Below are positions 1 to 64,000 of a DNA stretch of 64,000 bases, piece by piece. The position numbers and the translations under genes are program-made. Origin of the DNA: an uncultured Victivallis sp. GTDB lineage: Bacteria > Verrucomicrobiota > Lentisphaeria > Victivallales > Victivallaceae. Every line of letters begins with the position of its first letter. Position 1 is the stretch's first letter. The notes under the pieces were generated by a model, which saw nothing but the letters and a program-made list of their open reading frames with translations, ran no database searches and had not been told where the DNA came from. Location of the stretch: the NCBI RefSeq assembly GCF_944391105.1, contig NZ_CALXSK010000007.1:1-64000 (forward strand). The letters run 5' to 3'.

Positions 1-1
1 C

Positions 2-463
2 GGTGGTCGCCGTATCATTAAAAAAAAAAACGGCGTCTACTCCATCGGCCGGTTCGACGGAGAAACGTTCACGCCGGAGACTTTTCCCCGGCCGCTCTTC
101 GAGGGGGACGCCTATGCGGGGCAGACCTTTGCAAACTGCGACCGCCGCATCGCCATATTCTGGCTGCGCGACCGGAAGGGAATCTTCCGCGAACAGGGCT
201 TCAGCCAGCAGATGTCCATTCCCGTGGAACTGACGATGAAAGAGGAGCGCATCCTCGTGAATCCCGCTGTTGAAGTTCCAGGCAGTTACGTTCTCTCCTC
301 TCCCGACCGACCGGTCATGATCCGCGGCGTGGAACTCCCGGCCGCCGAAGAGATCCTCGTCGTTGAAGATACAGCAACAGTTGAGGCGTTCATCAACCAC
401 GGGGAGCGGTGCATCCTGCGGTACGCCACCGAACCACTTGATCCGTCACTTCACAGAAAATAA
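2..463 (+). CDS. GH32 glycosidase (levanase/invertase type), C-terminal part
   Basis: This is the C-terminal 153 residues of a gene that begins before the window. Reading from base 2 gives the order YSIGRFDG, then YAGQTF, then FSQQMSIPVELT, and near the end VEAFINHGER. Those are the landmarks of the last blades and the C-terminal beta-sandwich of GH32 beta-fructosidases (levanase, inulinase, sucrose hydrolase). The next gene, 53 bases downstream on the same strand, is a fructokinase, which fits release and phosphorylation of fructose. The catalytic part lies outside the window, so substrate (sucrose, levan or inulin) cannot be told. The TAA stop sits inside an 11-bp repeat unit. An 11-A run at 20-30 lies within the coding frame. 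The family call is fairly firm. Confidence 0.8.
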   Translation, partial: GGRRIIKKKNGVYSIGRFDGETFTPETFPRPLFEGDAYAGQTFANCDRRIAIFWLRDRKGIFREQGFSQQMSIPVELTMKEERILVNPAVEVPGSYVLSSPDRPVMIRGVELPAAEEILVVEDTATVEAFINHGERCILRYATEPLDPSLHRK

Positions 464-482
464 CGGATTTTTCCGTCATTTC
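442..482. repeat. 11-bp TCCGTYAYTTT repeat locus 1
   Basis: A forward unit TCCGTCACTTC (442-452), an inverted unit AAAATAACGGA (457-467) and a forward unit TCCGTCATTTC (472-482). The inverted pair could form a small hairpin with a T-rich loop. The stop codon of the GH32 gene (TAA, 461-463) lies inside the inverted unit. Confidence 0.6.
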
Positions 483-516
483 TGCTCAAAAAAACAATAA
501 AATAACGAATTTCACT

Positions 517-1341
517 ATGAAACCACCTTGGAAAATCCTTTTGTTCGGAGAAATCCTTTTCGATGTGTTCGATGATGGTGCCCGCCTCGGCGGCGCACCG
601 CTGAACCTCGCCGTTCATCTGCACCGGCTCGGAGCGGAAACAACTCTCATCTCCGCTGTCGGTGAGGACGAACTCGGGAACCGGGCTCTTCGCGAAATCA
701 CCCGGGAAGGAGTTGATACCAGCGGGATCGCCCGTACTTCCCAACCGACCGGAAGTGTCAAAGTCATACTCGACAAGGCGAAAATCCCTTCTTACCACTT
801 TCTTCCAGGGTGCGCCTTCGATTTCATCCCGATGCCGGAAATCAACCCGGATGAATTTAATCTCTTCTGTTTCGGAACGCTTGCACAGCGGGGAGTCGCT
901 TCGCGCACCACGCTCCGGAAACTGCTCGCGGCGCTTTCCTGCAAAGTGTTCTGCGATGTAAATCTGAGGCAGAATTTCTTCTCCAGGGAAATCCTTGCCG
1001 ATTCTCTTGCCAACTCGAATCTCGCAAAACTCAACGAGGAGGAACTTGGGATCATCGCCCGTCTTTTCGAACTCAAACCCGATCCAGGCGCCATTGCGGA
1101 ACGATTCCAGCTCGAAACGGTAATTCTCACGCTTGGCCCGAAAGGATGCGAGGTCTGGAACAAAGGCGAAACCATCTCCTCTCCGGCCTGCCCGGCACAG
1201 GTGGTCAGCACGGTCGGCGCAGGCGACGCATTCAGTGCGGGATTTCTCTTTCACTTCCTTTCCGGAGAGGGGGTAAAAGCCGCCGCCGATGCCGGCAACC
1301 GTCTTGCTGCTCAGGTTGCCACCCTTCCCGGCGCTTTCTGA
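517..1341 (+). CDS. PfkB-family fructokinase
   Basis: A 274-residue sugar kinase of the ribokinase/PfkB family, probably ATP:fructose 6-phosphotransferase in the cytoplasm. The N-terminal sugar-binding region has GGAPLNLAVHLHRLG. The C-terminal PfkB signature is VSTVGAGDAFSAGF, whose Asp is the catalytic base and whose GAGD forms the anion hole. Length is a little below the usual 290-320 residues. It follows the GH32 gene on the same strand, so the pair looks like a small fructan or sucrose utilisation unit. The fructose assignment rests on that neighbour; the family covers other sugars too. Confidence 0.85.
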   Translation: MKPPWKILLFGEILFDVFDDGARLGGAPLNLAVHLHRLGAETTLISAVGEDELGNRALREITREGVDTSGIARTSQPTGSVKVILDKAKIPSYHFLPGCAFDFIPMPEINPDEFNLFCFGTLAQRGVASRTTLRKLLAALSCKVFCDVNLRQNFFSREILADSLANSNLAKLNEEELGIIARLFELKPDPGAIAERFQLETVILTLGPKGCEVWNKGETISSPACPAQVVSTVGAGDAFSAGFLFHFLSGEGVKAAADAGNRLAAQVATLPGAF

Positions 1342-1354
1342 ACAACCGCAAGCC

Positions 1355-1388
1355 AAAAGAAGCCGGGGGAATAAAGTGTTCCCCCGGC
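1355..1388 (-). terminator. Hairpin terminator for the kinase gene
   Basis: Perfect 10-bp stem (1362-1371 with 1379-1388) and a 7-base loop. On the minus strand it is followed by TTCTTTT. It lies between the convergent fructokinase and kinase genes, so it could also shield against plus-strand read-through. Confidence 0.65.
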
Positions 1389-1430
1389 CCCGGTCTCAAT
1401 GCGAATCGGGAGGCTTTCCCGGTCCGGCGC

Positions 1431-4325
1431 CTATTTCGCCGCCTGAAATTCCGGCAGTTTTCCGTAACGTTTTTCCAGTTCCGCCCGTTCCGCCGCGGAG
1501 GCTTTCGACAGAAGTCTCCGGAAATACTCCGTCATAAACGGCTTATAGTAGGTTTTCCAGAAGCTGTGTCCAGCAGCGGCCTTCGCCGTTTCATCCGAAA
1601 AAGTTCCGGTCAGAAGATCCAGGTAAAGTGTCGGCTTCTCCAGTTTCATACGCTTTTCCAAGCGATTGACAACCAACGCATGGAGCCGCTTGTCAGCCAG
1701 ATCATACGGAACCGGCTTGTTGAGGCCGTCAACCGCCTTCACCCCTGCAGGTGAAATTCCCACAATGGTAACAAGATCACGGCCCGGCGTCTCCACGGAA
1801 AAGCTGCCGGTCGTCGGAGTAATCGTCGCAAGCTGATCGTGGAAAGCACGAATCTTCTTCACTTCTCCCGGCAGATCCGAACAGAATGAGTTGACCTGAT
1901 TCACAAGCGCCAGCTCCTCCTGACTCTGCCCGACCGGGAATGGAAACACCTGCAAATCACTGATCGCCTGCTCAAACTGCGCCGTTTCTCCCGTTCGAAT
2001 CGCCGTAAAAAACGATTCTGCGGCATTTTCCAGCAAAGGATTCAATTTCGGAACAATCTCCGCCAAACGTTTGCGTGCCTGTTCCTGTTCTTCAGCTTCC
2101 CGGCGTCGTTTCTCTTCAGCAGCAGTTCTGGCCTGTGCCTGCGCCTCCGCCTGCCGCCGTTTCTCTTCCTCAAGTTTTGCCGCGGCTTCACGCTTCTCTG
2201 CCTCTTCTGCGTTGCGCCGCTCCTGAAGTCCGGCCAGGAATTTTTTCCTCGCCTCTTCACGCGCCGGAGCTACGCGGCCACGCTCGTCAAGCAGGTTGTA
2301 AATCGGCAGATAAGAACGCAATGCCGAATTCTCCTCCGGTGTCAGAGCCGCTGGATATTTCCGGAAAAACGCATCGGATTTCTCCAGAAATCCAAGATAA
2401 TCATCCGGATTGGTGCGCCGCATCTGGAGCAGATTTTCAATTCCCGCCAGATATTCGGGCCGGGTAACCGGCTTCGGCGGCTCAGGCGGCTTCGGCGGTT
2501 CTTTCGGCCGGGAATTCTCTTTTTGCTCAACTCCCGCTTTTTCCTCCTTTTCATGGAAAGGATCACCCGGCAGAATCTCTCTCTCAGGCTCGGGCTGTTT
2601 TCCTTTTACAAGAGCAATTACCTTGTCGCCGAACGGCTTGACCGACTCCGGCAGTTTGCCGCTGACCGCGAGAAAGTAAAATACGCCTCCGAGACATCCC
2701 AATGTAATTCCAAGAAGGATGATACAAACGACAAGATAAAGAACGATCTTTCCCGCACCGGGTTTTTTCGTTTCCTCATCTTTCTCTTTTTTTCCCTTCT
2801 TTTCCCGGCCCTTTTTCTCATCCGGAGCGGGTGCTTCCGGAGCGGGTTCCTTTTTCTCCGGTTTCTGAACAACTTTCAGTGTCAGAACATCATCATCTCC
2901 GGATTTCGCACTCCCTTTCTCCGCCTCTTTTCCGGCCGGGGAAACCTGCTTCAAAACCGGTTCCGCGGCCGGAACTGCCTTCAAAACCGGTTCCGCCGGA
3001 GCAGCGGCTGCCGCGACCGGTTTTTCCTCCGGAGCAGCTGCGGCGGCGGCAGGAAGGGGCTTCCCCGCAACTGCCGCTTCCGGCGCCGTTTTTTCCCCGG
3101 AGACGGCGGCACTTGTCGTGACTGGTTGCATTTTTGCAGCTGGAGCTGGAGCTGTAGCCGCAGCGGGTTTCGCTTTCGGTACGGAAGCCGGAACGGGTTT
3201 TGCGCCCGGAACCGCCTTTACACCCCCACCGCCGGGTCCCTTGCCGCCGAACGGAGATTTTCCACCTCCAAATGGAGCTCTCACTCCGCCGCCGAACGGG
3301 GAAGCGGGTCTCGCTCCGCCTGCAGATGGTGCCGCTTTCGGCAGCCGGAAATTCAAATGCGGAACCGCATTCTTTGCCGACTGCGAATGCATGAGAAACA
3401 TGTCAAGCGCCTTGATGAGCGGTGCCGGCGTCTGGTACCGATCCTCTATATTGCGAGCCATCATTTTCATAATGATGGTGTTGAGTTCATCCGGAAGATC
3501 CGGATTCACTTCCTTCGGCGGCTGCAGATGACCCGCCACATGCATTTTGGCAATCTCTTCAGCAGTGTCCGCAACATATGGAAACCGGCCGGTTACAAAC
3601 TGATAAAAGGTCGCTCCGAGACTGTAGATATCACTCCGGACGTCGGTCGGCACACCTGTGAGCTGTTCCGGACTGATGTATTGCGGTGTGCCGAGAACCT
3701 CATCCCCTTCCGATGCCTCTTTGTCATTGATCCCGGCAACGCGGGCAAGCCCCAGATCGGCCAGCTTCGCAAAGCCGTTCGCATCAAGCATGATGTTGTC
3801 CGGCTTGATGTCCTGGTGAACAAGTTTCTCATCGCGCCACGCACATTCCAACGCACTGGCGACCTCCCGGATGATCTTGGCCGACTTGACAAAGTCAAGA
3901 ACCTTCTTCTCCTTGAGAATTTCCTTCATCGTTTTGCCACGGATATATTCCATTGCAAAATAGAAAATTCCATTTTCTTCGCCAACGGCGTATGCCTGAA
4001 CCACATTCGGGTGGTTGATGCGGGCCGCCGCACGCGCCTCCCGGAAAAACGCTTCCACATACTCCTTGTCATTCAGAAACTTCGCCTGAAGCACCTTCAA
4101 CGCTACCAGACGGTCAAGGGAGATCTGCCGCGCCAGGTAAACTTCACCCATTCCCCCTTTGCTCAGTTCCCGTTCGATCACAAATCCACCGATCACCGCA
4201 CCCGGTGAAGTCCGGGTTTCAGGATAATTTACTTTTTCCTTACAATTCGGGCATTCCACCTGACTGCCTTCCGCAGGCTTTTCAGCCTCGAACACCTTTT
4301 TGCACTTTTCGCAATATATTTTCAT
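1431..4325 (-). CDS. Zinc-ribbon, membrane-anchored Ser/Thr protein kinase
   Basis: A 964-residue Hanks-type kinase. Residues 1-30 carry a zinc ribbon (C5, C8, C25, C28). The kinase domain spans about 45-310: glycine loop KGGMGEVYLA, invariant Lys in VALKVL, catalytic loop HQDIKPDN near residue 170 and DLGLA. The usual HRD is HQD, so it is a non-RD kinase, although catalytic Asp and Asn are present. A Pro/Ala/Gly-rich linker precedes one membrane helix (about 527-556) and an extracytoplasmic Glu/Ala/Arg-rich, probably coiled-coil segment. This is the PknB-like layout of PVC bacteria, with a zinc ribbon added in front. Substrates are unknown. The start has only a weak upstream GAG as ribosome site. 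Confidence 0.85.
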   Translation of the reverse strand: MKIYCEKCKKVFEAEKPAEGSQVECPNCKEKVNYPETRTSPGAVIGGFVIERELSKGGMGEVYLARQISLDRLVALKVLQAKFLNDKEYVEAFFREARAAARINHPNVVQAYAVGEENGIFYFAMEYIRGKTMKEILKEKKVLDFVKSAKIIREVASALECAWRDEKLVHQDIKPDNIMLDANGFAKLADLGLARVAGINDKEASEGDEVLGTPQYISPEQLTGVPTDVRSDIYSLGATFYQFVTGRFPYVADTAEEIAKMHVAGHLQPPKEVNPDLPDELNTIIMKMMARNIEDRYQTPAPLIKALDMFLMHSQSAKNAVPHLNFRLPKAAPSAGGARPASPFGGGVRAPFGGGKSPFGGKGPGGGGVKAVPGAKPVPASVPKAKPAAATAPAPAAKMQPVTTSAAVSGEKTAPEAAVAGKPLPAAAAAAPEEKPVAAAAAPAEPVLKAVPAAEPVLKQVSPAGKEAEKGSAKSGDDDVLTLKVVQKPEKKEPAPEAPAPDEKKGREKKGKKEKDEETKKPGAGKIVLYLVVCIILLGITLGCLGGVFYFLAVSGKLPESVKPFGDKVIALVKGKQPEPEREILPGDPFHEKEEKAGVEQKENSRPKEPPKPPEPPKPVTRPEYLAGIENLLQMRRTNPDDYLGFLEKSDAFFRKYPAALTPEENSALRSYLPIYNLLDERGRVAPAREEARKKFLAGLQERRNAEEAEKREAAAKLEEEKRRQAEAQAQARTAAEEKRRREAEEQEQARKRLAEIVPKLNPLLENAAESFFTAIRTGETAQFEQAISDLQVFPFPVGQSQEELALVNQVNSFCSDLPGEVKKIRAFHDQLATITPTTGSFSVETPGRDLVTIVGISPAGVKAVDGLNKPVPYDLADKRLHALVVNRLEKRMKLEKPTLYLDLLTGTFSDETAKAAAGHSFWKTYYKPFMTEYFRRLLSKASAAERAELEKRYGKLPEFQAAK

Positions 4326-4462
4326 CTCATTACCATGTCAGTTGCCGATTGTCTTCTTCTGTATAACGTCGCTTTGGAATATATACCTGCAGCAAGGGAA
4401 ATACAAGTTTTTTACAGTCAATCCGAGAGCTTTTCAGGAAATCTTCCGGAAACAGCAGTAGC

Positions 4463-5431
4463 TTAGAAAAAATAGCGAATAATCGCCTTCGACCGGAGGC
4501 GGTTCAAATAGGCCTGCCGTATTTCTTCCCGGCGGCCGGATTCCATCTTCTCCCGAATTTCCGCACTCAATTCCCGGAATACACCCTTTTTTTCGGGAGT
4601 GTGCGAAAGAATTCGCAGAAATGAAACTCCATCCGCCGTTCGAATCGGACCATAAACTTTCCCCGGTTCAAACGAATCCATCGCCGCAGCAAACTCCGTT
4701 CTGAGCCGACGCCTTTCGATTTCTCCAAGATTTCCTCCGTTCTGCGGATCCGGACCGACACTGTAAGTTTGCGCCAACTCTGGAAACGCCTCCGGCGATG
4801 CTGCCAGTGTTTCTGAAATGGTCTTGATCTTCGACTCCAGATCCGGATCATTTACATCCAGCAGGATCATTGCCAGCCCGATTTTTTCCGGTTTGACGAA
4901 CTCTTTCTGATGTGACTGAAAATATTCGTACACTTCACGCGGGGTGAGATTGCTTTCAATCCGGATCTGATCGTAAATCATCGTCTGAACAATGATATAC
5001 TCTTCAATCTCTTTGCGGAGTTTTTCAATCGATGTCCCGGACTCCCGGAGTTTGCGCGTAAATTCGCTCCGGGAACGGACCCCCATGCGTTCCGCCACAT
5101 GATCGAGTTCCTCCTCCACATTCCGGCTCGGAATTTCAAACGGTTTTTCCCGATAGGCCTCCAGCACCAGAATTCGGTCGATCCGATCGTCGACGGCCTT
5201 CATCCGAATTTTCCGAATCTCCTCTTCCAGCCGCTTCCCCGAATAGATCGCATATGCCTGAAATTCACTGTTGCGCGTCTCCTCGAGAATATCCACCAGA
5301 CTGACCGGCTCCCCGTTGACCGACGCCAGAATCGAATTGACCTGCAGCGATTGTTCCTCCACACCTGAAACAACGAACCCCGCCGCAAAAATGATTGTCA
5401 GAACCCATTCAAAGCAACGTTTCTTCAACAT
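4463..5431 (-). CDS. SurA-like periplasmic peptidyl-prolyl isomerase/chaperone
   Basis: A 322-residue exported protein. A basic, hydrophobic N-terminus (about 1-25) looks like a Sec signal peptide. A SurA N-like chaperone region follows with ILASVNGEPVS, then one parvulin rotamase domain (about 180-275) with the family hallmarks FPELAQTYS, NGGNLGEI and GKVYGPIRT. It would help outer-membrane proteins fold. Its ATG lies within the last codons of pdxA, with a strong GGAAGGAGG ribosome site. The surA-pdxA adjacency is also known from proteobacteria, which supports the call. The protein is shorter than E. coli SurA, which has two parvulin domains. Confidence 0.8.
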   Translation of the reverse strand: MLKKRCFEWVLTIIFAAGFVVSGVEEQSLQVNSILASVNGEPVSLVDILEETRNSEFQAYAIYSGKRLEEEIRKIRMKAVDDRIDRILVLEAYREKPFEIPSRNVEEELDHVAERMGVRSRSEFTRKLRESGTSIEKLRKEIEEYIIVQTMIYDQIRIESNLTPREVYEYFQSHQKEFVKPEKIGLAMILLDVNDPDLESKIKTISETLAASPEAFPELAQTYSVGPDPQNGGNLGEIERRRLRTEFAAAMDSFEPGKVYGPIRTADGVSFLRILSHTPEKKGVFRELSAEIREKMESGRREEIRQAYLNRLRSKAIIRYFF

Positions 5432-6396
5432 GCCGATCCTCCTTCCCGCCTGCGGACGGCACGCCGGATTGCCAGATTCACCGCCGCACGAAAGCTGCCT
5501 TCGTCCGCTGTTCCGCGCCAGGCGATATCAAAAGCGGTTCCATGATCGGGACTTGTTCGAATCACCGGCAGCCCGAGCGTCGAATTCACCCCACTGTCGA
5601 ACGCCAGCATTTTGAACGGGATGTGCCCCTGGTCGTGATACATCGTCACAAGCCCGTCATACCGGCTCCGAGTCGATTCAACAAACAACGTATCCGGCGG
5701 AAACGGCCCTTCCACGTCGATCCCGGAAGCACGAAGTTCAGCGATTGCGGGCTTTGTCTCCCGCTCATCTTCCATCCCCATACAACCGTTCTCACCCGCA
5801 TGCGGATTGATCGCCGCCATCGCCAGTTTCGGAGAAACGATCCCTTCCGCACGAACCGCATCATCCAGCAGACGGGTGACCCGCACGATCTCCGGTTTCA
5901 CCGCCCGCGAAGCAACTTCCGCAAGCGGAATGTGGCAGGTGACGAAAACCATACGCAGATTTCCCGAAGATTGCATCATGACGTAATTCGAACAGTTGCA
6001 CAATTCCGCAATCCGCTCCGTATGACCCGTGAATGGAATTCCGGCAAGATTGACCGAATATTTGTTCATCGGCGCCGTTACAATCGCGTCGACCTCTCCG
6101 GCAAGCGCATCGCGCACAGCCATCGACAATCCATCATATGCGATTTTTCCGCACCGCCCATCGGCTCGACCGAGTTCAAAACTTCCGAACGGAAGAGAAC
6201 CGGCGGAGCGGATTTCCGTCACTTTTCCGTCACTCCAGCGGCGTGCCGCCTCCTCAAGAACCGTCACTTCTCCGTAAATGACGAATCGGGCACGACCTTT
6301 CCATTCCGGAGAAGCCACCGTCTTCACCACAAGTTCCGGTCCTATTCCGGCCGGATCTCCGGCGGTCAGCGCAATCTTCGGAATGTATTCCGCCAT
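5425..6396 (-). CDS. pdxA: 4-hydroxythreonine-4-phosphate dehydrogenase PdxA
   Basis: About 323 residues. It catalyses NAD-dependent oxidation of 4-phosphohydroxythreonine in DXP-dependent pyridoxal phosphate synthesis. Diagnostic segments are TAGDPAGIGPEL at the N-terminus, GHTERIAE, NPHAGENG and TMYHDQGHIPFK, which carry the metal-binding His residues. I chose the ATG at 6396 over an upstream in-frame start because a GGAG ribosome site lies inside the end of thyX and the gap after the thyX stop is one base. The coding sequence contains two pairs of 11-bp repeat units (6215-6236 and 6260-6281), encoding residues around GEVTV and GKVTEIR. Confidence 0.93.
   Translation of the reverse strand: MAEYIPKIALTAGDPAGIGPELVVKTVASPEWKGRARFVIYGEVTVLEEAARRWSDGKVTEIRSAGSLPFGSFELGRADGRCGKIAYDGLSMAVRDALAGEVDAIVTAPMNKYSVNLAGIPFTGHTERIAELCNCSNYVMMQSSGNLRMVFVTCHIPLAEVASRAVKPEIVRVTRLLDDAVRAEGIVSPKLAMAAINPHAGENGCMGMEDERETKPAIAELRASGIDVEGPFPPDTLFVESTRSRYDGLVTMYHDQGHIPFKMLAFDSGVNSTLGLPVIRTSPDHGTAFDIAWRGTADEGSFRAAVNLAIRRAVRRREGGSAC
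6215..6281. repeat. 11-bp repeat locus 2, inside pdxA
   Basis: Two tandem pairs in exact 11-bp phase: TCCGTCACTTT and TCCGTCACTCC (6215-6236), then ACCGTCACTTC and TCCGTAAATGA (6260-6281). They are translated on the minus strand as part of PdxA. Confidence 0.55.
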
Positions 6397-6397
6397 A

Positions 6398-7093
6398 TTA
6401 CCACTCCTGTCCCTGCTTTGAATAGTATTCCGCAACATGAGGAATGAGCGGTTTGATCAATTTTTTGATTGCTTTGGCATACTCCCGAATCTCCGCCTGC
6501 GCATGGTCACTGTCGCGCAATTCGAGAAAATGGAGCAGATTCGACAGATCGACCGTTCCCCAGAAAGTGACCATCATATTCTGAGGAAGCACGCCACGGG
6601 CCTGCTCCCGGCAGACTCCGGAAGCAATCAGATGCTCATAGAGCTTCAGACTCGCCTCGTTGTGGCGGCGGATCTCTTCACGCAACTCCTTTCCGTCAAA
6701 TTCCGGATCGAAATAAGAGGCCTGGCGATTGTTTTTCGACTGCCGCCGCAGAATCGGCGGCGTGTAGAATTCCATGTCGATCTCCGTGTACCGGCGCGAA
6801 ATCTCATTGTAACTCCATGTCCGGTGGCGATGCCACTGACCGCGGATGAAAAGCGGGCAGTGAATGCTGAACGTGAAAACCATGTGTTCGAGCGGACTGG
6901 TGTGCTTGTTTGCAATCAGGTACGAAAGAAGTCCCACATCTTTTTCGTCCATCTCCTTCTTGATTTTTCCGAACGAGACGCGGGCGGCGTTCACTATTGT
7001 CGCTTCCGTGCCGAGGTGATCGATCAGGCCGACCCATCCCTGGCCGTCGAGAACCTTCACGTGATTGACGGGCGGTACATTCAGATGTTCCAT
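6398..7093 (-). CDS. thyX: Flavin-dependent thymidylate synthase ThyX
   Basis: A 231-residue FAD enzyme that methylates dUMP to dTMP using methylenetetrahydrofolate and NADPH. The ThyX signature RHRTWSYNEISRR is at residues 89-101 and matches RHRxxxxxxxSxR. The start has a good AAGGAG site. It is transcribed with pdxA and the SurA-like gene downstream. This implies the organism makes dTMP without ThyA/DHFR coupling, as far as this window shows. Confidence 0.95.
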   Translation of the reverse strand: MEHLNVPPVNHVKVLDGQGWVGLIDHLGTEATIVNAARVSFGKIKKEMDEKDVGLLSYLIANKHTSPLEHMVFTFSIHCPLFIRGQWHRHRTWSYNEISRRYTEIDMEFYTPPILRRQSKNNRQASYFDPEFDGKELREEIRRHNEASLKLYEHLIASGVCREQARGVLPQNMMVTFWGTVDLSNLLHFLELRDSDHAQAEIREYAKAIKKLIKPLIPHVAEYYSKQGQEW

Positions 7094-7117
7094 GGTCTCT
7101 CCTTCATGAATCGGATG

Positions 7118-7705
7118 TTATTTTTCACTTTTGTTCTGCAAGAGCAGGTCGCGCACCCGGGCGATGGACTGTTCCACACAATCCGACATCGCAGCAGCAG
7201 CAGCTTCCGGGCTGTTCCCCTGAATCTCCGCTTCAGTAGTAACCGTCACGCTGTCACTACCGACCATTTTCCGATCCGGAGAGAAAATCCGAACCGTATA
7301 ATCGACACTGAGAACGGCTTTGCGCGCAGCACTGTCGAAGTCAAACCGATAGATCGTACCGCCAATCCGGGCAAGCATACCATTCCGTCCTCCCGAACGA
7401 ACCTCTTCCGGAGAAAGCGTCTGCTGCAACTGCCGCTGCAACAGCAGGTCCGGAGAAAGCAGCCAGCGGTTGTAATCATCCGAAATCATCCGTCCACTCT
7501 TCTCCCGATAGAGAAAACGGCGGTCCGATCCGGAAAGGTTGCGAAAGGATCCGACCTCAAATCGAACCTCAGACAGCGGATTCGCCTTCACCGCCAGATC
7601 ATATTCCGCCGGTTCCACATACGAGGTCGACATCAGGGCACACCCAGCCAGAACCGGAAGAAACAACCCGCTCAACCAGATTTTTCTCTTCACATTCAAC
7701 CTCAT
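7118..7705 (-). CDS. ABC transport auxiliary lipoprotein (PqiC/DUF330-like)
   Basis: A 195-residue lipoprotein with a basic N-terminus, hydrophobic core and lipobox LAGC, giving Cys22. The mature part follows the ABC-type transport auxiliary component pattern: YDL near the start, RRFLYREKSGR, a central beta-rich region and a C-terminal helix with SDCVEQSIARVRDLL. Such lipoproteins assist MCE/lipid or toluene-tolerance type ABC transporters, but no such transporter is in this window. A GTG at 7693 with AGATGAGG upstream is a possible alternative start. An array of 11-bp repeats directly abuts the 5' end. The family assignment is from pattern recognition. Confidence 0.6.
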   Translation of the reverse strand: MRLNVKRKIWLSGLFLPVLAGCALMSTSYVEPAEYDLAVKANPLSEVRFEVGSFRNLSGSDRRFLYREKSGRMISDDYNRWLLSPDLLLQRQLQQTLSPEEVRSGGRNGMLARIGGTIYRFDFDSAARKAVLSVDYTVRIFSPDRKMVGSDSVTVTTEAEIQGNSPEAAAAAMSDCVEQSIARVRDLLLQNKSEK

Positions 7706-7707
7706 CT

Positions 7708-7740
7708 TCCGTTATTTATCCGTCACTTTTCCGTTATTTC
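7708..7740. repeat. 11-bp repeat locus 3
   Basis: Three head-to-tail units with no spacer: TCCGTTATTTA, TCCGTCACTTT, TCCGTTATTTC. They fill the gap between the secreted-protein stop (7739-7741) and the lipoprotein start (7705). Confidence 0.75.
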
Positions 7741-8443
7741 AATATGGGCGGGAATAAGCCGCGCCAACTCCATTTTCTCCATAATTGATCCAGAGAATCC
7801 GCCTCTCATCCGGACGGATGAAAATCTCACCGCTGCCTCCGGAAATTGTTTCAGCCTCGCGTCCGAGCGGCGTCCAGCCGGTGAGAGACAACCGGTCTGA
7901 AACATTTCGCAACAGCGACGCTGGTTCCCCGCCGCCGTTTCGGAATGATCCATAAACCGCTTTTCGATCCGGAAAATAGATGATCTGCTCCGGAATCGCA
8001 CCCGGCGGAAGCTCCGGCAGTTCCACCGGCCACTCCACCACTGCCGGAATATGTTCCGGTGCTTTTATTTTGAAAAACGTCACTGCTTTTCCGGGTCCGC
8101 CATCCACCATCAGCCATCGTTCCACGCTGTTTTCTCCGACCCGGTAGGTCACCTTCACGCTGCCGTTACCAAATCGGAGATTCTCCGATTGAAATGTCCG
8201 CAGCAGAAATTCCGCCAAAGTGGCGAAATCCGTGTGGATCGCCGAAACTGTCAGCTCAAGATCAATTCCATTGACCCGCATCCGCTCCGTGTGAAGAACC
8301 GGACCAAGCTCCGGAATCCGATCCGACAACGACCCGCGCGAAGTTGTTCCACCCCCCTTCCATGGCCAGAGTGTAAACACTTCTCCGCAGAGCGAAAAGG
8401 TCAGACATGAAAAAAAAATCAAAAGTACGATCTTTGTTTTCAT
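7739..8443 (-). CDS. Secreted protein of unknown function
   Basis: About 234 residues. The N-terminus MKTKIVLLIFFSCLTFSLCGE is a clear Sec signal, possibly lipoprotein-like because a Cys follows the hydrophobic core, but the lipobox is poor. The rest is soluble and beta-rich with no motif I recognise. I chose the ATG at 8443 because GGTGGGAG lies 5 bases upstream; a GTG 12 bases earlier is less well placed. It is between the aminotransferase and the auxiliary lipoprotein on the same strand, so it may be an envelope protein in one transcript. No function is proposed. Confidence 0.7.
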   Translation of the reverse strand: MKTKIVLLIFFSCLTFSLCGEVFTLWPWKGGGTTSRGSLSDRIPELGPVLHTERMRVNGIDLELTVSAIHTDFATLAEFLLRTFQSENLRFGNGSVKVTYRVGENSVERWLMVDGGPGKAVTFFKIKAPEHIPAVVEWPVELPELPPGAIPEQIIYFPDRKAVYGSFRNGGGEPASLLRNVSDRLSLTGWTPLGREAETISGGSGEIFIRPDERRILWINYGENGVGAAYSRPY

Positions 8444-8468
8444 GACTGCTCCCACCGCGCACCGGGAT

Positions 8469-9668
8469 TCACTGCTGTTTCAATGACTCCATGAACCGAC
8501 CCATCCGGTCAAGCGCTTCCATGATTTCCGAGGCGGCCGTGGCGTAACAGCAGCGGACAAATCCCTCGCCACAGGCACCGAACGCAACCCCGGGCACCAC
8601 TGCAACCCGTTCCGCCTTCAGCAGCTGTTCCGCGAATTCCGTCGAATCCAGCCCGGTCGAACGGATCGACGGAAACGCGTAAAACGCCCCCTTCGGCAGC
8701 AGACACTCCAGACCGATCCGATTCAATCCATCGACAATCAGATTCCGCCGCTCGCAGTAGGAGTCACGCATCCTGGCCATCTCCTTCTCACCGTTGCGCA
8801 GCGCCTCCAGAGCCGCCTCCTGCGCCATGGTTGAAGCGCACATGATCGCATACTGGTGAACCTTCATCATCGCATCGATGATCTCCCGCGGACCGCAGGC
8901 GTAACCGATTCGCCAGCCTGTCATTGCAAACGCCTTCGAAAAACCGTGCAGAAACAGCGTCCGTTCCCTCATGCCGGGCAGAGAGGCAATCGACACATGT
9001 TCTCCCTCATAAAGAAGCTCGGAGTAGATTTCATCGGTGATGACCACAAGATCATGTTCAATCGCTATCTCCGCAACCTTGCGCAACTTGTCGACCGGCA
9101 TAACCGCCCCGGTCGGATTGCAGGGAAAGTTCAGCAGCAACACACGGGTCTTCGGCGTTATTTTTGCGCGCAACATCTCCGGATCAAGCGCAAATTCATC
9201 CTCGAACCGGGTCTCCACCGGAACCGGAACGCCGTGCGCCATGCGCACTTCAGCCGGATAGGAAACAAAACACGGCTCCGTGTAGAGAACCTCATCCCCC
9301 GGATTCAGAAGGGCGCGCATTGCAATATCAAGCGCTTCGCTCACGCCGATCGTGATGATGCACTCATTGTCCGGATTGTAGGAAACATGATAATTTTTCT
9401 CCACATACCGGCATACTTCCCGACGCAGCGCCGGAGTTCCGAGGTTCGACGTGTAACTGGTATGGCCTTTTTCCAGGGAAAAAATTCCCGTCTCCCGGAT
9501 TGTCCACGGCGTCACGAAATCAGGCTCACCGACGCCGAGACTGATCACATCGTCCATTGTGTTGACAAGATCGAAAAACCGCCGGATGCCGCTCTTCGGC
9601 AGCTGTTTCACATGTTCGGCGACAAATTCCCTATGGGCACACTTTGAGTCGTTCATATTCTTCATCAT
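8469..9668 (-). CDS. PLP-dependent class I/II aminotransferase
   Basis: A 399-residue fold-type I aminotransferase, close in pattern to AspC/PatA/MalY-like enzymes. It has NPTG (184-187), the PLP-ring Asp in VVITDEIYSE (D212) and the PLP Lys in HGFSKAFAMTGWR (K245). The start overlaps the end of the Lrp/AsnC gene by 38 bases, so the two are translationally linked. Lrp-aminotransferase pairs usually handle amino-acid turnover. The exact donor (alanine, aspartate or aromatic) cannot be told. In-frame ATGs at 9665 and 9656 are possible alternatives. Confidence 0.88.
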   Translation of the reverse strand: MMKNMNDSKCAHREFVAEHVKQLPKSGIRRFFDLVNTMDDVISLGVGEPDFVTPWTIRETGIFSLEKGHTSYTSNLGTPALRREVCRYVEKNYHVSYNPDNECIITIGVSEALDIAMRALLNPGDEVLYTEPCFVSYPAEVRMAHGVPVPVETRFEDEFALDPEMLRAKITPKTRVLLLNFPCNPTGAVMPVDKLRKVAEIAIEHDLVVITDEIYSELLYEGEHVSIASLPGMRERTLFLHGFSKAFAMTGWRIGYACGPREIIDAMMKVHQYAIMCASTMAQEAALEALRNGEKEMARMRDSYCERRNLIVDGLNRIGLECLLPKGAFYAFPSIRSTGLDSTEFAEQLLKAERVAVVPGVAFGACGEGFVRCCYATAASEIMEALDRMGRFMESLKQQ

Positions 9669-10113
9669 TCTGCATAATCCTGCCGGATTCCTTATATTTT
9701 TTGAGCATGAAACCGGTCGATGTCGAGATCACCCCGTCGATCGTGGAAAGTTTCGCCGAAACGAACGATGCCACATCCTGAAGTGAATCGCCCTCGACCA
9801 TCAGCAACAGATCAAATCCCCCGGAGATCAGATAAAGATCCGTGACCTCCGGGTATCGCGCGATGCGCTCGGCCACCTGGTCAAATCCCCCGTCGCGGCG
9901 CGGCGTCACCTTGACCTCAATCAGTGCCCGCACCTTGCTGACTCCGAGATCGCTCTCGTTCAAAATCACCTTGTAACCGCGAATCACCCCCTCTTCCTCC
10001 AGAGAATGAATTGCGGCTTTGACCTCTTCAGGGGTCGCGCCGACGCGTCCGGCGATTTCGGCAAGACTCATGCGCGCGTTTTCCGCGAGCAGATTCAGAA
10101 TTTTTGCTTTCAT
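9631..10113 (-). CDS. Lrp/AsnC-family transcriptional regulator
   Basis: About 160 residues. Residues 1-60 form the AsnC winged helix (ILNLLAENARMSLAEIAGRVGAT, then VIRGYKVILN). Residues 65-140 form the RAM ligand-binding domain (VTDLYLISGGFDLLLMVEG). The ATG at 10113 has AAGGGG 10 bases upstream and is preferred to a TTG 9 bases earlier. It is encoded just before and overlapping the aminotransferase, which it probably regulates in response to an amino acid. Confidence 0.88.
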   Translation of the reverse strand: MKAKILNLLAENARMSLAEIAGRVGATPEEVKAAIHSLEEEGVIRGYKVILNESDLGVSKVRALIEVKVTPRRDGGFDQVAERIARYPEVTDLYLISGGFDLLLMVEGDSLQDVASFVSAKLSTIDGVISTSTGFMLKKYKESGRIMQNDEEYERLKVCP

Positions 10114-10186
10114 GCGTACCAATCCCCTTTGTCTACTTCAATCACTCTTATATACTGTACCATGACCCCACGGGATTTTCCACTTG

Positions 10187-11107
10187 TCAGCCGAGAAAAA
10201 ATGTGAGAAGCCAGAAAAGAATCCCGTTGTAAATGAAACTGTCAAGCACATCGAACGCGCCTCCCATTCCGGGAATCCAGTGTCCCGAATCCTTGATTCC
10301 GCAGGTGCGTTTCAATGCCGATTCCGTCAAATCTCCCGCAAAACTCCCCAGCGCAAGCACAACCGCGGCGATCACATACCAGCCGACCGAGGCTTCCACG
10401 CCGACATTCTGACTGCAGGAAAGCCAGTAAAACAGCAGACTCACCCCGATGCTGAGAATCACGCCGCCAATCGTTCCCTCCCATGACTTTTTCGGGCTGA
10501 TCGATGGGACGATCTTATGGTTGCCGCCCGCCATCCAGCGATTCGAGAGCATACCGAAAATGTAACCGCCCGTATCCATCGACTTCGTGACCATCATCAC
10601 AAAAAAGAGTGCCACCGGCCCGAGTTCCTTCGTAAAATAAACCAGGGCAAGCGCGACCATCGGAATTCCGCAGAGCAGAAGAATCCCGGCGGAAACAAAC
10701 ATGCGTTCCAGAATTTCCTTCTTCTCCTTCCGGAAAAGCAGCAGCAGCCAGCCGCCGTAAATCAATGCGAGAAATCCGCAGAGCATCAAAATCTGACAGA
10801 GTATCCGAACATTCTCCATCCCTTTTTCGCCCTTGAGATAGGCATCCAGAGAATCCTGCAGAGAATCCGGTTGAAACGCAGATGCAAGCAAAAGAAACGC
10901 AAGCACAAAACCGCCTAGGATCGCCGTGCTTTTTACAAAAGAACGGATTCCGATTTTTTCCAGCATCGACCCCGCTTCATAAAACATCATCCCCGCCATC
11001 GCCCCCGCCACAAAGGGGAAAAGATACTTTCCCACCTCCGGCCAGAATACCAGAAGCGCCAGAAGCGCAATGAGGATCGGAAAACTGATTGCTCTGTATT
11101 TCAGCAC
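10187..11107 (-). CDS. cdsA: Phosphatidate cytidylyltransferase CdsA
   Basis: A 306-residue integral membrane enzyme making CDP-diacylglycerol from phosphatidate and CTP, with about eight hydrophobic segments. The C-terminal signature region is recognisable: SPKKSWEGTIGG, then SFAGDLTESALKR and IKDSG. The usual GHGGxxDRxD ending is GMGGAFDVLD here. The start is a GTG with AAGGAG upstream. It lies directly downstream of uppS on the same strand, a classic uppS-cdsA pair of envelope lipid synthesis. The gap between them holds an 11-bp repeat array. Confidence 0.92.
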   Translation of the reverse strand: MLKYRAISFPILIALLALLVFWPEVGKYLFPFVAGAMAGMMFYEAGSMLEKIGIRSFVKSTAILGGFVLAFLLLASAFQPDSLQDSLDAYLKGEKGMENVRILCQILMLCGFLALIYGGWLLLLFRKEKKEILERMFVSAGILLLCGIPMVALALVYFTKELGPVALFFVMMVTKSMDTGGYIFGMLSNRWMAGGNHKIVPSISPKKSWEGTIGGVILSIGVSLLFYWLSCSQNVGVEASVGWYVIAAVVLALGSFAGDLTESALKRTCGIKDSGHWIPGMGGAFDVLDSFIYNGILFWLLTFFLG

Positions 11108-11127
11108 GTTACACTCCTTGTTGTTAA

Positions 11128-11160
11128 TCCGTCACTTTTCCGTCATAGTTCCGTTATTTT
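11128..11160. repeat. 11-bp repeat locus 4
   Basis: Three tandem units: TCCGTCACTTT, TCCGTCATAGT, TCCGTTATTTT. The uppS stop codon (minus-strand TAA, 11154-11156) lies inside the last unit. Confidence 0.75.
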
Positions 11161-11864
11161 AATCTTCCACCGAATCGGCGCTCCCGCTTTTCAAAGGATT
11201 CGAGCGCCGCGAAAAACTCCTCCCTGCCAAAGTCCGGCCAGAGCGTATCGGTCACATAAAACTCCGAATAGGAGAGCTGCCAGAGCAGAAAATTGCTGAT
11301 CCGCAACTCTCCGCTTGTGCGGATCATAAGTTCAGGATCCGGCACATCGGGTGCATACAGACAGTTCCGGAACGACTCCTCAGTCAATTTCGCCGGTTTC
11401 CTTCCGCTTTTCCACGCCTCTTCAAGATAACGGTTCACTCCATCGACAATCTCGGCGCGGCCGCCGTAACTCAAAGCGAAAATCAAAGTACCGGCACTGT
11501 TTTCCCGGGTCGCTTCAATCGCCCGGAACAGTTTCGAACGGACATTCACCGGCAGATCATCGAGACGGCCGATTGCGCGCAGCCGGACATTTTTCTCCAT
11601 GAGTTCAGGAATTTTTTCATCAAGAAACTTCTCCATGAGCCTCATCAGGGCGGACACTTCCTGCGCCGACCGTTTCCAGTTCTCCGTACTGAACGCATAA
11701 AGCGTCAAAAACTCAATGCCCGCTTCCTGTGCAGCTTCGAGAATCACGGAAACCTGGTTTGCGCCGCGACGATGCCCTTCCGTTTTCGGCAGTCCGTGCC
11801 GCTCAGCCCAGCGGCCGTTGCCGTCCATGATGATCGCAACATGACGAATCTTCTTTTCTTTCAT
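11154..11864 (-). CDS. uppS: Undecaprenyl diphosphate synthase (cis-prenyltransferase)
   Basis: About 236 residues. It condenses isopentenyl diphosphate units onto farnesyl diphosphate to make the C55 carrier of cell-wall synthesis. Diagnostic segments are IIMDGNGRWAERHG, the YAFSTENWKRS region and DLMIRTSGE-like sequence (ELMIRTSGELRISNFLLWQ). The ATG overlaps the stop of the SIS-domain gene (ATGA), with AGGCGG upstream, so a longer in-frame reading is not needed. It is followed by cdsA. Confidence 0.95.
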   Translation of the reverse strand: MKEKKIRHVAIIMDGNGRWAERHGLPKTEGHRRGANQVSVILEAAQEAGIEFLTLYAFSTENWKRSAQEVSALMRLMEKFLDEKIPELMEKNVRLRAIGRLDDLPVNVRSKLFRAIEATRENSAGTLIFALSYGGRAEIVDGVNRYLEEAWKSGRKPAKLTEESFRNCLYAPDVPDPELMIRTSGELRISNFLLWQLSYSEFYVTDTLWPDFGREEFFAALESFEKRERRFGGRLK

Positions 11865-12505
11865 GCCAAACCGCCTCCGAACATCCGGGACTCCACCGCC
11901 ATACAGAGAAAATGATAAACCGGCAGATGCAGTTCCTGGATCCGGTACGTCTCCGATTCCGGGACCGCCACCACACAATCCGCATACGTTTCACAGCAGC
12001 CGTGCCGATTTCCGGTCAACAGAATCGACCGCATTCCGATCACTTTCGCCACCATCAGCGCACGTTTCACATTTCCCGCATTTCCTCCGGTCGAAATCGC
12101 CAGCAGCGCATCCCCTTCTCGACCGAGAGCCCAGAGTTGCTGCCCGAACACCAGTTCCGCATCGACATCATTTGCAAAAGCACTCACATAAGCCGGATGA
12201 CTCAGCAGAGAAATACACCGCAAACCATTCTGGAGTTTCGCAGCCATCTTCGCTCCTTCGTCTCCGAAGAGCGATTCAAATCGTCCGCGCCGATCGGCAT
12301 TCAGCGGCCGGAGACTCAGAAAACCTTTCAGAAACTCCCCGCAGATATGTTCCGAATCCGCAGCGCTGCCGCCGTTGCCGCAGGTGAACAGCGTTCCGCC
12401 GTTCCGGAAAATCTGCACAACTGTTTCAACCATGTTGTTCAACGATTCGCGGCAAACCGAGAGTTCAGGATGCCTTTCCAGAAATTGATCCACTTCTCTA
12501 TCCAT
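11861..12505 (-). CDS. SIS-domain phosphoheptose isomerase (GmhA-like)
   Basis: About 214 residues with one SIS domain. The segments GTLFTCGNGGSAADSEHICGEFLKGF and DALLAISTGGNAGNV match sedoheptulose-7-phosphate isomerases. Such enzymes start ADP-heptose synthesis for lipopolysaccharide core. The ATG at 12505 has AAAGGACG 5-8 bases upstream and is preferred to an earlier in-frame start. The other heptose pathway genes are not in the window, so the precise sugar is inferred. It is translationally coupled to uppS. Confidence 0.85.
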   Translation of the reverse strand: MDREVDQFLERHPELSVCRESLNNMVETVVQIFRNGGTLFTCGNGGSAADSEHICGEFLKGFLSLRPLNADRRGRFESLFGDEGAKMAAKLQNGLRCISLLSHPAYVSAFANDVDAELVFGQQLWALGREGDALLAISTGGNAGNVKRALMVAKVIGMRSILLTGNRHGCCETYADCVVAVPESETYRIQELHLPVYHFLCMAVESRMFGGGLA

Positions 12506-12539
12506 GTTTCCGTCCTTTCCCAAACCATCCAAATCAAAC

Positions 12540-13020
12540 CGCGGCGTCCGGATGACCGGCCCGGAAACCTCAAAACAATGATTCCAGATAAAATAACAGG
12601 CCGAAAGAGCTTTTTCAATTGTCCCTTGGAAAAAGAGACCGATTTTACTCTTTTTTTTGGACAGGAATACCTGACAATAACCCTGTTAATAAATCGTAAA
12701 CAAATTGTCAAACTTCTGTTAAGAACCGTCCATTCACATCCACCGGCATCCCTTTTCATCAGAGTTATCAACAATCGGAGGGTGGAATGGAATCATTTGA
12801 AAATACGACTCTTAACGATAGGAAAAATGAGTTATTCACAGAAAACGGTACACTCTACTGCTACTGTTATTTCCTTTCTTTTTTGAAAAATTCACAAATA
12901 TGGAGAAAAGCTTCCTTCCATGTAGAATAGCCGAAAATCTCCATTTTTCCAGTTGTTTTTTTGAGAATACCGGTGTAAATTACCCGTACGAGCATCGGAA
13001 AAATATAGGAACATTCCTGG
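12540..13020. other. Candidate replication origin (oriC) region
   Basis: The only gap above 300 bases without a gene. It is much more AT-rich than its surroundings. It holds one exact DnaA-box consensus TTATTCACA (12832-12840), a one-mismatch box TTATCAACA (12765-12773) and a one-mismatch box on the other strand, TGTTAATAA (12684-12692). Eleven genes to the left run leftward and the genes to the right, starting with dnaN and recF, run rightward. That is the arrangement expected at an origin. dnaA itself is absent from the window, so this is a candidate only. Confidence 0.5.
12953..12981 (+). promoter_or_regulatory. Possible sigma-70 promoter of dnaN
   Basis: TTGTTT, 17 bases, TAAATT, ending about 50 bases before the dnaN start. 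Reasonable spacing, moderate consensus match. Confidence 0.35.
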
Positions 13021-13030
13021 AGGCTGAAAA

Positions 13031-14125
13031 ATGAAATTTACCGTTAACCGCGAAAAACTGCAGAAAGCGCTGCAGCGGGTAGGGAGCATCATCGGATCCC
13101 GTTCGATGTTTCCGGTTCTCGGCAATGTTTTCATGCAGGCGGAAGACAATCTTCTGACATTGACCACGACCGACCTTGAGATTCGAATTTCGACAACTTT
13201 GGAAGCCGTCGTGGAAGTTCCCGGCGTGACGACTGCGCCGGCGCGCAAACTCGCCTCGCTGGTCGGCTGCTTTATCGGTGCGGACGTGGTCTTCGACATC
13301 GATGAAAAAGATCACATCAAACTGCGTTGCGGAACCAGCCATTTTACGCTGCTCGGTCTCGCGGCCGCTGATTTTCCGGGGGCAGAGACCTTCGAAGCGG
13401 TTCGTGAAATCAAAATCAAGGAGAGCGAATTCAAGAAGATGATCGCTTCCATCGCATACGCGGTCAGCGCGGACGATTCCCGCAAGGTGTTGACCGGGAT
13501 TCTGCTGAGTGCGCGCGATACGGCTCTTACGCTTGTTGCAACCGATGGAAAGCGGCTCGCCATGCAGGAAAAAACGCCCGAATCCATCACCGGCGGCGAC
13601 GGAGATGCGATCATTCCGCTGAAAACCGCCCAGGAAATACGGAGGTTGCTCGACGGCGATGAACTTATGACGATCCGGATCGGGGAAAAGCAGTGCATGT
13701 TCCTCGGGAACGGATTTGAAGTGACCACCAAACTGATCGAAGGAAATTATCCGAACTACCGGCAGGTGGTCCCGGCCTCGTTCAGCCGGACGATTGAAGT
13801 ACCTACCGCGGTGTTTCTCGGCAAGATTGAGACGGTTTCGCTCGTGCTTTCTGATTCGAGCAGCTTCATTATTCTGCGTTTTGAGAACAACCGGTTGACG
13901 CTTCAGGCGTCGAGTACGGAAGTGGGAGAAGGCAGCGATATGGTTGAAGTCGCCTTCGAGGGGGAACCGTTTGAAGTCTCCTTCAATCCGGCGTTTCTGG
14001 CTGATCCGCTGCGCAACTGCAGTGCGGAGACGATCCGCATGAAGCTGAACGATCCGCTCAATCCCGTTGCAATCGAGGGAGATGAAGGATTCCTTTACGT
14101 GATCATGCCGATCCGCAAGAAATAA
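13031..14125 (+). CDS. dnaN: DNA polymerase III beta subunit (sliding clamp)
   Basis: A 364-residue clamp with three repeated clamp domains: MKFTVNREKLQKALQRV at the start, VSADDSRKVLTGI opening the second domain, and the closing YVIMPIR before the C-terminal lysines. The C-terminal MPIR element is the classic DnaN ending. The ribosome site is GGAGG. recF follows 13 bases downstream. The clamp tethers DNA polymerase III and other factors to DNA. Confidence 0.97.
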   Translation: MKFTVNREKLQKALQRVGSIIGSRSMFPVLGNVFMQAEDNLLTLTTTDLEIRISTTLEAVVEVPGVTTAPARKLASLVGCFIGADVVFDIDEKDHIKLRCGTSHFTLLGLAAADFPGAETFEAVREIKIKESEFKKMIASIAYAVSADDSRKVLTGILLSARDTALTLVATDGKRLAMQEKTPESITGGDGDAIIPLKTAQEIRRLLDGDELMTIRIGEKQCMFLGNGFEVTTKLIEGNYPNYRQVVPASFSRTIEVPTAVFLGKIETVSLVLSDSSSFIILRFENNRLTLQASSTEVGEGSDMVEVAFEGEPFEVSFNPAFLADPLRNCSAETIRMKLNDPLNPVAIEGDEGFLYVIMPIRKK

Positions 14126-14138
14126 CTCCGAGTCCGGC

Positions 14139-15218
14139 GTGGCTCTTTTTGAACAACTCAAACTCGCCGATTTCCGGAATTGTGAAAGAGGCGAGTTCAG
14201 TTTTTCCGGCGAGAAGATTGTTTTCACCGGTCCGAATGGTTCGGGGAAGACAAATCTTCTGGAGAGCATCTGTTTTTTGAGCATTCTTCGCTCATTCCGC
14301 AGCGCTTCCGGGAGGGAACTCACGCGGATCGGCAGCCGTGGATTCGAGCTTTCCGCCCGGATTTGTTCCCGTGAATATCCTGAGATGCTCAAAGTGATTC
14401 AGCAGGGAAACCGGCGGGAGACCTGGATCGGTTCGAACCGGATTCGCCGTTCGAGCGAATTTATCCGGGAGTTCCGGACTGTGGTTTTCGTTCCGGAGGA
14501 TCGCAGCATTGTCGGCGGGAGTTCCTCGTTTCGGCGCCGTTTTTTCGATATGCTGATTTCGACGCTGGATGGAATTTACCTGGCGTCACTGGTCAATTTC
14601 AATCGGGCGCTTGCGCAGCGGAACCGGGCGCTGAAGGTTCCGGCAAAACCCGCGATTGCGGCGGCATTTGAGCCGGAACTGGCGAAAAACGCTCCGCTCA
14701 TTGCCCGCAGGCGCCGGGAATTCTCCGGGTTGGTGGAGGCGGAGATGAATCGGTTGCTGCAACAGCGTGGAGGTGGAGAATTCCGGATTCTCTACCGTTG
14801 TGATTATCCGGAAGATGCGGAAGAGTATCGGAGTTTGCTGGAAAGATCGCGTGAGAAGGAGATGGTCCGCGGCTGTACCGGCAGCGGTCCCCAACTCGAT
14901 GAATTCGAATTTTTTTTGAACGGAAGACAGTTGCGGTATTACGGCTCCACCGGGCAGATCCGGTTGATTTCTCTGTTGCTGAAACTTGCGGAGTTCAATC
15001 TGGTCCGCCGTTCGGCCAGGGAAAAGGTTGCGGTTCTCGTCGATGACGTTACCGGTGAGTTGGATGAAGAGAACAAGATCCGCTTTTTCGAGACGATTGC
15101 CGATGCGGATCAGCAGTTTTATACGTTTACGGAGTTTCCTTCGCTTGCGTTTTTCGCGGATGCGGAGGAGATACCGGTCAATCGAGTGATATTGCGCGGA
15201 GGCAGAGAAAATGATTAA
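14139..15218 (+). CDS. recF: RecF, recombination/repair ATPase
   Basis: A 359-residue SMC-like ATPase with Walker A GPNGSGKTNLLE at 31-42, the FRSASGREL region, an ABC signature-like segment STGQIRLISLLLKLAEF and Walker B VAVLVDDVTGELDE. RecF loads RecA at gaps with RecO and RecR. The start is GTG, 13 bases after dnaN. The end overlaps the following radical SAM gene by 8 bases. The dnaN-recF pair is typical of origin-proximal operons. Confidence 0.93.
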   Translation: MALFEQLKLADFRNCERGEFSFSGEKIVFTGPNGSGKTNLLESICFLSILRSFRSASGRELTRIGSRGFELSARICSREYPEMLKVIQQGNRRETWIGSNRIRRSSEFIREFRTVVFVPEDRSIVGGSSSFRRRFFDMLISTLDGIYLASLVNFNRALAQRNRALKVPAKPAIAAAFEPELAKNAPLIARRRREFSGLVEAEMNRLLQQRGGGEFRILYRCDYPEDAEEYRSLLERSREKEMVRGCTGSGPQLDEFEFFLNGRQLRYYGSTGQIRLISLLLKLAEFNLVRRSAREKVAVLVDDVTGELDEENKIRFFETIADADQQFYTFTEFPSLAFFADAEEIPVNRVILRGGREND

Positions 15219-16173
15219 ACAATATGTATTCGGCCCGGTGGCTTCGCGTCGGCTGGGAATCTCTCTCGGAGTGGATCTGGTTCGTCCGAAGACCTGCTCC
15301 TTGAACTGTATTTACTGCGAAGCGAAAGAGACGACCGAGCTCACGCTCGAACGCAGAGAGTATGTTCCGATTGATGCGGTGATCGCGGAGCTGGATGAAG
15401 TGCTGCGTTCTAAACCGGAACTTGATTTCATCACCTTTTCCGGATCGGGAGAGCCGACGTTGAATTCGGGGATCGGGAAAGTCGTCACATATCTGAAGAA
15501 GGAACATCCCGAGTATAAAATCTGTCTCCTGACCAATGGATTTGCACTGGGCGACCCGAAGCTCCGCAAAGAGATTGAACCGGTCGATCGGATTATTCCT
15601 TCGCTGGATGCTTCCAATGCGGAGGAATTTGAGATGATCAACCGGCCGCATCCGGATCTGAAATTTGACGGATTTATCCGTGATTTGACGGATTTCTGCC
15701 GGAATGCGAGCAATGAAATTCATCTGGAACTGTTCATTGTTCCAGGAGTGAATGATTCGGATGAATCGATTGCGCGGTTTGTGGAACTTATTCGTCCGAT
15801 GAAGGTTTCACTTGTTCAGCTCAATACGCTGGATCGCCCCGGTGTGGTTGATTGGATCAAACCTTCAACTGCCGAAAATACCCGTCGTTTCATCGCCGCT
15901 CTCGAACCGTTTGTTCCGGTGGAAGCGGTCGGCCCGTTCCGGTATCGGACGAAAAGCATCGTCCATGATCCGTCACTTTTCACGGGAGCTGAAAAACGGA
16001 TTCTCGATCTTGTGAGTCGTCGCCCTGCAACGGTCGCTGATCTTGAAGTGGCGCTCAATCGGGCCGGCAGTGAAATTACTCCCATTCTTGAACGGCTTTT
16101 CCAATCCGGATTGCTGGAAATTGAAAAACAGCAGCGCGGAACCTTCTATTCCGCACCGCATTACAAAAAGTGA
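15211..16173 (+). CDS. Radical SAM protein (COG0731/TYW1-like)
   Basis: A 320-residue radical SAM enzyme. Cluster Cys are C29, C33 and C36 in CSLNCIYC, preceded by the family-typical GPVASRRLGISLGVD. A FSGSGEPTLNS segment contributes to SAM binding. Residues from about 250 form a winged-helix-like tail. Members of this group are often annotated as Fe-S oxidoreductases related to wyosine synthesis; their bacterial reaction is not settled. The start ATGATTAA overlaps the recF stop. The TGA stop lies in an 11-bp repeat unit, and another unit is in the coding sequence at 15969-15979. Confidence 0.85.
   Translation: MIKQYVFGPVASRRLGISLGVDLVRPKTCSLNCIYCEAKETTELTLERREYVPIDAVIAELDEVLRSKPELDFITFSGSGEPTLNSGIGKVVTYLKKEHPEYKICLLTNGFALGDPKLRKEIEPVDRIIPSLDASNAEEFEMINRPHPDLKFDGFIRDLTDFCRNASNEIHLELFIVPGVNDSDESIARFVELIRPMKVSLVQLNTLDRPGVVDWIKPSTAENTRRFIAALEPFVPVEAVGPFRYRTKSIVHDPSLFTGAEKRILDLVSRRPATVADLEVALNRAGSEITPILERLFQSGLLEIEKQQRGTFYSAPHYKK
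15969..15979. repeat. Single 11-bp repeat unit inside the radical SAM gene
   Basis: Exact TCCGTCACTTT in coding sequence. One unit only. Confidence 0.4.
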
Positions 16174-16203
16174 CGGATTGATCCGTTATTTGTCCGTTAC
16201 TTT
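16167..16203. repeat. 11-bp repeat locus 5
   Basis: Inverted unit AAAGTGACGGA (16167-16177), then TCCGTTATTTG and TCCGTTACTTT in tandem (16182-16203). The inverted and first forward units can pair, with two G-U wobbles. The TGA stop of the radical SAM gene (16171-16173) is inside the first unit. Confidence 0.7.
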
Positions 16204-16250
16204 TCAGGCGCTGTTTTGCAGCTCAAAACAGGTGACTCGAATTCCTATCT

Positions 16251-16277
16251 GCCGCTGAATGCGCGGCTTTTTTTTTT
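16251..16277 (+). terminator. Rho-independent terminator after the dnaN-recF operon
   Basis: GCCGC stem, 7-base loop, GCGGC, then ten Ts. It is about 80 bases after the radical SAM stop. Confidence 0.75.
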
Positions 16278-16348
16278 GCCGCAGTTTTCAATTCTACTGT
16301 TTTTTTCATCAAGAAAAAATCGATTTTTTTCGCGTTTTACTCTTGAAA

Positions 16349-16376
16349 AGGTAACAATTGTGATTATTGTATACCT
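16349..16376. promoter_or_regulatory. Inverted repeat, candidate operator of the pseudopilin-GntR operon
   Basis: AGGTAACAAT, 7 bases, ATTGTATACCT: arms AGGTA-ACAAT match with one extra T on the right. It overlaps a TTGAAA (16343-16348) with a possible -10 about 17 bases on, and lies 52 bases before the pseudopilin start. A regulator gene is second in the operon, so autoregulation is a reasonable guess. Confidence 0.5.
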
Positions 16377-16427
16377 TAGATTCATTCAGGTTTCCTCTTT
16401 ATTCATCCAATCAGGAGGTGTTCCCAA

Positions 16428-17324
16428 ATGGAGAAATCGTCGGTGCGAAGCAGTCGGTTCGGTATCGGGAGTTCCAGTTTGAATTTTCAACTTCCTTGCC
16501 GGAGAAGGAAAGTGCAGGGGACAGCGGATCGATTTTTCGCTGCCTGTGCCGCTGAGGCGGCGGACATGCCTGATACCTCCCGCGACCATGCAACGCTCCC
16601 CCGCGAGGCATCTTGCCGGACGCAGGGGGTGCGGAGGGCGGCGGTTAAAGCCCACGGCTCTGCGACGAGAAAGGCGGCGTTTACATTGATCGAACTTCTT
16701 GTTGTGATTGCGATCATCGCAATTCTGGCGGCAATGCTGCTGCCGGCTTTGAATCAAGCCAGGGAACGGGGGCGAATGATTTCCTGCAACAACAATTTAA
16801 AGCAGCTCGGCTTGGCGTTTGCACTTTACGAAAATGAAAACAAGAACATGCCTCCGGTGATGTATAAGCCGGTCAGTTCCACTTATCATTACACGCGATT
16901 GCTGATGCCGTATATTGGAAAAGCGGGCTGGGGAGAAGAAAGTGCACAAAATGAAATGAAACAAATGAAGATGTTTCGTTGTCCTTCCGATTCACTGCCC
17001 CGCAGCAATGGTGCGGATGTTTCCGCTCCAAACAGTTATGGACTCAATTTTGAAGTACAGGACGGGGATACGACCGGAACGGTGAATTCAGTCGCATTTT
17101 CGAAACTGACGGAGCGGTCGGCAACCATTCTTATGGGCGATCGGTGGCTGGTGAACAATACTGTGAGCAACGCGCTGGGAACCGATCCAAACCGCAGCGG
17201 AGATTTTCATGCTTCTGACAGTCGCAACAATTTTCTGTTTGGAGACGGCCATACCGCAAGCCTTCCGTTGAAGGAAACCAGGCAAAACGATGACCGGATG
17301 TGGAAATTTGATAAAAATGAGTGA
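16428..17324 (+). CDS. Pseudopilin with an 82-residue leader
   Basis: A 298-residue type II secretion/type IV pilin-like protein. The pilin helix starts at F85 ([16 protein letters not shown], with E89), followed by [12 protein letters not shown] as in PVC pseudopilins. Near the C-terminus H...FGDGH resembles the H-X9-DG domain of PVC pilins, here with 11 residues between His and DG. The leader is unusually long, basic and Cys-containing. Its start is well supported: AGGAGGTG lies 8 bases before the ATG. Position -1 to the cleavage site is Ala, not Gly. It is the first gene of an operon with a GntR regulator and two glycosidases. Confidence 0.85.
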
Positions 17325-17335
17325 GGAGACCAGCC

Positions 17336-18517
17336 ATGACACGAACTTCCAGCCCCTCCACCCGTCTTGCCGGGAGATTGAAGGCGGCTTTTTCAAATCC
17401 GCCGGTGAAGGCGGGAATGCGGTTGAATCCTGAGCGGGAACTTGCACGGCTCCTGAATGTCAGCCCGAAGTGCATCAACCGGACGCTTGGGATATTGACG
17501 GATGAGGGAATTCTCTCCAAACGACATGGGAGCGGCAATTACATCCGCCGGATTCCCGGGGATCCGGTGGCGGCTGATCTCAGCGTCGAACAACTGTTTC
17601 CTGCTTCGGAGCTGGAAGAGGATGCCGCTCCGCACCTTGCTTCGCTTCCGGAACAGCAGCGGTTGACGATTCAGTTGTGGAGTGGATTTCACCGCAATCC
17701 CGGTCGTAACGAAAACTATTCTCTTTATTGTAAAATCCGTTCACAATTGGAACTGGCGGGACATGCTCTGGAGACTTGTGACATCATCGACTCCCACTGG
17801 CGGCCGGTTCCGCTGGAAGAGGTTGCTGAAACGCTCAAAACTCATCCTGCGGACGGTTATCTTGTCACTTCTCCGCTGGGGGAACATTTCATCAAGGCCT
17901 ACACGATGGCGTTTGGTACGCATCCTTCCGCCGTCGTCTTTCTCTCCAGCTGGGGAGATGACGAATTCAATGAGCCGGAAATCCGGCTGGATGGACAGGA
18001 GGCGGTCATACGCGCAGTCAGGGAATTTGCCCGGAACGGTCTTGAGAAAATTGCATTTCTCGGGATCGATACAACTTATCACTCCAGTTGTGCCGACCGT
18101 CGCATTTATGAGTTTGCAATGAGCCGGGCCGGCCTCGACTACCGGCTTTCCCGTCACGTCGAAGTGAAACGGGAAGCTGCGTATCGGGCGGTTTCCGAGA
18201 TGCTTGACGCCCCAGAACCGCCGGAGGCACTGTTCATTGGGGAAGATCTGCTGATTGAGGGGGTAAAAGATGTTCTGGCTGAACGCAATCTTCTTCCCGG
18301 TCGCGATCTGGCGGTCATTACCATCAGTCACTCTGAAGGGAGCAGTGAGATTCATCCGGACTGGACGAGCCTGGATTTCAACCGTGATCTGACCGGGGTG
18401 GTTGCAGTGAATGAGCTGCTTGCCCATCTTCTGACTGCCGGACACGAGATGCGGTCGATTGCCATGCTCGCGAAGTGGTGTTTTCGTGGTACTCATTTCA
18501 TGAAGAAAGGAAAGTAA
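17336..18517 (+). CDS. GntR-type HTH regulator with LacI-like sensor domain
   Basis: About 393 residues. Residues 10-75 form a GntR winged helix (LNPERELARLLNVSPKCINRTLGILTDEGILSKRHGSGNYIRR). The rest, from about 115, resembles a LacI/periplasmic-binding sensor (GLEKIAFLGID, PEALFIGEDLLIEGVKDVLAER, DLAVITISHSEG). The ATG at 17336 has GAGGAGA 6 bases upstream. It starts 11 bases after the pseudopilin stop, and the glycosidase ATG follows its stop by one base. It probably senses a sugar released by the neighbouring glycosidases and controls the operon. Confidence 0.85.
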   Translation: MTRTSSPSTRLAGRLKAAFSNPPVKAGMRLNPERELARLLNVSPKCINRTLGILTDEGILSKRHGSGNYIRRIPGDPVAADLSVEQLFPASELEEDAAPHLASLPEQQRLTIQLWSGFHRNPGRNENYSLYCKIRSQLELAGHALETCDIIDSHWRPVPLEEVAETLKTHPADGYLVTSPLGEHFIKAYTMAFGTHPSAVVFLSSWGDDEFNEPEIRLDGQEAVIRAVREFARNGLEKIAFLGIDTTYHSSCADRRIYEFAMSRAGLDYRLSRHVEVKREAAYRAVSEMLDAPEPPEALFIGEDLLIEGVKDVLAERNLLPGRDLAVITISHSEGSSEIHPDWTSLDFNRDLTGVVAVNELLAHLLTAGHEMRSIAMLAKWCFRGTHFMKKGK

Positions 18518-18518
18518 T

Positions 18519-20984
18519 ATGGTCAGATGCCACCGCTTTATTTTACCGCTTCTGATGATGACGGGCTCTGTGTTCGGCATACAGCTGGTCAATCCGACAT
18601 TCGACACGGAACATGGCTGGGAGAAGTGGCGGGATGGAAAACAGGTGGAAAGGCGGCTTTCCGAGAACGGCAGGAACGGTCGTTGCGCTTTCATTTCCGC
18701 CCCGGCGGGAGAAAAAGGAGCATATCTGCAGCGGCTGAAAAATCCGGTTCCCGGAAATTACGAATTTGGTTGCTGGTTTCGTACATCACTGGGGAAGAAA
18801 TGCGCGCAACTGCAAGTGACCGGAAAACGGGCCGGGAAGACTGCCTTCATGCGTTCCGTTTCTCTTCCCGGTTCTCTGGAATGGAAAGAAACTTCGCTTG
18901 CATTTCAGGTTCCGCCGGATACGACGGAATTGATTGTAACGCTTTTTGTCGCTGATGGAAAAGCATGGTTTGACGATGTAACACTCAAAATCGTCTCTGA
19001 ACAAAAAGCGCTGTCGCTGGAAGGAAATTGGAAGTTTTATCCCGGCGATGCGGCGGAAGGATTTCGACCGGAACTGAACGATACGGCATGGAAGGAAATC
19101 AAAGTTCCGGCGCTGTGGGAAAAGGAGGGTTATCCGGAATTGGAGGGATTTGCATGGTATCGTCGGAAAATCAAATTGCCTGATCATTTGAAAAATAATC
19201 ATCTCATGCTGGTTGTCGGCGGAATTTCGAAGGCGGACGAAACGTTTTTCGATGGAGTGCGAATTGGTAAACAGGGGAGTTTTCCGCCCGGCTTCAAGGG
19301 AGACACGTTTGGAATGCGCCGCTATCTGATTCCAGCGCGTTTGACAACGGGCGCCGGAGAACATACGCTTGCAATCCGGGTTCACGACGGAGCCGGCGGC
19401 CAGTCCGGAGGAATCTGGATTTCCCCGGTTCAGCTGCAATTGGCCGAACCGGAGGAGTATCGGAAGGTGACACTCGTTACCGCCAAAAATGGAAATCTCT
19501 TCTCTCCCGGCGAACCGGTCGAATTCACGCTGAAGATCGACGATCTCGCCGGATCCGGAGTGGAACAGCCGCTGTTGCGGGGAACGGTTCGACGGTACGA
19601 CCGTTCCACTGCGGCGGTTTTCACATGCCGGCCGGTTCTCCGGGAGGGAAAGGGAGAGTTCCGCCATACACTCGGACCGCTTCCGGAGGGATTTTATTAC
19701 CTTGAAACGACTCTGGAAGCAGCGGATGGATTGACCGCAGGTGCGGAATTCACTTTTGGTGTTCTTCCGGAAAAGACGGAAATTCAAGACAGCCGTTTCG
19801 GGATCGCCTGCCATCTGAACCGGCTGCATGACGCTGAATTTTCTTCTTCGCTGGAACTATTGAAACGAATCGGAGTGAAAACGATACGCACCGGTTTTCT
19901 CTGGAAAGACGCTGAACCGTCGCCGGGGGAGTGGAACTGGAAACGATTCGACCGGACGGTCAGGGGAATCCGCGATTCCGGTATGGAATTGACCGCCACT
20001 CTGGCCGGCGCCCCCGCGTGGGCTTCCACAGATCCGCTCGAACGCCGGGGACTGACGCGCAAATCCGGACGCCAACCACAATCCGACCGGTTTGCACAAT
20101 ATGCGGAACGCATTGCTGAACGTTATCGGAAGGAAAACATTTCGTGGGAGATCTGGAATGAACCGAATCTGAAATCTTACTGGAAACCGATTCCGGAGTC
20201 ATACGAATATTTTCAGCTGCTTTCCGCCGGATACCGCGGTGTTGCAAAGGGAGATCCCGCCGCCTGCGTGTTGACGGCGGGACTGGTTCCTTATCGATTC
20301 GTCAGTGATCCCGATGTTGCCGCGGAATTGTTTCTCGACGATCTTTATGAATATGCTGGAGAAGAACGGATTTTCGACAGGATCGCCTATCATCCGTATC
20401 CCGTAATGCGCAAGGGAATCACCAATTCCGACCTTGAACGGCAGTTGAGGGAAATGATCGGCCGCCTCCGGAGTGTCCGCAACCATCATGAAGACCAGGC
20501 CGGTTTCCGGCTGACGGAAATCGGCGCACCGGATTTGCCGCGCACGATCGATGAACGACGGCAGGCGGAAGTTCTGACCGTTCTCCTGACGCTTTGTGCA
20601 GCCGATCCGGAAATCGAACAGGTGCACTGGTACAATCTTCAGGAAGATGGCGACAATCCCGATTACAACGAACACAATTACGGGATCGTCCATTCGGATT
20701 TTTCGCCGAAACCGGCGCTGTTCGCTCTGCGTCACATCATGCGGATGCTCGATGGCGCGGAATTCAAGGAATGTAAACGGGAAAACGAAGTGGTGATTCA
20801 CCATTTTTTGATTCATGGAGTGTCGCGCTGGGTTGTGTGGAGCGATCATCCAATCCAATGGCGGCTTCCGACCGGAGTTGCCGGCGTAACCGGAATGATG
20901 GGGGAAACAATTGAGCCGGAGAATGGAATGCTTGAGATAGGAAGTGCTCCCGTTTATCTGGAATTTGGAGAAATGCGCAAATGA
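18519..20984 (+). CDS. Secreted clan-A glycosidase (GH39-like) with N-terminal lectin-like domains
   Basis: An 821-residue exported glycosidase. Signal peptide 1-20 ends in SVFG. Residues 25-165 look like a carbohydrate-binding jelly roll, and about 168-310 like a GH2-type sugar-binding domain (LEGNWKFYPGD, AWYRRKIKLP). The TIM barrel starts around 430 (FGIACHLN, IRTGFLWKDAEPSPG). The acid/base Glu is in WEIWNEPN near 545 and the nucleophile in RLTEIGAP near 665. This arrangement is that of GH39 and related families. The substrate is unknown. It is the third gene of the pseudopilin operon and overlaps the next glycosidase by four bases. Confidence 0.82.
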   Translation: MVRCHRFILPLLMMTGSVFGIQLVNPTFDTEHGWEKWRDGKQVERRLSENGRNGRCAFISAPAGEKGAYLQRLKNPVPGNYEFGCWFRTSLGKKCAQLQVTGKRAGKTAFMRSVSLPGSLEWKETSLAFQVPPDTTELIVTLFVADGKAWFDDVTLKIVSEQKALSLEGNWKFYPGDAAEGFRPELNDTAWKEIKVPALWEKEGYPELEGFAWYRRKIKLPDHLKNNHLMLVVGGISKADETFFDGVRIGKQGSFPPGFKGDTFGMRRYLIPARLTTGAGEHTLAIRVHDGAGGQSGGIWISPVQLQLAEPEEYRKVTLVTAKNGNLFSPGEPVEFTLKIDDLAGSGVEQPLLRGTVRRYDRSTAAVFTCRPVLREGKGEFRHTLGPLPEGFYYLETTLEAADGLTAGAEFTFGVLPEKTEIQDSRFGIACHLNRLHDAEFSSSLELLKRIGVKTIRTGFLWKDAEPSPGEWNWKRFDRTVRGIRDSGMELTATLAGAPAWASTDPLERRGLTRKSGRQPQSDRFAQYAERIAERYRKENISWEIWNEPNLKSYWKPIPESYEYFQLLSAGYRGVAKGDPAACVLTAGLVPYRFVSDPDVAAELFLDDLYEYAGEERIFDRIAYHPYPVMRKGITNSDLERQLREMIGRLRSVRNHHEDQAGFRLTEIGAPDLPRTIDERRQAEVLTVLLTLCAADPEIEQVHWYNLQEDGDNPDYNEHNYGIVHSDFSPKPALFALRHIMRMLDGAEFKECKRENEVVIHHFLIHGVSRWVVWSDHPIQWRLPTGVAGVTGMMGETIEPENGMLEIGSAPVYLEFGEMRK

Positions 20985-22219
20985 AGTCGATGCTGTTGTT
21001 CGGGATGGCGACGCATCTCACGAAACTTGTTCGATCTGCTGACGTCAAACAGGAGATCGATCTGTTGCGAGAGGCTGGCGTCACGGCGATCCGTACCGGT
21101 TTTCTCTGGGATCGGATTGAGCCTGTTGAAGGGGAATTGCACTTTGATCCGGTCGATGAGGTCGTTGATCTTCTCCGTGCAGCCGGAATCGAAATCCTCG
21201 GAACCATCGCCCGAACCCCCATCTGGGCCGGCGGAGATGAAAAAGATGGTTGTTTCCGCTTTCATCCCCCCAGGGAGCCGGAAAAATTCGCCGCATTCTC
21301 CGGAAAACTCGCCGCTCATTACCGCGGGCGCATTTCGGCGTGGGAGATTTGGAATGAACCGAATTCCAACAATTTCTGGTATCCGGAAGCCAATCCGGAA
21401 AGTTATATGACTCTGTTGCGCGCCGCATTCAACGCGATCAAGGAGATGGCGCCGGAGACTCTTGTTCTCCATGGCGGTGTCGCATGCTGCCGGGAACAGC
21501 GGATCAATTTTGCATTCCTCGAACAACTCTTCCGGCTTGGAGTTGCCGACTGCTGTGATGTAGTGAACGTGCATCCCTATTCGGGTCCGAATGTTCCGGA
21601 GGTTGAATTTGATGCAACCTTCGATCGGCTGGCGGAGCTGATGCACCGCTATCATTGTTCGAAACCGGTCTGGCTGACGGAACTTGGTACGCCGATTCAT
21701 CACCGTTTTGTCCGAAATGAGACGGAGCAGGCGTTTCATCTGGTTCGTCATTGGCTCTGTGCGGTAAAACGGCCGGAAATCGAACGGATTTACTGGTACG
21801 ATTTCCGGGATGACGGCACGGATCCGGAGAATTTTGAGCATCATTTCGGCGTCATCGACGCAGGGTTCCGGCGGAAAGAAGCATATTTTGCCTGTCGGGA
21901 GGTGACGCAACGACTATCATCGGCAGCATATCGTGGAGAATTCATCCTCCCGGATGGAAGCCGGGTAATCCGGTTCAGACAATCGGAGGAGGAGTGGTTT
22001 CTGCTCTATGCGGATTCCATGCACACCCGACTGCTGGCCGGTATTGATTACGGGATCTCCCTCTTTTCAATGACCGGTTCTCCTTTGCCGCTTTATCAGA
22101 AGGGAAATACGATCGATCTGACCATCGGACCGGAGCCGGTCCGGATTGCGGTTTCAGCGGAAAACGGCGACCGTATTTTACAGTCGCTTCGCAATTCCGT
22201 TCCATTGATCGGAATCTGA
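20981..22219 (+). CDS. Intracellular clan-A glycosidase (GH39-like)
   Basis: A 412-residue barrel protein without a signal peptide. It parallels the barrel of the preceding protein: IRTGFLWDRIEPVEGE, WEIWNEPN (Glu near residue 125) and WLTELGTP (Glu near 231). It lacks the lectin-like front domains. The ATGA overlap with the upstream gene indicates translational coupling. One secreted and one cytoplasmic relative in the same operon suggest stepwise breakdown of one glycan outside and inside the cell, or a tandem duplication that has diverged. Confidence 0.82.
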   Translation: MKSMLLFGMATHLTKLVRSADVKQEIDLLREAGVTAIRTGFLWDRIEPVEGELHFDPVDEVVDLLRAAGIEILGTIARTPIWAGGDEKDGCFRFHPPREPEKFAAFSGKLAAHYRGRISAWEIWNEPNSNNFWYPEANPESYMTLLRAAFNAIKEMAPETLVLHGGVACCREQRINFAFLEQLFRLGVADCCDVVNVHPYSGPNVPEVEFDATFDRLAELMHRYHCSKPVWLTELGTPIHHRFVRNETEQAFHLVRHWLCAVKRPEIERIYWYDFRDDGTDPENFEHHFGVIDAGFRRKEAYFACREVTQRLSSAAYRGEFILPDGSRVIRFRQSEEEWFLLYADSMHTRLLAGIDYGISLFSMTGSPLPLYQKGNTIDLTIGPEPVRIAVSAENGDRILQSLRNSVPLIGI

Positions 22220-22232
22220 GAAACGCGCGGCG

Positions 22233-22745
22233 TTATTTTTCCAGAATATCGCGGACAGACATGCTGTCGATGAGCCAGTGATCGTCGATTTTGCGAAAGG
22301 TGCAGAAGAGTTCCCGTACTTCGTCGACCCGGCTGCCGTCATTCATCGTTGCATTCAGCAGTCCGGTGAATACAGCGGACGCCTTGTCCGGAGGTTCCAC
22401 GGAAACGGTCAGATCCCGGATGCTGATTGTGCAGTTTCGCAGGATTCCGCGGCTGCGGGCGAGCAGACTCCTCAACTCTTCCGGCGTATAGGTTCCGGTA
22501 AACATCTCGTGGCGGAAGTCGATGCTGCATTCCGGCGCGAACACTTTGTCGGTGCTGTTGAGTTTCAACATCGCCATGGCGTTCTTCTCATTTTCCCGTT
22601 TCGACGCGAGATCGCACAACATATCCAGGGTTTTCCGGATCTGCACTTCATCGCTGTCCCTCAGCAGATACCAGAGCGACACTCCTCCGAGCGCCAGAAT
22701 CGGAATCAAGATCAGATAAAACCATTTTTTCGGAAGTATGTTCAT
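22233..22745 (-). CDS. Membrane-anchored NTF2-like protein
   Basis: A 170-residue protein. Residues 6-28 form one membrane helix. The rest reads like a SnoaL/NTF2-like cone fold: an N-terminal helix, a central TYTPEELRSLL segment and paired strands ending in CTFRKIDDHWLIDSMSV. Such domains often bind small ligands or partner proteins. It ends 14 bases from the convergent glycosidase gene and follows the solute-binding protein by 21 bases on the same strand. The start has AAGGAG upstream. No specific role can be given. Confidence 0.65.
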   Translation of the reverse strand: MNILPKKWFYLILIPILALGGVSLWYLLRDSDEVQIRKTLDMLCDLASKRENEKNAMAMLKLNSTDKVFAPECSIDFRHEMFTGTYTPEELRSLLARSRGILRNCTISIRDLTVSVEPPDKASAVFTGLLNATMNDGSRVDEVRELFCTFRKIDDHWLIDSMSVRDILEK

Positions 22746-22766
22746 GATGATTGTTCTCCTTTTGTC

Positions 22767-24569
22767 TTACTGTCCATTCAGTTCGGCGAAACTCAGTGGC
22801 TTGAACGTTTTCCGGAGCGCTTCGCGTCTGGCCGGGTTGACGCTCAGGTATTTCCATTTTGAGAATACGAAATCATTGGGAATGTAGTTTTCCAGCCAGC
22901 CGTGATTGAGCTGATAAGCGATCGGGAATCCTTCAAACACCCACGGAACCTGTTCGGAAAGATAACGGACCATCGCCTTGTATTTTTCAGTACGTTCCGG
23001 AGAATCCGGCATCGGCAAAATCTCTTCGAACATCCGGTCATATTCCGGATCTGAAAAACCGATCCGGTTGCAGCCGCCGATGTTTTTGCTGTAGAAAAGT
23101 TGAAGAAAATTTTCCGCATCCGGATAATCTCCGATCCAGGAAAGACGGAAAAGCTGTAATTTCCCCTGTCTGAGTTTTTCGTAGAAACGTGCGTTGTTAT
23201 TCAACACCGACTCAATTTCGATGCCGATTTGCGCGAGGTCGGCTATGGTCAGTTCCCCGAGTTGCCGGTAGACGGAATTGTTGCCGGTCTGATCGAAGGT
23301 AAAATGGAGCTTTTCGCCGGTAGCCGGGTCGATTCCATCCTTGAATCCGGCTTTTTCGAGGTGCTGCTTCGCTTTTTCCGGATCGTCCGCGCACCATGGA
23401 TTCCGGAATGTGTCATCAAATCCCGCCACACCGGGCGGAATCGGCCCCTGAGCGGGAATCAATTGATAATTCGTATGTTCCACCCGTCGCTGCACATTAT
23501 ATGCGAGGCTGATCGCGCGGCGCAGCTCCAGATTTCTGCCCAGAAGCGGATCGGAAAAGTTGAAGCCGACGTAACGCACTTCGAATTCAGGAACCCGCAA
23601 CAGCTTGATTCCGCGCGCCGCCAGCGTGGGAGCAAGGCGTTCTCCACCCCCCGCCACCAGATCGAGGTTGTCCTTGTCCAGCGCGTTCAAATCGAGCCTT
23701 CCCTGCAGAAACATGAGATACGAGGACATCGGCTGCTTCACAAGATAGAACACCACCCGATCCGCCAGCGGCAGCGGACGTGTCCGGTCGGCCGGATTTT
23801 CCGCCTCGGAAAAATATTGTATCCGGTAGTCGGGATTGCGGTCGAGCTGAAGCTTGTAGTCGTTGATCCAGAGTGTCAACCGGAATGGTCCGGACCCGAC
23901 CGGATGACGCGCGAATTCATCCCCGTAAAACTCCACCGCCCGGCGTGATACGATTCCGCTGTTCGGAATCGCAAGCATGTAGAGAAACCGTGGATCAGGC
24001 TTGCTCAGGCGGATCTCGAAATTCAAATCGTCGATGATCCGGAATCCTTCGATTCCAGCTTCGTAATCGGGATTTTCCGCCTCATAGAATGCGTCGATTC
24101 CCCGGATTTTACCACGGTAGAGCCAGTAAACAGGGCTGTGATTCCGCCGATCCGCGATGCGCAGAATCGAATAAAGCACATCTCCTGCCGTGATGCGGCG
24201 CGCCGATTCCGGCAGACCGTCGAAACAGCGGTCGGCGGCAAACCGCAGATCGTCACGCAGCCGGAAGGTATAGATGTCGAGTGTCTTGTTCGCTTTCGGC
24301 ATCTCCGCCAGCATCGAGGGAATGAGCCGGTAAGGCTTCGCCGCATAGTCATATTCGAGCAGTGTATCGTAGATGGCGGCCACCATGTTCCGGCTCGCCA
24401 GATCATCCGCCTGGGCCGGATCGAGTGTCTTGACCCGGCTGCCGCCGGAAGTGTAGAGCGTTCGCTCCGGCTCTTCTCCGTCGACCGCCATGGCGTGAAA
24501 AAAAAACAAAAGGAGCGCAGCCGCCGCCAGGCGGAACACTCCTTTCTTTCTGAATTCTCTACTCTCCAC
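22767..24569 (-). CDS. ABC transporter solute-binding protein, family 5 (oligopeptide type)
   Basis: A 600-residue exported DppA/OppA-like protein. An N-terminal signal (FRLAAAALLLFFFHAMAVDG) is followed by LDPAQADD, RLRDDLRFAADRCF, HPVGSGPFRL and the LRRAISLAYN segment usual in family 5. It lacks a lipobox. The GTG start directly follows the rhaB stop, with no convincing ribosome site, so the exact start is uncertain; translation may be coupled. No ABC permease genes are nearby. Ligand could be peptides or other oligomers. Confidence 0.85.
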   Translation of the reverse strand: MESREFRKKGVFRLAAAALLLFFFHAMAVDGEEPERTLYTSGGSRVKTLDPAQADDLASRNMVAAIYDTLLEYDYAAKPYRLIPSMLAEMPKANKTLDIYTFRLRDDLRFAADRCFDGLPESARRITAGDVLYSILRIADRRNHSPVYWLYRGKIRGIDAFYEAENPDYEAGIEGFRIIDDLNFEIRLSKPDPRFLYMLAIPNSGIVSRRAVEFYGDEFARHPVGSGPFRLTLWINDYKLQLDRNPDYRIQYFSEAENPADRTRPLPLADRVVFYLVKQPMSSYLMFLQGRLDLNALDKDNLDLVAGGGERLAPTLAARGIKLLRVPEFEVRYVGFNFSDPLLGRNLELRRAISLAYNVQRRVEHTNYQLIPAQGPIPPGVAGFDDTFRNPWCADDPEKAKQHLEKAGFKDGIDPATGEKLHFTFDQTGNNSVYRQLGELTIADLAQIGIEIESVLNNNARFYEKLRQGKLQLFRLSWIGDYPDAENFLQLFYSKNIGGCNRIGFSDPEYDRMFEEILPMPDSPERTEKYKAMVRYLSEQVPWVFEGFPIAYQLNHGWLENYIPNDFVFSKWKYLSVNPARREALRKTFKPLSFAELNGQ

Positions 24570-26045
24570 TTATTTCGCGAGTTTTTCGAACCGTTCGAAC
24601 TGTGTGCTGTAAAAGGCGTGCCGTTTCTCGTCCGGAATGTAGGTTTTCACCTCGAATGAACCATTGACCACTTTGCGGGCTTCAGACAGCGAATTGATTT
24701 CTCCGGCGGCCATCGCCTGCGCAAGCAGATTTCCGATCGCTGTCGCTTCCACCGGGCCGGCTACAACCGGAAAATTCAGAGCATCTGCGGTCAGCTGCAT
24801 GAGCAGCCCGTCTTTCGTGCCTCCTCCAACGACATTCAAGCACTGATACTTCACTCCGAGCAGTTTCGCAAGCACGTTGAGTTTGTTGCGGAAATAGAGT
24901 GCCAGCGAATCATAGATCGCCCGCACAACTTCGCCGTCGTTCGTGATGGCACCCTGTCCCGTGCGTTTGCAGAAGTCGATGATCCGCTGCGGCATGTCAC
25001 CGGGTGTGACGAACGACGGATCGTTCGGGTTGATGAGGAACTTGCAAGGTTCCGCGCTTCGCGCCATATCCTCCATTTCCGCAAAGGTAACGGGGGCTTT
25101 GGTTTCGTTCCAGATGCGGCGGGTCTCCTGAAAAAGCCAGCTGCCCATGATGTTCGAAAGGAACCGGATCTTGCCGTCGAGTCCCCCTTCGTTTGTGAAA
25201 CTGAAGAGCTCCGACTCCTCGCTGCGGAACGGTTTGTCGATTTCGGCTCCGAGCAGTGCCCAGGTTCCGGCGCTGATGTAGGCCCAGCTTCCCCGCTCCG
25301 GGGCTGGAACCGCCGCAACGGCGCTGGCGGTGTCGTGCGAACCAACCTTGATGATCGGAATCGGACCACATCCAAGCTCTTTCTGCAATTCTTTTGACAA
25401 CGTTCCGGAAAACGTGCACGGTTTCACGATTTCCGGGAATACGTCCCGCGGCAGGCCGAGGCGGTCGATGATCTCCCAATCCCACTCTTTCGTCTCCGGA
25501 TCGAGCAGATTGGTGGTGGAGCACTCCGTATATTCGCTCGTGCGTTCCCCGCCGAGCGCGTATGCCAGAGCGTCCGGCATCGTCAGAAAAAAGCTCTCCT
25601 TGAAATCCTCCGGGTGCATGCGGTGATGCGCCGCAAGCTGATAAACCGTATTGAGCAGCATACACTGGATGCCGGTTCGTTCATAAAGTTCCTTTTTCGA
25701 AACCTTGCACCAGACGTCGCTTTCAGGAGAGTTCGTCCGGGTGTCGCGATAGTGGTAGGGCCAGCGGCGCATTTTTCCGGTTTTCTTGTCGAAGAAAACA
25801 TAGTCGACGCCCCAGGTGTCGATTCCGATTCCCTTGAGTTCCGGTTCAACGGCAAGCGCCTTACGGAGTCCTTCCCTGAGTTCGGCGCACAGCTGCGGAA
25901 AATTCCAGAAGATCGCTCCGTCCTGTTCTGTCGGACCGTTTGCAAAACGGTGGACTTCCGTCAGCGACAGCTTGTCATTTTCGAGTTTCCCGATGATGGC
26001 ACGGCCGCTGGAAGCGCCGAGGTCGAACGCAAGAAAGCTGCTCAT
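24570..26045 (-). CDS. rhaB: Rhamnulokinase
   Basis: A 491-residue FGGY-family kinase phosphorylating L-rhamnulose. It has FLAFDLGASSGRAIIG at the N-terminus, KGIGIDTWGVDYVFFD, SHDTASAVAAVPA and the ATP-binding region CLNVVGGGTKDGLL. The ASSGR and DTWGVDY patterns point to RhaB rather than xylulokinase. Rhamnose isomerase and aldolase are not in the window. It lies between DAHP synthase (14-base gap) and the solute-binding protein. Confidence 0.9.
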   Translation of the reverse strand: MSSFLAFDLGASSGRAIIGKLENDKLSLTEVHRFANGPTEQDGAIFWNFPQLCAELREGLRKALAVEPELKGIGIDTWGVDYVFFDKKTGKMRRWPYHYRDTRTNSPESDVWCKVSKKELYERTGIQCMLLNTVYQLAAHHRMHPEDFKESFFLTMPDALAYALGGERTSEYTECSTTNLLDPETKEWDWEIIDRLGLPRDVFPEIVKPCTFSGTLSKELQKELGCGPIPIIKVGSHDTASAVAAVPAPERGSWAYISAGTWALLGAEIDKPFRSEESELFSFTNEGGLDGKIRFLSNIMGSWLFQETRRIWNETKAPVTFAEMEDMARSAEPCKFLINPNDPSFVTPGDMPQRIIDFCKRTGQGAITNDGEVVRAIYDSLALYFRNKLNVLAKLLGVKYQCLNVVGGGTKDGLLMQLTADALNFPVVAGPVEATAIGNLLAQAMAAGEINSLSEARKVVNGSFEVKTYIPDEKRHAFYSTQFERFEKLAK

Positions 26046-26059
26046 AAACCCTTTCCCCC

Positions 26060-27139
26060 TTATTCTGCTGTATGTTTCCTGAAGGCATCCTCGCCGTAAA
26101 TTTCGCCGAGCCGGTCGTAGCTCATCCGGATCAGCTCTTCGGTTTCATCCCAGCCGATGCAGCCGTCCGTAATCGAGATGCAGGGATCGGGTTTTTCCCC
26201 CGGTTTGATTTTCTGGGAGCCGGGAAGAAGGTTGCTCTCAAGCATCACGCCTGCAATTGCAGTTTCCCCTTCCTTGATCTGATTGAGAACGTCCCGCAGC
26301 ACGATGTTCTGCTTGCGGTAATCCTTGCCGGAGTTTGCGTGGCTGCAATCGATGATGATTGTCTGCGGAATTTTCGCCTTCTTCATCGCGACTTTCAGAA
26401 ATGCGATATGTTCCGCTCCGTAGTTCGGTCCTCCGCCGCCCCGCAGCACGATATGTGCATACGGATTGCCGCGTGTGCGGAAAACTCCGACATGACCATC
26501 CTCAAGCACACCGATGAAACTGTGTTCGCTGCGCGCAGTGGAAATCGCGTCGATCGCGATCTGGAACGATCCGTCTGTCGCATTCTTGAATCCCACCGGC
26601 ATCGACAACCCGCTGCCGAGCTGGCGATGGGTCTGTGCTTCTGTCGTGCGTGCTCCGATCGCCGCCCAGGAGACCGCATCGGCCAGATACTGTGCGATGA
26701 TCGGGTCGAGCATCTCCGTCGCCACCGGCAAACCCAGATCGACGATTCGAAGCATGAGCTTACGTGCGATGAAGATCCCTTTTTCGATATTGTAACTCTC
26801 GTTCAGGTCGGGATCGTAAACAAGCCCCTTCCAGCCGATGGTTGTGCGCGGCTTTTCAAAATAAACGCGCATCACGATCATGATCCGATCCTTGACCTCG
26901 TCGCTGAGCGCGCGAAGCCGCCTCGCATATTCGAGCGCGGAATCGGGATTGTGAATCGAACACGGACCCACGATCATTATCAGTTTTTTCGACTTCCGAT
27001 CCAGAATGTCGCAAAGCTCCTGCCGCGCCTCCATGACCCGCATGACCGCGTCCAGCGACAACGGCAACTCGGAGCGAACCGCACCTGGGCTGGAGAGCAC
27101 ACTGCGGCTGGCAATATTTAAATTGTTACTGCTGACCAT
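26060..27139 (-). CDS. DAHP synthase, class I (AroG/AroF type)
   Basis: A 359-residue 3-deoxy-D-arabino-heptulosonate-7-phosphate synthase, the first step of the shikimate pathway. Typical segments are IMIVGPCSIHNPDSALEYA, MRVYFEKPRTTIGWKG, IGARTTEAQTHRQLGSGLSMPVGFKNATDG and DCSHANSGKDY. Length and the extended N-terminus match the feedback-regulated E. coli-like enzymes; whether it responds to Phe, Tyr or Trp cannot be read from this. The start has AAAGGAAC about 10 bases upstream. Why it is next to rhaB is unclear. Confidence 0.93.
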   Translation of the reverse strand: MVSSNNLNIASRSVLSSPGAVRSELPLSLDAVMRVMEARQELCDILDRKSKKLIMIVGPCSIHNPDSALEYARRLRALSDEVKDRIMIVMRVYFEKPRTTIGWKGLVYDPDLNESYNIEKGIFIARKLMLRIVDLGLPVATEMLDPIIAQYLADAVSWAAIGARTTEAQTHRQLGSGLSMPVGFKNATDGSFQIAIDAISTARSEHSFIGVLEDGHVGVFRTRGNPYAHIVLRGGGGPNYGAEHIAFLKVAMKKAKIPQTIIIDCSHANSGKDYRKQNIVLRDVLNQIKEGETAIAGVMLESNLLPGSQKIKPGEKPDPCISITDGCIGWDETEELIRMSYDRLGEIYGEDAFRKHTAE

Positions 27140-27253
27140 GAAAATAAAGTTCCTTTAATGAGGGGAATAATATACAATCCCCCCGTCGTTTTTACAAGCG
27201 CTCCGGCAAGTTTGTGAAGGAAGAATCCCCCTCTCCTCCCGGATTTCACCTGT

Positions 27254-27283
27254 AAAAAAGGAAAGGCGGCCCGGCCGCCTTCC
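27254..27283 (-). terminator. Terminator of the V-ATPase operon
   Basis: On the minus strand a GGAAGGCGGC/GCCGCCTTTCC hairpin (one bulged T) followed by TTTTTT. It lies 21 bases after the atpD stop. Confidence 0.8.
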
Positions 27284-27304
27284 TGGTTTTGATTCGCAAA
27301 TTCA

Positions 27305-27925
27305 TCAGGACGCTGCCTGTTCCGCGGCCTCCTGCGATTTCTTTTTGGCAATTTTGGATCGTGCGACCGCACTGGTTTCGAGATCGCCGAGCATGATCCG
27401 AATACGACGGATGTTCTCCCTGCACTCCGGAATTTTCACCTTTTCAAAGAGATTCACTCGCTGCGACGTGCTGCGCAGTTCCGCCGCAAGCAGCCGATGC
27501 TGCTCTTCCAGCACCTTGTACGCTTCGCGCAGTGAAACCGCCTCTTTCAATGCCTGAACCGCATCATCCACGTACCAGTCCGTATCAAAAAGATCCCAGG
27601 TGACTGGCTCGAATTCAACCCGGTCGAAGGTCGGAATCGCAATACCGGCGATGTTCGCTTCGCCGGTTGTCACACTTTGAACGCGCACCAGGCTTTCGAG
27701 AAACTCCATTTCCTCTTTCCGACTGAACAGCTCGAGAAATCCCGCCATTCGCCGGACGAGCGCTTTCTGCTCCTCCAGATTTTTTTCGAGCTGCTCGGTG
27801 CTGAGGCGCACTTCCATCTGAAGCTGCTGCTTCTTGAGCTGCAGCGTCGGAAGGAAGCGGACAAACTGCTTGAGCGAATCCTGCTGTGCCTTGAGCTCGG
27901 TTTTCGTAAATTTGATCTTGGCCAT
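27305..27925 (-). CDS. atpD: V-type ATPase subunit D
   Basis: A 206-residue, highly helical subunit forming the central rotor shaft. It starts IKFTKTELKAQQDSLKQF, the usual subunit D opening, and the C-terminus RIMLGDLETSAVARSKIAKKK closes the coiled-coil. The start has GGAGGGCG upstream, 18 bases after subunit B. It is the last gene before a strong terminator. Confidence 0.92.
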   Translation of the reverse strand: MAKIKFTKTELKAQQDSLKQFVRFLPTLQLKKQQLQMEVRLSTEQLEKNLEEQKALVRRMAGFLELFSRKEEMEFLESLVRVQSVTTGEANIAGIAIPTFDRVEFEPVTWDLFDTDWYVDDAVQALKEAVSLREAYKVLEEQHRLLAAELRSTSQRVNLFEKVKIPECRENIRRIRIMLGDLETSAVARSKIAKKKSQEAAEQAAS

Positions 27926-27943
27926 CGGTCGCCCTCCGCAGGC

Positions 27944-29245
27944 TTACTTCTTCGCCTCGGGCCAGTACTGCTCCACGAGGTCGGTCTTGATGCCGACTTC
28001 GTTCCGGTCGAAACAGTCGGCCAGAATCTTCCAGCCCAGATCGAGCGCATCCTCAAGTGAGATGTTGACTGAAAGATCCATCATATTCTTCTCGAAGAGC
28101 TTGCCGTACTTCAGAAGTTTCTTGTCCCACGCCGACATCTGGAAGCCCATGGACTGCTTTTCCAGCGTGCTGCGGTAATCCGAATAGAGCCGGATCATCG
28201 AGTCCATGATCGCGCGGTGGTCCGGACGGGTTTTTCCGTTGACCTGCTGCTTCAAGCGCGACAGCGATCCGAACGGCTCGATACGGCCGTGGCGCAGATA
28301 GAACTGCCCTTCCGTGATGTAACCGGTGTTGTCCGGCACCGGGTGGGTCACATCGTCGCCCGGCATCGTGGTGACCGCCAGAATCGTAATCGAACCGGCC
28401 GAGTCGAAGTCGACCGCCTTCTCATAGCGGCTCGCAAGCTGACTGTAAAGATCTCCCGGGTAACCGCGCGTCGCCGGAATCTGTTCCATCGTGATCGCGA
28501 TCTCCTTGAGCGCATCCGCGAAGTTCGTCATATCGGTCAGCAGCGCGAGAACCCGCTTCCCTTCGAGCGCAAACTGTTCCGCCACGGCCAGAGACATATC
28601 CGGAACCATCAGGCACTCCACGGTCGGATCGGCCGCCGTGTGGATGAACATGACCGTACGCGACAAAGCTCCCTGTTCATCAAGTGTGTTTTTGAACTTC
28701 AGATAATCGTCGTATTTAAGTCCCATTCCGCCGAGGACGATCACATCGACCTCCGCCTGCAGCGCGATGCGCGCGAGCAGTTCGTTGTAAGGTTCACCCG
28801 CAATGGAGAAGATCGGCAGCTTCTGCGACTCGACCAGCGTGTTGAACACGTCGATCATCGGGATGTTCGTCCGGATCATATTGCGGGGAATGATACGCTT
28901 GGCCGGATTTACCGACGGTCCGCCGATGTCGACCATGTCCGAAGTCACTTCCGGGCGGCCGTCGCGCGGCGTTCCCCGTCCCGTGAATACGCGACCGAGC
29001 AGCGCTTCCGAGCTTGAGACCTGCATCTCGCGTCCGAGAAACCGCACCTGATCCCCCGTGCTGATGCCGCGGCTGCCCGCGAACACCTGCAGCGAAACCT
29101 TGCCGTCCGCCAGCCGGATCACCTGCGCAAGCGAAACACCGCGTGCGCTCGTCACCTCGGCCAGTTCGTTGTAGCTGACGTCGTCGGCCTCGACCGTGAT
29201 CACGTTGCCGGCGATATGAATGATTTTGTGATAGACTTTACGCAT
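27944..29245 (-). CDS. atpB: V-type ATPase subunit B
   Basis: A 433-residue non-catalytic nucleotide-binding subunit. It opens with a beta-barrel domain and has [21 protein letters not shown] in place of a Walker A loop, as expected for B subunits, then [16 protein letters not shown] and [17 protein letters not shown]. The ATG overlaps the end of atpA by 8 bases. Confidence 0.95.
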
Positions 29246-30992
29246 TTACCGTGCTCCGTTCCGCGATTTTTGCTTCGATGGCAGCCTCCTGCTCCTTGAA
29301 TTCTCTGCTGTCCATGGCGAGATAGTTGAGGTCCATGAACATCTGACGCAGGTTCAGGAAGTAGCTGCGGGCGGTATCCTTGTCCGGCAGAGAGAAGCTG
29401 CCGGTGAGAACCTTGTAGATCCGGTCGAACATATACCGCTGACGTTCCGCGCTGGACGCACCGTCGATATTGTCGAACGTATTCTGCTGCAGATAGACGT
29501 AATCGAGAAATTCGCTCTTCAAATAGACGATGAAGTCCGCGAGGCTCGTACCCTCTTCACCGATCACCTTCATCATCTGGTTGACCTCGGCGCCCTGGCG
29601 CAGAATGCCGCGCGCGAATTCGACCTCCTTCGCGTCGACCACGCTCTTGTATTTGCTCCAGCTGTCGAGCGGATGGATTGCCGGATAACGTCGCGCGTCC
29701 GACCGCTCGCGAGAAAGACCGAGAAACGCGCCGACCACCTTCAGCGTCGCCTGCGTGACCGGCTCTTCGAAGTTGCCGCCCGCAGGCGAAACCGCGCCGC
29801 CGATCGTGACCGAGCCGATCTCTCCGGTGCGGAGCCTGACCAGCCCCGCACGCTCGTAGAATCCGGCAATCAGCGATTCGAGATAGGCCGGGAACGCCTC
29901 TTCGCCCGGGATCTCCTCCAGTCGGCCGGACATCTCGCGCAGCGCCTGCGCCCAACGCGAGGTAGAGTCCGCCAGAAGCAGTGTATTGAGTCCCATCTGG
30001 CGGTAGTATTCCGCGAGCGTCACGGCCGTGTAGACCGACGCTTCGCGCGCCGCAACCGGCATTGAGCTCGTATTGCAGATGATGATCGAGCGGTTGATGA
30101 GCGGCTGGCCCGTGCGCGGATCTTCAAGTTCCGGGAACTCGCGCAGAATTTCCACCACCTCGCCCGCACGTTCTCCGCACGCCGCGATGATGACCACGTC
30201 CGCCTCGGCGTAACGGCTGATCGCGTGCTGAAGCACGGTCTTGCCCGCACCGAACGGTCCCGGAGTGCAGAAGGTTCCGCCGACCGCGACGGGGAAGAAG
30301 GTGTCGATCGTGCGCTGCTGCGTCACAAGCGTCTTTTCCGGCAGAAGTTTTTCGGCGTAGTCGGAGATCGGGATCTTCACCGGCCACTGCTGGGTCATTG
30401 TGATGTTGCGTTTTTCTCCCTGATCGCTCACAGCGACGGCCATAATTTCATCGACCGTATATTCTCCCGCGGGCGCGACCGATTCGAGCGTCCACTCGCC
30501 CTTCCAGGCGAACGGAACCATGATGTAATGGGTCACAACCCCTTCCGGAACGGAGCCGATCCGGTCTCCGGGGCGGACCTTGTCTCCGACCTTCGCGATC
30601 GGGGTGAACGCCCATTTCGTCTCGCGGTCGAGCGCGCGCAGATAGACGCCGCGCTGCAGAAAGAATCCCGATTTCTCCGCGAGCAACGGCAGCGGGTTCT
30701 GGAGCCCGTCATAAACCTGGGTCAGAAGTCCGGGTCCGAGTTCCACCGAAAGCAGTTCCCCGGTGAATTCCACTTCGTCACCGACCTTCAGCCCGTTCGT
30801 GCTCTCAAAAACCTGCAGGTCCGCCCGGTTGCCGCGGACGCGGATGACTTCGCTCTTGAGCTTCACGTCGTTGCTTCCGCCGACTTTGGCGAACGCAACT
30901 TCGTTCTGCATGACGCGGTCGCTGAATTCAATCGTGATCATGTTGCCGTTGACCGCGACCACTTTTTCAGTATTCTTCTTTCCCTCTGCCAT
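29238..30992 (-). CDS. atpA: V-type ATPase catalytic subunit A
   Basis: A 584-residue catalytic subunit. Walker [12 protein letters not shown] is near residue 245, preceded by the non-homologous insert region, and the arginine-rich [27 protein letters not shown] block is diagnostic for V/A-type A subunits. The start has an AGGAG site. It works with B in the head of a rotary ATPase that may pump H+ or Na+. The ion cannot be determined because the membrane subunits are not in the window. Confidence 0.97.
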
Positions 30993-31019
30993 TATTGAAA
31001 CTCCTGACTCAAGTGGATG

Positions 31020-31571
31020 TTATATGCTTTTTTCCGCCGAATCGGTGATGCGGTCGACCGCCGCGTTGAAATTTTCCCGCCCGGTTTCGGCGCTGCGGTT
31101 GCGGTACTTGTTCAGAATCGCGAGCCTCAGGCGGTAGACGCAGAGCCCGTCGAAGTCGAAATCATGTCCTGCTTCAAGGTCGTCAAGCATCCGCCAGCGG
31201 ATGCGGTCGATTTGTTTTTCCCGCTCGAACGGATCGGATGCCGCGGCCGCGGCGGCAAGGGCCGTATCGACCTCGCCGAAATAGAGTTCAGGATCGGGCA
31301 GTTTTACGGCGCGCTCCTCGTCCCGTCCCGCACGTCGCTCGGCGATGCGGGTGCGCAGATACTGCTCAAATCTCGTGTAGTCGGCATAGACACGCGGCAG
31401 CCCGGCCGCGGCGCCGGGTTCACGGCTCACGCGGAGTGTTCCGGACTTCAGTTCAGCGAGCGACTCCGGCGACATCTGCCCGGAGGCAAGCTCATCGAAA
31501 TCCGCGACGCTCATGCCGGGATTCTGACCGAAGCTCAGACTCGGCAGGGAGGCTGAAAAATAGTAATACAT
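31020..31571 (-). CDS. DUF2764 protein of the V-ATPase operon
   Basis: A 183-residue protein beginning YYYFSASLPSLSFGQNPGMSV, the typical DUF2764 opening. In chlamydial, spirochaete and Bacteroidetes V-ATPase operons a DUF2764 gene sits between subunits E and A, exactly as here. Its position has led to the idea that it replaces subunit C. That role is inferred and not visible in the sequence. It is acidic and helical with no membrane segment. Confidence 0.8.
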   Translation of the reverse strand: MYYYFSASLPSLSFGQNPGMSVADFDELASGQMSPESLAELKSGTLRVSREPGAAAGLPRVYADYTRFEQYLRTRIAERRAGRDEERAVKLPDPELYFGEVDTALAAAAAASDPFEREKQIDRIRWRMLDDLEAGHDFDFDGLCVYRLRLAILNKYRNRSAETGRENFNAAVDRITDSAEKSI

Positions 31572-31600
31572 GGTGTCCGCCGTTCCGTTTCGCCTGATTT

Positions 31601-31622
31601 TCCGTTATTTTTCCGCGAGAAT
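31601..31622. repeat. 11-bp repeat locus 6
   Basis: TCCGTTATTTT followed in phase by a degenerate TCCGCGAGAAT. The minus-strand TAA stop of atpE is inside the first unit. Confidence 0.45.
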
Positions 31623-32207
31623 CTCCGCCAGCCGCGGGCCGATGTAGGCGGCGACGAGTTCGGTTACCGCCTCGCTCGTGAAGTCGAAATAGACCTCGCC
31701 GTTTTTGAAATTGACTTCGAGTCCGCCCTTGATTCCGGAGTCGCCGAACACTTTCGGCTCGGTCCGGAAGCTCGCGCTGAGCGAACCTTTCAGCGCCGTT
31801 TCGAGGGCCGGAACATCTTTCACGGCGGAGAGAATCGTAAGCTGACTGTTCGGATCGGCCGCGAATTTCGCGGCAAGCTCTTTGATCAGCGCGGCCATGA
31901 AGGCCGGAGTCAGCGCCTGTTCCGCCGCAGTGGAGACGGCACGGGTCATACGGCTTTCCAGCTCCTGCTGAAGTTCAAGGATGATATCGCGAGCGGCCTG
32001 ACGGACTGCGGCTTCCGCCCGCTTTTCAAGGGACGCGGCCTGTTCCGCTGCCTGTTTTTCGATCGCTTCGGCCTCGGTTTTCGCCTTTTCCCGGATCGAC
32101 TTCGCTTCTTTCTCCGCGTCGGCGATAATCCCCGCCGCGGTGGCTTCCGCCTCTTTCACGCCCTTCTCGTGAATTTTATCGAGCAGGCTCTGGAATTTTT
32201 CCGCCAT
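31605..32207 (-). CDS. atpE: V-type ATPase subunit E
   Basis: About 200 residues. A long Ala/Glu/Lys-rich N-terminal helix (IIADAEKEAKSIREKAKTEAEAIEK) and a globular C-terminus (GGLEVNFKNGEVYFDFTSEAVTELVAAYIGPRLAEIL) form the peripheral stalk. I prefer the ATG at 32207 because AGGGGG lies 6 bases upstream; the ATG two codons earlier abuts that site. It is the first gene of the operon, divergent from rsmE. Confidence 0.9.
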   Translation of the reverse strand: MAEKFQSLLDKIHEKGVKEAEATAAGIIADAEKEAKSIREKAKTEAEAIEKQAAEQAASLEKRAEAAVRQAARDIILELQQELESRMTRAVSTAAEQALTPAFMAALIKELAAKFAADPNSQLTILSAVKDVPALETALKGSLSASFRTEPKVFGDSGIKGGLEVNFKNGEVYFDFTSEAVTELVAAYIGPRLAEILAEK

Positions 32208-32407
32208 TTTCATCCCCCTGTGCCGTCAGGCTTTGATTTTTGTTTGCAAATATTCGCTTGGTAATGTAGTTCTGAAAACCTTATTTTTCAAATCATGACG
32301 CCCGAATTTGGAAAGATTTACCGATTTTTTCCGGTTCCGGCGGAGTTTCACGGCTCTTTTGCGGTTGTATTCCGGCTTTCGAACCGGTATATTTGAAAGG
32401 AAATCGG

Positions 32408-33172
32408 ATGAATGTTTTGCAATTGTCCGGTCAATCGCATCTGTTTTTCGGAGATAATGGAATTGTGAATCTGCTGCTGCTCGAACCTGCCGACTTCATC
32501 TCGGAATCGGTTGTCCGGATCTCCGGACGGCGTCATCGCCAACTGCTCGATGTGATCCGCGCCACCCCCGGAAAAATCTGCCGCGCCGGACTCCTGAACG
32601 GAAAAACCGGCACGGCGGAAATAACCGTCATTACTCCGGAAATGACGGAATTATCCGTCACTTTGAGCGGAAATCCCCCTCCGAAACTCTCCGTTACTTT
32701 GATTGCCGCGCTGCCGCGGCCCAAAACGTTCCTCAAGGTGCTGCACACGGCGACGGTCATGGGGGTCGAGCGGATGATCTTTCTCGAATGCTGGAAGGTC
32801 GACAAGAGTTACTGGTCGACTCCGCTGATCAAACCCGAAAGCATCCGGGAAAATCTGCTGCTCGCACTTGAGCAGGCCGGAGACACGGTTCCGCCTCCGG
32901 TGGAATTCCGCCGCCGCTTCCGACCGTTCGTCGAGGACGAGCTCCCCGGCATTGCTTCCGGAACACTTGCCCTTGCGGGTCATCCGACCGCGCCGGAGGA
33001 GATGCCGCATCATCTTTCCGGCCCGGTCACACTGCTGGTCGGCCCCGAGGGGGGGTTCACCGATTATGAAATCGGCCTGCTGGAGCGGAACGGGGTTCGT
33101 CCGGTCAGTTTCGGCCGGCGGATCATGCGGACTGAATTTGCCGTTACGGCGCTGCTTGCACGCATGGAATAA
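32408..33172 (+). CDS. rsmE: 16S rRNA m3U1498 methyltransferase RsmE
   Basis: About 254 residues of the SPOUT superfamily. It methylates U1498 of 16S rRNA. C-terminal motifs are LLVGPEGGFTDYEIGLLE and the trefoil-knot region PVSFGRRIMRTEFAVTALLA. A GTG at 32465, giving VNLLLLEP, would make the N-terminus closer to other RsmE proteins, but its GGAG site is 11 bases away; the ATG at 32408 has AAAGGA upstream. Both remain possible. The coding sequence includes two exact-phase-free 11-bp repeat units that encode SVTL twice. Confidence 0.88.
   Translation: MNVLQLSGQSHLFFGDNGIVNLLLLEPADFISESVVRISGRRHRQLLDVIRATPGKICRAGLLNGKTGTAEITVITPEMTELSVTLSGNPPPKLSVTLIAALPRPKTFLKVLHTATVMGVERMIFLECWKVDKSYWSTPLIKPESIRENLLLALEQAGDTVPPPVEFRRRFRPFVEDELPGIASGTLALAGHPTAPEEMPHHLSGPVTLLVGPEGGFTDYEIGLLERNGVRPVSFGRRIMRTEFAVTALLARME
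32640..32700. repeat. 11-bp repeat units inside rsmE
   Basis: Inverted AAATGACGGAA (32640-32650), forward TCCGTCACTTT (32654-32664) and forward TCCGTTACTTT (32690-32700). They are translated as MTE and twice as SVTL. Confidence 0.5.
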
Positions 33173-33187
33173 ACGGTTCGACCGTTT
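33171..33187. other. Perfect inverted repeat at the end of rsmE
   Basis: AAACGGT-TCG-ACCGTTT immediately after the stop codon begins. There is no T-run, so it is not a standard terminator. Confidence 0.4.
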
Positions 33188-33262
33188 GCAAATTCGACTG
33201 TGAGCAGTATATTACGCAAATGATTCACCCCAAATACCGACGGGAAGAGGAGAAACTGCGGG

Positions 33263-34126
33263 ATGAGCCGTTATTTTGAACTGCGTCGCGAACTGCATGA
33301 AAAATTCGCCGCCGCCGGAATCGAGTCGGCGGGCGTGGATGCGGACATCCTGATTGCCGAACTGGCCGGAATCGACCGGTGTGAACTTTTCCTACGCGCC
33401 GATACGGAAGTTCCGAAGGAACTGGAACGGCGCATCCGTTCTCTCGCCGCCCGGCGCGCGCAGCGTGAACCGCTGCAGTATCTGCTCGGCTACGCTTATT
33501 TCATGGATATCCGGCTCGATGTCTCTCCGGAAGTGCTGATTCCACGCCCGGAGACCGAGCGGCTGGTCGAATGGGTTGTCGAACAGCTTCCCCCGGGTGG
33601 AACGTTGCTCGATCTCGGCACCGGTTCCGGTGCGATCGCGCTTGCGGCGGCACATGAACGTTCTGATTTTGCCGTTACCGCGGTGGATGTGAGTCCGGAA
33701 GCGTTGGCGCTGGCGATGCACAACGGCGAACAACTCGGACTTTCCGCGCGGGTCCGGTTTTTCGAATCGGATCTTTTCGATGCGCTTGAGGGGGAGCGGT
33801 TCGATCTCATCGCCGCGAATCTTCCCTATGTCACTGATGAGGAGTATGAAACACTGGAGCCGGAGGTCCGCTGCCACGAGCCGCGTCTCGCTCTGACCGC
33901 GGCGGATGCGGGCTTCGACCTGATCCGGCGCGCGGCATGCGCGGCTCCGCACCATCTGAAGCCGGGCGGACAGATCATCTTTGAACTTTCCCCCCCTCAG
34001 GCGCCGCGACTCGCGGAACTTCTGGCCGCTTCCCGGGCGTGGAGCCGGATCGCCGTTTTACGGGATTACACCCGTCGGGAACGGTTCATCACCGCACAGA
34101 CGATTACGCCGGAGAAGGAAAAATGA
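33263..34126 (+). CDS. prmC: Release factor glutamine methyltransferase PrmC
   Basis: A 287-residue SAM-dependent enzyme that methylates the GGQ glutamine of release factors. An N-terminal helical domain (about 1-90, ending REPLQYLLGYAYFM) is followed by VLIPRPETERLVEWV, SAM motif LLDLGTGSGAIALA and the active-site motif. The usual NPPY is NLPY here (AANLPYVTDEE). The stop overlaps the next gene's start (ATGA). Confidence 0.92.
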   Translation: MSRYFELRRELHEKFAAAGIESAGVDADILIAELAGIDRCELFLRADTEVPKELERRIRSLAARRAQREPLQYLLGYAYFMDIRLDVSPEVLIPRPETERLVEWVVEQLPPGGTLLDLGTGSGAIALAAAHERSDFAVTAVDVSPEALALAMHNGEQLGLSARVRFFESDLFDALEGERFDLIAANLPYVTDEEYETLEPEVRCHEPRLALTAADAGFDLIRRAACAAPHHLKPGGQIIFELSPPQAPRLAELLAASRAWSRIAVLRDYTRRERFITAQTITPEKEK

Positions 34127-35175
34127 AAAACGAAAAGAACGCTCTTCCCGGACGCAGCTGCAGCATTCGCGAATTGGCGAAATATGTCGGATTGTCGACC
34201 TGTACCGTTTCGAAAGTGCTGAACAATCGTGCCGGAAACAAAATTCCGCCCGCGACCCAGCAGCGGGTATTGGCCGCGGCGAAGGAGCTGGATTACGTTC
34301 CGAATGTGAACGCACAGCGCCTTTTCCGGAAACGCAGCGGGGTGCTCGGGCTGCTTGTTCCGGCCAACCCGCTCACGTCCGGGAACGTCTTCGGCGACGC
34401 CCATTTCGTCGACATCCTCGGCGGAATGGAGCCGCTGCTCGAAGAGAACGATTCCCATCTGATGCTGCTTTTCCGCAATGAGGAACGGAGACCGGAGGAG
34501 CGTTATGGGAAGCTGTTTCGTGCCGGAACCATCGACGGACTGCTGATCTGGGGAGCCGCTCCCGAGTGTGGATATTTCCGCGAACTTGAGGAGAATAAAC
34601 TCCCTTATGTATTCATCACCAGCCGGCCGCTGGAAGCCGTCGCGGACGAAGTGAATCTGGTCTCAAGTGATTTTCACGCGACCGCCCGCGATGTGACGCA
34701 AGCCTTGCTGCGGGTCGGATGCAGGAAACTGCTGTTTCTCGCCGGCCCCGAAAAGAGCTCCGTCACATCTGCCATGCGGGGTGGAGTCGCGGAGGCGCTC
34801 GCCGGGAGTGGCGTGGAACTCTTTATTCGTTATTCCCGCTACGTGCCCGAGGATGCGCGTGAAGCCGTGCTTGCCGCCCGGAAGAGCGGCCTCGCATTCG
34901 ACGGTGTGTTGTGCGCCTCACGTGAGATGACCCCCGGAGTGGTTGAGGCGGCTTCCGGAGAAGGTTTCCCGTTTCCGTTTGCAACGCTTGACAGTCCGGC
35001 CCGGGGAGCGCTGCTGCCGCAGGAGGTCGCTGCCGGAAAGGTGGATGATTCCGCCGTCGGCCGTATTGCGGTTTCTTCGCTGCTGGAGTTGATAGAGGGG
35101 AAACGCAGCCGCATTCGTTGTTTGATTCCGGGAACCACGGTTACGAATCCGCGTTTTCTCCCCGGCAAAGCATGA
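34123..35175 (+). CDS. LacI-family transcriptional regulator
   Basis: About 350 residues. The HTH is at roughly residues 14-35 (SIRELAKYVGLSTCTVSKVLNN), with the hinge helix region VPNVNAQRLFRKRSGVLGLL. The remainder is a periplasmic-binding-like sensor (GTIDGLLIWGAA, GCRKLLFLAGPEKSSV). The ATG at 34123 has GGAGAAGGAA directly upstream and overlaps the prmC stop. No sugar genes flank it, since prmC is upstream and a tRNA downstream, so its target is probably elsewhere. Confidence 0.88.
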   Translation: MKNEKNALPGRSCSIRELAKYVGLSTCTVSKVLNNRAGNKIPPATQQRVLAAAKELDYVPNVNAQRLFRKRSGVLGLLVPANPLTSGNVFGDAHFVDILGGMEPLLEENDSHLMLLFRNEERRPEERYGKLFRAGTIDGLLIWGAAPECGYFRELEENKLPYVFITSRPLEAVADEVNLVSSDFHATARDVTQALLRVGCRKLLFLAGPEKSSVTSAMRGGVAEALAGSGVELFIRYSRYVPEDAREAVLAARKSGLAFDGVLCASREMTPGVVEAASGEGFPFPFATLDSPARGALLPQEVAAGKVDDSAVGRIAVSSLLELIEGKRSRIRCLIPGTTVTNPRFLPGKA

Positions 35176-35240
35176 TTCCGGACACAAAAACCCATTCTCC
35201 TTCCTGTACGGAAGAATCGCGGGATAAAAACGCAAGGAAG

Positions 35241-35324
35241 TGGTACCGAGGGCGGGACTTGAACCCGCATGGTCGAAACCGGTTGATTTTGAGTCAACTG
35301 CGTCTGCCATTCCGCCACCCCGGC
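35241..35324 (-). tRNA. tRNA-Leu (anticodon CAA)
   Basis: An 84-base gene on the minus strand with encoded CCA. The acceptor starts GCCGGGG and pairs with CCTCGGT. The anticodon stem GTTGA/TCAAC encloses the loop CTCAAAA, giving anticodon CAA for UUG. The T arm is GCGGG-TTCAAGT-CCCGC. A variable arm of about 13 bases fits a type II tRNA. Confidence 0.93.
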
Positions 35325-35409
35325 ATACCATGTTTATTAAAATAGCCGCGTCTCCCTGAAAAATCAAGTCCCGCACCGAAAAAGCCGCAGATTTTTCTAC
35401 GTTGCAAGA

Positions 35410-36126
35410 CTAGAAAACCCCACCGGCAAGACGGATCCCGTGATGGGTGAACTCTTCCGGCGCGAGTTCGAGAAACGGCAACGCCGCCGCAAAGTAAGGC
35501 GCATCCCCTCCTGTCGCGACGACGCGAACCTTTTCAACCCCTCCAAACGGAGCGGCGGCGACCTGTACGAGCTCCCGCACGAGCCCGACCGCGCCACGAT
35601 CGACCCCGAACCGGATCGACTCGACCGTGCCGTTTCCTGCCTGTTCCGGCAGCTTCGCCGAGAATGGAATTTCAGGAAGCTGCGCGGTTCCCGTTGCCAG
35701 CGCGCGGCGCATGAGCCGCCGTCCCGGTGCGATCGCTCCGCCCCGGAATACCCGCTTTTCATCGACGATCTCCAGCGTGATCGCCGTTCCGCAGTCGACC
35801 GCTATCGCCGGAAGCTCATAAAATTCCGCCAGAGCGATTGCGTTCGCCACCCGGTCCGCACCGAGTGTCGAGCAGTCGATCTGTGTAAAATCGACAAAAG
35901 TCCCGCTCTCCCGTGCGTCGATAAAATGGATTTTTTCCGCTCCTGGGCGTCTCTTCACCTCCGGCACCACCGTTGCCGCAACGACCGGAACTCCCTCGGG
36001 CAGCGCATTCGGATCGAACCGCGCTGTCTCAATCCGGAACAGCGGCTCGAAATATTTTCCGTTCCACAACTCCGCACGGCTGAAAGTATTTCCGATGTTC
36101 ACCACGACAGTCAAGAGCAACCTCAC
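35410..36126 (-). CDS. coaX: Type III pantothenate kinase
   Basis: A 238-residue CoaX of the ASKHA fold, the first step of coenzyme A synthesis. It has GADRVANAIAL with the catalytic Asp, DCGTAITLEIVD and GGAIAPGRRLMRRAL. The N-terminal phosphate-binding motif DxGNT reads NIGNT, so its Asp is changed to Asn. The GTG start at 36126 overlaps the manC stop; a TTG at 36114 with GAGG upstream is an alternative. Confidence 0.87.
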   Translation of the reverse strand: MRLLLTVVVNIGNTFSRAELWNGKYFEPLFRIETARFDPNALPEGVPVVAATVVPEVKRRPGAEKIHFIDARESGTFVDFTQIDCSTLGADRVANAIALAEFYELPAIAVDCGTAITLEIVDEKRVFRGGAIAPGRRLMRRALATGTAQLPEIPFSAKLPEQAGNGTVESIRFGVDRGAVGLVRELVQVAAAPFGGVEKVRVVATGGDAPYFAAALPFLELAPEEFTHHGIRLAGGVF

Positions 36127-37217
36127 AGAAAAGGACGCAATTCCGGGCGCAGCCCGAAGGTTCCGAGCAATTCCTTGATCCGCTGCGCCTGATTGGCGTG
36201 GCAGACCAGCGTCGCATCCGGCGTCGTCACAATTACAAGATCATCGACTCCGATTGCCGCAACCAGGTGGTTCGGCTGTCCTGAAACGATCAGATTGTGC
36301 GAATCAAGTTCCGCGAAGAGCCCGGTTGCGACATTGCCGTTGCGGTCGGCGGTCAGGTGATTCCGCAACGCGGTCCAGCTGCCGATGTCGTCCCAGTCGA
36401 AGCGGCACTCCGCCACCGCCATTTTCTGCGCGTGTTCCATGACCGCATAGTCGATGGAGCGCTTCTGCTGGCGTCCGAAAAGCGACGGCAAGGTATCGGC
36501 AAGTTTGCCGGTTTGTTCAAGTTCACTGACCTGCCGGAGCATCGCTGCGAGTTCCGGACACTGGCGCTCCATCTCCACTTCGAGCGTCCGCACCTGAAAC
36601 AGAAACATTCCGCAGTTCCAGCGATAACTGCCGTCCTTCAGAAACTCCTGCGCGGTCGCCAGATCCGGCTTCTCCCGGAATCCGAGGCTGCGGAACAGTT
36701 TCGTCTCCCCCGCCGATTCGAGCATCTCTCCGCAGCGGATATATCCGTAGCCGGTCGCCGGTTCGGTCGGAACGACTCCTACTGTATAAATCCACTCCGG
36801 ATTTTTCCGCGCCCGCAGCGCCACATCTTCCAGCAGAGAAGCCAGATCATGCGTGCGCTCAATCAGGTGATCCGCCGGCAGCAGAATCATTACCGCGTCT
36901 TCTCCCCCGCGCGCCCGGATGATTCCGGCCGCCAGCGCCGCGCAGGGCGCGGTATCACGCGCGGCCGGTTCGCCGATCACATTCTCCTCCGGCAGAAACG
37001 GCATGAGTACACGAACCCCCTCGACGTACTCCCGGTTCGTCACCACAAGGATATTCTCCACCGGCAGCAGCAACCGCAACCGGTCCACCGTCAATTCGAT
37101 CATCGTCGCATCGCCGAGGAGCTGCAGAAACTGTTTCGGGCGGCCGATCCGGCTCTGCGGCCAGAAACGCTCTCCCTTCCCCCCCGCCATCACGACGGCA
37201 TACACTTTGTCCAGCAT
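36123..37217 (-). CDS. manC: Mannose-1-phosphate guanylyltransferase
   Basis: About 364 residues. It makes GDP-mannose from mannose-1-phosphate and GTP. The nucleotide-binding signature AVVMAGGKGERFWPQSR is at the start, followed by KQFLQLLGD, LLPADHLIE and GYGYIRCGE. The closing FGLRPELRPF lacks the C-terminal isomerase domain of bifunctional enzymes. The ATG at 37217 gives the correct N-terminus, with GGAGGGGGG upstream. It is coupled to coaX. Confidence 0.9.
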   Translation of the reverse strand: MLDKVYAVVMAGGKGERFWPQSRIGRPKQFLQLLGDATMIELTVDRLRLLLPVENILVVTNREYVEGVRVLMPFLPEENVIGEPAARDTAPCAALAAGIIRARGGEDAVMILLPADHLIERTHDLASLLEDVALRARKNPEWIYTVGVVPTEPATGYGYIRCGEMLESAGETKLFRSLGFREKPDLATAQEFLKDGSYRWNCGMFLFQVRTLEVEMERQCPELAAMLRQVSELEQTGKLADTLPSLFGRQQKRSIDYAVMEHAQKMAVAECRFDWDDIGSWTALRNHLTADRNGNVATGLFAELDSHNLIVSGQPNHLVAAIGVDDLVIVTTPDATLVCHANQAQRIKELLGTFGLRPELRPFL

Positions 37218-37251
37218 GATTGCGCCGTCCCCCCTCCGGCTCAATTTCCAT

Positions 37252-37281
37252 AAAAAACAGCCTCCCGCAGCGGGGAGGCCC
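37252..37281 (-). terminator. Terminator after the gspF gene
   Basis: On the minus strand a GCCTCCCC/GGGGAGGC-type hairpin followed by TGTTTTTTA. It lies about 50 bases after the gspF stop and before manC. Confidence 0.75.
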
Positions 37282-37332
37282 GATCTGTTCATGAAACGGA
37301 ACCGGAGCAAAATCCGGTTCCTGCTTCCTCGC

Positions 37333-38586
37333 TCAGCTCATCTTTTCGATGATCTTCACGAGCGGCGCGAACAGCGCCACGACGATGCCGCCGACGATCA
37401 CGGCCAGACCGACGATCATCAGAGGTTCGATCATGGAGGTCAGTGCGCTCACGGCGTTGTCGACTTCCTCGTCATAGGTGTTCGCGATCTTGTCGAGCAT
37501 CTCCGGCAGCTTACCGGTCTCCTCTCCGACTTCCACCATGGAGATCACCATTTCCGGGAAGATCTTCGTCGCGGAGAGCGGTGCGGCGATTCCTTCGCCC
37601 TCCTTCACCGCGTCGTGCACCTTCTGGATGCCGTTCGCAACCACTTCGTTGCCGGAGGTCTCCTTCACGATGGAGAGCGCCGACAGCACCGGCACTCCGG
37701 AAGCCATCAGCGTTCCGAGCGTACGCCCGAATCGCGAGATCGCCGTCTTCGAGATAATCGGACCGAACAGCGGCATGTTGTATTTGACCCAGTCGACACC
37801 GTATTTCCCCGCAGGAATCTTCACGGTAATCTTGTATATGACAATAATCGCCACAATACCGATCAAGTACCACCACCACTGCTCCACCATCGTGTTGCTG
37901 ACGTCGATGACGAATACCGTGACTCCCGGCAACGGTTCGCCTTCGAGCAGTTCTGCGAAGATCTTCGTGAAGTTCGGCACGATGAAGATCATCAGACCGA
38001 TCACCGCGAGGATCGAAATACACAACACCACCGACGGGTAGATCATCGCCGACTTCACCTTGCCGGAAATGCGCGCCGCCTTTTCCATGAAGCTCGCAAG
38101 ACGGTCGAGAATGATCTCCATCGCACCCGACGCCTCACCGGCGCGAACCATGTTCAAATAGAGTTTGTCGAACGACTTCGGATGCTGCGAAAGCGCTTCC
38201 GCAAAGGTCGACCCCCCTTCCACCGTATCGGCGGTTTTGCCGAGAATCTGCTTGACCGCGGGATTCTTCGCCTGTTTCTCCAGCGTCCGCAGCGAACGAA
38301 TCAGCGGCAGACCGGCACTCAGAAGAATCGCGAGCTGGCGCGTTACGATCGTAAGCTCCTTGCGCTTGATCTTCACCGTACCGATGGTCATGTTGAAGCC
38401 GCCGGCCTTCTTCTTGCCTTTGGCTCCCTTCTGGTTTTTCTTCTGCCCGCCGATCTCCTTGATCATGGTCGGGAACATTCCCTTGCTCTTGAGCTCGGCT
38501 GCGACGGCCTCTTCGGAAGCGGCAGTGATCTTGCCCTTCTGCTCCTTGCCGGATGCGTCCATCGCGGTGTACGTGAATTGCGGCAT
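37333..38586 (-). CDS. Type II secretion/type IV pilus inner-membrane protein (GspF/PilC)
   Basis: A 417-residue polytopic platform protein with two GspF domains (about 85-210 and 290-410). It has ARQLAILLSAGLPLIRSL and the repeat FGRTLGTLMASGVPVLSAL, with GEASGAMEIILDRLASF and GEETGKLPEMLDKIA after them. Three membrane helices are visible, the last at the C-terminus. It follows two GspE-type ATPases on the same strand, so they form an assembly unit for pilins or pseudopilins. Confidence 0.92.
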   Translation of the reverse strand: MPQFTYTAMDASGKEQKGKITAASEEAVAAELKSKGMFPTMIKEIGGQKKNQKGAKGKKKAGGFNMTIGTVKIKRKELTIVTRQLAILLSAGLPLIRSLRTLEKQAKNPAVKQILGKTADTVEGGSTFAEALSQHPKSFDKLYLNMVRAGEASGAMEIILDRLASFMEKAARISGKVKSAMIYPSVVLCISILAVIGLMIFIVPNFTKIFAELLEGEPLPGVTVFVIDVSNTMVEQWWWYLIGIVAIIVIYKITVKIPAGKYGVDWVKYNMPLFGPIISKTAISRFGRTLGTLMASGVPVLSALSIVKETSGNEVVANGIQKVHDAVKEGEGIAAPLSATKIFPEMVISMVEVGEETGKLPEMLDKIANTYDEEVDNAVSALTSMIEPLMIVGLAVIVGGIVVALFAPLVKIIEKMS

Positions 38587-38627
38587 TTTATCGTCTCCGG
38601 ATTAAAATAACTCTGATCAGATCTATA

Positions 38628-40322
38628 TTAAGTGTAACGAAGTACCTCGTCCACAGTCGTTTCCCCGTTGAGAATCGCGGCCAGGCCGTCCTCGCGCAAC
38701 GTCCGCATTCCCATCTCCCGCGCCTTGTCGCGCAGATGGTTGGCGGGCGCCTCGTCGGCGATCATTTCCCGGATCTCGTTGTTCACGACGAGCAGCTCGG
38801 TCAGAGCTTTCCGACCCTTGTAACCGGTGTGGTTGCAGTTCGGGCACCCGCGGCCGTAGGAGAATTTCCGATCCCCGATGACGCTCCGGTCGATGCCGAG
38901 ACGGTAAAGGTCATTGTCGGTCGGCACATAGTAGGTCTGACAGTTCTTGCAGACCCGGCGAACCAGGCGCTGTGCCAGAATTCCCGCCAGTGACGAACAG
39001 ATCAGAAACGGCTCGACCCCCATATCCACCAGACGCGTCACCGTACTGGCTGAGTCGTTCGTATGCAGCGTGCTGAACACGAAGTGCCCCGTCAACGAAG
39101 CCTCAATCGCAATCTGCGCGGTTTCGAAGTCACGGATCTCTCCGACCAGAATCCGGTCCGGGTCCTGACGGAGGAACGCACGCAGCGCCCGCTGGAAGGT
39201 CATCCCCACCGCATCGTTGATCGGCACCTGGATGATCCCCTCGATGTCGTACTCCACCGGGTCCTCGGCGGTCAGAAGTTTGTCCTCGACCGTATTGACC
39301 TCCCCGAGCGCGGAGTAGAGCGTCGTGGTCTTGCCCGAACCGGTCGGCCCGGTTACGAGCAGAATCCCGTTCGGCAGATGGATCATCTCCCGCAGCTTGG
39401 CAAGCACGTCCTCTCCGATTCCGAGCGAATCAAGCTGCAGGTTCACCACCGTGCGGTCCAGCACGCGGAGCACCACCGACTCCCCGTAACTCGTCGGCAG
39501 GCACGAAACGCGCAGGTCGACCGGACGCCCATGGAATTTCAGCTGAATACGGCCGTCCTGCGGACGCCGACGCTCGGAAATGTTCAGCCCCGAAATGATC
39601 TTCACGCGGCTGATGACCGGTACGGCCAGACTGCGCGGCGGCGGCGGCATCTCATAAAGCGCGCCGTCCACACGGTAGCGGATCCGGAACTCCTTTTCAA
39701 ACGGCTCAAAGTGAATGTCCGACGCCTTGTCCTTGATCGCCTGATGGATCACGACTTCCACGAATTTCACGATCGGCGCATCGTTCGCGCGCTCTTCGTC
39801 GGTCTTGGTCTTGTCCTCCTCCTGCTCGGCCGGACCGAGTTCGGCGATGATGTCCGCAACCGAATCGACCTCTTCCGGGTAGTAGCGCTCCAGCTCCGAC
39901 TCGAAAAGATCGGCGTCGACCGCAACCGGCAGGATATTCCGGTCGAGAATGAAGCGCAGAGATTCGATCGTCTGATAATCGAGCGGATTGCGCATCGCCA
40001 GTTGAATTGTGCCGTCATCCTCAATGGCCACCGGAATCACGCCGTAGCTGCGCGCTGTGTTCGTGTCGATGCTTTCAATGATCTCCTTCGGCACATCCGC
40101 AACACGCGGATCCCAGACATACGATCCGAGGCTGTCCGCGATGATTTTCAGCAGCTCCCCGCGTTTGAAGAGCCCGTAGTTTTCGATGATCTCCATCACC
40201 GGCTTGCCGCTGCGCTCATACTCCTCAGCGATTTCGTTGAGCTGTTCCCTGAGGCCGGGACGCTCGGCGGAATAGTTGGTTTTCAGAAGATCGATTAAGG
40301 CTGAACTTTCAATATCGAGCAT
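38628..40322 (-). CDS. GspE/PilB-type assembly ATPase (second of pair)
   Basis: A 564-residue cytoplasmic hexameric ATPase. An MshEN/GspE N-terminal domain (1-150) precedes the motor, with Walker A GPTGSGKTTTLYS, Asp box DPDRILVGEIRDFETAQIA and His box FSTLHTNDS. A zinc site lies in CKNCQ and CPNC near the C-terminus. It is a paralogue of the adjacent upstream ATPase, clearly diverged. The window shows no PilT. Confidence 0.92.
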   Translation of the reverse strand: MLDIESSALIDLLKTNYSAERPGLREQLNEIAEEYERSGKPVMEIIENYGLFKRGELLKIIADSLGSYVWDPRVADVPKEIIESIDTNTARSYGVIPVAIEDDGTIQLAMRNPLDYQTIESLRFILDRNILPVAVDADLFESELERYYPEEVDSVADIIAELGPAEQEEDKTKTDEERANDAPIVKFVEVVIHQAIKDKASDIHFEPFEKEFRIRYRVDGALYEMPPPPRSLAVPVISRVKIISGLNISERRRPQDGRIQLKFHGRPVDLRVSCLPTSYGESVVLRVLDRTVVNLQLDSLGIGEDVLAKLREMIHLPNGILLVTGPTGSGKTTTLYSALGEVNTVEDKLLTAEDPVEYDIEGIIQVPINDAVGMTFQRALRAFLRQDPDRILVGEIRDFETAQIAIEASLTGHFVFSTLHTNDSASTVTRLVDMGVEPFLICSSLAGILAQRLVRRVCKNCQTYYVPTDNDLYRLGIDRSVIGDRKFSYGRGCPNCNHTGYKGRKALTELLVVNNEIREMIADEAPANHLRDKAREMGMRTLREDGLAAILNGETTVDEVLRYT

Positions 40323-40340
40323 ATTTTCACCATTCCGGAA

Positions 40341-42056
40341 TTAGTTTTCATCCATCAGCGTCACGAAGATGACCTCTTCCAGCGTCGAAATGCCGGCTTC
40401 GGCCTTTCGGATCGCATCGTCGCGCAGGGAGCGCATGCCGTTGCGTCGCGCCGCTTCGCGGATGACGCCGCTGGGCTCGTTCGCGAAGATCAACTTGCCG
40501 ATGTCTTCCGTGATCTGGAAGATTTCGTAGATGCCGATACGCCCCTTGTAACCGGTTCTTCCACAGCGGTCGCACCCCTTGCCCTTGTAGAACTGGTGAT
40601 TGTCCAGATACTCCTGCGAGAGCCCGAGCATCCGGATCTCCATCGGCGTCGGAGTGTGCGGCGCCTTGCAGTTCGGACAGATCCGACGCAGCAGCCGCTG
40701 CGCCATCACCGCCCGCAGCGCGGTCGCCACCAGAAACGGCTTCACCCCCATGTCCACGAGACGGGTGATCGCGCCAGGCGCGTCGTTCGTGTGCAGCGTG
40801 CTGAACACAAGGTGACCCGTGAGTGCGGCGTTGATCGCGATTTCCGCGGTTTCGAGGTCGCGGATCTCACCGACCATGATGATGTTCGGCGCCTGACGCA
40901 GCATCGAGCGCAACGCCGCTGCGAACGTCATCTCCACATGCCGGTCCACCTGCACCTGGTTGATGCCCGCGAGCTGGTATTCCACCGGGTCCTCAACCGT
41001 GATGATCTTGCGGCTCGTGGTGTTGATCGTGTTCAGAAACGCATACAGACTCGTGGTCTTGCCGGAACCGGTCGGCCCGGTCACGAGGAAGATTCCGTCC
41101 GGCAGGCTGATGATCCGGTTCACAATCTCAAGGTCGTCCGCATAAAAACCGAGTTTCGGCACATCGAGCTGAATACTCGACTTGTCGAGGATACGCATGA
41201 CGATCGACTCCCCGTGCACGGTCGGTACCGACGATACACGCAAATCGATGTCCTTGTCGCCGACCGTCACCTGAATACGGCCGTCCTGCGGAATCCGCTT
41301 TTCGGTGATGTCGAGCCGCGCCATGATCTTCACGCGGCTGGTGAAGTTCGCCTGCATGTATTTCGGCGGCCCCTCCACTTCACGCAGCGCTCCGTCGATG
41401 CGGTAACGGACACGGTAACGCTTCTCCATCGGTTCGAGGTGGATGTCCGACGCCTTCATCTTGAACGCATCGATGATGAGCTGCGTCACAAGGCGGATGA
41501 TCGGGGCGTTCTCGTCGTCCATCGACTCCTTGGTGCCGATGTTGCTCTCGATGATGGTCGTGTCGATCTCCTCGCCGTCGGTGAGCTCCTGAAGATATCC
41601 CTCGACGCTGTCGGCGCCGACCCGGTAGTAGCGGTCGAGAATCGCGTCGATCTGATCTTTGCTTGCCACCATGGCATCGACTTCGGTTCCGAGCAGATAA
41701 CGCAGTGCGTCGAGAGTCTCCATGTCGGTCGGATCGCTCATCGCGATCGTCAGCACGTCGTCGCGTTTCATGACCGGCACGACTTTGTAGCGCGATGCGA
41801 CTTCGGGGCTCAGGCTCTGGATCACCTCCTGGGGGATTTCGTAGCTGTTGAGGTCGATGACTTCCATGCCGTACTGCTGGGCGAGCATGGCGAGCAGGTC
41901 GCGTTCCTGGACCGATCCGTCCTTTTTCAGACATTCGACCGGGTCGAGCGTCCCCCCGGACGCAGCCGCTTCGCTCCGCGCCCGGTCGACCTGATCCCGG
42001 GTGACCATCCCGTACTCCACAAGGAGCTCAAGAATATATTCGGTATCTCTGGCCAA
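40341..42056 (-). CDS. GspE/PilB-type assembly ATPase (first of pair)
   Basis: A 571-residue ATPase with the same layout: MshEN domain at the N-terminus, Walker A GPTGSGKTTSLYA, APNIIMVGEIRDLETAEIA, FSTLHTNDAPG, and zinc Cys in CPNC and CDRCG. It has an AGGAGAT ribosome site and precedes the second copy by 18 bases. Two assembly ATPases in one operon suggest separate or mixed motors, for example for T4P-like and T2SS-like substrates. Confidence 0.92.
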   Translation of the reverse strand: MARDTEYILELLVEYGMVTRDQVDRARSEAAASGGTLDPVECLKKDGSVQERDLLAMLAQQYGMEVIDLNSYEIPQEVIQSLSPEVASRYKVVPVMKRDDVLTIAMSDPTDMETLDALRYLLGTEVDAMVASKDQIDAILDRYYRVGADSVEGYLQELTDGEEIDTTIIESNIGTKESMDDENAPIIRLVTQLIIDAFKMKASDIHLEPMEKRYRVRYRIDGALREVEGPPKYMQANFTSRVKIMARLDITEKRIPQDGRIQVTVGDKDIDLRVSSVPTVHGESIVMRILDKSSIQLDVPKLGFYADDLEIVNRIISLPDGIFLVTGPTGSGKTTSLYAFLNTINTTSRKIITVEDPVEYQLAGINQVQVDRHVEMTFAAALRSMLRQAPNIIMVGEIRDLETAEIAINAALTGHLVFSTLHTNDAPGAITRLVDMGVKPFLVATALRAVMAQRLLRRICPNCKAPHTPTPMEIRMLGLSQEYLDNHQFYKGKGCDRCGRTGYKGRIGIYEIFQITEDIGKLIFANEPSGVIREAARRNGMRSLRDDAIRKAEAGISTLEEVIFVTLMDEN

Positions 42057-42129
42057 AATAACATCTCCTGTATCAAAGAAGTCTGTAAAAATATCCTTGA
42101 CTGAAAGTTAACCCGTTTTTCCGTAAATT

Positions 42130-43332
42130 TCAAGCGATAGTTTCAATATCTGCGATTATTTTTTCCAGTACGGAGGGATAATCGGGGATTTTCCGCTCTT
42201 CCGCCTCGGCGACCGGTTCCGGCATCGCGGTCGCCGGAGAGGCCGGCGCGAAGACCGTGCAGCTGTCGGGAACCTGCGTGTTCGAGAGCTCATAACTGCC
42301 GATCATCCCCGCAATCCGGATCGTTTCGAGTTTGTCGGTTCCGACCAGCGGGCGCAGTACGAGCATGTCGATCGCGCGGTTGATCGTGTTCATGTTGACG
42401 AGCGTCTGAGAGGCGACCTGGCCGACGGCTTCGCCCGTAACGAGCGCGCGGCATCCGGTCGCCCGCGCGACCTGTTCGGAAATGCGCAGCATCGCCCGGC
42501 GGTAGAGCACGGTCCGGAACCGTTCCGTGCAGTTGTCCCGGATCAGCTTCTGCAGCGGTGCGAGATTGCACAAATGCAGTTTCCCGTGAATCTGCCAGCC
42601 GTTCAGGAATTCCGCGATTCCGCGCACCTTGTCGGTCGTTTCGGGCGGCGTGTAAGGCGAACTGTGGAAGGTGATGAAGTCGGTCGGGCAGCCGCGTTTC
42701 ATGATCATCCACGCGGCCACGGGCGAGTCGATTCCGCCCGAGAGCAGCGTCAGCACGCGCGGATTGCTCCCGACCGGCAGTCCGCCCGGCGCCCGGTACT
42801 CATCCCAGTAGAGCAGAGCGAATTCGTCACGCACCTCCACGCCGAGCGTGTATTCCGCGTGTTTGAGGTCGATCCGGAAACGGTCGTCGCCGAACAGCTT
42901 CGCGATGGAGGTCACGAGGTCGATTTCGATCTCCTGCGAACGGAACGGGAACTTCTTGAAACTCCGCCGCGCCCGCACCCGGAACGAGATGTTCTCTCTT
43001 TCCGCGAAGACCGGGGTGAGCACCTCGCCGGCGAGTTCGAGCGCTTTTGCGCGGATCGCGTCCATATCGACTGCGACGCGTGCCGCTGGAGAGAACGATT
43101 CGAGTCCGAACACTTTCGCGAGCTGCGGCTTGATCGCACGAAGCTCCTCCGGCGTAAAATCTCCTTCATGTTTCGGCTCTACCCAGACCCGGCCGCGGAC
43201 CCGGTGCACGCGGCAGGGCGCCTTGCCGTCGAGCAGATGGCGGATATTTTCAACGAGACACCGCTCGAACATGTTCCGGTTGTTGCCCTTCGTGGCAATC
43301 TCATGGTAGCGGCAGATGATGGAATTGTACAT
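42130..43332 (-). CDS. thiI: tRNA 4-thiouridine synthase ThiI
   Basis: A 400-residue enzyme adenylating U8 of tRNA and inserting sulfur. A ferredoxin-like/THUMP region (1-165) opens with ICRYHEIATKGNNR. The PP-loop is VLTLLSGGIDSPVAAWMI, with FHSSPYTPPET and LVTGEAVGQVASQTL after it. There is no rhodanese domain, as in Gram-positive ThiI. It precedes the pilus ATPases but its job is unrelated. Confidence 0.93.
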   Translation of the reverse strand: MYNSIICRYHEIATKGNNRNMFERCLVENIRHLLDGKAPCRVHRVRGRVWVEPKHEGDFTPEELRAIKPQLAKVFGLESFSPAARVAVDMDAIRAKALELAGEVLTPVFAERENISFRVRARRSFKKFPFRSQEIEIDLVTSIAKLFGDDRFRIDLKHAEYTLGVEVRDEFALLYWDEYRAPGGLPVGSNPRVLTLLSGGIDSPVAAWMIMKRGCPTDFITFHSSPYTPPETTDKVRGIAEFLNGWQIHGKLHLCNLAPLQKLIRDNCTERFRTVLYRRAMLRISEQVARATGCRALVTGEAVGQVASQTLVNMNTINRAIDMLVLRPLVGTDKLETIRIAGMIGSYELSNTQVPDSCTVFAPASPATAMPEPVAEAEERKIPDYPSVLEKIIADIETIA

Positions 43333-43390
43333 GATGACGGGAAACTCCTTTGTGTGTCAACGCAAAAGATACCCCGCCCCGCCCGGAAAG

Positions 43391-44389
43391 TCAAGCGCGC
43401 GCAACGCGAAAACTTTCCTCCGGCGGAGGAACGGCGGCGTCTCTTACGCTGTCACGCTCAATGAGCCGGTAGGGGATGACCGTGTGACGCGGGAAGGCGA
43501 TGCCGCGCCGCCGCGCGTCGAGCAGGTCGGCGACGGCGGCGGCCTGCGCGGCGTAATCCTGCGTGATCGTGGTTTGCGGGGGAATGGCGTAACGGGAGTA
43601 CATGCTCCGTTCGGAGGCGACCAGCGAAATGTCGTCCGGAATGCGCCGATTGTAGAGGGAGAGCACATAGGCGGCGATGATCCCGGCATTTCCGCCGGGG
43701 CAGAAGAGGCTGTCTATGCCGAGTTTCAGAAGTTTGCCGATCTCCTCCACATAGGAGTCGGCGAGGGCGAAACGGACGAGCCGGTCCGAGACCGGCAGCC
43801 GATGCGCGTGCAATGCCCGGAGAACGGCTTCGCGCCGGATTTCGGTGTTGCCGACTCCGGCTTCTCCGTAAATGATGACTCCGGCTTTGCGGCAGCCGTG
43901 GCGGGCGAGGCAGTCGATGCCGAGCTCCATCGCCTCCCTTTCGTCGGAACGGACCGAATAGATCTCGTCGGTTCCCGGAGGAACATCGCGGTCGATGACG
44001 ATGAGAGGCGCGGCGAAACGTTCCTCCCAGCCGGCGAAATGTTCCACCCCGACCCCGACCGAAACGGCGCCGCAGAAACGGATTCGCTCCAACTGTCTGA
44101 GGTTGTCCTGCGGCAGCATTTCGATCCGGTAACCGCGCTGCGAGAGAGTCAGCGCCAGTTCGGAGAGCACCATTTCAACATAGCTCCGGATCGGATAGAT
44201 CTCCCGAAGCGGGCTGATGACCACCACATTCTGCTGTTTCTGCGAGAGACGCGGGTGATATCCCGTCTGCCGCGCCGCCGCCAGAACCCGTTCGCGCAGT
44301 TCTTCCCGAATGTTCGGATGGTTGCTGAATACCCGCGATACCGTCGCAGTGGAAACCCCCGCTCTCTTCGCAATCTCCTGGATTTTCAT
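43391..44389 (-). CDS. LacI-family regulator of the oxidoreductase operon
   Basis: About 332 residues. HTH KIQEIAKRAGVSTATVSRVFSNHPNI at residues 2-27, then a sugar-sensing domain (DDISLVASERSMYSR, TTITQDYAAQAAAVADLL). The ATG at 44389 has GAGGGAGGCG directly upstream; a longer reading has no ribosome site. It is divergent from an eight-gene operon, and palindromic sites lie in the shared intergenic region, so it most likely controls that operon and itself. Confidence 0.9.
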   Translation of the reverse strand: MKIQEIAKRAGVSTATVSRVFSNHPNIREELRERVLAAARQTGYHPRLSQKQQNVVVISPLREIYPIRSYVEMVLSELALTLSQRGYRIEMLPQDNLRQLERIRFCGAVSVGVGVEHFAGWEERFAAPLIVIDRDVPPGTDEIYSVRSDEREAMELGIDCLARHGCRKAGVIIYGEAGVGNTEIRREAVLRALHAHRLPVSDRLVRFALADSYVEEIGKLLKLGIDSLFCPGGNAGIIAAYVLSLYNRRIPDDISLVASERSMYSRYAIPPQTTITQDYAAQAAAVADLLDARRRGIAFPRHTVIPYRLIERDSVRDAAVPPPEESFRVARA

Positions 44390-44415
44390 AACGCCTCCCT
44401 CCGGAACACAAGATG

Positions 44416-44429
44416 ATTTTTGCAAAAAT
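44416..44429. promoter_or_regulatory. Perfect palindrome, candidate LacI-family operator 1
   Basis: ATTTTTGCAAAAAT, a perfect 14-bp palindrome 27 bases before the regulator start. Confidence 0.5.
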
Positions 44430-44461
44430 ATTGATTCATTTACAATATATTCCGAAATTAA

Positions 44462-44495
44462 TTGAAAACAAATTCTTTTTTCAATTTGTTTTTCA
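44462..44495. promoter_or_regulatory. Long inverted repeat between the two candidate operators
   Basis: TTGAAAACAAATT and AATTTGTTTTTCA, arms matching for ten bases plus one inserted T, 8-base centre. It lies midway in the divergent promoter region. Confidence 0.35.
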
Positions 44496-44512
44496 GAAGA
44501 TTGTGTTCCGAG

Positions 44513-44524
44513 TTCTTGCAAAAA
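44513..44524. promoter_or_regulatory. Candidate LacI-family operator 2
   Basis: TTCTTGCAAAAA differs from the core of site 1 (TTTTTGCAAAAA) at one base and lies 96 bases from it, near the operon's start. Confidence 0.45.
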
Positions 44525-44584
44525 CGACCGGGGCTGTTACTGTATTGGGAAAACGGCAAAGCGAAAGGAGCATCGAAACCGGAG

Positions 44585-45592
44585 ATGAAACGACATGCGA
44601 TTGTATTCACCGCGCCCGGCCGGGCGGAGTTGCAGACATCCGAAATGGCGGAGCCGGAACTGAAACGGGACGAGGTTCTTCTGGAGACGGAGTGCACCCT
44701 GGTCAGCCCCGGAACCGAACGGGCATGTCTGCTCGGACTCGCCGGAGGAGATTTTCCGAAATATCTCGGCTACAGCGCGGTGGCGAAGGTGCTGCGTGCC
44801 GGGGAAGAAGCCGGATTCCTCCCCGGGGAACGGGTCGCGGTTTATCACAGCATGCACGCCTCCCTTCTGGTGAAGCAGGCGCAGGATCTGGTCCGCATCG
44901 AAGATGACGCTCTGCCGGCGCACACAGCGGTTTTCGCAATCGTCGCCTCGATGGGGCTGCAGGGAGTCCGCAAGGCGCGGCCTGAGTTCGGAGAGTCTCT
45001 GGTGGTGATGGGGCTGGGGCTGCTCGGGCTCTTCGCCGTCCGTTGCGCATATCTCAACGGACTTTTTCCCCTGATTGCGATGGATTACAACCGGCGGCGG
45101 CGGGAACTTGCGCTGGAGTTCGGTGCCGACGCGGCCTTTTCGCCCGACGAACCTGATCTGGCGGAGAGAATCCGCAGTCTCACGGGCGGAAAAGGCGCGG
45201 ACGTGGTTGTCGAAGTGACCGGAAATCCGGAGGCGGTCAACGAAGCTCTCGACTTCACCGCGCCGTTCGGACGCGTCACGCTCACCGGCTGTTCCCGGAC
45301 TCCGACGCATGAGCTCGATTTCTACCACAAGGTTCACCGTCCGGGGATCAGCATCATCGGAGCGCACAACATGGCGCGGCCGCTCCACGACGCGCGTCCC
45401 GGCTACTGGACCATGCGGGAGGATATGGCGCTGCTGCTGCGGCTGTTTTCCGCGGGCCGGATTCGGACGGAGTCGCTGTTGGACGTCGTGGCCTCTCCCG
45501 CGGACGCCCCGGCGATCTTCGAAAGAATCGCCCGGGGAGATCCGGAGCTGCTCGGCGTCATTTTCGACTGGAAGAGTTTTACGGAAAGATAA
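44585..45592 (+). CDS. Zinc-type medium-chain dehydrogenase (BchC/threonine-dehydrogenase-like)
   Basis: About 335 residues of the medium-chain dehydrogenase superfamily. The N-terminal part has ECTLVSPGTERACLLG, a pattern of BchC-like and related bacterial dehydrogenases, without the structural-zinc Cys cluster. The Rossmann part has SLVVMGLGLLGLFAVRCA and KGADVVVEVTGNPEAVNEAL. The ATG at 44585 is preferred because residues before it do not resemble the family. First gene of the operon; substrate unknown, probably a sugar or polyol. Confidence 0.8.
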   Translation: MKRHAIVFTAPGRAELQTSEMAEPELKRDEVLLETECTLVSPGTERACLLGLAGGDFPKYLGYSAVAKVLRAGEEAGFLPGERVAVYHSMHASLLVKQAQDLVRIEDDALPAHTAVFAIVASMGLQGVRKARPEFGESLVVMGLGLLGLFAVRCAYLNGLFPLIAMDYNRRRRELALEFGADAAFSPDEPDLAERIRSLTGGKGADVVVEVTGNPEAVNEALDFTAPFGRVTLTGCSRTPTHELDFYHKVHRPGISIIGAHNMARPLHDARPGYWTMREDMALLLRLFSAGRIRTESLLDVVASPADAPAIFERIARGDPELLGVIFDWKSFTER

Positions 45593-45604
45593 GGAGCCTC
45601 GCCC

Positions 45605-46618
45605 ATGCGGAAGATCAGAATCGGACAGATCGGCATCGGTCACAATCATGCTTCGGAAAAGATGGCCGCTCTGCGCCGCCTCAGCGAATTTTACGAGGTG
45701 GTCGGCGTCGTGGAGGAGGATGACTCCTGGTGGAGCCGCCGCGGCGGATTCCCCGAGTATCAGGGAGTTCCGCGTCTCACGGCGGAGGAGCTCTTCAACA
45801 CGCCCGGGCTTGAGGCGGTCGCGGTGGAGACCGACGGTTTCGAGCTTCTCGAGACCGCGCGCCGCTGCGTCGACCGGAATCTCTCCATTCACATGGACAA
45901 GCCCGGCGGGGAGAAACTGGAACCGTTCCGCGATCTGCTGAACGAGTTCCGCCGGAAACATCTGACGATTCAGCTCGGTTACATGTACCGCAACAATCCG
46001 GCGATTCAATACTGTTTGAATGCGGTACGGAAAGGGTGGCTCGGGGAGATCTTCGAGGTACACGCCGTGATGAACCGTTACGACGGCCACGACGAGGCCT
46101 ATCGCCGCTGGCTTGCGCAGTTTCAGGGCGGGGCGGTCTACATCTTCGCCGGACACCTGATCGATCTGGTCGTGACGTTGCTCGGGCGGCCGCTGCGGGT
46201 GACCCCCTACCTCACGAAAACGCGCGACGACAATCTGTACGACACCGGCGTCGCCGTGCTGGAGTATCCGCGCGCGGTCGCCACGGTGCGGACCGGCGTC
46301 ACCGAGGTGGACGGGATGAAGCACCGGCGGCTGATCGTCTGCGGTACAAAAGGGACGATCGAAATCTGCCCGCTGGAGCACCCTGCCGACCGTTACCGGC
46401 TCGATCCGCTCCATCTGCGGCTGACGCTGCTCGAGGGAAACGAAGCGTTCGAGGCCGGAACACACATCGTCGATGTCGGTGTTATGAACGGACGGTATGA
46501 CAACCAGCTGATCGAGTTTGCGAAGATTATCCGCAATGAGATGGAGAACCCCTATTCGTTCCCGCACGAACTGATCGTACAGGAGGCGTTGTTGCGCGCC
46601 TCCGGTGTTCAGCTGTAA
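45605..46618 (+). CDS. Gfo/Idh/MocA oxidoreductase 1
   Basis: A 337-residue NAD(P)-dependent sugar dehydrogenase. The Rossmann motif is GQIGIGHNHASEKM, the cofactor/substrate motif is HMDKPGG instead of the usual EKP, and the second half is the typical beta-sheet dimerisation domain with FAGHLIDLVVTLLG. AAGGAG lies just before the ATG. Such enzymes act on cyclic polyols or sugars. Confidence 0.85.
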   Translation: MRKIRIGQIGIGHNHASEKMAALRRLSEFYEVVGVVEEDDSWWSRRGGFPEYQGVPRLTAEELFNTPGLEAVAVETDGFELLETARRCVDRNLSIHMDKPGGEKLEPFRDLLNEFRRKHLTIQLGYMYRNNPAIQYCLNAVRKGWLGEIFEVHAVMNRYDGHDEAYRRWLAQFQGGAVYIFAGHLIDLVVTLLGRPLRVTPYLTKTRDDNLYDTGVAVLEYPRAVATVRTGVTEVDGMKHRRLIVCGTKGTIEICPLEHPADRYRLDPLHLRLTLLEGNEAFEAGTHIVDVGVMNGRYDNQLIEFAKIIRNEMENPYSFPHELIVQEALLRASGVQL

Positions 46619-46629
46619 CAGGTGAGACT

Positions 46630-47388
46630 ATGGAAAGACAATGGAATGGAAAAAACGTCCTTGTAACAGGAGCGGAAAATGAAATCGGCAGGGCGGTGGC
46701 CCGCATGTTCGCTTCGCATGGCGCAAGAATCGCAGTCGCCGCCCCTGTCCGGGAGGAGGCGGAGAAAGTCGTTGCGGAAATCAGCGAATCGGGTGGAGAA
46801 GTGATTGCATTTTCCGCCGATCCAGCCGATGTTGATCAGGTCAGGCGGATGGTTCGATGTGTGACCGAAACGCTCGGTTCGATCGATATTCTCGTCAACA
46901 ATGCGGGGGGAGACAACCTCCATGCGGTCGGAATTGTCAAAGCTTTTTCGGAGTCGGAACCTGCGCAGTGGGCTCCTTTTCTTGAGTCTGTCCTGCGGGG
47001 AACCATTGCAACGATTCGTTATGTCCTGCCGCAAATGATCGTGCGCCGGACGGGCAGGATCGTCAATCTGGTATCGGTGGCGGGAGTCTCCGGTTTGCAG
47101 GGGGCGCCGATCCGCTCGGCGGTGGAAGGAGGAATCATCGCCCTGACCCGGAGCCTGGCGATGGATTGCGGCGCATGCAACATCTGCATCAACAGCATTG
47201 CTTCGGGAGCGATCCAGATGAAACCGGGTCCGGAATCCACGATCGGCGGCAGCGTGTTCGGCCGTTCCGGGACGCCGGAGGAGGTCGCGAAACTGGTCTG
47301 TTTTCTCTGTTCGGAAGACGCCGGCTACATCACGGGTCAAAATTACATAATTGACGGCGGCTGCATTCTCGGGCCGAAGGAGGAATAG
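46630..47388 (+). CDS. SDR-family protein lacking the catalytic Tyr and Lys
   Basis: A 252-residue short-chain dehydrogenase fold. The cofactor motif is TGAENEIG (13-20), with Glu in place of the middle Gly of TGxxxGxG. NNAGG (90-94) and the catalytic Ser (S149) are kept. At the active site YxxxK is replaced by R162 and E166 (IRSAVEGG where the neighbour has DYSAAKGG). It is probably inactive as a dehydrogenase and may act as a partner of the intact SDR that starts 7 bases downstream. Confidence 0.82.
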   Translation: MERQWNGKNVLVTGAENEIGRAVARMFASHGARIAVAAPVREEAEKVVAEISESGGEVIAFSADPADVDQVRRMVRCVTETLGSIDILVNNAGGDNLHAVGIVKAFSESEPAQWAPFLESVLRGTIATIRYVLPQMIVRRTGRIVNLVSVAGVSGLQGAPIRSAVEGGIIALTRSLAMDCGACNICINSIASGAIQMKPGPESTIGGSVFGRSGTPEEVAKLVCFLCSEDAGYITGQNYIIDGGCILGPKEE

Positions 47389-47394
47389 GGGAAC

Positions 47395-48159
47395 ATGGAT
47401 AAAATGCTTGAAGGAAAGACCGCCGTGGTCACCGGCGCGGGTGGGCGAATCGGCATCGCAATCTGTTCGCGCCTTGCGGAGGAAGGCGCCGCGGTCGTCT
47501 GCGCGGACCTCACCCGGGAAAATGCCGAAAAAGCAGCTGAAACAATCCGTTCCGCCGGGGGATGCGCCCTTCCCTGTCAGGTGGATGTGACCCGGAGTGA
47601 CGAAGTCCGCCGAATGGCGGAAACGGCGCTCAGGCAGTTCGGTTCGGTCGAAATCCTGGTAAACAACGCGGGAGGCAGCGCCGGGTTGTTCCATCGGCTC
47701 TCCCGCTTTGAAAACACAACCGAGGAGATCTGGCGCCGGATCATAGACCTCAATCTGAACGGAACGCTCTGCTGTATTCACGCTCTGCTCGGCCAGATGA
47801 TGGAACGCAGATACGGTAAAATCATCAATATGTCTTCGATCGCCGCGGAAAAGGGGATTCTGGATCGGGTGGACTACTCCGCGGCCAAAGGGGGAGTCCT
47901 CTCTCTGACCCGGGCGCTGGCGCTGGAAACCGGAAAATACAACATCAACGTCAACTGCATCTCTCCAGGCATGGTCGTCGGTGCGGCGTCGATTCCTCAT
48001 CAGGGAACCTGGCTGGGGCGTACCGGGGAGCCGCGTGAAATCGCGGCGCTGGTGGCGTTTCTCGCATCGGACGATTCCAGTTTCATCACCGGTGAAAACC
48101 ATACCATCGACGGCGGACGTGTTCTCGGGGTGCGTTACCACAACCGGGAAGAACAATAA
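47395..48159 (+). CDS. SDR-family oxidoreductase (intact)
   Basis: A 254-residue classical SDR with TGAGGRIG (13-20), NNAGG, S148, Y161 and K165 (DYSAAKGG), all at canonical spacing. Its C-terminal ITGENHTIDGGRVLG is typical. It aligns end-to-end with the preceding protein, so the pair arose by duplication. Substrate unknown, probably a sugar lactone, sugar acid or keto-sugar. Confidence 0.88.
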   Translation: MDKMLEGKTAVVTGAGGRIGIAICSRLAEEGAAVVCADLTRENAEKAAETIRSAGGCALPCQVDVTRSDEVRRMAETALRQFGSVEILVNNAGGSAGLFHRLSRFENTTEEIWRRIIDLNLNGTLCCIHALLGQMMERRYGKIINMSSIAAEKGILDRVDYSAAKGGVLSLTRALALETGKYNINVNCISPGMVVGAASIPHQGTWLGRTGEPREIAALVAFLASDDSSFITGENHTIDGGRVLGVRYHNREEQ

Positions 48160-48195
48160 AATTCAACAAACAGGTCACTTCCAATAGAGGGAAAA

Positions 48196-49215
48196 ATGAA
48201 CGTTACCAGAAAAGTGCTGGTGCTCGGCTCTTCCGGGGCGATGGGACAGTATCTGCTTCCACGGCTGTCGGAGCTGGGCTGTCAGATCGACGCGGTTTCG
48301 CTGGATGCGGCCGATCCGGGGCTTCGGGGGGTCACCCACATTCAGGCGAACGCAAAAGACCGGAGCGTCTACCGCGAACTCCTCGAAAGAAACTACGACG
48401 GAATCGTCGACTTCCTGACCTACGGCACCGGAGAACTCACCTGGTATCTGCCGCAGGCGCTGAATCATACCGGACATTACATGTTTCTGTCGAGCTGCCG
48501 GGTGTTCGACGACAAAGAGCATCCGGTCAGGGAGAGTTCGCCGCGGCTGATCGATTCGTCGGATGACGTTCTGCTGCGCAATTCGGACGACTATTGCATC
48601 TACAAGGCGCGCGGCGAAAATATTCTGCGCGCTTCCCCGCGGCGGAACTGGACGATCGTCCGTCCCGCGACCACCTACTCGTTTCTGCGCTACCAGCTCG
48701 TGACGCTTGAAGCGGCGGACAACGTGGGGCGCGCCTTCGCCGGGAAGCGGGTTGTTGTTCCCGAGCAGGCGCGGAGGAAACAGGCGACCTTGAGCTGGGG
48801 CGGTGACGTCGCCCGCATGCTTGCCGGACTGCTCTTCCTCGACAAGGCGCTCGGGGAGGATTTCAACGTCGCGACCGGGGAACATCACTCCTGGGAGGAG
48901 ATCGCCGACTACTATCACGACATCTGCAACCTGGAGGCGGTCTGGGTGGACAAGGAGGATTATCTGCGCATCCTCTCGCCGGATCCTTACAATATGGGAC
49001 CGCGCTGGCAGCTCGAATATGCCCGTCTCTTCACCCGCGAGACCGACAATTCGAAAATCCTCTCCACGCTCGGGATGAAACAGAGCGAACTCATGCCGCT
49101 CTACGACGGTTTGAAGATGGAGATCGGCCGCTGTCCGAAAGAGACCGTCTGGCCGGTCAATGCTGCGATGGACGATTATCTTGCGGCGATGGACCGCCGC
49201 TCTTTCAGGAGGTGA
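48196..49215 (+). CDS. NAD-dependent epimerase/dehydratase family protein
   Basis: A 339-residue extended SDR. The cofactor motif is VLGSSGAMGQYLL, and YCIYKARGEN contributes the YxxxK dyad. It resembles atypical members acting as epimerases or isomerases. It lies between the SDR pair and a second Gfo/Idh/MocA gene, all on the plus strand with short gaps. Confidence 0.8.
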   Translation: MNVTRKVLVLGSSGAMGQYLLPRLSELGCQIDAVSLDAADPGLRGVTHIQANAKDRSVYRELLERNYDGIVDFLTYGTGELTWYLPQALNHTGHYMFLSSCRVFDDKEHPVRESSPRLIDSSDDVLLRNSDDYCIYKARGENILRASPRRNWTIVRPATTYSFLRYQLVTLEAADNVGRAFAGKRVVVPEQARRKQATLSWGGDVARMLAGLLFLDKALGEDFNVATGEHHSWEEIADYYHDICNLEAVWVDKEDYLRILSPDPYNMGPRWQLEYARLFTRETDNSKILSTLGMKQSELMPLYDGLKMEIGRCPKETVWPVNAAMDDYLAAMDRRSFRR

Positions 49216-49219
49216 AATC

Positions 49220-50347
49220 ATGAAGAAACAGTGGCGTATTGCGGTCGCGTTCGATACGAAGCGGATTTTTCTCGGTGGACATGGCACCCACCTCGCTTTT
49301 GTCGGGCTGCCCGGAGTCGAACATGTGGCTCTGGCGGATTCCAATCCGGACGGACTCGATGAGCGAATGCGGCAACTCGGGGTGAAGCGCCATTACGACG
49401 ACTATCTGGAAATGCTCGACCGGGAGAAACCGCAGATCGTCGTGCTCGGCTCCCGGATTCCGGAGGAGCACACGTTCCAGATCCGGGCGGCTGCGGAGCG
49501 GGGCATTCACGTGCTTTGCGAAAAGCCGATGACCAACGATCTCCGCATCGCCGATGAGCTCATCGCCATCGCGGAGAAGCATAATGTGAAAATCGCCGTC
49601 GCCCATCTGGCGCGCCATGCTCTGGTGTTCCGGACAATGAAGCGAATGATCGAAGAAGGCGCGATCGGCACCCCGCTCACCTTCTATGGCCGGGGCAAGG
49701 AGGATGAGCGTGGCGGCGGCGAGGATATGGTGGTGCTGGGCACTCATATTCTCGATCTGGGGTGTTATCTCTTCGGCGCTCCGGAATCGGTCTCGGCGGA
49801 GATCATGCAGGAGGGTCGTCCGCTTCGGCGGGAGGATCGTTGCGTCACGAAGGAGCCGCTCGGGGCGGTCGCCGGGGATAATGTATTTGCGCTCTATCAT
49901 TTTCCGAACGGCGTCCGCGGAATTTTCGAGAGCCGTCGCGGACTGTTTCGGAAGCAGGTGCGGATGGGAGTTTCTGTGGCCGGTACTGAGGGAATTTTAA
50001 GTGTCCGCTACGACAACGACCGGAAACTGCGGCTGAGCCGCACTCAGTTTCCGCCGGAGGACGAAGCCGCCTACGAGGAGGTGCCGCTGGTGGAGACCCG
50101 GGTCATTCCGGGCGCGGAGGAGCTGCGCGACTTCGGTTTTCTGTGGTATTTCCGGGATAACAACCGATTTGCCGCGTGGGATCTGCTCTGTGCGATCGAG
50201 GAGGATCGCCAGCCGCTGGCAAGTGCGTATGACGCCCGGGCGGCACTGGAGATGATTTACGGGGCCTATTCGTCGCAGTTGGCCGGGCGGGTGATTCCGC
50301 TGCCGCTCACGGATCGGGAGAACCCGCTCGAGACGAATCATTTGTGA
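49220..50347 (+). CDS. Gfo/Idh/MocA oxidoreductase 2
   Basis: About 375 residues. The signature EKP occurs in GIHVLCEKPMTND, with KIAVAHLARH and VVLGTHILDLGCYLFG after it. The ATG at 49220 is supported by a very strong AGGAGGTG 5-8 bases upstream, rather than a start 60 bases earlier that overlaps the previous gene more deeply. Confidence 0.87.
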   Translation: MKKQWRIAVAFDTKRIFLGGHGTHLAFVGLPGVEHVALADSNPDGLDERMRQLGVKRHYDDYLEMLDREKPQIVVLGSRIPEEHTFQIRAAAERGIHVLCEKPMTNDLRIADELIAIAEKHNVKIAVAHLARHALVFRTMKRMIEEGAIGTPLTFYGRGKEDERGGGEDMVVLGTHILDLGCYLFGAPESVSAEIMQEGRPLRREDRCVTKEPLGAVAGDNVFALYHFPNGVRGIFESRRGLFRKQVRMGVSVAGTEGILSVRYDNDRKLRLSRTQFPPEDEAAYEEVPLVETRVIPGAEELRDFGFLWYFRDNNRFAAWDLLCAIEEDRQPLASAYDARAALEMIYGAYSSQLAGRVIPLPLTDRENPLETNHL

Positions 50348-50359
50348 GGGAGATGGACC

Positions 50360-51316
50360 ATGTATGCGATGAAGGTTGATGAAACAGGGGCCATGCACTG
50401 GACGGAGGTTCCCGATCCGGAAGCGAAAGCCGGCGAGGTTCTGCTGGGAATCCGGGCGGCGGCTTTGAACCGTGCGGATCTTCTGCAGCGGGCGGGCAAG
50501 TATCCGCCGCCGCCCGGCTGGCCGGAGTGGATGGGGCTGGAGGTGGCGGGCGTCGTTCTCGCCGCGCCCGCAGGAAGCCGCTGGAAGGCGGGCGGCGAGG
50601 TGTGCGCGCTGCTCGGCGGCGGCGGATACGCGGAGAAGATCGCCGTCCCGGAGGGGATGGTTCTGCCGCTTCCGCCGGGGCTTTCGATGACGGAGGCGGC
50701 TTCGCTGCCGGAGGTATTCGCAACCGCGTATTTGAATCTCTTCTTTGAGGCGAATATGAGGGCCGGGGAGACGGTTTTCGTACAGGCGGGGGCGAGCGGG
50801 CTCGGACTGGCGGCGATTCAGCTGGCGAAATCGTTCGGCGCGAAGGTGATGACCTCGGTCGGTTCGCCGGAGAAGGCCGAGGCGGTCCGCCTTCTCGGGG
50901 CGGACTGGGTGCTGGAACGCCATCGGGATGATCCGGTCGCGGCGTTCGAGGCGCATCCTGTGGATGTCGCGCTCGACTGCGTCGGCGGCGAGGTGCTCGG
51001 GAGTTGCATCGAAAAACTCGCTCCCGGAGGGCGCTGGATTCTTATCTCGACCCTCGGCGGCGAATTTGCCCGGATCAGCCTCCGGCCGATTCTCAAGCGC
51101 GGAATCCGGCTGATCGGAAGCACGTTGCGAAGCCGCCCGACGGAGATGAAGGCGCGGATCCTGCGCGAACTTGAAGAGAAAGTCTGGCCGAAGTTCGGTT
51201 CGAAGGAGATTCGTCCGGTGATCCATGCGGTGCTGCCGATCCGGCGGGCGGAGGAGGCGCATGCGATTCTTCAGCGCAATGAAAACATCGGCAAGGTGGT
51301 GCTGGAGATCGATTGA
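50360..51316 (+). CDS. NAD(P)H:quinone oxidoreductase-like medium-chain dehydrogenase (PIG3 type)
   Basis: A 318-residue zinc-free quinone oxidoreductase. It has LNRADLLQRAGKYPPPPG, GLEVAGVV and the NADPH motif VQAGASGLGLAAIQLAK, which match the PIG3 group. It is translated just before the transporter gene, one base apart. Its role in the operon could be detoxifying a reactive carbonyl. Confidence 0.87.
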   Translation: MYAMKVDETGAMHWTEVPDPEAKAGEVLLGIRAAALNRADLLQRAGKYPPPPGWPEWMGLEVAGVVLAAPAGSRWKAGGEVCALLGGGGYAEKIAVPEGMVLPLPPGLSMTEAASLPEVFATAYLNLFFEANMRAGETVFVQAGASGLGLAAIQLAKSFGAKVMTSVGSPEKAEAVRLLGADWVLERHRDDPVAAFEAHPVDVALDCVGGEVLGSCIEKLAPGGRWILISTLGGEFARISLRPILKRGIRLIGSTLRSRPTEMKARILRELEEKVWPKFGSKEIRPVIHAVLPIRRAEEAHAILQRNENIGKVVLEID

Positions 51317-51317
51317 A

Positions 51318-52592
51318 ATGGTGTTCCGCACGGTTCGCGGCGGGGGGGCGGATCCGCTCGTTTTCCGCCGGAGGTTCTTTCTCCGACTGATCCTGTGCGG
51401 GACCGGGCTTTACTTCTTTGCGAACATTCAGCGGGTGGCGGTTCCGGGAGCGATCTTCGATCTCCTGCAGAGGGATCTTCATCTCTCTGCGCCGGGAGTG
51501 ACGGCGCTCGGTTCGGTTTTCATGTACGTTTACGCGCTGAATCAGTTGCTGATCGGGCTTTTCGTCAGCCGTTTCGGGGGGCGGCGGGTCATTCTGCCAG
51601 GGGCGTTTCTTTTCTGCCTCGGGTCGCTGTGTTTTCCGCTTTCGTCGGGAGGGTGGCTTTATTTCAGCCGGGCATTGACCGGATTCGGTGCAAGTTCGCT
51701 CTATCTGGCGCTCATCGATGAGACGATCCGCGCCAGCCGGAGAAACTATGCCATTGCGGTTTCTCTGGTGATTACGGCCGGATACGCGGGCGGCATCGTT
51801 GCCAATGCGCCGTTCGTCGCACTGGTCCGGGCAACCGGATGGCAGCGGGCGCTGCTCGGCGTTGCGGCCGCGACGATTCTTTTCTATGTGCTTTTTGTCG
51901 TGTTCTCCTCCCGGCGGAAACTGCCGCCGGTCCGGCGCGACATACCGTTTCGATTCACCCCGTTCTTCCAGGTGCTTGGTGAGCGGAACAACCGGCTGGT
52001 GTTTCTGTTCAGCGGGATCAACTTCGGTTTATACTATGTGATTCAGACAGTGATCGGCAAGAAGTTTCTGGAGGACTTCTGCGGATTTTCCTCGCTTCAC
52101 GCGGCATGGATTCTGTCGTTGACGGGATTGATTTCCGCAGTGGCCGGAACATTGCTCGCGGTGTTGAGCCGAATGACGGGTAATCGGCGGAGCGTCTTCT
52201 GCCGCGTCGCGGGAACGGTTTCGCTCACGGTGTTCGCTCTCATTGCATTGCTGTTGTTCTTCGACATTCGCAGCGGCTGGATCGCGCTGCTTTTCTGTCT
52301 GCTCGCCGCCACCGGAAGCATGTCGTCGATCGTGATTCCGCTGCTGCATGACACCAATCCGCGCGATCTCGGCGGTCCTGCGGTCTGCTTTATGAATTTC
52401 AGTTTTTACCTTGCCGTTGCTTTTTTCGGGAATCTGGCCGGCTGGCTGTTGAAGAGCTTTCCGCCGGAATCGGTCGGCGGAGCGCTGGTTTATTCCCGAA
52501 GCTCCTACCTTGCGGTGTTTTCGGTGCTGGCGTTCGCTTCGACCGCGGTATTTTTCTGCGCGATGAAGCTGCGCGAAAGGCGTTCGCCATGA
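51318..52592 (+). CDS. MFS transporter
   Basis: About 424 residues with about 12 hydrophobic helices in two halves. Between helices 2 and 3 is GLFVSRFGGRRVILPGAF, the MFS loop motif, and the central cytoplasmic loop holds SSRRKLPPVRR. It is probably the uptake or export system for the compound handled by the oxidoreductases. The ATG at 51318 follows the quinone reductase stop; a longer upstream reading overlaps it and has no family resemblance. Confidence 0.88.
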   Translation: MVFRTVRGGGADPLVFRRRFFLRLILCGTGLYFFANIQRVAVPGAIFDLLQRDLHLSAPGVTALGSVFMYVYALNQLLIGLFVSRFGGRRVILPGAFLFCLGSLCFPLSSGGWLYFSRALTGFGASSLYLALIDETIRASRRNYAIAVSLVITAGYAGGIVANAPFVALVRATGWQRALLGVAAATILFYVLFVVFSSRRKLPPVRRDIPFRFTPFFQVLGERNNRLVFLFSGINFGLYYVIQTVIGKKFLEDFCGFSSLHAAWILSLTGLISAVAGTLLAVLSRMTGNRRSVFCRVAGTVSLTVFALIALLLFFDIRSGWIALLFCLLAATGSMSSIVIPLLHDTNPRDLGGPAVCFMNFSFYLAVAFFGNLAGWLLKSFPPESVGGALVYSRSSYLAVFSVLAFASTAVFFCAMKLRERRSP

Positions 52593-52645
52593 ATTCCGCT
52601 CTTCGGCCGCCTGAGCACCGGTTTCCCGCAGGGGGGAAGCTTCTT

Positions 52646-52999
52646 TTACAGCATCAGCAGCCGCACCTCATACGGTTGCAGAGTGACGACCGGGGGGAAC
52701 TCCGGAATCATGCCCCGTTTCACTTCTCCCTCCCGCAGCGCGATCGATTCGACCGAGGGGAGAATCGGATCGGGAGTCGTCGCCGGGGCGTTGAGCAGAT
52801 CGAGTTTCACATCCGTCTCGCGCCCGCTCTTGTTGATGAGCAGCACCCCGAACTTTTCCGGATTCCGGAACGCGAGGCACTCCACATCTCCGTTTCCGTT
52901 CATCCGGGAATCCTGCGCGGCAGCGACGGAGGCTCCGCATCCGGCGAAACGGGAGTCCGGCAGAACGCCGCCGAGCTCGGCGGTAGCAGAAATTTGCAC
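52646..52999 (-). pseudogene. C-terminal remnant of a glycosidase
   Basis: A frame of 117 codons (open up to about 53041) coding for a beta-sandwich end: VECLAFRNPEKFGVLLINKSGR and VVTLQPYEVRLLML. This is how the last domain of GH30/GH51/GH39-like enzymes ends. There is no catalytic domain upstream; instead the frame runs into the truncated regulator below in another frame. It is best seen as the end of a gene whose front was lost by deletion. Confidence 0.6.
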
Positions 53000-53361
53000 C
53001 GGTTCACAACCAGTGAGGATCGGAACGTCTGTTCCTCCTTTTCACACTCAGGGTTGCGGATCTTCCGAATCAGGTATTCGACGGCTTGCGCCCCCATGGT
53101 CCGGAGCGGCATCCGAATGCAGGAGACCGGCACCCCGATGGTTTCCGTGAAATTCTCGACATCGTCAAAGCAGATCACGTCGAGATCTTCCGGCAGCCGG
53201 ACACCGAGACGCGCGAGCACCTTTCGCACCGTCGGACGACTCACGTAAAACTGGCGGCAGAGCGTGCTTTCCGAGGGCAGAATCCCGCCCGGCAGCAGAC
53301 GATGCTCCCGTATCTCGGAGAGCAGATACGTATATATGTCGTCGGTGATGTTCCTCTTCAC
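52900..53361 (-). pseudogene. Deletion-chimera GntR/LacI-type regulator
   Basis: A 153-codon frame. Residues 1-51 are a GntR winged helix (ITDDIYTYLLSEIREHRLLPGG, LCRQFYVSRPTVRKVLARL). Then it jumps to GVRLPEDLDVICFDDVENF and MGAQAVEYLIRKI, which belong to the last third of a LacI-type sensor domain. About 200 middle residues are missing. After VVNR the reading enters the glycosidase remnant in a different frame. The GTG start has GAGGTG upstream. It may be a non-functional relic or a DNA-binding domain without a sensor. Confidence 0.65.
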
Positions 53362-53375
53362 GCCGCACCTCGATG

Positions 53376-53399
53376 TTTACATGTAATATTACCTGTAAA
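53376..53399. promoter_or_regulatory. 24-bp palindrome, likely operator
   Basis: TTTACATGTAATATTACCTGTAAA: 22 of 24 bases palindromic around GTAATATTAC. It lies 14 bases before the truncated regulator start, as expected for an autoregulated GntR-type gene. Confidence 0.55.
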
Positions 53400-53480
53400 T
53401 ATTATGATGCAAAGAGGAGAAAAAAAGCAAGTGCGCGGCAGAAGAAAAATGAAAAAAAGCGACCGGCGGCCCCTCCCTGG

Positions 53481-53506
53481 AAAAAGGCGGAGCAGAGCGC
53501 TCCGCC
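53481..53506 (-). terminator. Terminator of the GH2-like gene
   Basis: On the minus strand GGCGGAGC, 5-base loop, GCTCCGCC, followed by TTTTT. It lies 20 bases after the stop. Confidence 0.75.
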
Positions 53507-53525
53507 GGGAAGCGGCCGCCGGAGA

Positions 53526-56500
53526 TTACCAGCGATAGTAGCGGTACGGATCGTCGGAGGCGATCGGCCGATCCGTGTAGAAATCGAATCTCCGGGGAAT
53601 CTTGAACTTGGGAATTCCGAGGATTCCACCGTACCGGTAGGTGTCGTTGCAGAGCACAACCAGCACATTTTTTCCGGGGCGAAGCCAATCGGAATCCACA
53701 TGATGGATGCGGGCCGCCTCCCAGTAGTTATCCGGATGGGTCTGTTTGGTGACCTCTCCGAGGAAGTGCCCGTTCAGCCAGGTCCAGGATTCATCATCAA
53801 TCGCCCCGAGGAACAGCTCAACATCGCCGGAAGAAGCAAACTCTCCGGGCAGTTCAAATTCCAGCCGATACCAGAAGAGCCCATCGTATTTCGCCAGCTC
53901 TTTGAACTGCACATCGAAATTTCCCGGCACCCGAACCGGACGCCATCTGGAATTCGGGCGGAAATCCGGGTTCATCCATCCCCGGTCGCGCCCCTCTCCC
54001 TCGGGATCGGCGATGCCGATCCAACGATCGTTCGGCAACTCGAATTTGAGATTGCCTTTCACGCCGTCGAACAGAGCGAAGAGTCCGCTTTCAAAACGTG
54101 CTCCGAGATTCGCGGCCAGACGGGAGACGAGGAAAGTCGACCGCCGCCGGGTCGTCCGGTAGTAAAACTCTTCCTCGTCGAATTTCCACGGCGGAAGCTG
54201 GCAACTTACGAAAACACCTTTCCCGTGCCGGACAATTCCGAGAGAACGTCCGCCCGCGGAATCCGGCGCAAAGGCGTCAAACTGCATTTTCCCGCGCCAG
54301 TGCAGTTCCGCGTTGCCGATTCCGGTGAACTCCGGCGTCGCGCGCAGGTTCTCCACTTGATCGGAATAATATCCGCCGGACTGGAGATGGAATTTTCCGG
54401 GCAGCATGGATTCGAGCTCTGCCTGTCCGAATCCGAGAGCGAGTACATTCAGCCCGGCAGCCACCGCGTCAGTCAGATCACCCGGCTCTGCGCCCGGGCC
54501 GAGCACCAGCAGCGTTTCCGCCGGAGTCGAACCGGAGTCGGCAGAGCGGGGAATGCGCAGCGCGTCGAGCAGAGCGGCCCCCTCCGAACCGCCCAGATAT
54601 CGCACATTCCGGGGGGCGGGACCGCGGGCGGAATCGAGTCGCTCCAATGCCCGGCCAAGCAGATCATCGGCCTGCGGCTCAATTTCCGTACGGCCTGTGA
54701 CTGCAAGCTGGCAGAACATGATCCGGCCTTTTCCCTCGACAAACTCGACCAGCGGCACATACTGCAGATCGAAACCGCACTGCAGCAGCGGATTCCAGTT
54801 TCCGACCTGCGGCTTTTCAAACAGCACTTCCGTGAGGCTGCCGCGGTTGCCGGCCCGCCAGACCCGGGTGTTGCTGAAACCGTTCCAGTCCCACTGCGGC
54901 GAGGTTGCCTCATAGGGCACAAGCGGAAAGGTTCCCGGCAGCTGAGTCGCACTGCCGCGCCAGTCCCGCAAATCTCCGCTGAAATCCGACACGGAAAACA
55001 CTTCACGGAATCCCTGTTCCGTCGTGCGCAGTCCGAGCCGGTTCAGCTCCTGCGCCGGCTGTTCGAGCACAAGGAGTTTCAGCCCGTTTTCCAGTCGCTG
55101 CGACAAATGCAGCGGAAATCCGTGCAGCGCATTGCGCCCGAGGATCAGAATCTCAATCCCGTTCAGATCGCGGTCGGAATGGACCGTACGGAACGGAATC
55201 CCGAGCCGGTTCAAAAGCAGTGAGGCTTTCCCCTCCGGATCGTAGAGACCGACTCTCGAAGCGAGTTTCACCGCAGCCTGCGCGACAAGATCGACCATGA
55301 AACGATCACAGCTTCTCCCCTGTCCCGGGAAATCGAACTCCGCCTCGAGCGCGAACTTCTCCGGTGCTCCGGCGGTCGGGATGGTGAATTCCACCGGCAG
55401 ATCGCAGCGGCCCGCGGGAGCGACGACTGTGCTGCCGCTTTTTTCGATTCCGAGGGTCGGAACTCTCCAGCGCCATTCGACTTTCGCTTCCCGACGGCTG
55501 TCGTTCAAAACCACGAGGGTTTTCCGCACGGTTTCGCCGGGGCGGAAATTGTGTCCCTCTTCGGTGATATCACCGGATTTGCCGCCGATCCAGCCGAGAA
55601 ATTCGGTGAATCCCGCGTGCACCGCCTCGCCGGTCGTATTGAGTTCGTACCTGGCAAAAGGATTGTTGATATACTCGCCGCGCGGAATCAGCAGATCCGG
55701 AACAAGTCCGGGCTGTTTCAGATTCCGGAAGCGATCGGGATTCTGCCGTACGCCCGGACCATCCGCCACCCATTTCCAGCAGAGGAACTGATCCCACGGC
55801 AGGATGCCGGAGATCCCCCTGGCGCGCAACGAGCGGAATACTCTCTGCGCATAATAGGCCCGGACACGGTTCACATCCTCGACGCGGTTCATAATGCTGT
55901 TTCCGCCGAGGGCGCTGAAAAAGGTCAATTCATTCCCCTTGATCATCTTCTCCTGATGGTCATAGAGTTTCTGTTTGGCAGGTTCGTCACGGTAGGCTTT
56001 CTCACCGAGGATTGCGGCATTGAACTCATTGGTCCACAGGCACTGCAGCCCTTTGGTCGACCAGATGAAAGAGGGACCGCGGTAACTCGACCAGCTTGCG
56101 ACGTGCGGCAGCCCCCATTCAACGAAGACGAGCGGCATCGTGCCGTTTTTCTCCCAGTTTTCGAGCCAGTCGGCCCGCTCCTGCCGCGGCGCCCAGTTCA
56201 AATAGCAGTTCAGGGTATAGACGTCGCCGATGTTGCCTCCCTCATGGTGATAAATCGGGCGGCTCGGATCGAGTTTCCGGGCGATGTTTTCCGCGAGCAC
56301 GGCCTGGGCGCGGTTCGCAAGTGCTCCATCCGGCAGAGCCTCTTCGGGTTTATAGGCGGTGCCGATCCGCATCGGATTCTGATCGCCGGAGTAACCGGTC
56401 GCGTTGTGATTCATGACCAGCATAACGACGCCTGGAACATTCTGAAAACGGCGGATCAGGTGTTCCGCCTGTCTCCGGTAGGCTGCGGCCTGTTCCGGAT

Positions 56501-58667
56501 CTTTGAGATTCGAGTTGAAATCTTTGAAATGCGGCAGAGTTAGCGAGGTCAGCATACCTCGCCGGGAAGTCCCCCGGTGAAACCCGTCGAGATAACAGAA
56601 TACGCCAGGAGAAAAACTGTAATTCCAGCCGATAAGAAAATTTGCGCCGAAACCGCGCGCGGCACGAACCAGGTGTTCGATCCAGAGTTCCGAACCGAAA
56701 TCGGCCTCCTGCGGGGTCTTGGTGACCAGCGCGCGCAAATGGATCTTCCGGCCGTTCAGGTAAAAGTCGCGACCATCGATGCAGAATTCGCGGAATCCGA
56801 ACTCCTGCGGAAGAAATTCGTCGAGCAGACCGCCCTTGTCGTCGAGCAGCCGGACTTTCGCCGTGTAGAGATTTCCCGGGGTGTCGATGTCCCAGAGCTT
56901 CGGATTTTGCCAGGCACCGCCGAACGAGTGGCGGAATCCGGGTTTCCCCGTGGAACGGAACGGTGTGGAGAGAAACCGCTTCACCGCCCTGCCGTCTGCG
57001 TCGAACAGTTCCGCCTCCAGGCGGTAGCGTCCCGCCGGCAGCGCGACAAAACCGGTGTCAAAAGTGATCGCGGCATTCTGTACCGAAGTGATAACGTGGA
57101 CGTCGGAAACCGCCGCACCGGTCGGACGCGATTCCAGGAAGAGATTTCCGGTGATGCCGCGGTTCTGCAGCGCGCTCTGGTTTTTGATGAGGCGGTCGGC
57201 CGCCATGAAAGTCGCGCTCTCCTCAGGGTTCGCGCTGACCAGAAGTGCAAGTGTCTGCTTCTTCCCGGGGATCAGTTTTCCGGTCAGATCCGCCTCGCCG
57301 CCGGGATAGTAGAACTCCCCCGCTTCGATACCGTCCACGAAAATCTTCGCGCAACTCTGGATCAAGTCGGCGGAAAGTATGATTTCCCGACCGCTCCACT
57401 CTGCAGGGACCTCGATCTCCCGGCGATACCAGGCACTGTTGAGCTTCCACGGATCAATCTCGGCCATGAGGAGCGGAGAGAGATAAAAACTCATGCCGTT
57501 GGCTGCGACCGGCCACGCCCCCGGAATTTTGAAGTATCCCCAACCCGATCCCTCCGGAGGGAGGGCCGCAATCTCCTCTTTCTGCAGAACGGGCCGGAAC
57601 TGCCAGAGTCCATTGAGGCAGATCCGTTCCCGGCTCGGAGTGGTGACATGTTCCGCATCGGCGAGCGAAAAAAGCTCCTCCACGGTCAGCCCGCCGGGCG
57701 GCGGGACATCACGATTCATTGCGGCGGGATCGTTCACGGCCTCGACCAGCAGATCGGCGAATTCCACTTTTCCGGCTGTTCCGAAGTTCGCCGGGCCGAG
57801 GGTCAGCGAGACCGCACCTTCCGGAACCGGATAGAGCCGGTCGCAATCGATCCAATCCCCCGTACCGCGTGCGCTGAAAACCTGCGGCCATTCGCCGACG
57901 CCTTTCCCGTTCCGGTCGTAAAAACGCATCGCCAGCCGGGCGTCCTGCCAGGATTCGGCGGCGGGAACGACCCCCGTGACCCGCATGCGCATCCGCACCC
58001 GCACGAACCGCTCTCCGGCTTTCAGGGGAAGAACCATGTTCAGCTGGCGATTTTCACCCTCGATCGTGATGAACCCTCTCCCGTCACGGAGTTCAGCTGT
58101 GATCCCCGCGGGAGCTTTCCCGCCCCGGAGCTTCCCCGTCCCGGGGTCGACAATCAGATTCGCAACCGGGGAGGGACGTTCGTTCACGGCCTCGACCAGC
58201 AGATCGGCGAATTCCACTTTTCCGGCTGTTCCGAAGTTCGCCGGGCCGAGGGTCAGCGAGACCGCACCTTCCGGAACCGGATAGAGCCGGTCGCAATCGA
58301 TCCAATCCCCCGTACCGCGTGCGCTGAAAACCTGCGGCCATTCGCCGACGCCTTTCCCGTTCCGGTCGTAAAAACGCATCGCCAGCCGGGCGTCCTGCCA
58401 GGATTCGGCGGCGGGAACGACCCCCGTGACCCGCATGCGCATCCGCACCCGCACGAACCGCTCTCCGGCTTTCAGGGGAAGAACCATGTTCAGCTGGCGA
58501 TTTTCACCCTCGATCGTGATGAACCCTCTCCCGTCACGGAGTTCAGCTGTGATCCCCGCGGGAGCTTTCCCGCCCCGGAGCTTCCCCGTCCCGGGGTCGA
58601 CAATCAGATTCGCAGCTGGAAGCAGCGACGCCGCGAACACGATAAGCAATGAAAAAAATTTTTTCAT
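53526..58667 (-). CDS. Giant secreted GH2-like protein with duplicated N-terminal domain
   Basis: A 1713-residue exported protein. Signal MKKFFSLLIVFAASLLPA, then two identical copies of a carbohydrate-binding-like domain (about 18-162 and 168-312). A GH2-type sugar-binding domain (ICLNGLWQFRPV, AWYRREIEVPAEW) precedes an alpha/beta barrel around 600-900. At the place of the acid/base Glu it reads VMNHNATGY near 752, with Asn where GH2 has Glu; FVEWGLPH near 847 could be the nucleophile. The C-terminus (from about 1560) is another sugar-binding module. ATG 58667 has GGAG 6 bases upstream. It is coexpressed with a pseudopilin 18 bases upstream. Confidence 0.82.
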   Translation of the reverse strand: MKKFFSLLIVFAASLLPAANLIVDPGTGKLRGGKAPAGITAELRDGRGFITIEGENRQLNMVLPLKAGERFVRVRMRMRVTGVVPAAESWQDARLAMRFYDRNGKGVGEWPQVFSARGTGDWIDCDRLYPVPEGAVSLTLGPANFGTAGKVEFADLLVEAVNERPSPVANLIVDPGTGKLRGGKAPAGITAELRDGRGFITIEGENRQLNMVLPLKAGERFVRVRMRMRVTGVVPAAESWQDARLAMRFYDRNGKGVGEWPQVFSARGTGDWIDCDRLYPVPEGAVSLTLGPANFGTAGKVEFADLLVEAVNDPAAMNRDVPPPGGLTVEELFSLADAEHVTTPSRERICLNGLWQFRPVLQKEEIAALPPEGSGWGYFKIPGAWPVAANGMSFYLSPLLMAEIDPWKLNSAWYRREIEVPAEWSGREIILSADLIQSCAKIFVDGIEAGEFYYPGGEADLTGKLIPGKKQTLALLVSANPEESATFMAADRLIKNQSALQNRGITGNLFLESRPTGAAVSDVHVITSVQNAAITFDTGFVALPAGRYRLEAELFDADGRAVKRFLSTPFRSTGKPGFRHSFGGAWQNPKLWDIDTPGNLYTAKVRLLDDKGGLLDEFLPQEFGFREFCIDGRDFYLNGRKIHLRALVTKTPQEADFGSELWIEHLVRAARGFGANFLIGWNYSFSPGVFCYLDGFHRGTSRRGMLTSLTLPHFKDFNSNLKDPEQAAAYRRQAEHLIRRFQNVPGVVMLVMNHNATGYSGDQNPMRIGTAYKPEEALPDGALANRAQAVLAENIARKLDPSRPIYHHEGGNIGDVYTLNCYLNWAPRQERADWLENWEKNGTMPLVFVEWGLPHVASWSSYRGPSFIWSTKGLQCLWTNEFNAAILGEKAYRDEPAKQKLYDHQEKMIKGNELTFFSALGGNSIMNRVEDVNRVRAYYAQRVFRSLRARGISGILPWDQFLCWKWVADGPGVRQNPDRFRNLKQPGLVPDLLIPRGEYINNPFARYELNTTGEAVHAGFTEFLGWIGGKSGDITEEGHNFRPGETVRKTLVVLNDSRREAKVEWRWRVPTLGIEKSGSTVVAPAGRCDLPVEFTIPTAGAPEKFALEAEFDFPGQGRSCDRFMVDLVAQAAVKLASRVGLYDPEGKASLLLNRLGIPFRTVHSDRDLNGIEILILGRNALHGFPLHLSQRLENGLKLLVLEQPAQELNRLGLRTTEQGFREVFSVSDFSGDLRDWRGSATQLPGTFPLVPYEATSPQWDWNGFSNTRVWRAGNRGSLTEVLFEKPQVGNWNPLLQCGFDLQYVPLVEFVEGKGRIMFCQLAVTGRTEIEPQADDLLGRALERLDSARGPAPRNVRYLGGSEGAALLDALRIPRSADSGSTPAETLLVLGPGAEPGDLTDAVAAGLNVLALGFGQAELESMLPGKFHLQSGGYYSDQVENLRATPEFTGIGNAELHWRGKMQFDAFAPDSAGGRSLGIVRHGKGVFVSCQLPPWKFDEEEFYYRTTRRRSTFLVSRLAANLGARFESGLFALFDGVKGNLKFELPNDRWIGIADPEGEGRDRGWMNPDFRPNSRWRPVRVPGNFDVQFKELAKYDGLFWYRLEFELPGEFASSGDVELFLGAIDDESWTWLNGHFLGEVTKQTHPDNYWEAARIHHVDSDWLRPGKNVLVVLCNDTYRYGGILGIPKFKIPRRFDFYTDRPIASDDPYRYYRW
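57730..58164. repeat. 435-bp direct repeat, copy 2
   Basis: Identical base for base to 58180-58614. It encodes the second copy of the N-terminal domain. The start-to-start offset is 450 bp, a multiple of three, so the frame is kept. Confidence 0.95.
58180..58614. repeat. 435-bp direct repeat, copy 1
   Basis: Identical to 57730-58164, with 15 bases between the copies. It encodes the first domain after the signal peptide. Confidence 0.95.
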
Positions 58668-58685
58668 GAACATCTCCAAATTCCG

Positions 58686-59381
58686 CTATTCCGCAGCCCA
58701 TTTGATCGTAGTGGTCTGACCGATCGTGGTAGCCCGCAATTCCGCTTCCCCGATAAAGGATGCGTGTCCATCCGCCCAGTTCACGGAAAATTGAGAACGA
58801 TTATGTCCGCGCCAGGGCCCGCTGCCCCAGGTGCCGAAATCGCCGATCGGATAGAATTTTGAAACCGAATATCCGTCGGCATTTCTGCCGTCGGCAAGAA
58901 ACAGAAAACTCGACGGCTGCTTCATCAGTTTGAAGTTCAACATGGTTCCCCCGGTCACACCCGGTGCGCTGAGCTTGTAAGGACTTGGATATCCATCGTA
59001 ATACTTTTCATCGAGAACGCATAACCCCAGATAATTAGCCGGATAGGCATAAGAGCTGACTTTGATGTCATCGCTGATGTTGCCCTTGGGAATCGGTGCA
59101 TCCGGACAGTTGAACGCTTTCCAGTCGGAAAGCTGAACAAAGCCTCCCCGTCTCAAACATCCTGACCAGGTCTCGTTTCCCCCCTCACAGACGATGACTC
59201 CGTCATAGGAATCCAGATACATCTGCGTGTAGGTCATCATCTGCTTGAGATTGTTGAGGCAGGCGCTGCCCCGTGCCCGCTGCCGCGCCTGATTCAGCGC
59301 CGGCAGCAACATCGACGCAAGTATTGCGATGATCGCGATCACAACGAGCAACTCTATCAAAGTAAACCATTTCCGTTTCAT
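58686..59381 (-). CDS. Pseudopilin with short leader
   Basis: A 231-residue pilin-like protein. The leader is only MKRKW, then [28 protein letters not shown]; position -1 is Trp, not Gly. Near the C-terminus [15 protein letters not shown] matches the H-X9-DG pattern with 10 residues between His and DG. It precedes the giant GH2-like gene by 18 bases, so it may help display or export that enzyme. A XylR-type regulator is divergent. Same design as the operon at 16.4 kb. Confidence 0.87.
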
Positions 59382-59432
59382 TTCATCCCTCCTGCGGTGA
59401 ATGTTTTCGCGTCCCTCTGCTTTTAATTATAC

Positions 59433-59492
59433 CTGAGACGAATTGAAAAGTCAATATATTAAAGTTCGGGATAAATATATTTTTTGTCTCAG
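59433..59492. promoter_or_regulatory. Widely spaced inverted repeat in the divergent promoter region
   Basis: CTGAGAC at 59433-59439 and GTCTCAG at 59486-59492, 46 bases apart. Possibly part of a looped operator. Confidence 0.3.
59452..59462. promoter_or_regulatory. CAATATATTAA, candidate regulator site 1
   Basis: An 11-bp direct repeat with a palindromic AATATATT core, repeated exactly at 59538-59548. Confidence 0.4.
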
Positions 59493-59537
59493 AAACACGC
59501 CAATTCGCCCGTCTTTCTTGAAAATACCTGAAAAAAC

Positions 59538-59548
59538 AATATATTAAC
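59538..59548. promoter_or_regulatory. CAATATATTAA, candidate regulator site 2
   Basis: Second exact copy, 86 bases from the first and 39 bases before the regulator start. Confidence 0.4.
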
Positions 59549-59586
59549 GCGAGATTTTTATATAATTTGCACAATCCGGTATTGCC

Positions 59587-60744
59587 ATGAAACACATTCT
59601 CTGCGCCCTGATGGAACCGAACGAGGAGATTCTGAGACCGATTTACGAATATGGCCGGGAACACAACTGGCAGATCGAACGATGCGGCCGGCAGATTCCC
59701 GGCCACTGGTCGGGGGACGGGATCATTTCGGATTATCTGGAGCTGCCGGATTTTGCAGCGGTCATGGACTTCAAGTCGACTCCGACGGTGTCGCGACTGC
59801 TGCCGCCACGGGAAAACATCCGTACAATCCGCCCGGATACGCAGCAGATCGCCGGAATGATCGTCGACTATTTCATGGACAAGGGTTTTACGAGATTCGC
59901 GACCGCGGCATCGAAAATCTTCCCGGAAGATATCGACGGCAAACCCCGGGATGTGCTCATGGCCGTGCAGCATGAGCTTGAATCGCGTGAACTCCAGCTC
60001 TTCAGTTGTCTCTGGGAGGGATGGCTGCCGAGAGCCGACTGGAATGATTATCACAAACGCCGCAAGCTGCTGCGCCGTTTTTTTTCTGAAATCCCCCGCC
60101 CGTTCGCTCTCATTCTCTCGGCAAGCACGGTGCTGCCGATCATCTACCGGACGCTGGAGGAACTCGGATTGCGGGTTCCGGAAGAGGTCTCCGTACTCTG
60201 CAATACCGATGACTGGAACGTGACCGAAAACGCAATGGTGCCGACCTCCTACGTCAGCGGCGAATTTCCGGTGCTCGGCCGCAAACTGCCCGAACTTCTC
60301 GACCGGATGATGGCTGGCGAGAAGATTCCCGAGGAGCCGATTTATGTGACTCCCTCCTCGATCATCTCGCGGCGCAGCACCGATTCACTGGCGGTGACGG
60401 ATTTCCGACTGGCCAAAGCCGTCGGATTCTTCCTCCAGAATTACATGAATTTCATCGGAGTGGAAGACGCCGCGCGCATTGCAGGCGTCTCCCGCGGAAT
60501 GCTGATCCGGCTGTTTCAGCAGCAGTTCGGCAAGGGGCCGCGCCGGTTTCTGCAGGAGATCCGCATGAATCAGATCCGTCATCTGCTCGACGGAACCGAG
60601 TTGCCGCTTTCGGAGGTGGCGCGCCGGGTCGGGTATGGTTCCGACATGGCGCTCTCGCTGGCGTTCAAGCGGGAAACCGGCATGGCTCCCGGTGCCTACC
60701 GGATGTTGCGGCGCCATGCTCCGCAGAAACACGATCCGGCGTGA
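59587..60744 (+). CDS. XylR-type AraC-family regulator
   Basis: A 385-residue protein. The N-terminal 270 residues form a LacI-like sugar-binding domain (RFATAASKIF, RTLEELGLRVPEEVSVLCNTDDWN). Residues 280-380 are an AraC double HTH (VEDAARIAGVSRGMLIRLFQQQFGKGP, LPLSEVARRVGYGSDMALSLAFKRETG). This is the architecture of E. coli XylR. Divergent from the pseudopilin-GH2-like operon, so it probably activates it in response to a released sugar. Confidence 0.9.
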   Translation: MKHILCALMEPNEEILRPIYEYGREHNWQIERCGRQIPGHWSGDGIISDYLELPDFAAVMDFKSTPTVSRLLPPRENIRTIRPDTQQIAGMIVDYFMDKGFTRFATAASKIFPEDIDGKPRDVLMAVQHELESRELQLFSCLWEGWLPRADWNDYHKRRKLLRRFFSEIPRPFALILSASTVLPIIYRTLEELGLRVPEEVSVLCNTDDWNVTENAMVPTSYVSGEFPVLGRKLPELLDRMMAGEKIPEEPIYVTPSSIISRRSTDSLAVTDFRLAKAVGFFLQNYMNFIGVEDAARIAGVSRGMLIRLFQQQFGKGPRRFLQEIRMNQIRHLLDGTELPLSEVARRVGYGSDMALSLAFKRETGMAPGAYRMLRRHAPQKHDPA

Positions 60745-60751
60745 TGCCGTC

Positions 60752-61900
60752 TCATCCCTGCGTCGGAACTGCGATCTGCGACTGGAGTTTCACGGCTTCG
60801 CGCAGGTCGCCGACCAGAATGCAGCCGACAAGACGGTCCGCTTCGTCATAGAAACGTTTTTGGAAAGTTCCGGTCGCGGCGTCCTGCGTGGTTTCGCTGC
60901 GCGCGCCCGCAAGTTTTCCGGCGGAGAAGAGTTTTATGCCGAACACCGAGAGCCGGGCCGGATACGCCTGCGGTACGAACGGCTGTTCCTCCCCGAGCAG
61001 ATTGTGTGCGGCGACGGTTCCCATCGACCGGGCGGCGTCGTAGAGTCCGTAGGAGGCTCCTTCCACTTCGGCGCAATCTCCCGCCGCGTAGATGTCCGCG
61101 ATTCCCGTGCGCAGGAATCGGTCGGTCACGATTCCGCGGTTGCACGGAATCCCGGCCGCCGCGGCGACTTCGATGTTCGAACGTACTCCGGCGGAGACCA
61201 TGACCAGATCCGCTTCGTTTGTTCCGTCCTGGAGCGTCACGCCGGTGGCTTTTCCCGCTTCTCCCGCAATTGCTTCTACCCGGCAGCCGAACCGGAGCGT
61301 CAGATTTTCAATTTCGCCGAGCTTCTTCAGGACGAATCCGGCGGCTTCCTCGTCGAGGTTGCGCGGCAGCAGCAGCGGAGAACCTTCGAACACCGTGACG
61401 AGACAGCCGCGCTCAAGCAGGCTCTGCGCAAGCTCGAGCCCGAGCAGTCCGCCGCCGATGACCGCGGCATTTTTCACCCCCGCATCGAGACGTGCGCGCA
61501 GTTTCTGAAGATCAGCGTATTCGCGCAGGGACATCACGCCGTCAAGATCCATTCCCGGCACCGGCGGGTAGAAGCAGTGCGAACCGGTCGCAAGCAGCAG
61601 CCGGTCATACGTCGATGGAGAGCCCGAGTCGAACGTGAGGGTTTTCGTGTTCGGGTCAATCGCACGAAGCGTGCGCCCGAGTTCGAGACCGATCCGGTTC
61701 TCCGCATAGAATGCGGCCGGCTTGATGAAGAACTGCGCGTCGGCAAGCTCTTCTGCAGCCATACGCGACAGTGCCGGTCTCCGGTAGGGGGGCACCGCCT
61801 CGCGACTGTAGATCGTGATTTCCGCATCGTCCGAAAGGGTGCGGATGTTCTTTGCCGCCTCGAATGCGGCGACGCCGCCGCCGATGATCGCGATTTTCAT
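60752..61900 (-). CDS. FAD/NAD(P)-dependent oxidoreductase (rubredoxin/nitrite-reductase N-like)
   Basis: A 382-residue pyridine nucleotide-disulphide type reductase. Two dinucleotide-binding motifs: IIGGGVAAFEAAKNIR at the N-terminus and AAVIGGGLLGLELAQSL in the middle. FAD-binding GIADIYAAGDCAEVEG comes later. The pattern is that of NADH:rubredoxin reductases and the NirB N-terminal domain. It likely passes electrons to a small redox protein not found here. The GGAGG ribosome site is clear. Convergent with the XylR-type gene. Confidence 0.85.
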   Translation of the reverse strand: MKIAIIGGGVAAFEAAKNIRTLSDDAEITIYSREAVPPYRRPALSRMAAEELADAQFFIKPAAFYAENRIGLELGRTLRAIDPNTKTLTFDSGSPSTYDRLLLATGSHCFYPPVPGMDLDGVMSLREYADLQKLRARLDAGVKNAAVIGGGLLGLELAQSLLERGCLVTVFEGSPLLLPRNLDEEAAGFVLKKLGEIENLTLRFGCRVEAIAGEAGKATGVTLQDGTNEADLVMVSAGVRSNIEVAAAAGIPCNRGIVTDRFLRTGIADIYAAGDCAEVEGASYGLYDAARSMGTVAAHNLLGEEQPFVPQAYPARLSVFGIKLFSAGKLAGARSETTQDAATGTFQKRFYDEADRLVGCILVGDLREAVKLQSQIAVPTQG

Positions 61901-61972
61901 GAAAAACCTCCGTTACGCAGTTGCAATTTCCGTATCCTTCCCTTACATTACCGCGACAGGAACGGCAAGTCA

Positions 61973-63682
61973 ATGGAAGAACTTCATTTTTTCAGCGATT
62001 ATATCGCAAAGAAATACGGAGGGAAACGCCACCGGATCGGCATCGACCTCGCGCTGGGCTGTCCGAACCGGTTGAACCGGTTCGGGCCGGGCTGCGTCTA
62101 CTGCGCCGAGGACGGGAACCGGGCACGTCATCTCGCGCGCCATCTCGACCTCGCCGGGCAGGTCGAGGCGGGAATCCGGTTCGTGACCGACCGTTATGGA
62201 GCGACGGCTCCTTACATCGCCTATTTTCAGGCGTTCACTTCGACCTATGCGCCGGTGGAAACTTTGCGGAAACTTTATGGCGAGGTGCTTGCGCTTGCTC
62301 CGTTCGCGATCGTGATCGTCGGGACGCGCCCCGACGCTCTGCCGCCCGGGACGGTCGATTTTCTCGCGGAACTTGCGCGCGATTACGAGGTATGGGTCGA
62401 ACTCGGCGTCCAGAGTGCGCACGATTCGACGCTGGAGCTGATCCGGCGCGGTCACGATTTCGCGGCGGTGGAGGATGCCGTGCGGCGGCTCGACGCGGCC
62501 GGGATCCGGGTCGGCTGTCACATGATTGCGGGACTGCCGGGGGAGGATCGCGCGATGTTCCTGGAATCCGCGCGCCGCATTGCAGTTCTGCCGTTCCGGG
62601 CAGTCAAGCTCCATCCGCTTCTGACGCTGAAAGGGACGCCGCTCGCGTCGCCCGATTTTCCGGTCAAGCCCGCCGGACTCAACGAGTACGAGTACGCCGA
62701 CTGGATCGGCGGATTTCTGCGCGAACTGCCGGAAGAGTGGCTCATCATGCGTCTCACGGCCGAGGCGGAGCCGGAGCGGATCATCACGCCGCGCTGGTGG
62801 ATGTCCAAGAGCCGTTTTCTCGATTTCTTCCGGGAACAGTTCCGGAATCCCCCCTCGAACGGCGGGTTCGCGGGGGTCACGACCGGCGACGGTTCGCCGA
62901 CGCTCTACCATCCCGGATTCCGTCAGCATTTTCATTCGCTCGCGGGAGCGGCGACCGAGGCGGAGCGGAAGTTCGTTCAGCCGTCCCGGCTGCGGGAACG
63001 GCTCGCCGGCGGGAAACCGGTCCGCGTGCTCGACATCGGGTTCGGGCTCGGGACGAACTGCAGTGCAGCGTTGCGCTGTGGGGGAAACTGCGAAATCGTC
63101 ACACTCGAGAACGATCCGCGCGTTCTGCATGCGGCCCGCGGACTTTATCCTTCGGAAAGCCTTGAATTCCGCCTCGTCGAAGCGCTCGCGCAGACCGGGT
63201 GTTTTGTAGAAGGCGAAGGCCGGGTCGAACTGCTCTGCGGCGACGCGCGCGATAGGGTCTCCCGGCTTGAACCGGGGAGTTTCGACGTGATCTTTCAGGA
63301 CGGCTTTTCGCCGGACTGCAACCCGGAGCTGTGGAGCTATGATTTCGTGCGGCAGCTCGCGCGATTGCTGAAACACGACGGCGTGATCGTGAGTTACTGC
63401 AGTGCGTTTCCGTATCGCGGTGCGCTTTTGCGGGCTGGACTTGCGGTCGGGGAGTCGGAGCCGTTCGGCCGCAAGCGCGGCGGTACGGTCGCGGCGTTCG
63501 ATCCGGCGCTGCCGCCGCTGCCGCTCCCGGAGAAAGAGCGCGGCATCATCCTGCGCTCGACCGCCGGAACCGCCTACCGCGACCCGACGCTCGCGGGGAG
63601 CCGCGAGGAGCTCTTCCGCCGCCGTGAAGCCACCGTCGCCCGCCTCCGCCGCCGCGGCGTCCCGAAGTGGTTCAAGGCATAA
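61973..63682 (+). CDS. Fusion of TIGR01212-type radical SAM protein and MnmC-like methyltransferase
   Basis: A 569-residue two-domain protein. The N-terminal radical SAM half has cluster Cys C30, C41 and C44 (CPNRLNRFGPGCVYC), as in the YhcC/TIGR01212 family, plus VELGVQSAHDSTLELIRRGH. From about 310 on is a DUF752/MnmC-type methyltransferase: GDGSPTLYHPGFRQHFHS, VLDIGFGLGTNC near 355 and FQDGFSPDCNPELW. The latter acts on tRNA wobble uridine in MnmC. The start ATG follows AGGAA; a much longer frame reaching back to 60635 is antisense to other genes. queA follows convergently. Confidence 0.87.
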   Translation: MEELHFFSDYIAKKYGGKRHRIGIDLALGCPNRLNRFGPGCVYCAEDGNRARHLARHLDLAGQVEAGIRFVTDRYGATAPYIAYFQAFTSTYAPVETLRKLYGEVLALAPFAIVIVGTRPDALPPGTVDFLAELARDYEVWVELGVQSAHDSTLELIRRGHDFAAVEDAVRRLDAAGIRVGCHMIAGLPGEDRAMFLESARRIAVLPFRAVKLHPLLTLKGTPLASPDFPVKPAGLNEYEYADWIGGFLRELPEEWLIMRLTAEAEPERIITPRWWMSKSRFLDFFREQFRNPPSNGGFAGVTTGDGSPTLYHPGFRQHFHSLAGAATEAERKFVQPSRLRERLAGGKPVRVLDIGFGLGTNCSAALRCGGNCEIVTLENDPRVLHAARGLYPSESLEFRLVEALAQTGCFVEGEGRVELLCGDARDRVSRLEPGSFDVIFQDGFSPDCNPELWSYDFVRQLARLLKHDGVIVSYCSAFPYRGALLRAGLAVGESEPFGRKRGGTVAAFDPALPPLPLPEKERGIILRSTAGTAYRDPTLAGSREELFRRREATVARLRRRGVPKWFKA

Positions 63683-63692
63683 GCTGAGAGAC

Positions 63693-64000
63693 TCACTTCA
63701 GGAGCATGCAGTCGCCGTAGCTGTAGAAGCGCATCTTTTCGCGGATCGCGAGCTCGTATGCCGCAAGCACTTTCTCGCGGTCGCAGAAGCACGAAACCAG
63801 CATGAGCAGCGTGCTCTTCGGCAGATGGAAGTTCGTCAGCAGCAGATCCACCGCCCGGATCCGATAGGGCGGATAGAGGAAAATCCGAGTATTGCCGTGG
63901 GCGGGATGAACGGTTCCATCCGGATCGGCGCAGCTTTCGAGCGTCCGCACGGTTGTGGTTCCGACCGCGAGCACGCGCTTTCCCGCCGCGTGGGTCGCGT
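63693..64000 (-). CDS. queA: tRNA preQ1(34) S-adenosylmethionine ribosyltransferase-isomerase, C-terminal part
   Basis: The last 101-102 residues of QueA; the front lies beyond the window. [44 protein letters not shown] and the closing [10 protein letters not shown] are the family's hallmark C-terminal segments. It makes epoxyqueuosine in the tRNA wobble position. It ends 10 bases from the convergent radical SAM-methyltransferase, so two genes with tRNA wobble links lie side by side. Confidence 0.93.

Follow-up and report, generated by a model that had tools for sequence, protein, structure and literature searches.

The fusion gene and its surroundings

The window, a 64,000-nucleotide stretch of DNA from an uncultured Victivallis sp., contained close to its 3' end a gene coding for a radical SAM domain and a methyltransferase domain in one chain (Table 1). 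The first-pass annotation had described a TIGR01212 radical SAM domain fused to a DUF752 methyltransferase, and this architecture was borne out: the 569-codon open reading frame was free of internal stops, and both domains were found in it by profile search. The ATG at 61973 was also the point from which close relatives aligned and is therefore the likely start of the gene. The frame remained open 5' of this ATG as far as contig position 60569, apparently a chance effect of GC-rich DNA.

Table 1. Position of the fusion gene, its domains and motifs, and the flanking genes
Feature	Position	Strand	Extent and basis
MnmL-MnmC2 fusion gene	61973..63682	+	569 aa plus stop; ORF and translation
Radical SAM (TIGR01212/MnmL-type) domain, including Radical_SAM_C	61973..62848	+	aa 1-292; TIGR01212, PF04055, PF16199
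[4Fe-4S] cysteine motif C30-x10-C41-x2-C44	62060..62104	+	invariance in alignment
Linker between the halves			about aa 293-299; short
MnmC2/DUF752 methyltransferase domain	62870..63679	+	aa 300-569; PF05430, NF033855, 3VYW
SAM-binding loop DIGFGLG	63032..63052	+	aa 354-360; counterpart of the E. coli MnmC Gly66-Gly70 loop
MnmC2 active-site motif DGFSPDCNPELW	63299..63334	+	aa 443-454; D443 corresponds to E. coli Asp-178 by alignment
queA	63693..64769, running past the window end (63693..64000 inside)	-	convergent with the fusion gene
FAD/NAD(P)H oxidoreductase, rubredoxin/ferredoxin-reductase type	60752..61900	-	PF07992, PF18267; divergent from the fusion gene

The radical SAM half matched TIGR01212, which carries the NCBI name MnmL/YtqA, with 239 bits (curated cut-off, 180 bits) over aa 5 to 292, corresponding to positions 3 to 291 of the 302 in the model. 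Within it, Pfam located Radical_SAM (PF04055) at aa 29 to 202 and Radical_SAM_C (PF16199) at aa 210 to 288. Cysteines 30, 41, and 44 were invariant in 42/42 fused and 17/17 stand-alone TIGR01212 sequences, as were Q63, Y84, Q86, T118, R119, D121, E143, R159, K212, H214, and R260. The closest solved relative was Elp3, and Foldseek agreed when run on an AlphaFold model of moderate quality (built from 7 sequences; pLDDT 73, pTM 0.63) in which aa 29 to 56, the cysteine loop included, were poorly modelled. Elp3 is a radical SAM enzyme that modifies U34; among solved folds, its archaeal and bacterial structures (6IA8 and 5L7J) were the best match to the N-terminal half. Nevertheless, the fusion protein differs from Elp3 in scoring far below the cut-off of the Elp3 profile TIGR01211 (41.6 versus 350 bits) and in having no acetyltransferase domain.

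In the methyltransferase half, PF05430 (Methyltransf_30/DUF752) was matched at aa 414 to 508 with 95 bits, against a gathering score of 22. The match to NF033855 (MnmC2) at aa 312 to 507 reached 99.5 bits and stayed under the equivalog-domain cut-off of 136, as did that of a stand-alone relative from family f23 (113 bits); the half is therefore called MnmC2-type here rather than an NCBI equivalog. The MnmC2 of Aquifex aeolicus (3VYW) was the best solved relative (aa 287 to 537, E = 4.6e-37). Together with 2QY6, it was also the top Foldseek match for this half of the AlphaFold model, with other MnmC structures likewise scoring high. In E. coli MnmC, Gly66-Gly70 form the SAM-binding loop and Asp-178 is the proposed base activating the amine of nm5U, a residue said to be conserved without exception in MnmC2, whether bifunctional or stand-alone (PMC3648344). 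Both elements were retained in the fusion, with G358 and G360 of the loop and D443 and W454 of the active-site motif invariant in all 42 fused sequences. The position taken as E. coli Asp-26, aligned by eye, was Gln or Glu in the fusions. No MnmC1/DAO domain was detected on the fusion protein by Pfam and NCBIfam scans.

Both flanking genes were compared across about 40 loci, most of which extended only about 1.5 kb past the match. QueA adjoined the fusion in the window genome and its two closest relatives and at no other locus compared. Thus, the first-pass annotation was right that queA lies next door, but as functional evidence the adjacency did not stand, the gene being convergent and present there in just these three close relatives; queA is probably not functionally linked to the fusion. 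In 14 genomes from the family of the window genome, the divergent oxidoreductase gene was the immediate upstream neighbour of the fusion. As an idea only, its product could be an electron source for the [4Fe-4S] cluster. Elsewhere in the window (53526-58679, - strand), a 1,717-aa protein was encoded with a near-identical tandem duplication of ~150 residues at its N terminus.

Distribution of the fusion and its pathway context

A sample of 241 genomes of the phylum was searched. TIGR01212 was found above the cut-off in 59 genomes, and in 47 of these, spread over 11 family codes, MnmC2 was on the same gene. All but one of the 47 fusions lay on a single contig, three of them with a stop inside the last aligned stretch. 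The remaining one (G195) was split exactly at two contig ends, the radical SAM half at the end of C8 and the methyltransferase half at the end of C112. Independent assemblies likewise contain the fusion, as does the isolate Victivallis vadensis DSM 14823, at 68% identity. This recurrence across families, including an isolate genome, rules out an assembly or frameshift artefact, and the MnmL-MnmC2 fusion is genuine.

Twelve of the 59 genomes had TIGR01212 without a fused MnmC2. In family f23, the unfused TIGR01212 and MnmC2 genes were separate and co-occurred in 5/6 genomes. Two genomes (G112 and G217) had a radical SAM domain of the fusion clade with no MnmC2 detected, and in five genomes of families f14 and f44, TIGR01212 occurred alone and grouped with Bacteroidota proteins. 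One further genome (G190) had MnmC2 and no TIGR01212 above the cut-off. Hence, the first-pass annotation's alternative, that the two domains are unlinked in all relatives, was contradicted by the 47 fusions; unlinked pairs were confined to f23, and solo radical SAM genes to a few other genomes. Viral contigs yielded no relatives of the fusion. Plasmid records yielded stand-alone TIGR01212 or MnmC2 only, and nowhere was 80% of the fusion covered. One such record was the 4.7-kb plasmid pSR1 of Selenomonas ruminantium, on which a TIGR01212 gene directly follows a B12-binding radical SAM gene. In the tree, the pSR1 protein and a homologue from Acetoanaerobium lie together on a long branch, so the pSR1 protein may have a different role.

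In phylogenetic trees, the fused radical SAM domains and their unfused close relatives formed one group (support 100/100), apart from Firmicute MnmL, YhcC, and the Bacteroidota proteins. The best tree weakly preferred placement with a Bacteroidota/Verrucomicrobiota group (support 74/85). AU tests of alternative placements gave p = 0.24 for the fused domains with Firmicute MnmL and p = 0.058 with YhcC; on these sequences, grouping with MnmL would be possible and grouping with YhcC marginally disfavoured, though also possible. The TIGR01212 family takes in E. coli YhcC, from an organism possessing MnmC1, so membership of the family alone is no proof of MnmL activity. The label MnmL is accordingly given to the radical SAM half for its family score, pairing, and gene content, and not because it descends from an enzyme that has been tested. 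In the unrooted methyltransferase tree, the stand-alone f23 domains clustered together near a fused clade, which is compatible with one old fusion that was later split in f23.

The enzymes acting upstream were present in the window genome, where MnmG (737 bits), MnmE (340 bits), and MnmA (281 bits) all exceeded their cut-offs. MnmG was likewise found in 45/47 fusion genomes, the two exceptions (G050 and G127) being fragmented assemblies. MnmM (PF06962) had no match in the window genome or in any other fusion genome. The best match to MnmC1 (TIGR03197) in the window genome, at 70.8 bits, fell short of the 174.2-bit cut-off, and no fusion genome had MnmC1 above the cut-off. Across the sample, MnmM was present in 38/241 genomes with zero overlap with the 47 fusion genomes, an exclusion that is confounded by clade. 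MnmC1 exceeded the cut-off in four genomes of family f10, where it was fused to MnmC2, and none of the four had TIGR01212 above the cut-off. These co-occurrence patterns are partly clade effects rather than independent events. Seventeen genomes of family f1, genus g3 (e.g., G016, G022, and G031) kept MnmG with TIGR01212, MnmC2, and MnmM not above threshold, and their tRNA may therefore stop at cmnm5U.

Predicted reaction and alternative readings

In the characterized pathway, MnmEG makes cmnm5U, MnmC1 oxidizes its Calpha-N bond with FAD so that hydrolysis gives nm5U, and MnmC2 methylates nm5U (PMC3648344). The first-pass annotation had called the function of TIGR01212 poorly known. That description was outdated, an assignment of MnmL having been made in 2024: in a table entry and a reference, a 2025 review (PMC12548931) names MnmL and MnmM, giving MnmL as an alternative to MnmC for nm5s2U and crediting Jaroch et al. 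2024.

The fusion protein is best read as a bifunctional enzyme, at a probability of about 0.8, whose radical SAM half converts cmnm5(s2)U34 to nm5(s2)U34 and whose MnmC2 half converts the latter to mnm5(s2)U34. The assignment of MnmL to this step was reportedly made by genetics, and no in vitro dissection of the MnmL reaction is known to us. In the predicted scheme, in which the tRNA substrate, the radical chemistry, and the order of steps are all putative, MnmE and MnmG would make cmnm5(s2)U34 in tRNA, the 2-thio group being contributed by MnmA. The N-terminal domain would bind a [4Fe-4S] cluster on C30, C41, and C44 and generate a 5'-deoxyadenosyl radical. It would take the place of MnmC1 by abstracting hydrogen at the same position, so that the glycine-derived CH2 of the carboxymethylaminomethyl group would be oxidized and the C-N bond broken, giving nm5(s2)U34 with glyoxylate as the other product. 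With a second SAM, the C-terminal domain would then methylate the amine to give mnm5(s2)U34. Such an oxygen-independent step would suit anaerobes.

Support for the pairing came from outside the phylum as well. In Anoxybacillus and Enterococcus, MnmM (NF053511, 245 and 236 bits) comes immediately after the TIGR01212 gene, overlapping or abutting it, so the partnership of TIGR01212 with an nm5U methyltransferase recurs. In E. coli, yhcC lies between gltB and arcB with no methyltransferase partner there. The first-pass annotation had suggested that the radical SAM half may modify wobble uridine in tRNA. Action of both halves on this nucleotide is the best-supported explanation, and it agrees with the independent assignment of MnmL.

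Of the other readings, the one that retains most weight, though it is unlikely, gives the radical SAM half a YhcC-like role. It would catalyze a different reaction at the same or another tRNA position, while the MnmC2 half would act alone on nm5U34 made by MnmEG with ammonium, the fusion serving co-expression only. TIGR01212 does include YhcC, from an organism in which MnmC1 already performs the step; the trees accommodate either subgroup for the fused domains; and PMC3936742 describes nm5U as arising directly from MnmEG with ammonium. Gene content argues the other way, since every fusion genome was without MnmM and without MnmC1 above the cut-off, the genomes with MnmC1-MnmC2 had no above-threshold TIGR01212, and TIGR01212 adjoins MnmM in Firmicutes.

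Far less probable is a role in the queuosine pathway, in which the fusion would methylate the chemically similar 7-aminomethyl amine of preQ1 at G34 rather than the amine at U34. The neighbouring queA and the joining of MnmC2-type domains to Tgt elsewhere in the phylum fit this reading. Against it, queA is convergent and adjacent in no more than three genomes, all closely related; in the methyltransferase tree, the Tgt-linked domains stood apart on a long branch of their own (2.89 changes per column); and the nearest match of the fused methyltransferase is Aquifex MnmC2, which is assigned to mnm5U34. No literature on methylated preQ1 was found. The Tgt fusions nevertheless bear on the first-pass argument that fusion is strong evidence for a shared substrate: its wobble-uridine conclusion is the best supported, but the joining of MnmC2-type domains to an enzyme of G34, not U34, in the same phylum counsels caution about the argument itself.

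Equally improbable is direct decarboxylation of cmnm5U to mnm5U by the radical SAM half, with the methyltransferase serving only those tRNAs that carry nm5U from MnmEG and ammonium; radical decarboxylation of the glycine-derived arm would be chemically possible and E. coli MnmEG is described in PMC3936742 as yielding both cmnm5 and nm5 products, but an intact methyltransferase has stayed fused across 11 families, and in Firmicutes the partner of TIGR01212 is MnmM, which methylates nm5s2U. Because the methyltransferase half is kept intact, the radical step of the proposed bifunctional enzyme would release nm5U.

Relation to known enzymes and other domain pairings

The predicted enzyme combines features of several known systems. 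With Gram-positive MnmL/YtqA and its partner MnmM, it shares the radical SAM family, the cysteine motif, and an nm5U-type methyltransferase as partner. It differs in that MnmM is unrelated and encoded by an adjacent gene, whereas here the partner is MnmC2 in the same chain; the two radical SAM proteins are about 34 to 36% identical, with the fused half in its own clade. Aquifex MnmC2, the best match in sequence and fold, stands alone, whereas its counterpart here is fused to a radical SAM domain. In E. coli MnmC (MnmC2-MnmC1), as proposed here, the methyltransferase is fused to the maker of its nm5U substrate. There, however, this is an FAD amine oxidase at the C terminus, whereas in the fusion it is a radical SAM domain at the N terminus and MnmC1 is absent; MnmC uses FAD and oxygen, and the fusion would perform the same steps without oxygen.

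The fusion extends known biology, both halves coming from families already tied to the pathway, and is not a new kind of system. If the reading is correct, one protein would carry cmnm5U to mnm5U from end to end, and mnm5(s2)U would be predicted for a large set of bacteria, most of them uncultured. A single chain for the radical and methylation steps would also give independent support for the MnmL assignment beyond Gram-positive bacteria. A broader claim, somewhat less likely to be right than wrong, is that much of one phylum uses an undescribed variant of the wobble-uridine pathway, in which both MnmC steps are replaced by an oxygen-independent radical SAM enzyme and MnmC2 in one chain, perhaps supplied by the divergently encoded NAD(P)H oxidoreductase. 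All four pairings of the two steps would then exist: the fusion, MnmC1 with MnmC2 and an MnmC1-like oxidase with MnmM in the same phylum, and MnmL with MnmM in Firmicutes. The fusion itself suggests that the two wobble-uridine steps are exchangeable modules. The abstract of Jaroch et al. 2024 (J Bacteriol) reportedly mentions fusion proteins and alternate arrangements, and the MnmL-MnmC2 fusion may already have been recorded there. The words "fusion" and "radical" do not occur in PMC9976899.

Other joined or adjacent pairs were observed in the sample. In G224, a 553-aa protein (L131:1532-3190, +) fuses a DAO-type FAD oxidase (PF01266) to MnmM (NF053511, 188.7 bits) and is a third way of joining the two steps. 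A separate DAO-type oxidase gene directly preceded MnmM in G128 (L141:1993-3159 and 3075-3746) and G173 (L132:3234-2083 and 2171-1530), and by coordinates the same order was found in G001, G039, G066, G108, G205, and G229. These oxidases resemble MnmC1/ThiO and fall under the MnmC1 cut-off, which suggests that MnmM has an MnmC1-like partner in these genomes.

Tgt, the queuosine tRNA-guanine transglycosylase, acts on G34. It carried an MnmC2-type methyltransferase at its C terminus in G085 (L134:154-2226, +) and G088 (L150:1716-3830, -). A domain scan of these two frames gave TIGR00430 at 442 to 452 bits together with NF033855/PF05430, and the active-site Asp was kept. One idea is that the Tgt-fused domain methylates the aminomethyl group of preQ1 at G34. 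PF05430 was also matched in open frames of 677 to 733 aa in G045, G075, G098, G102, G125, G140, and G161.
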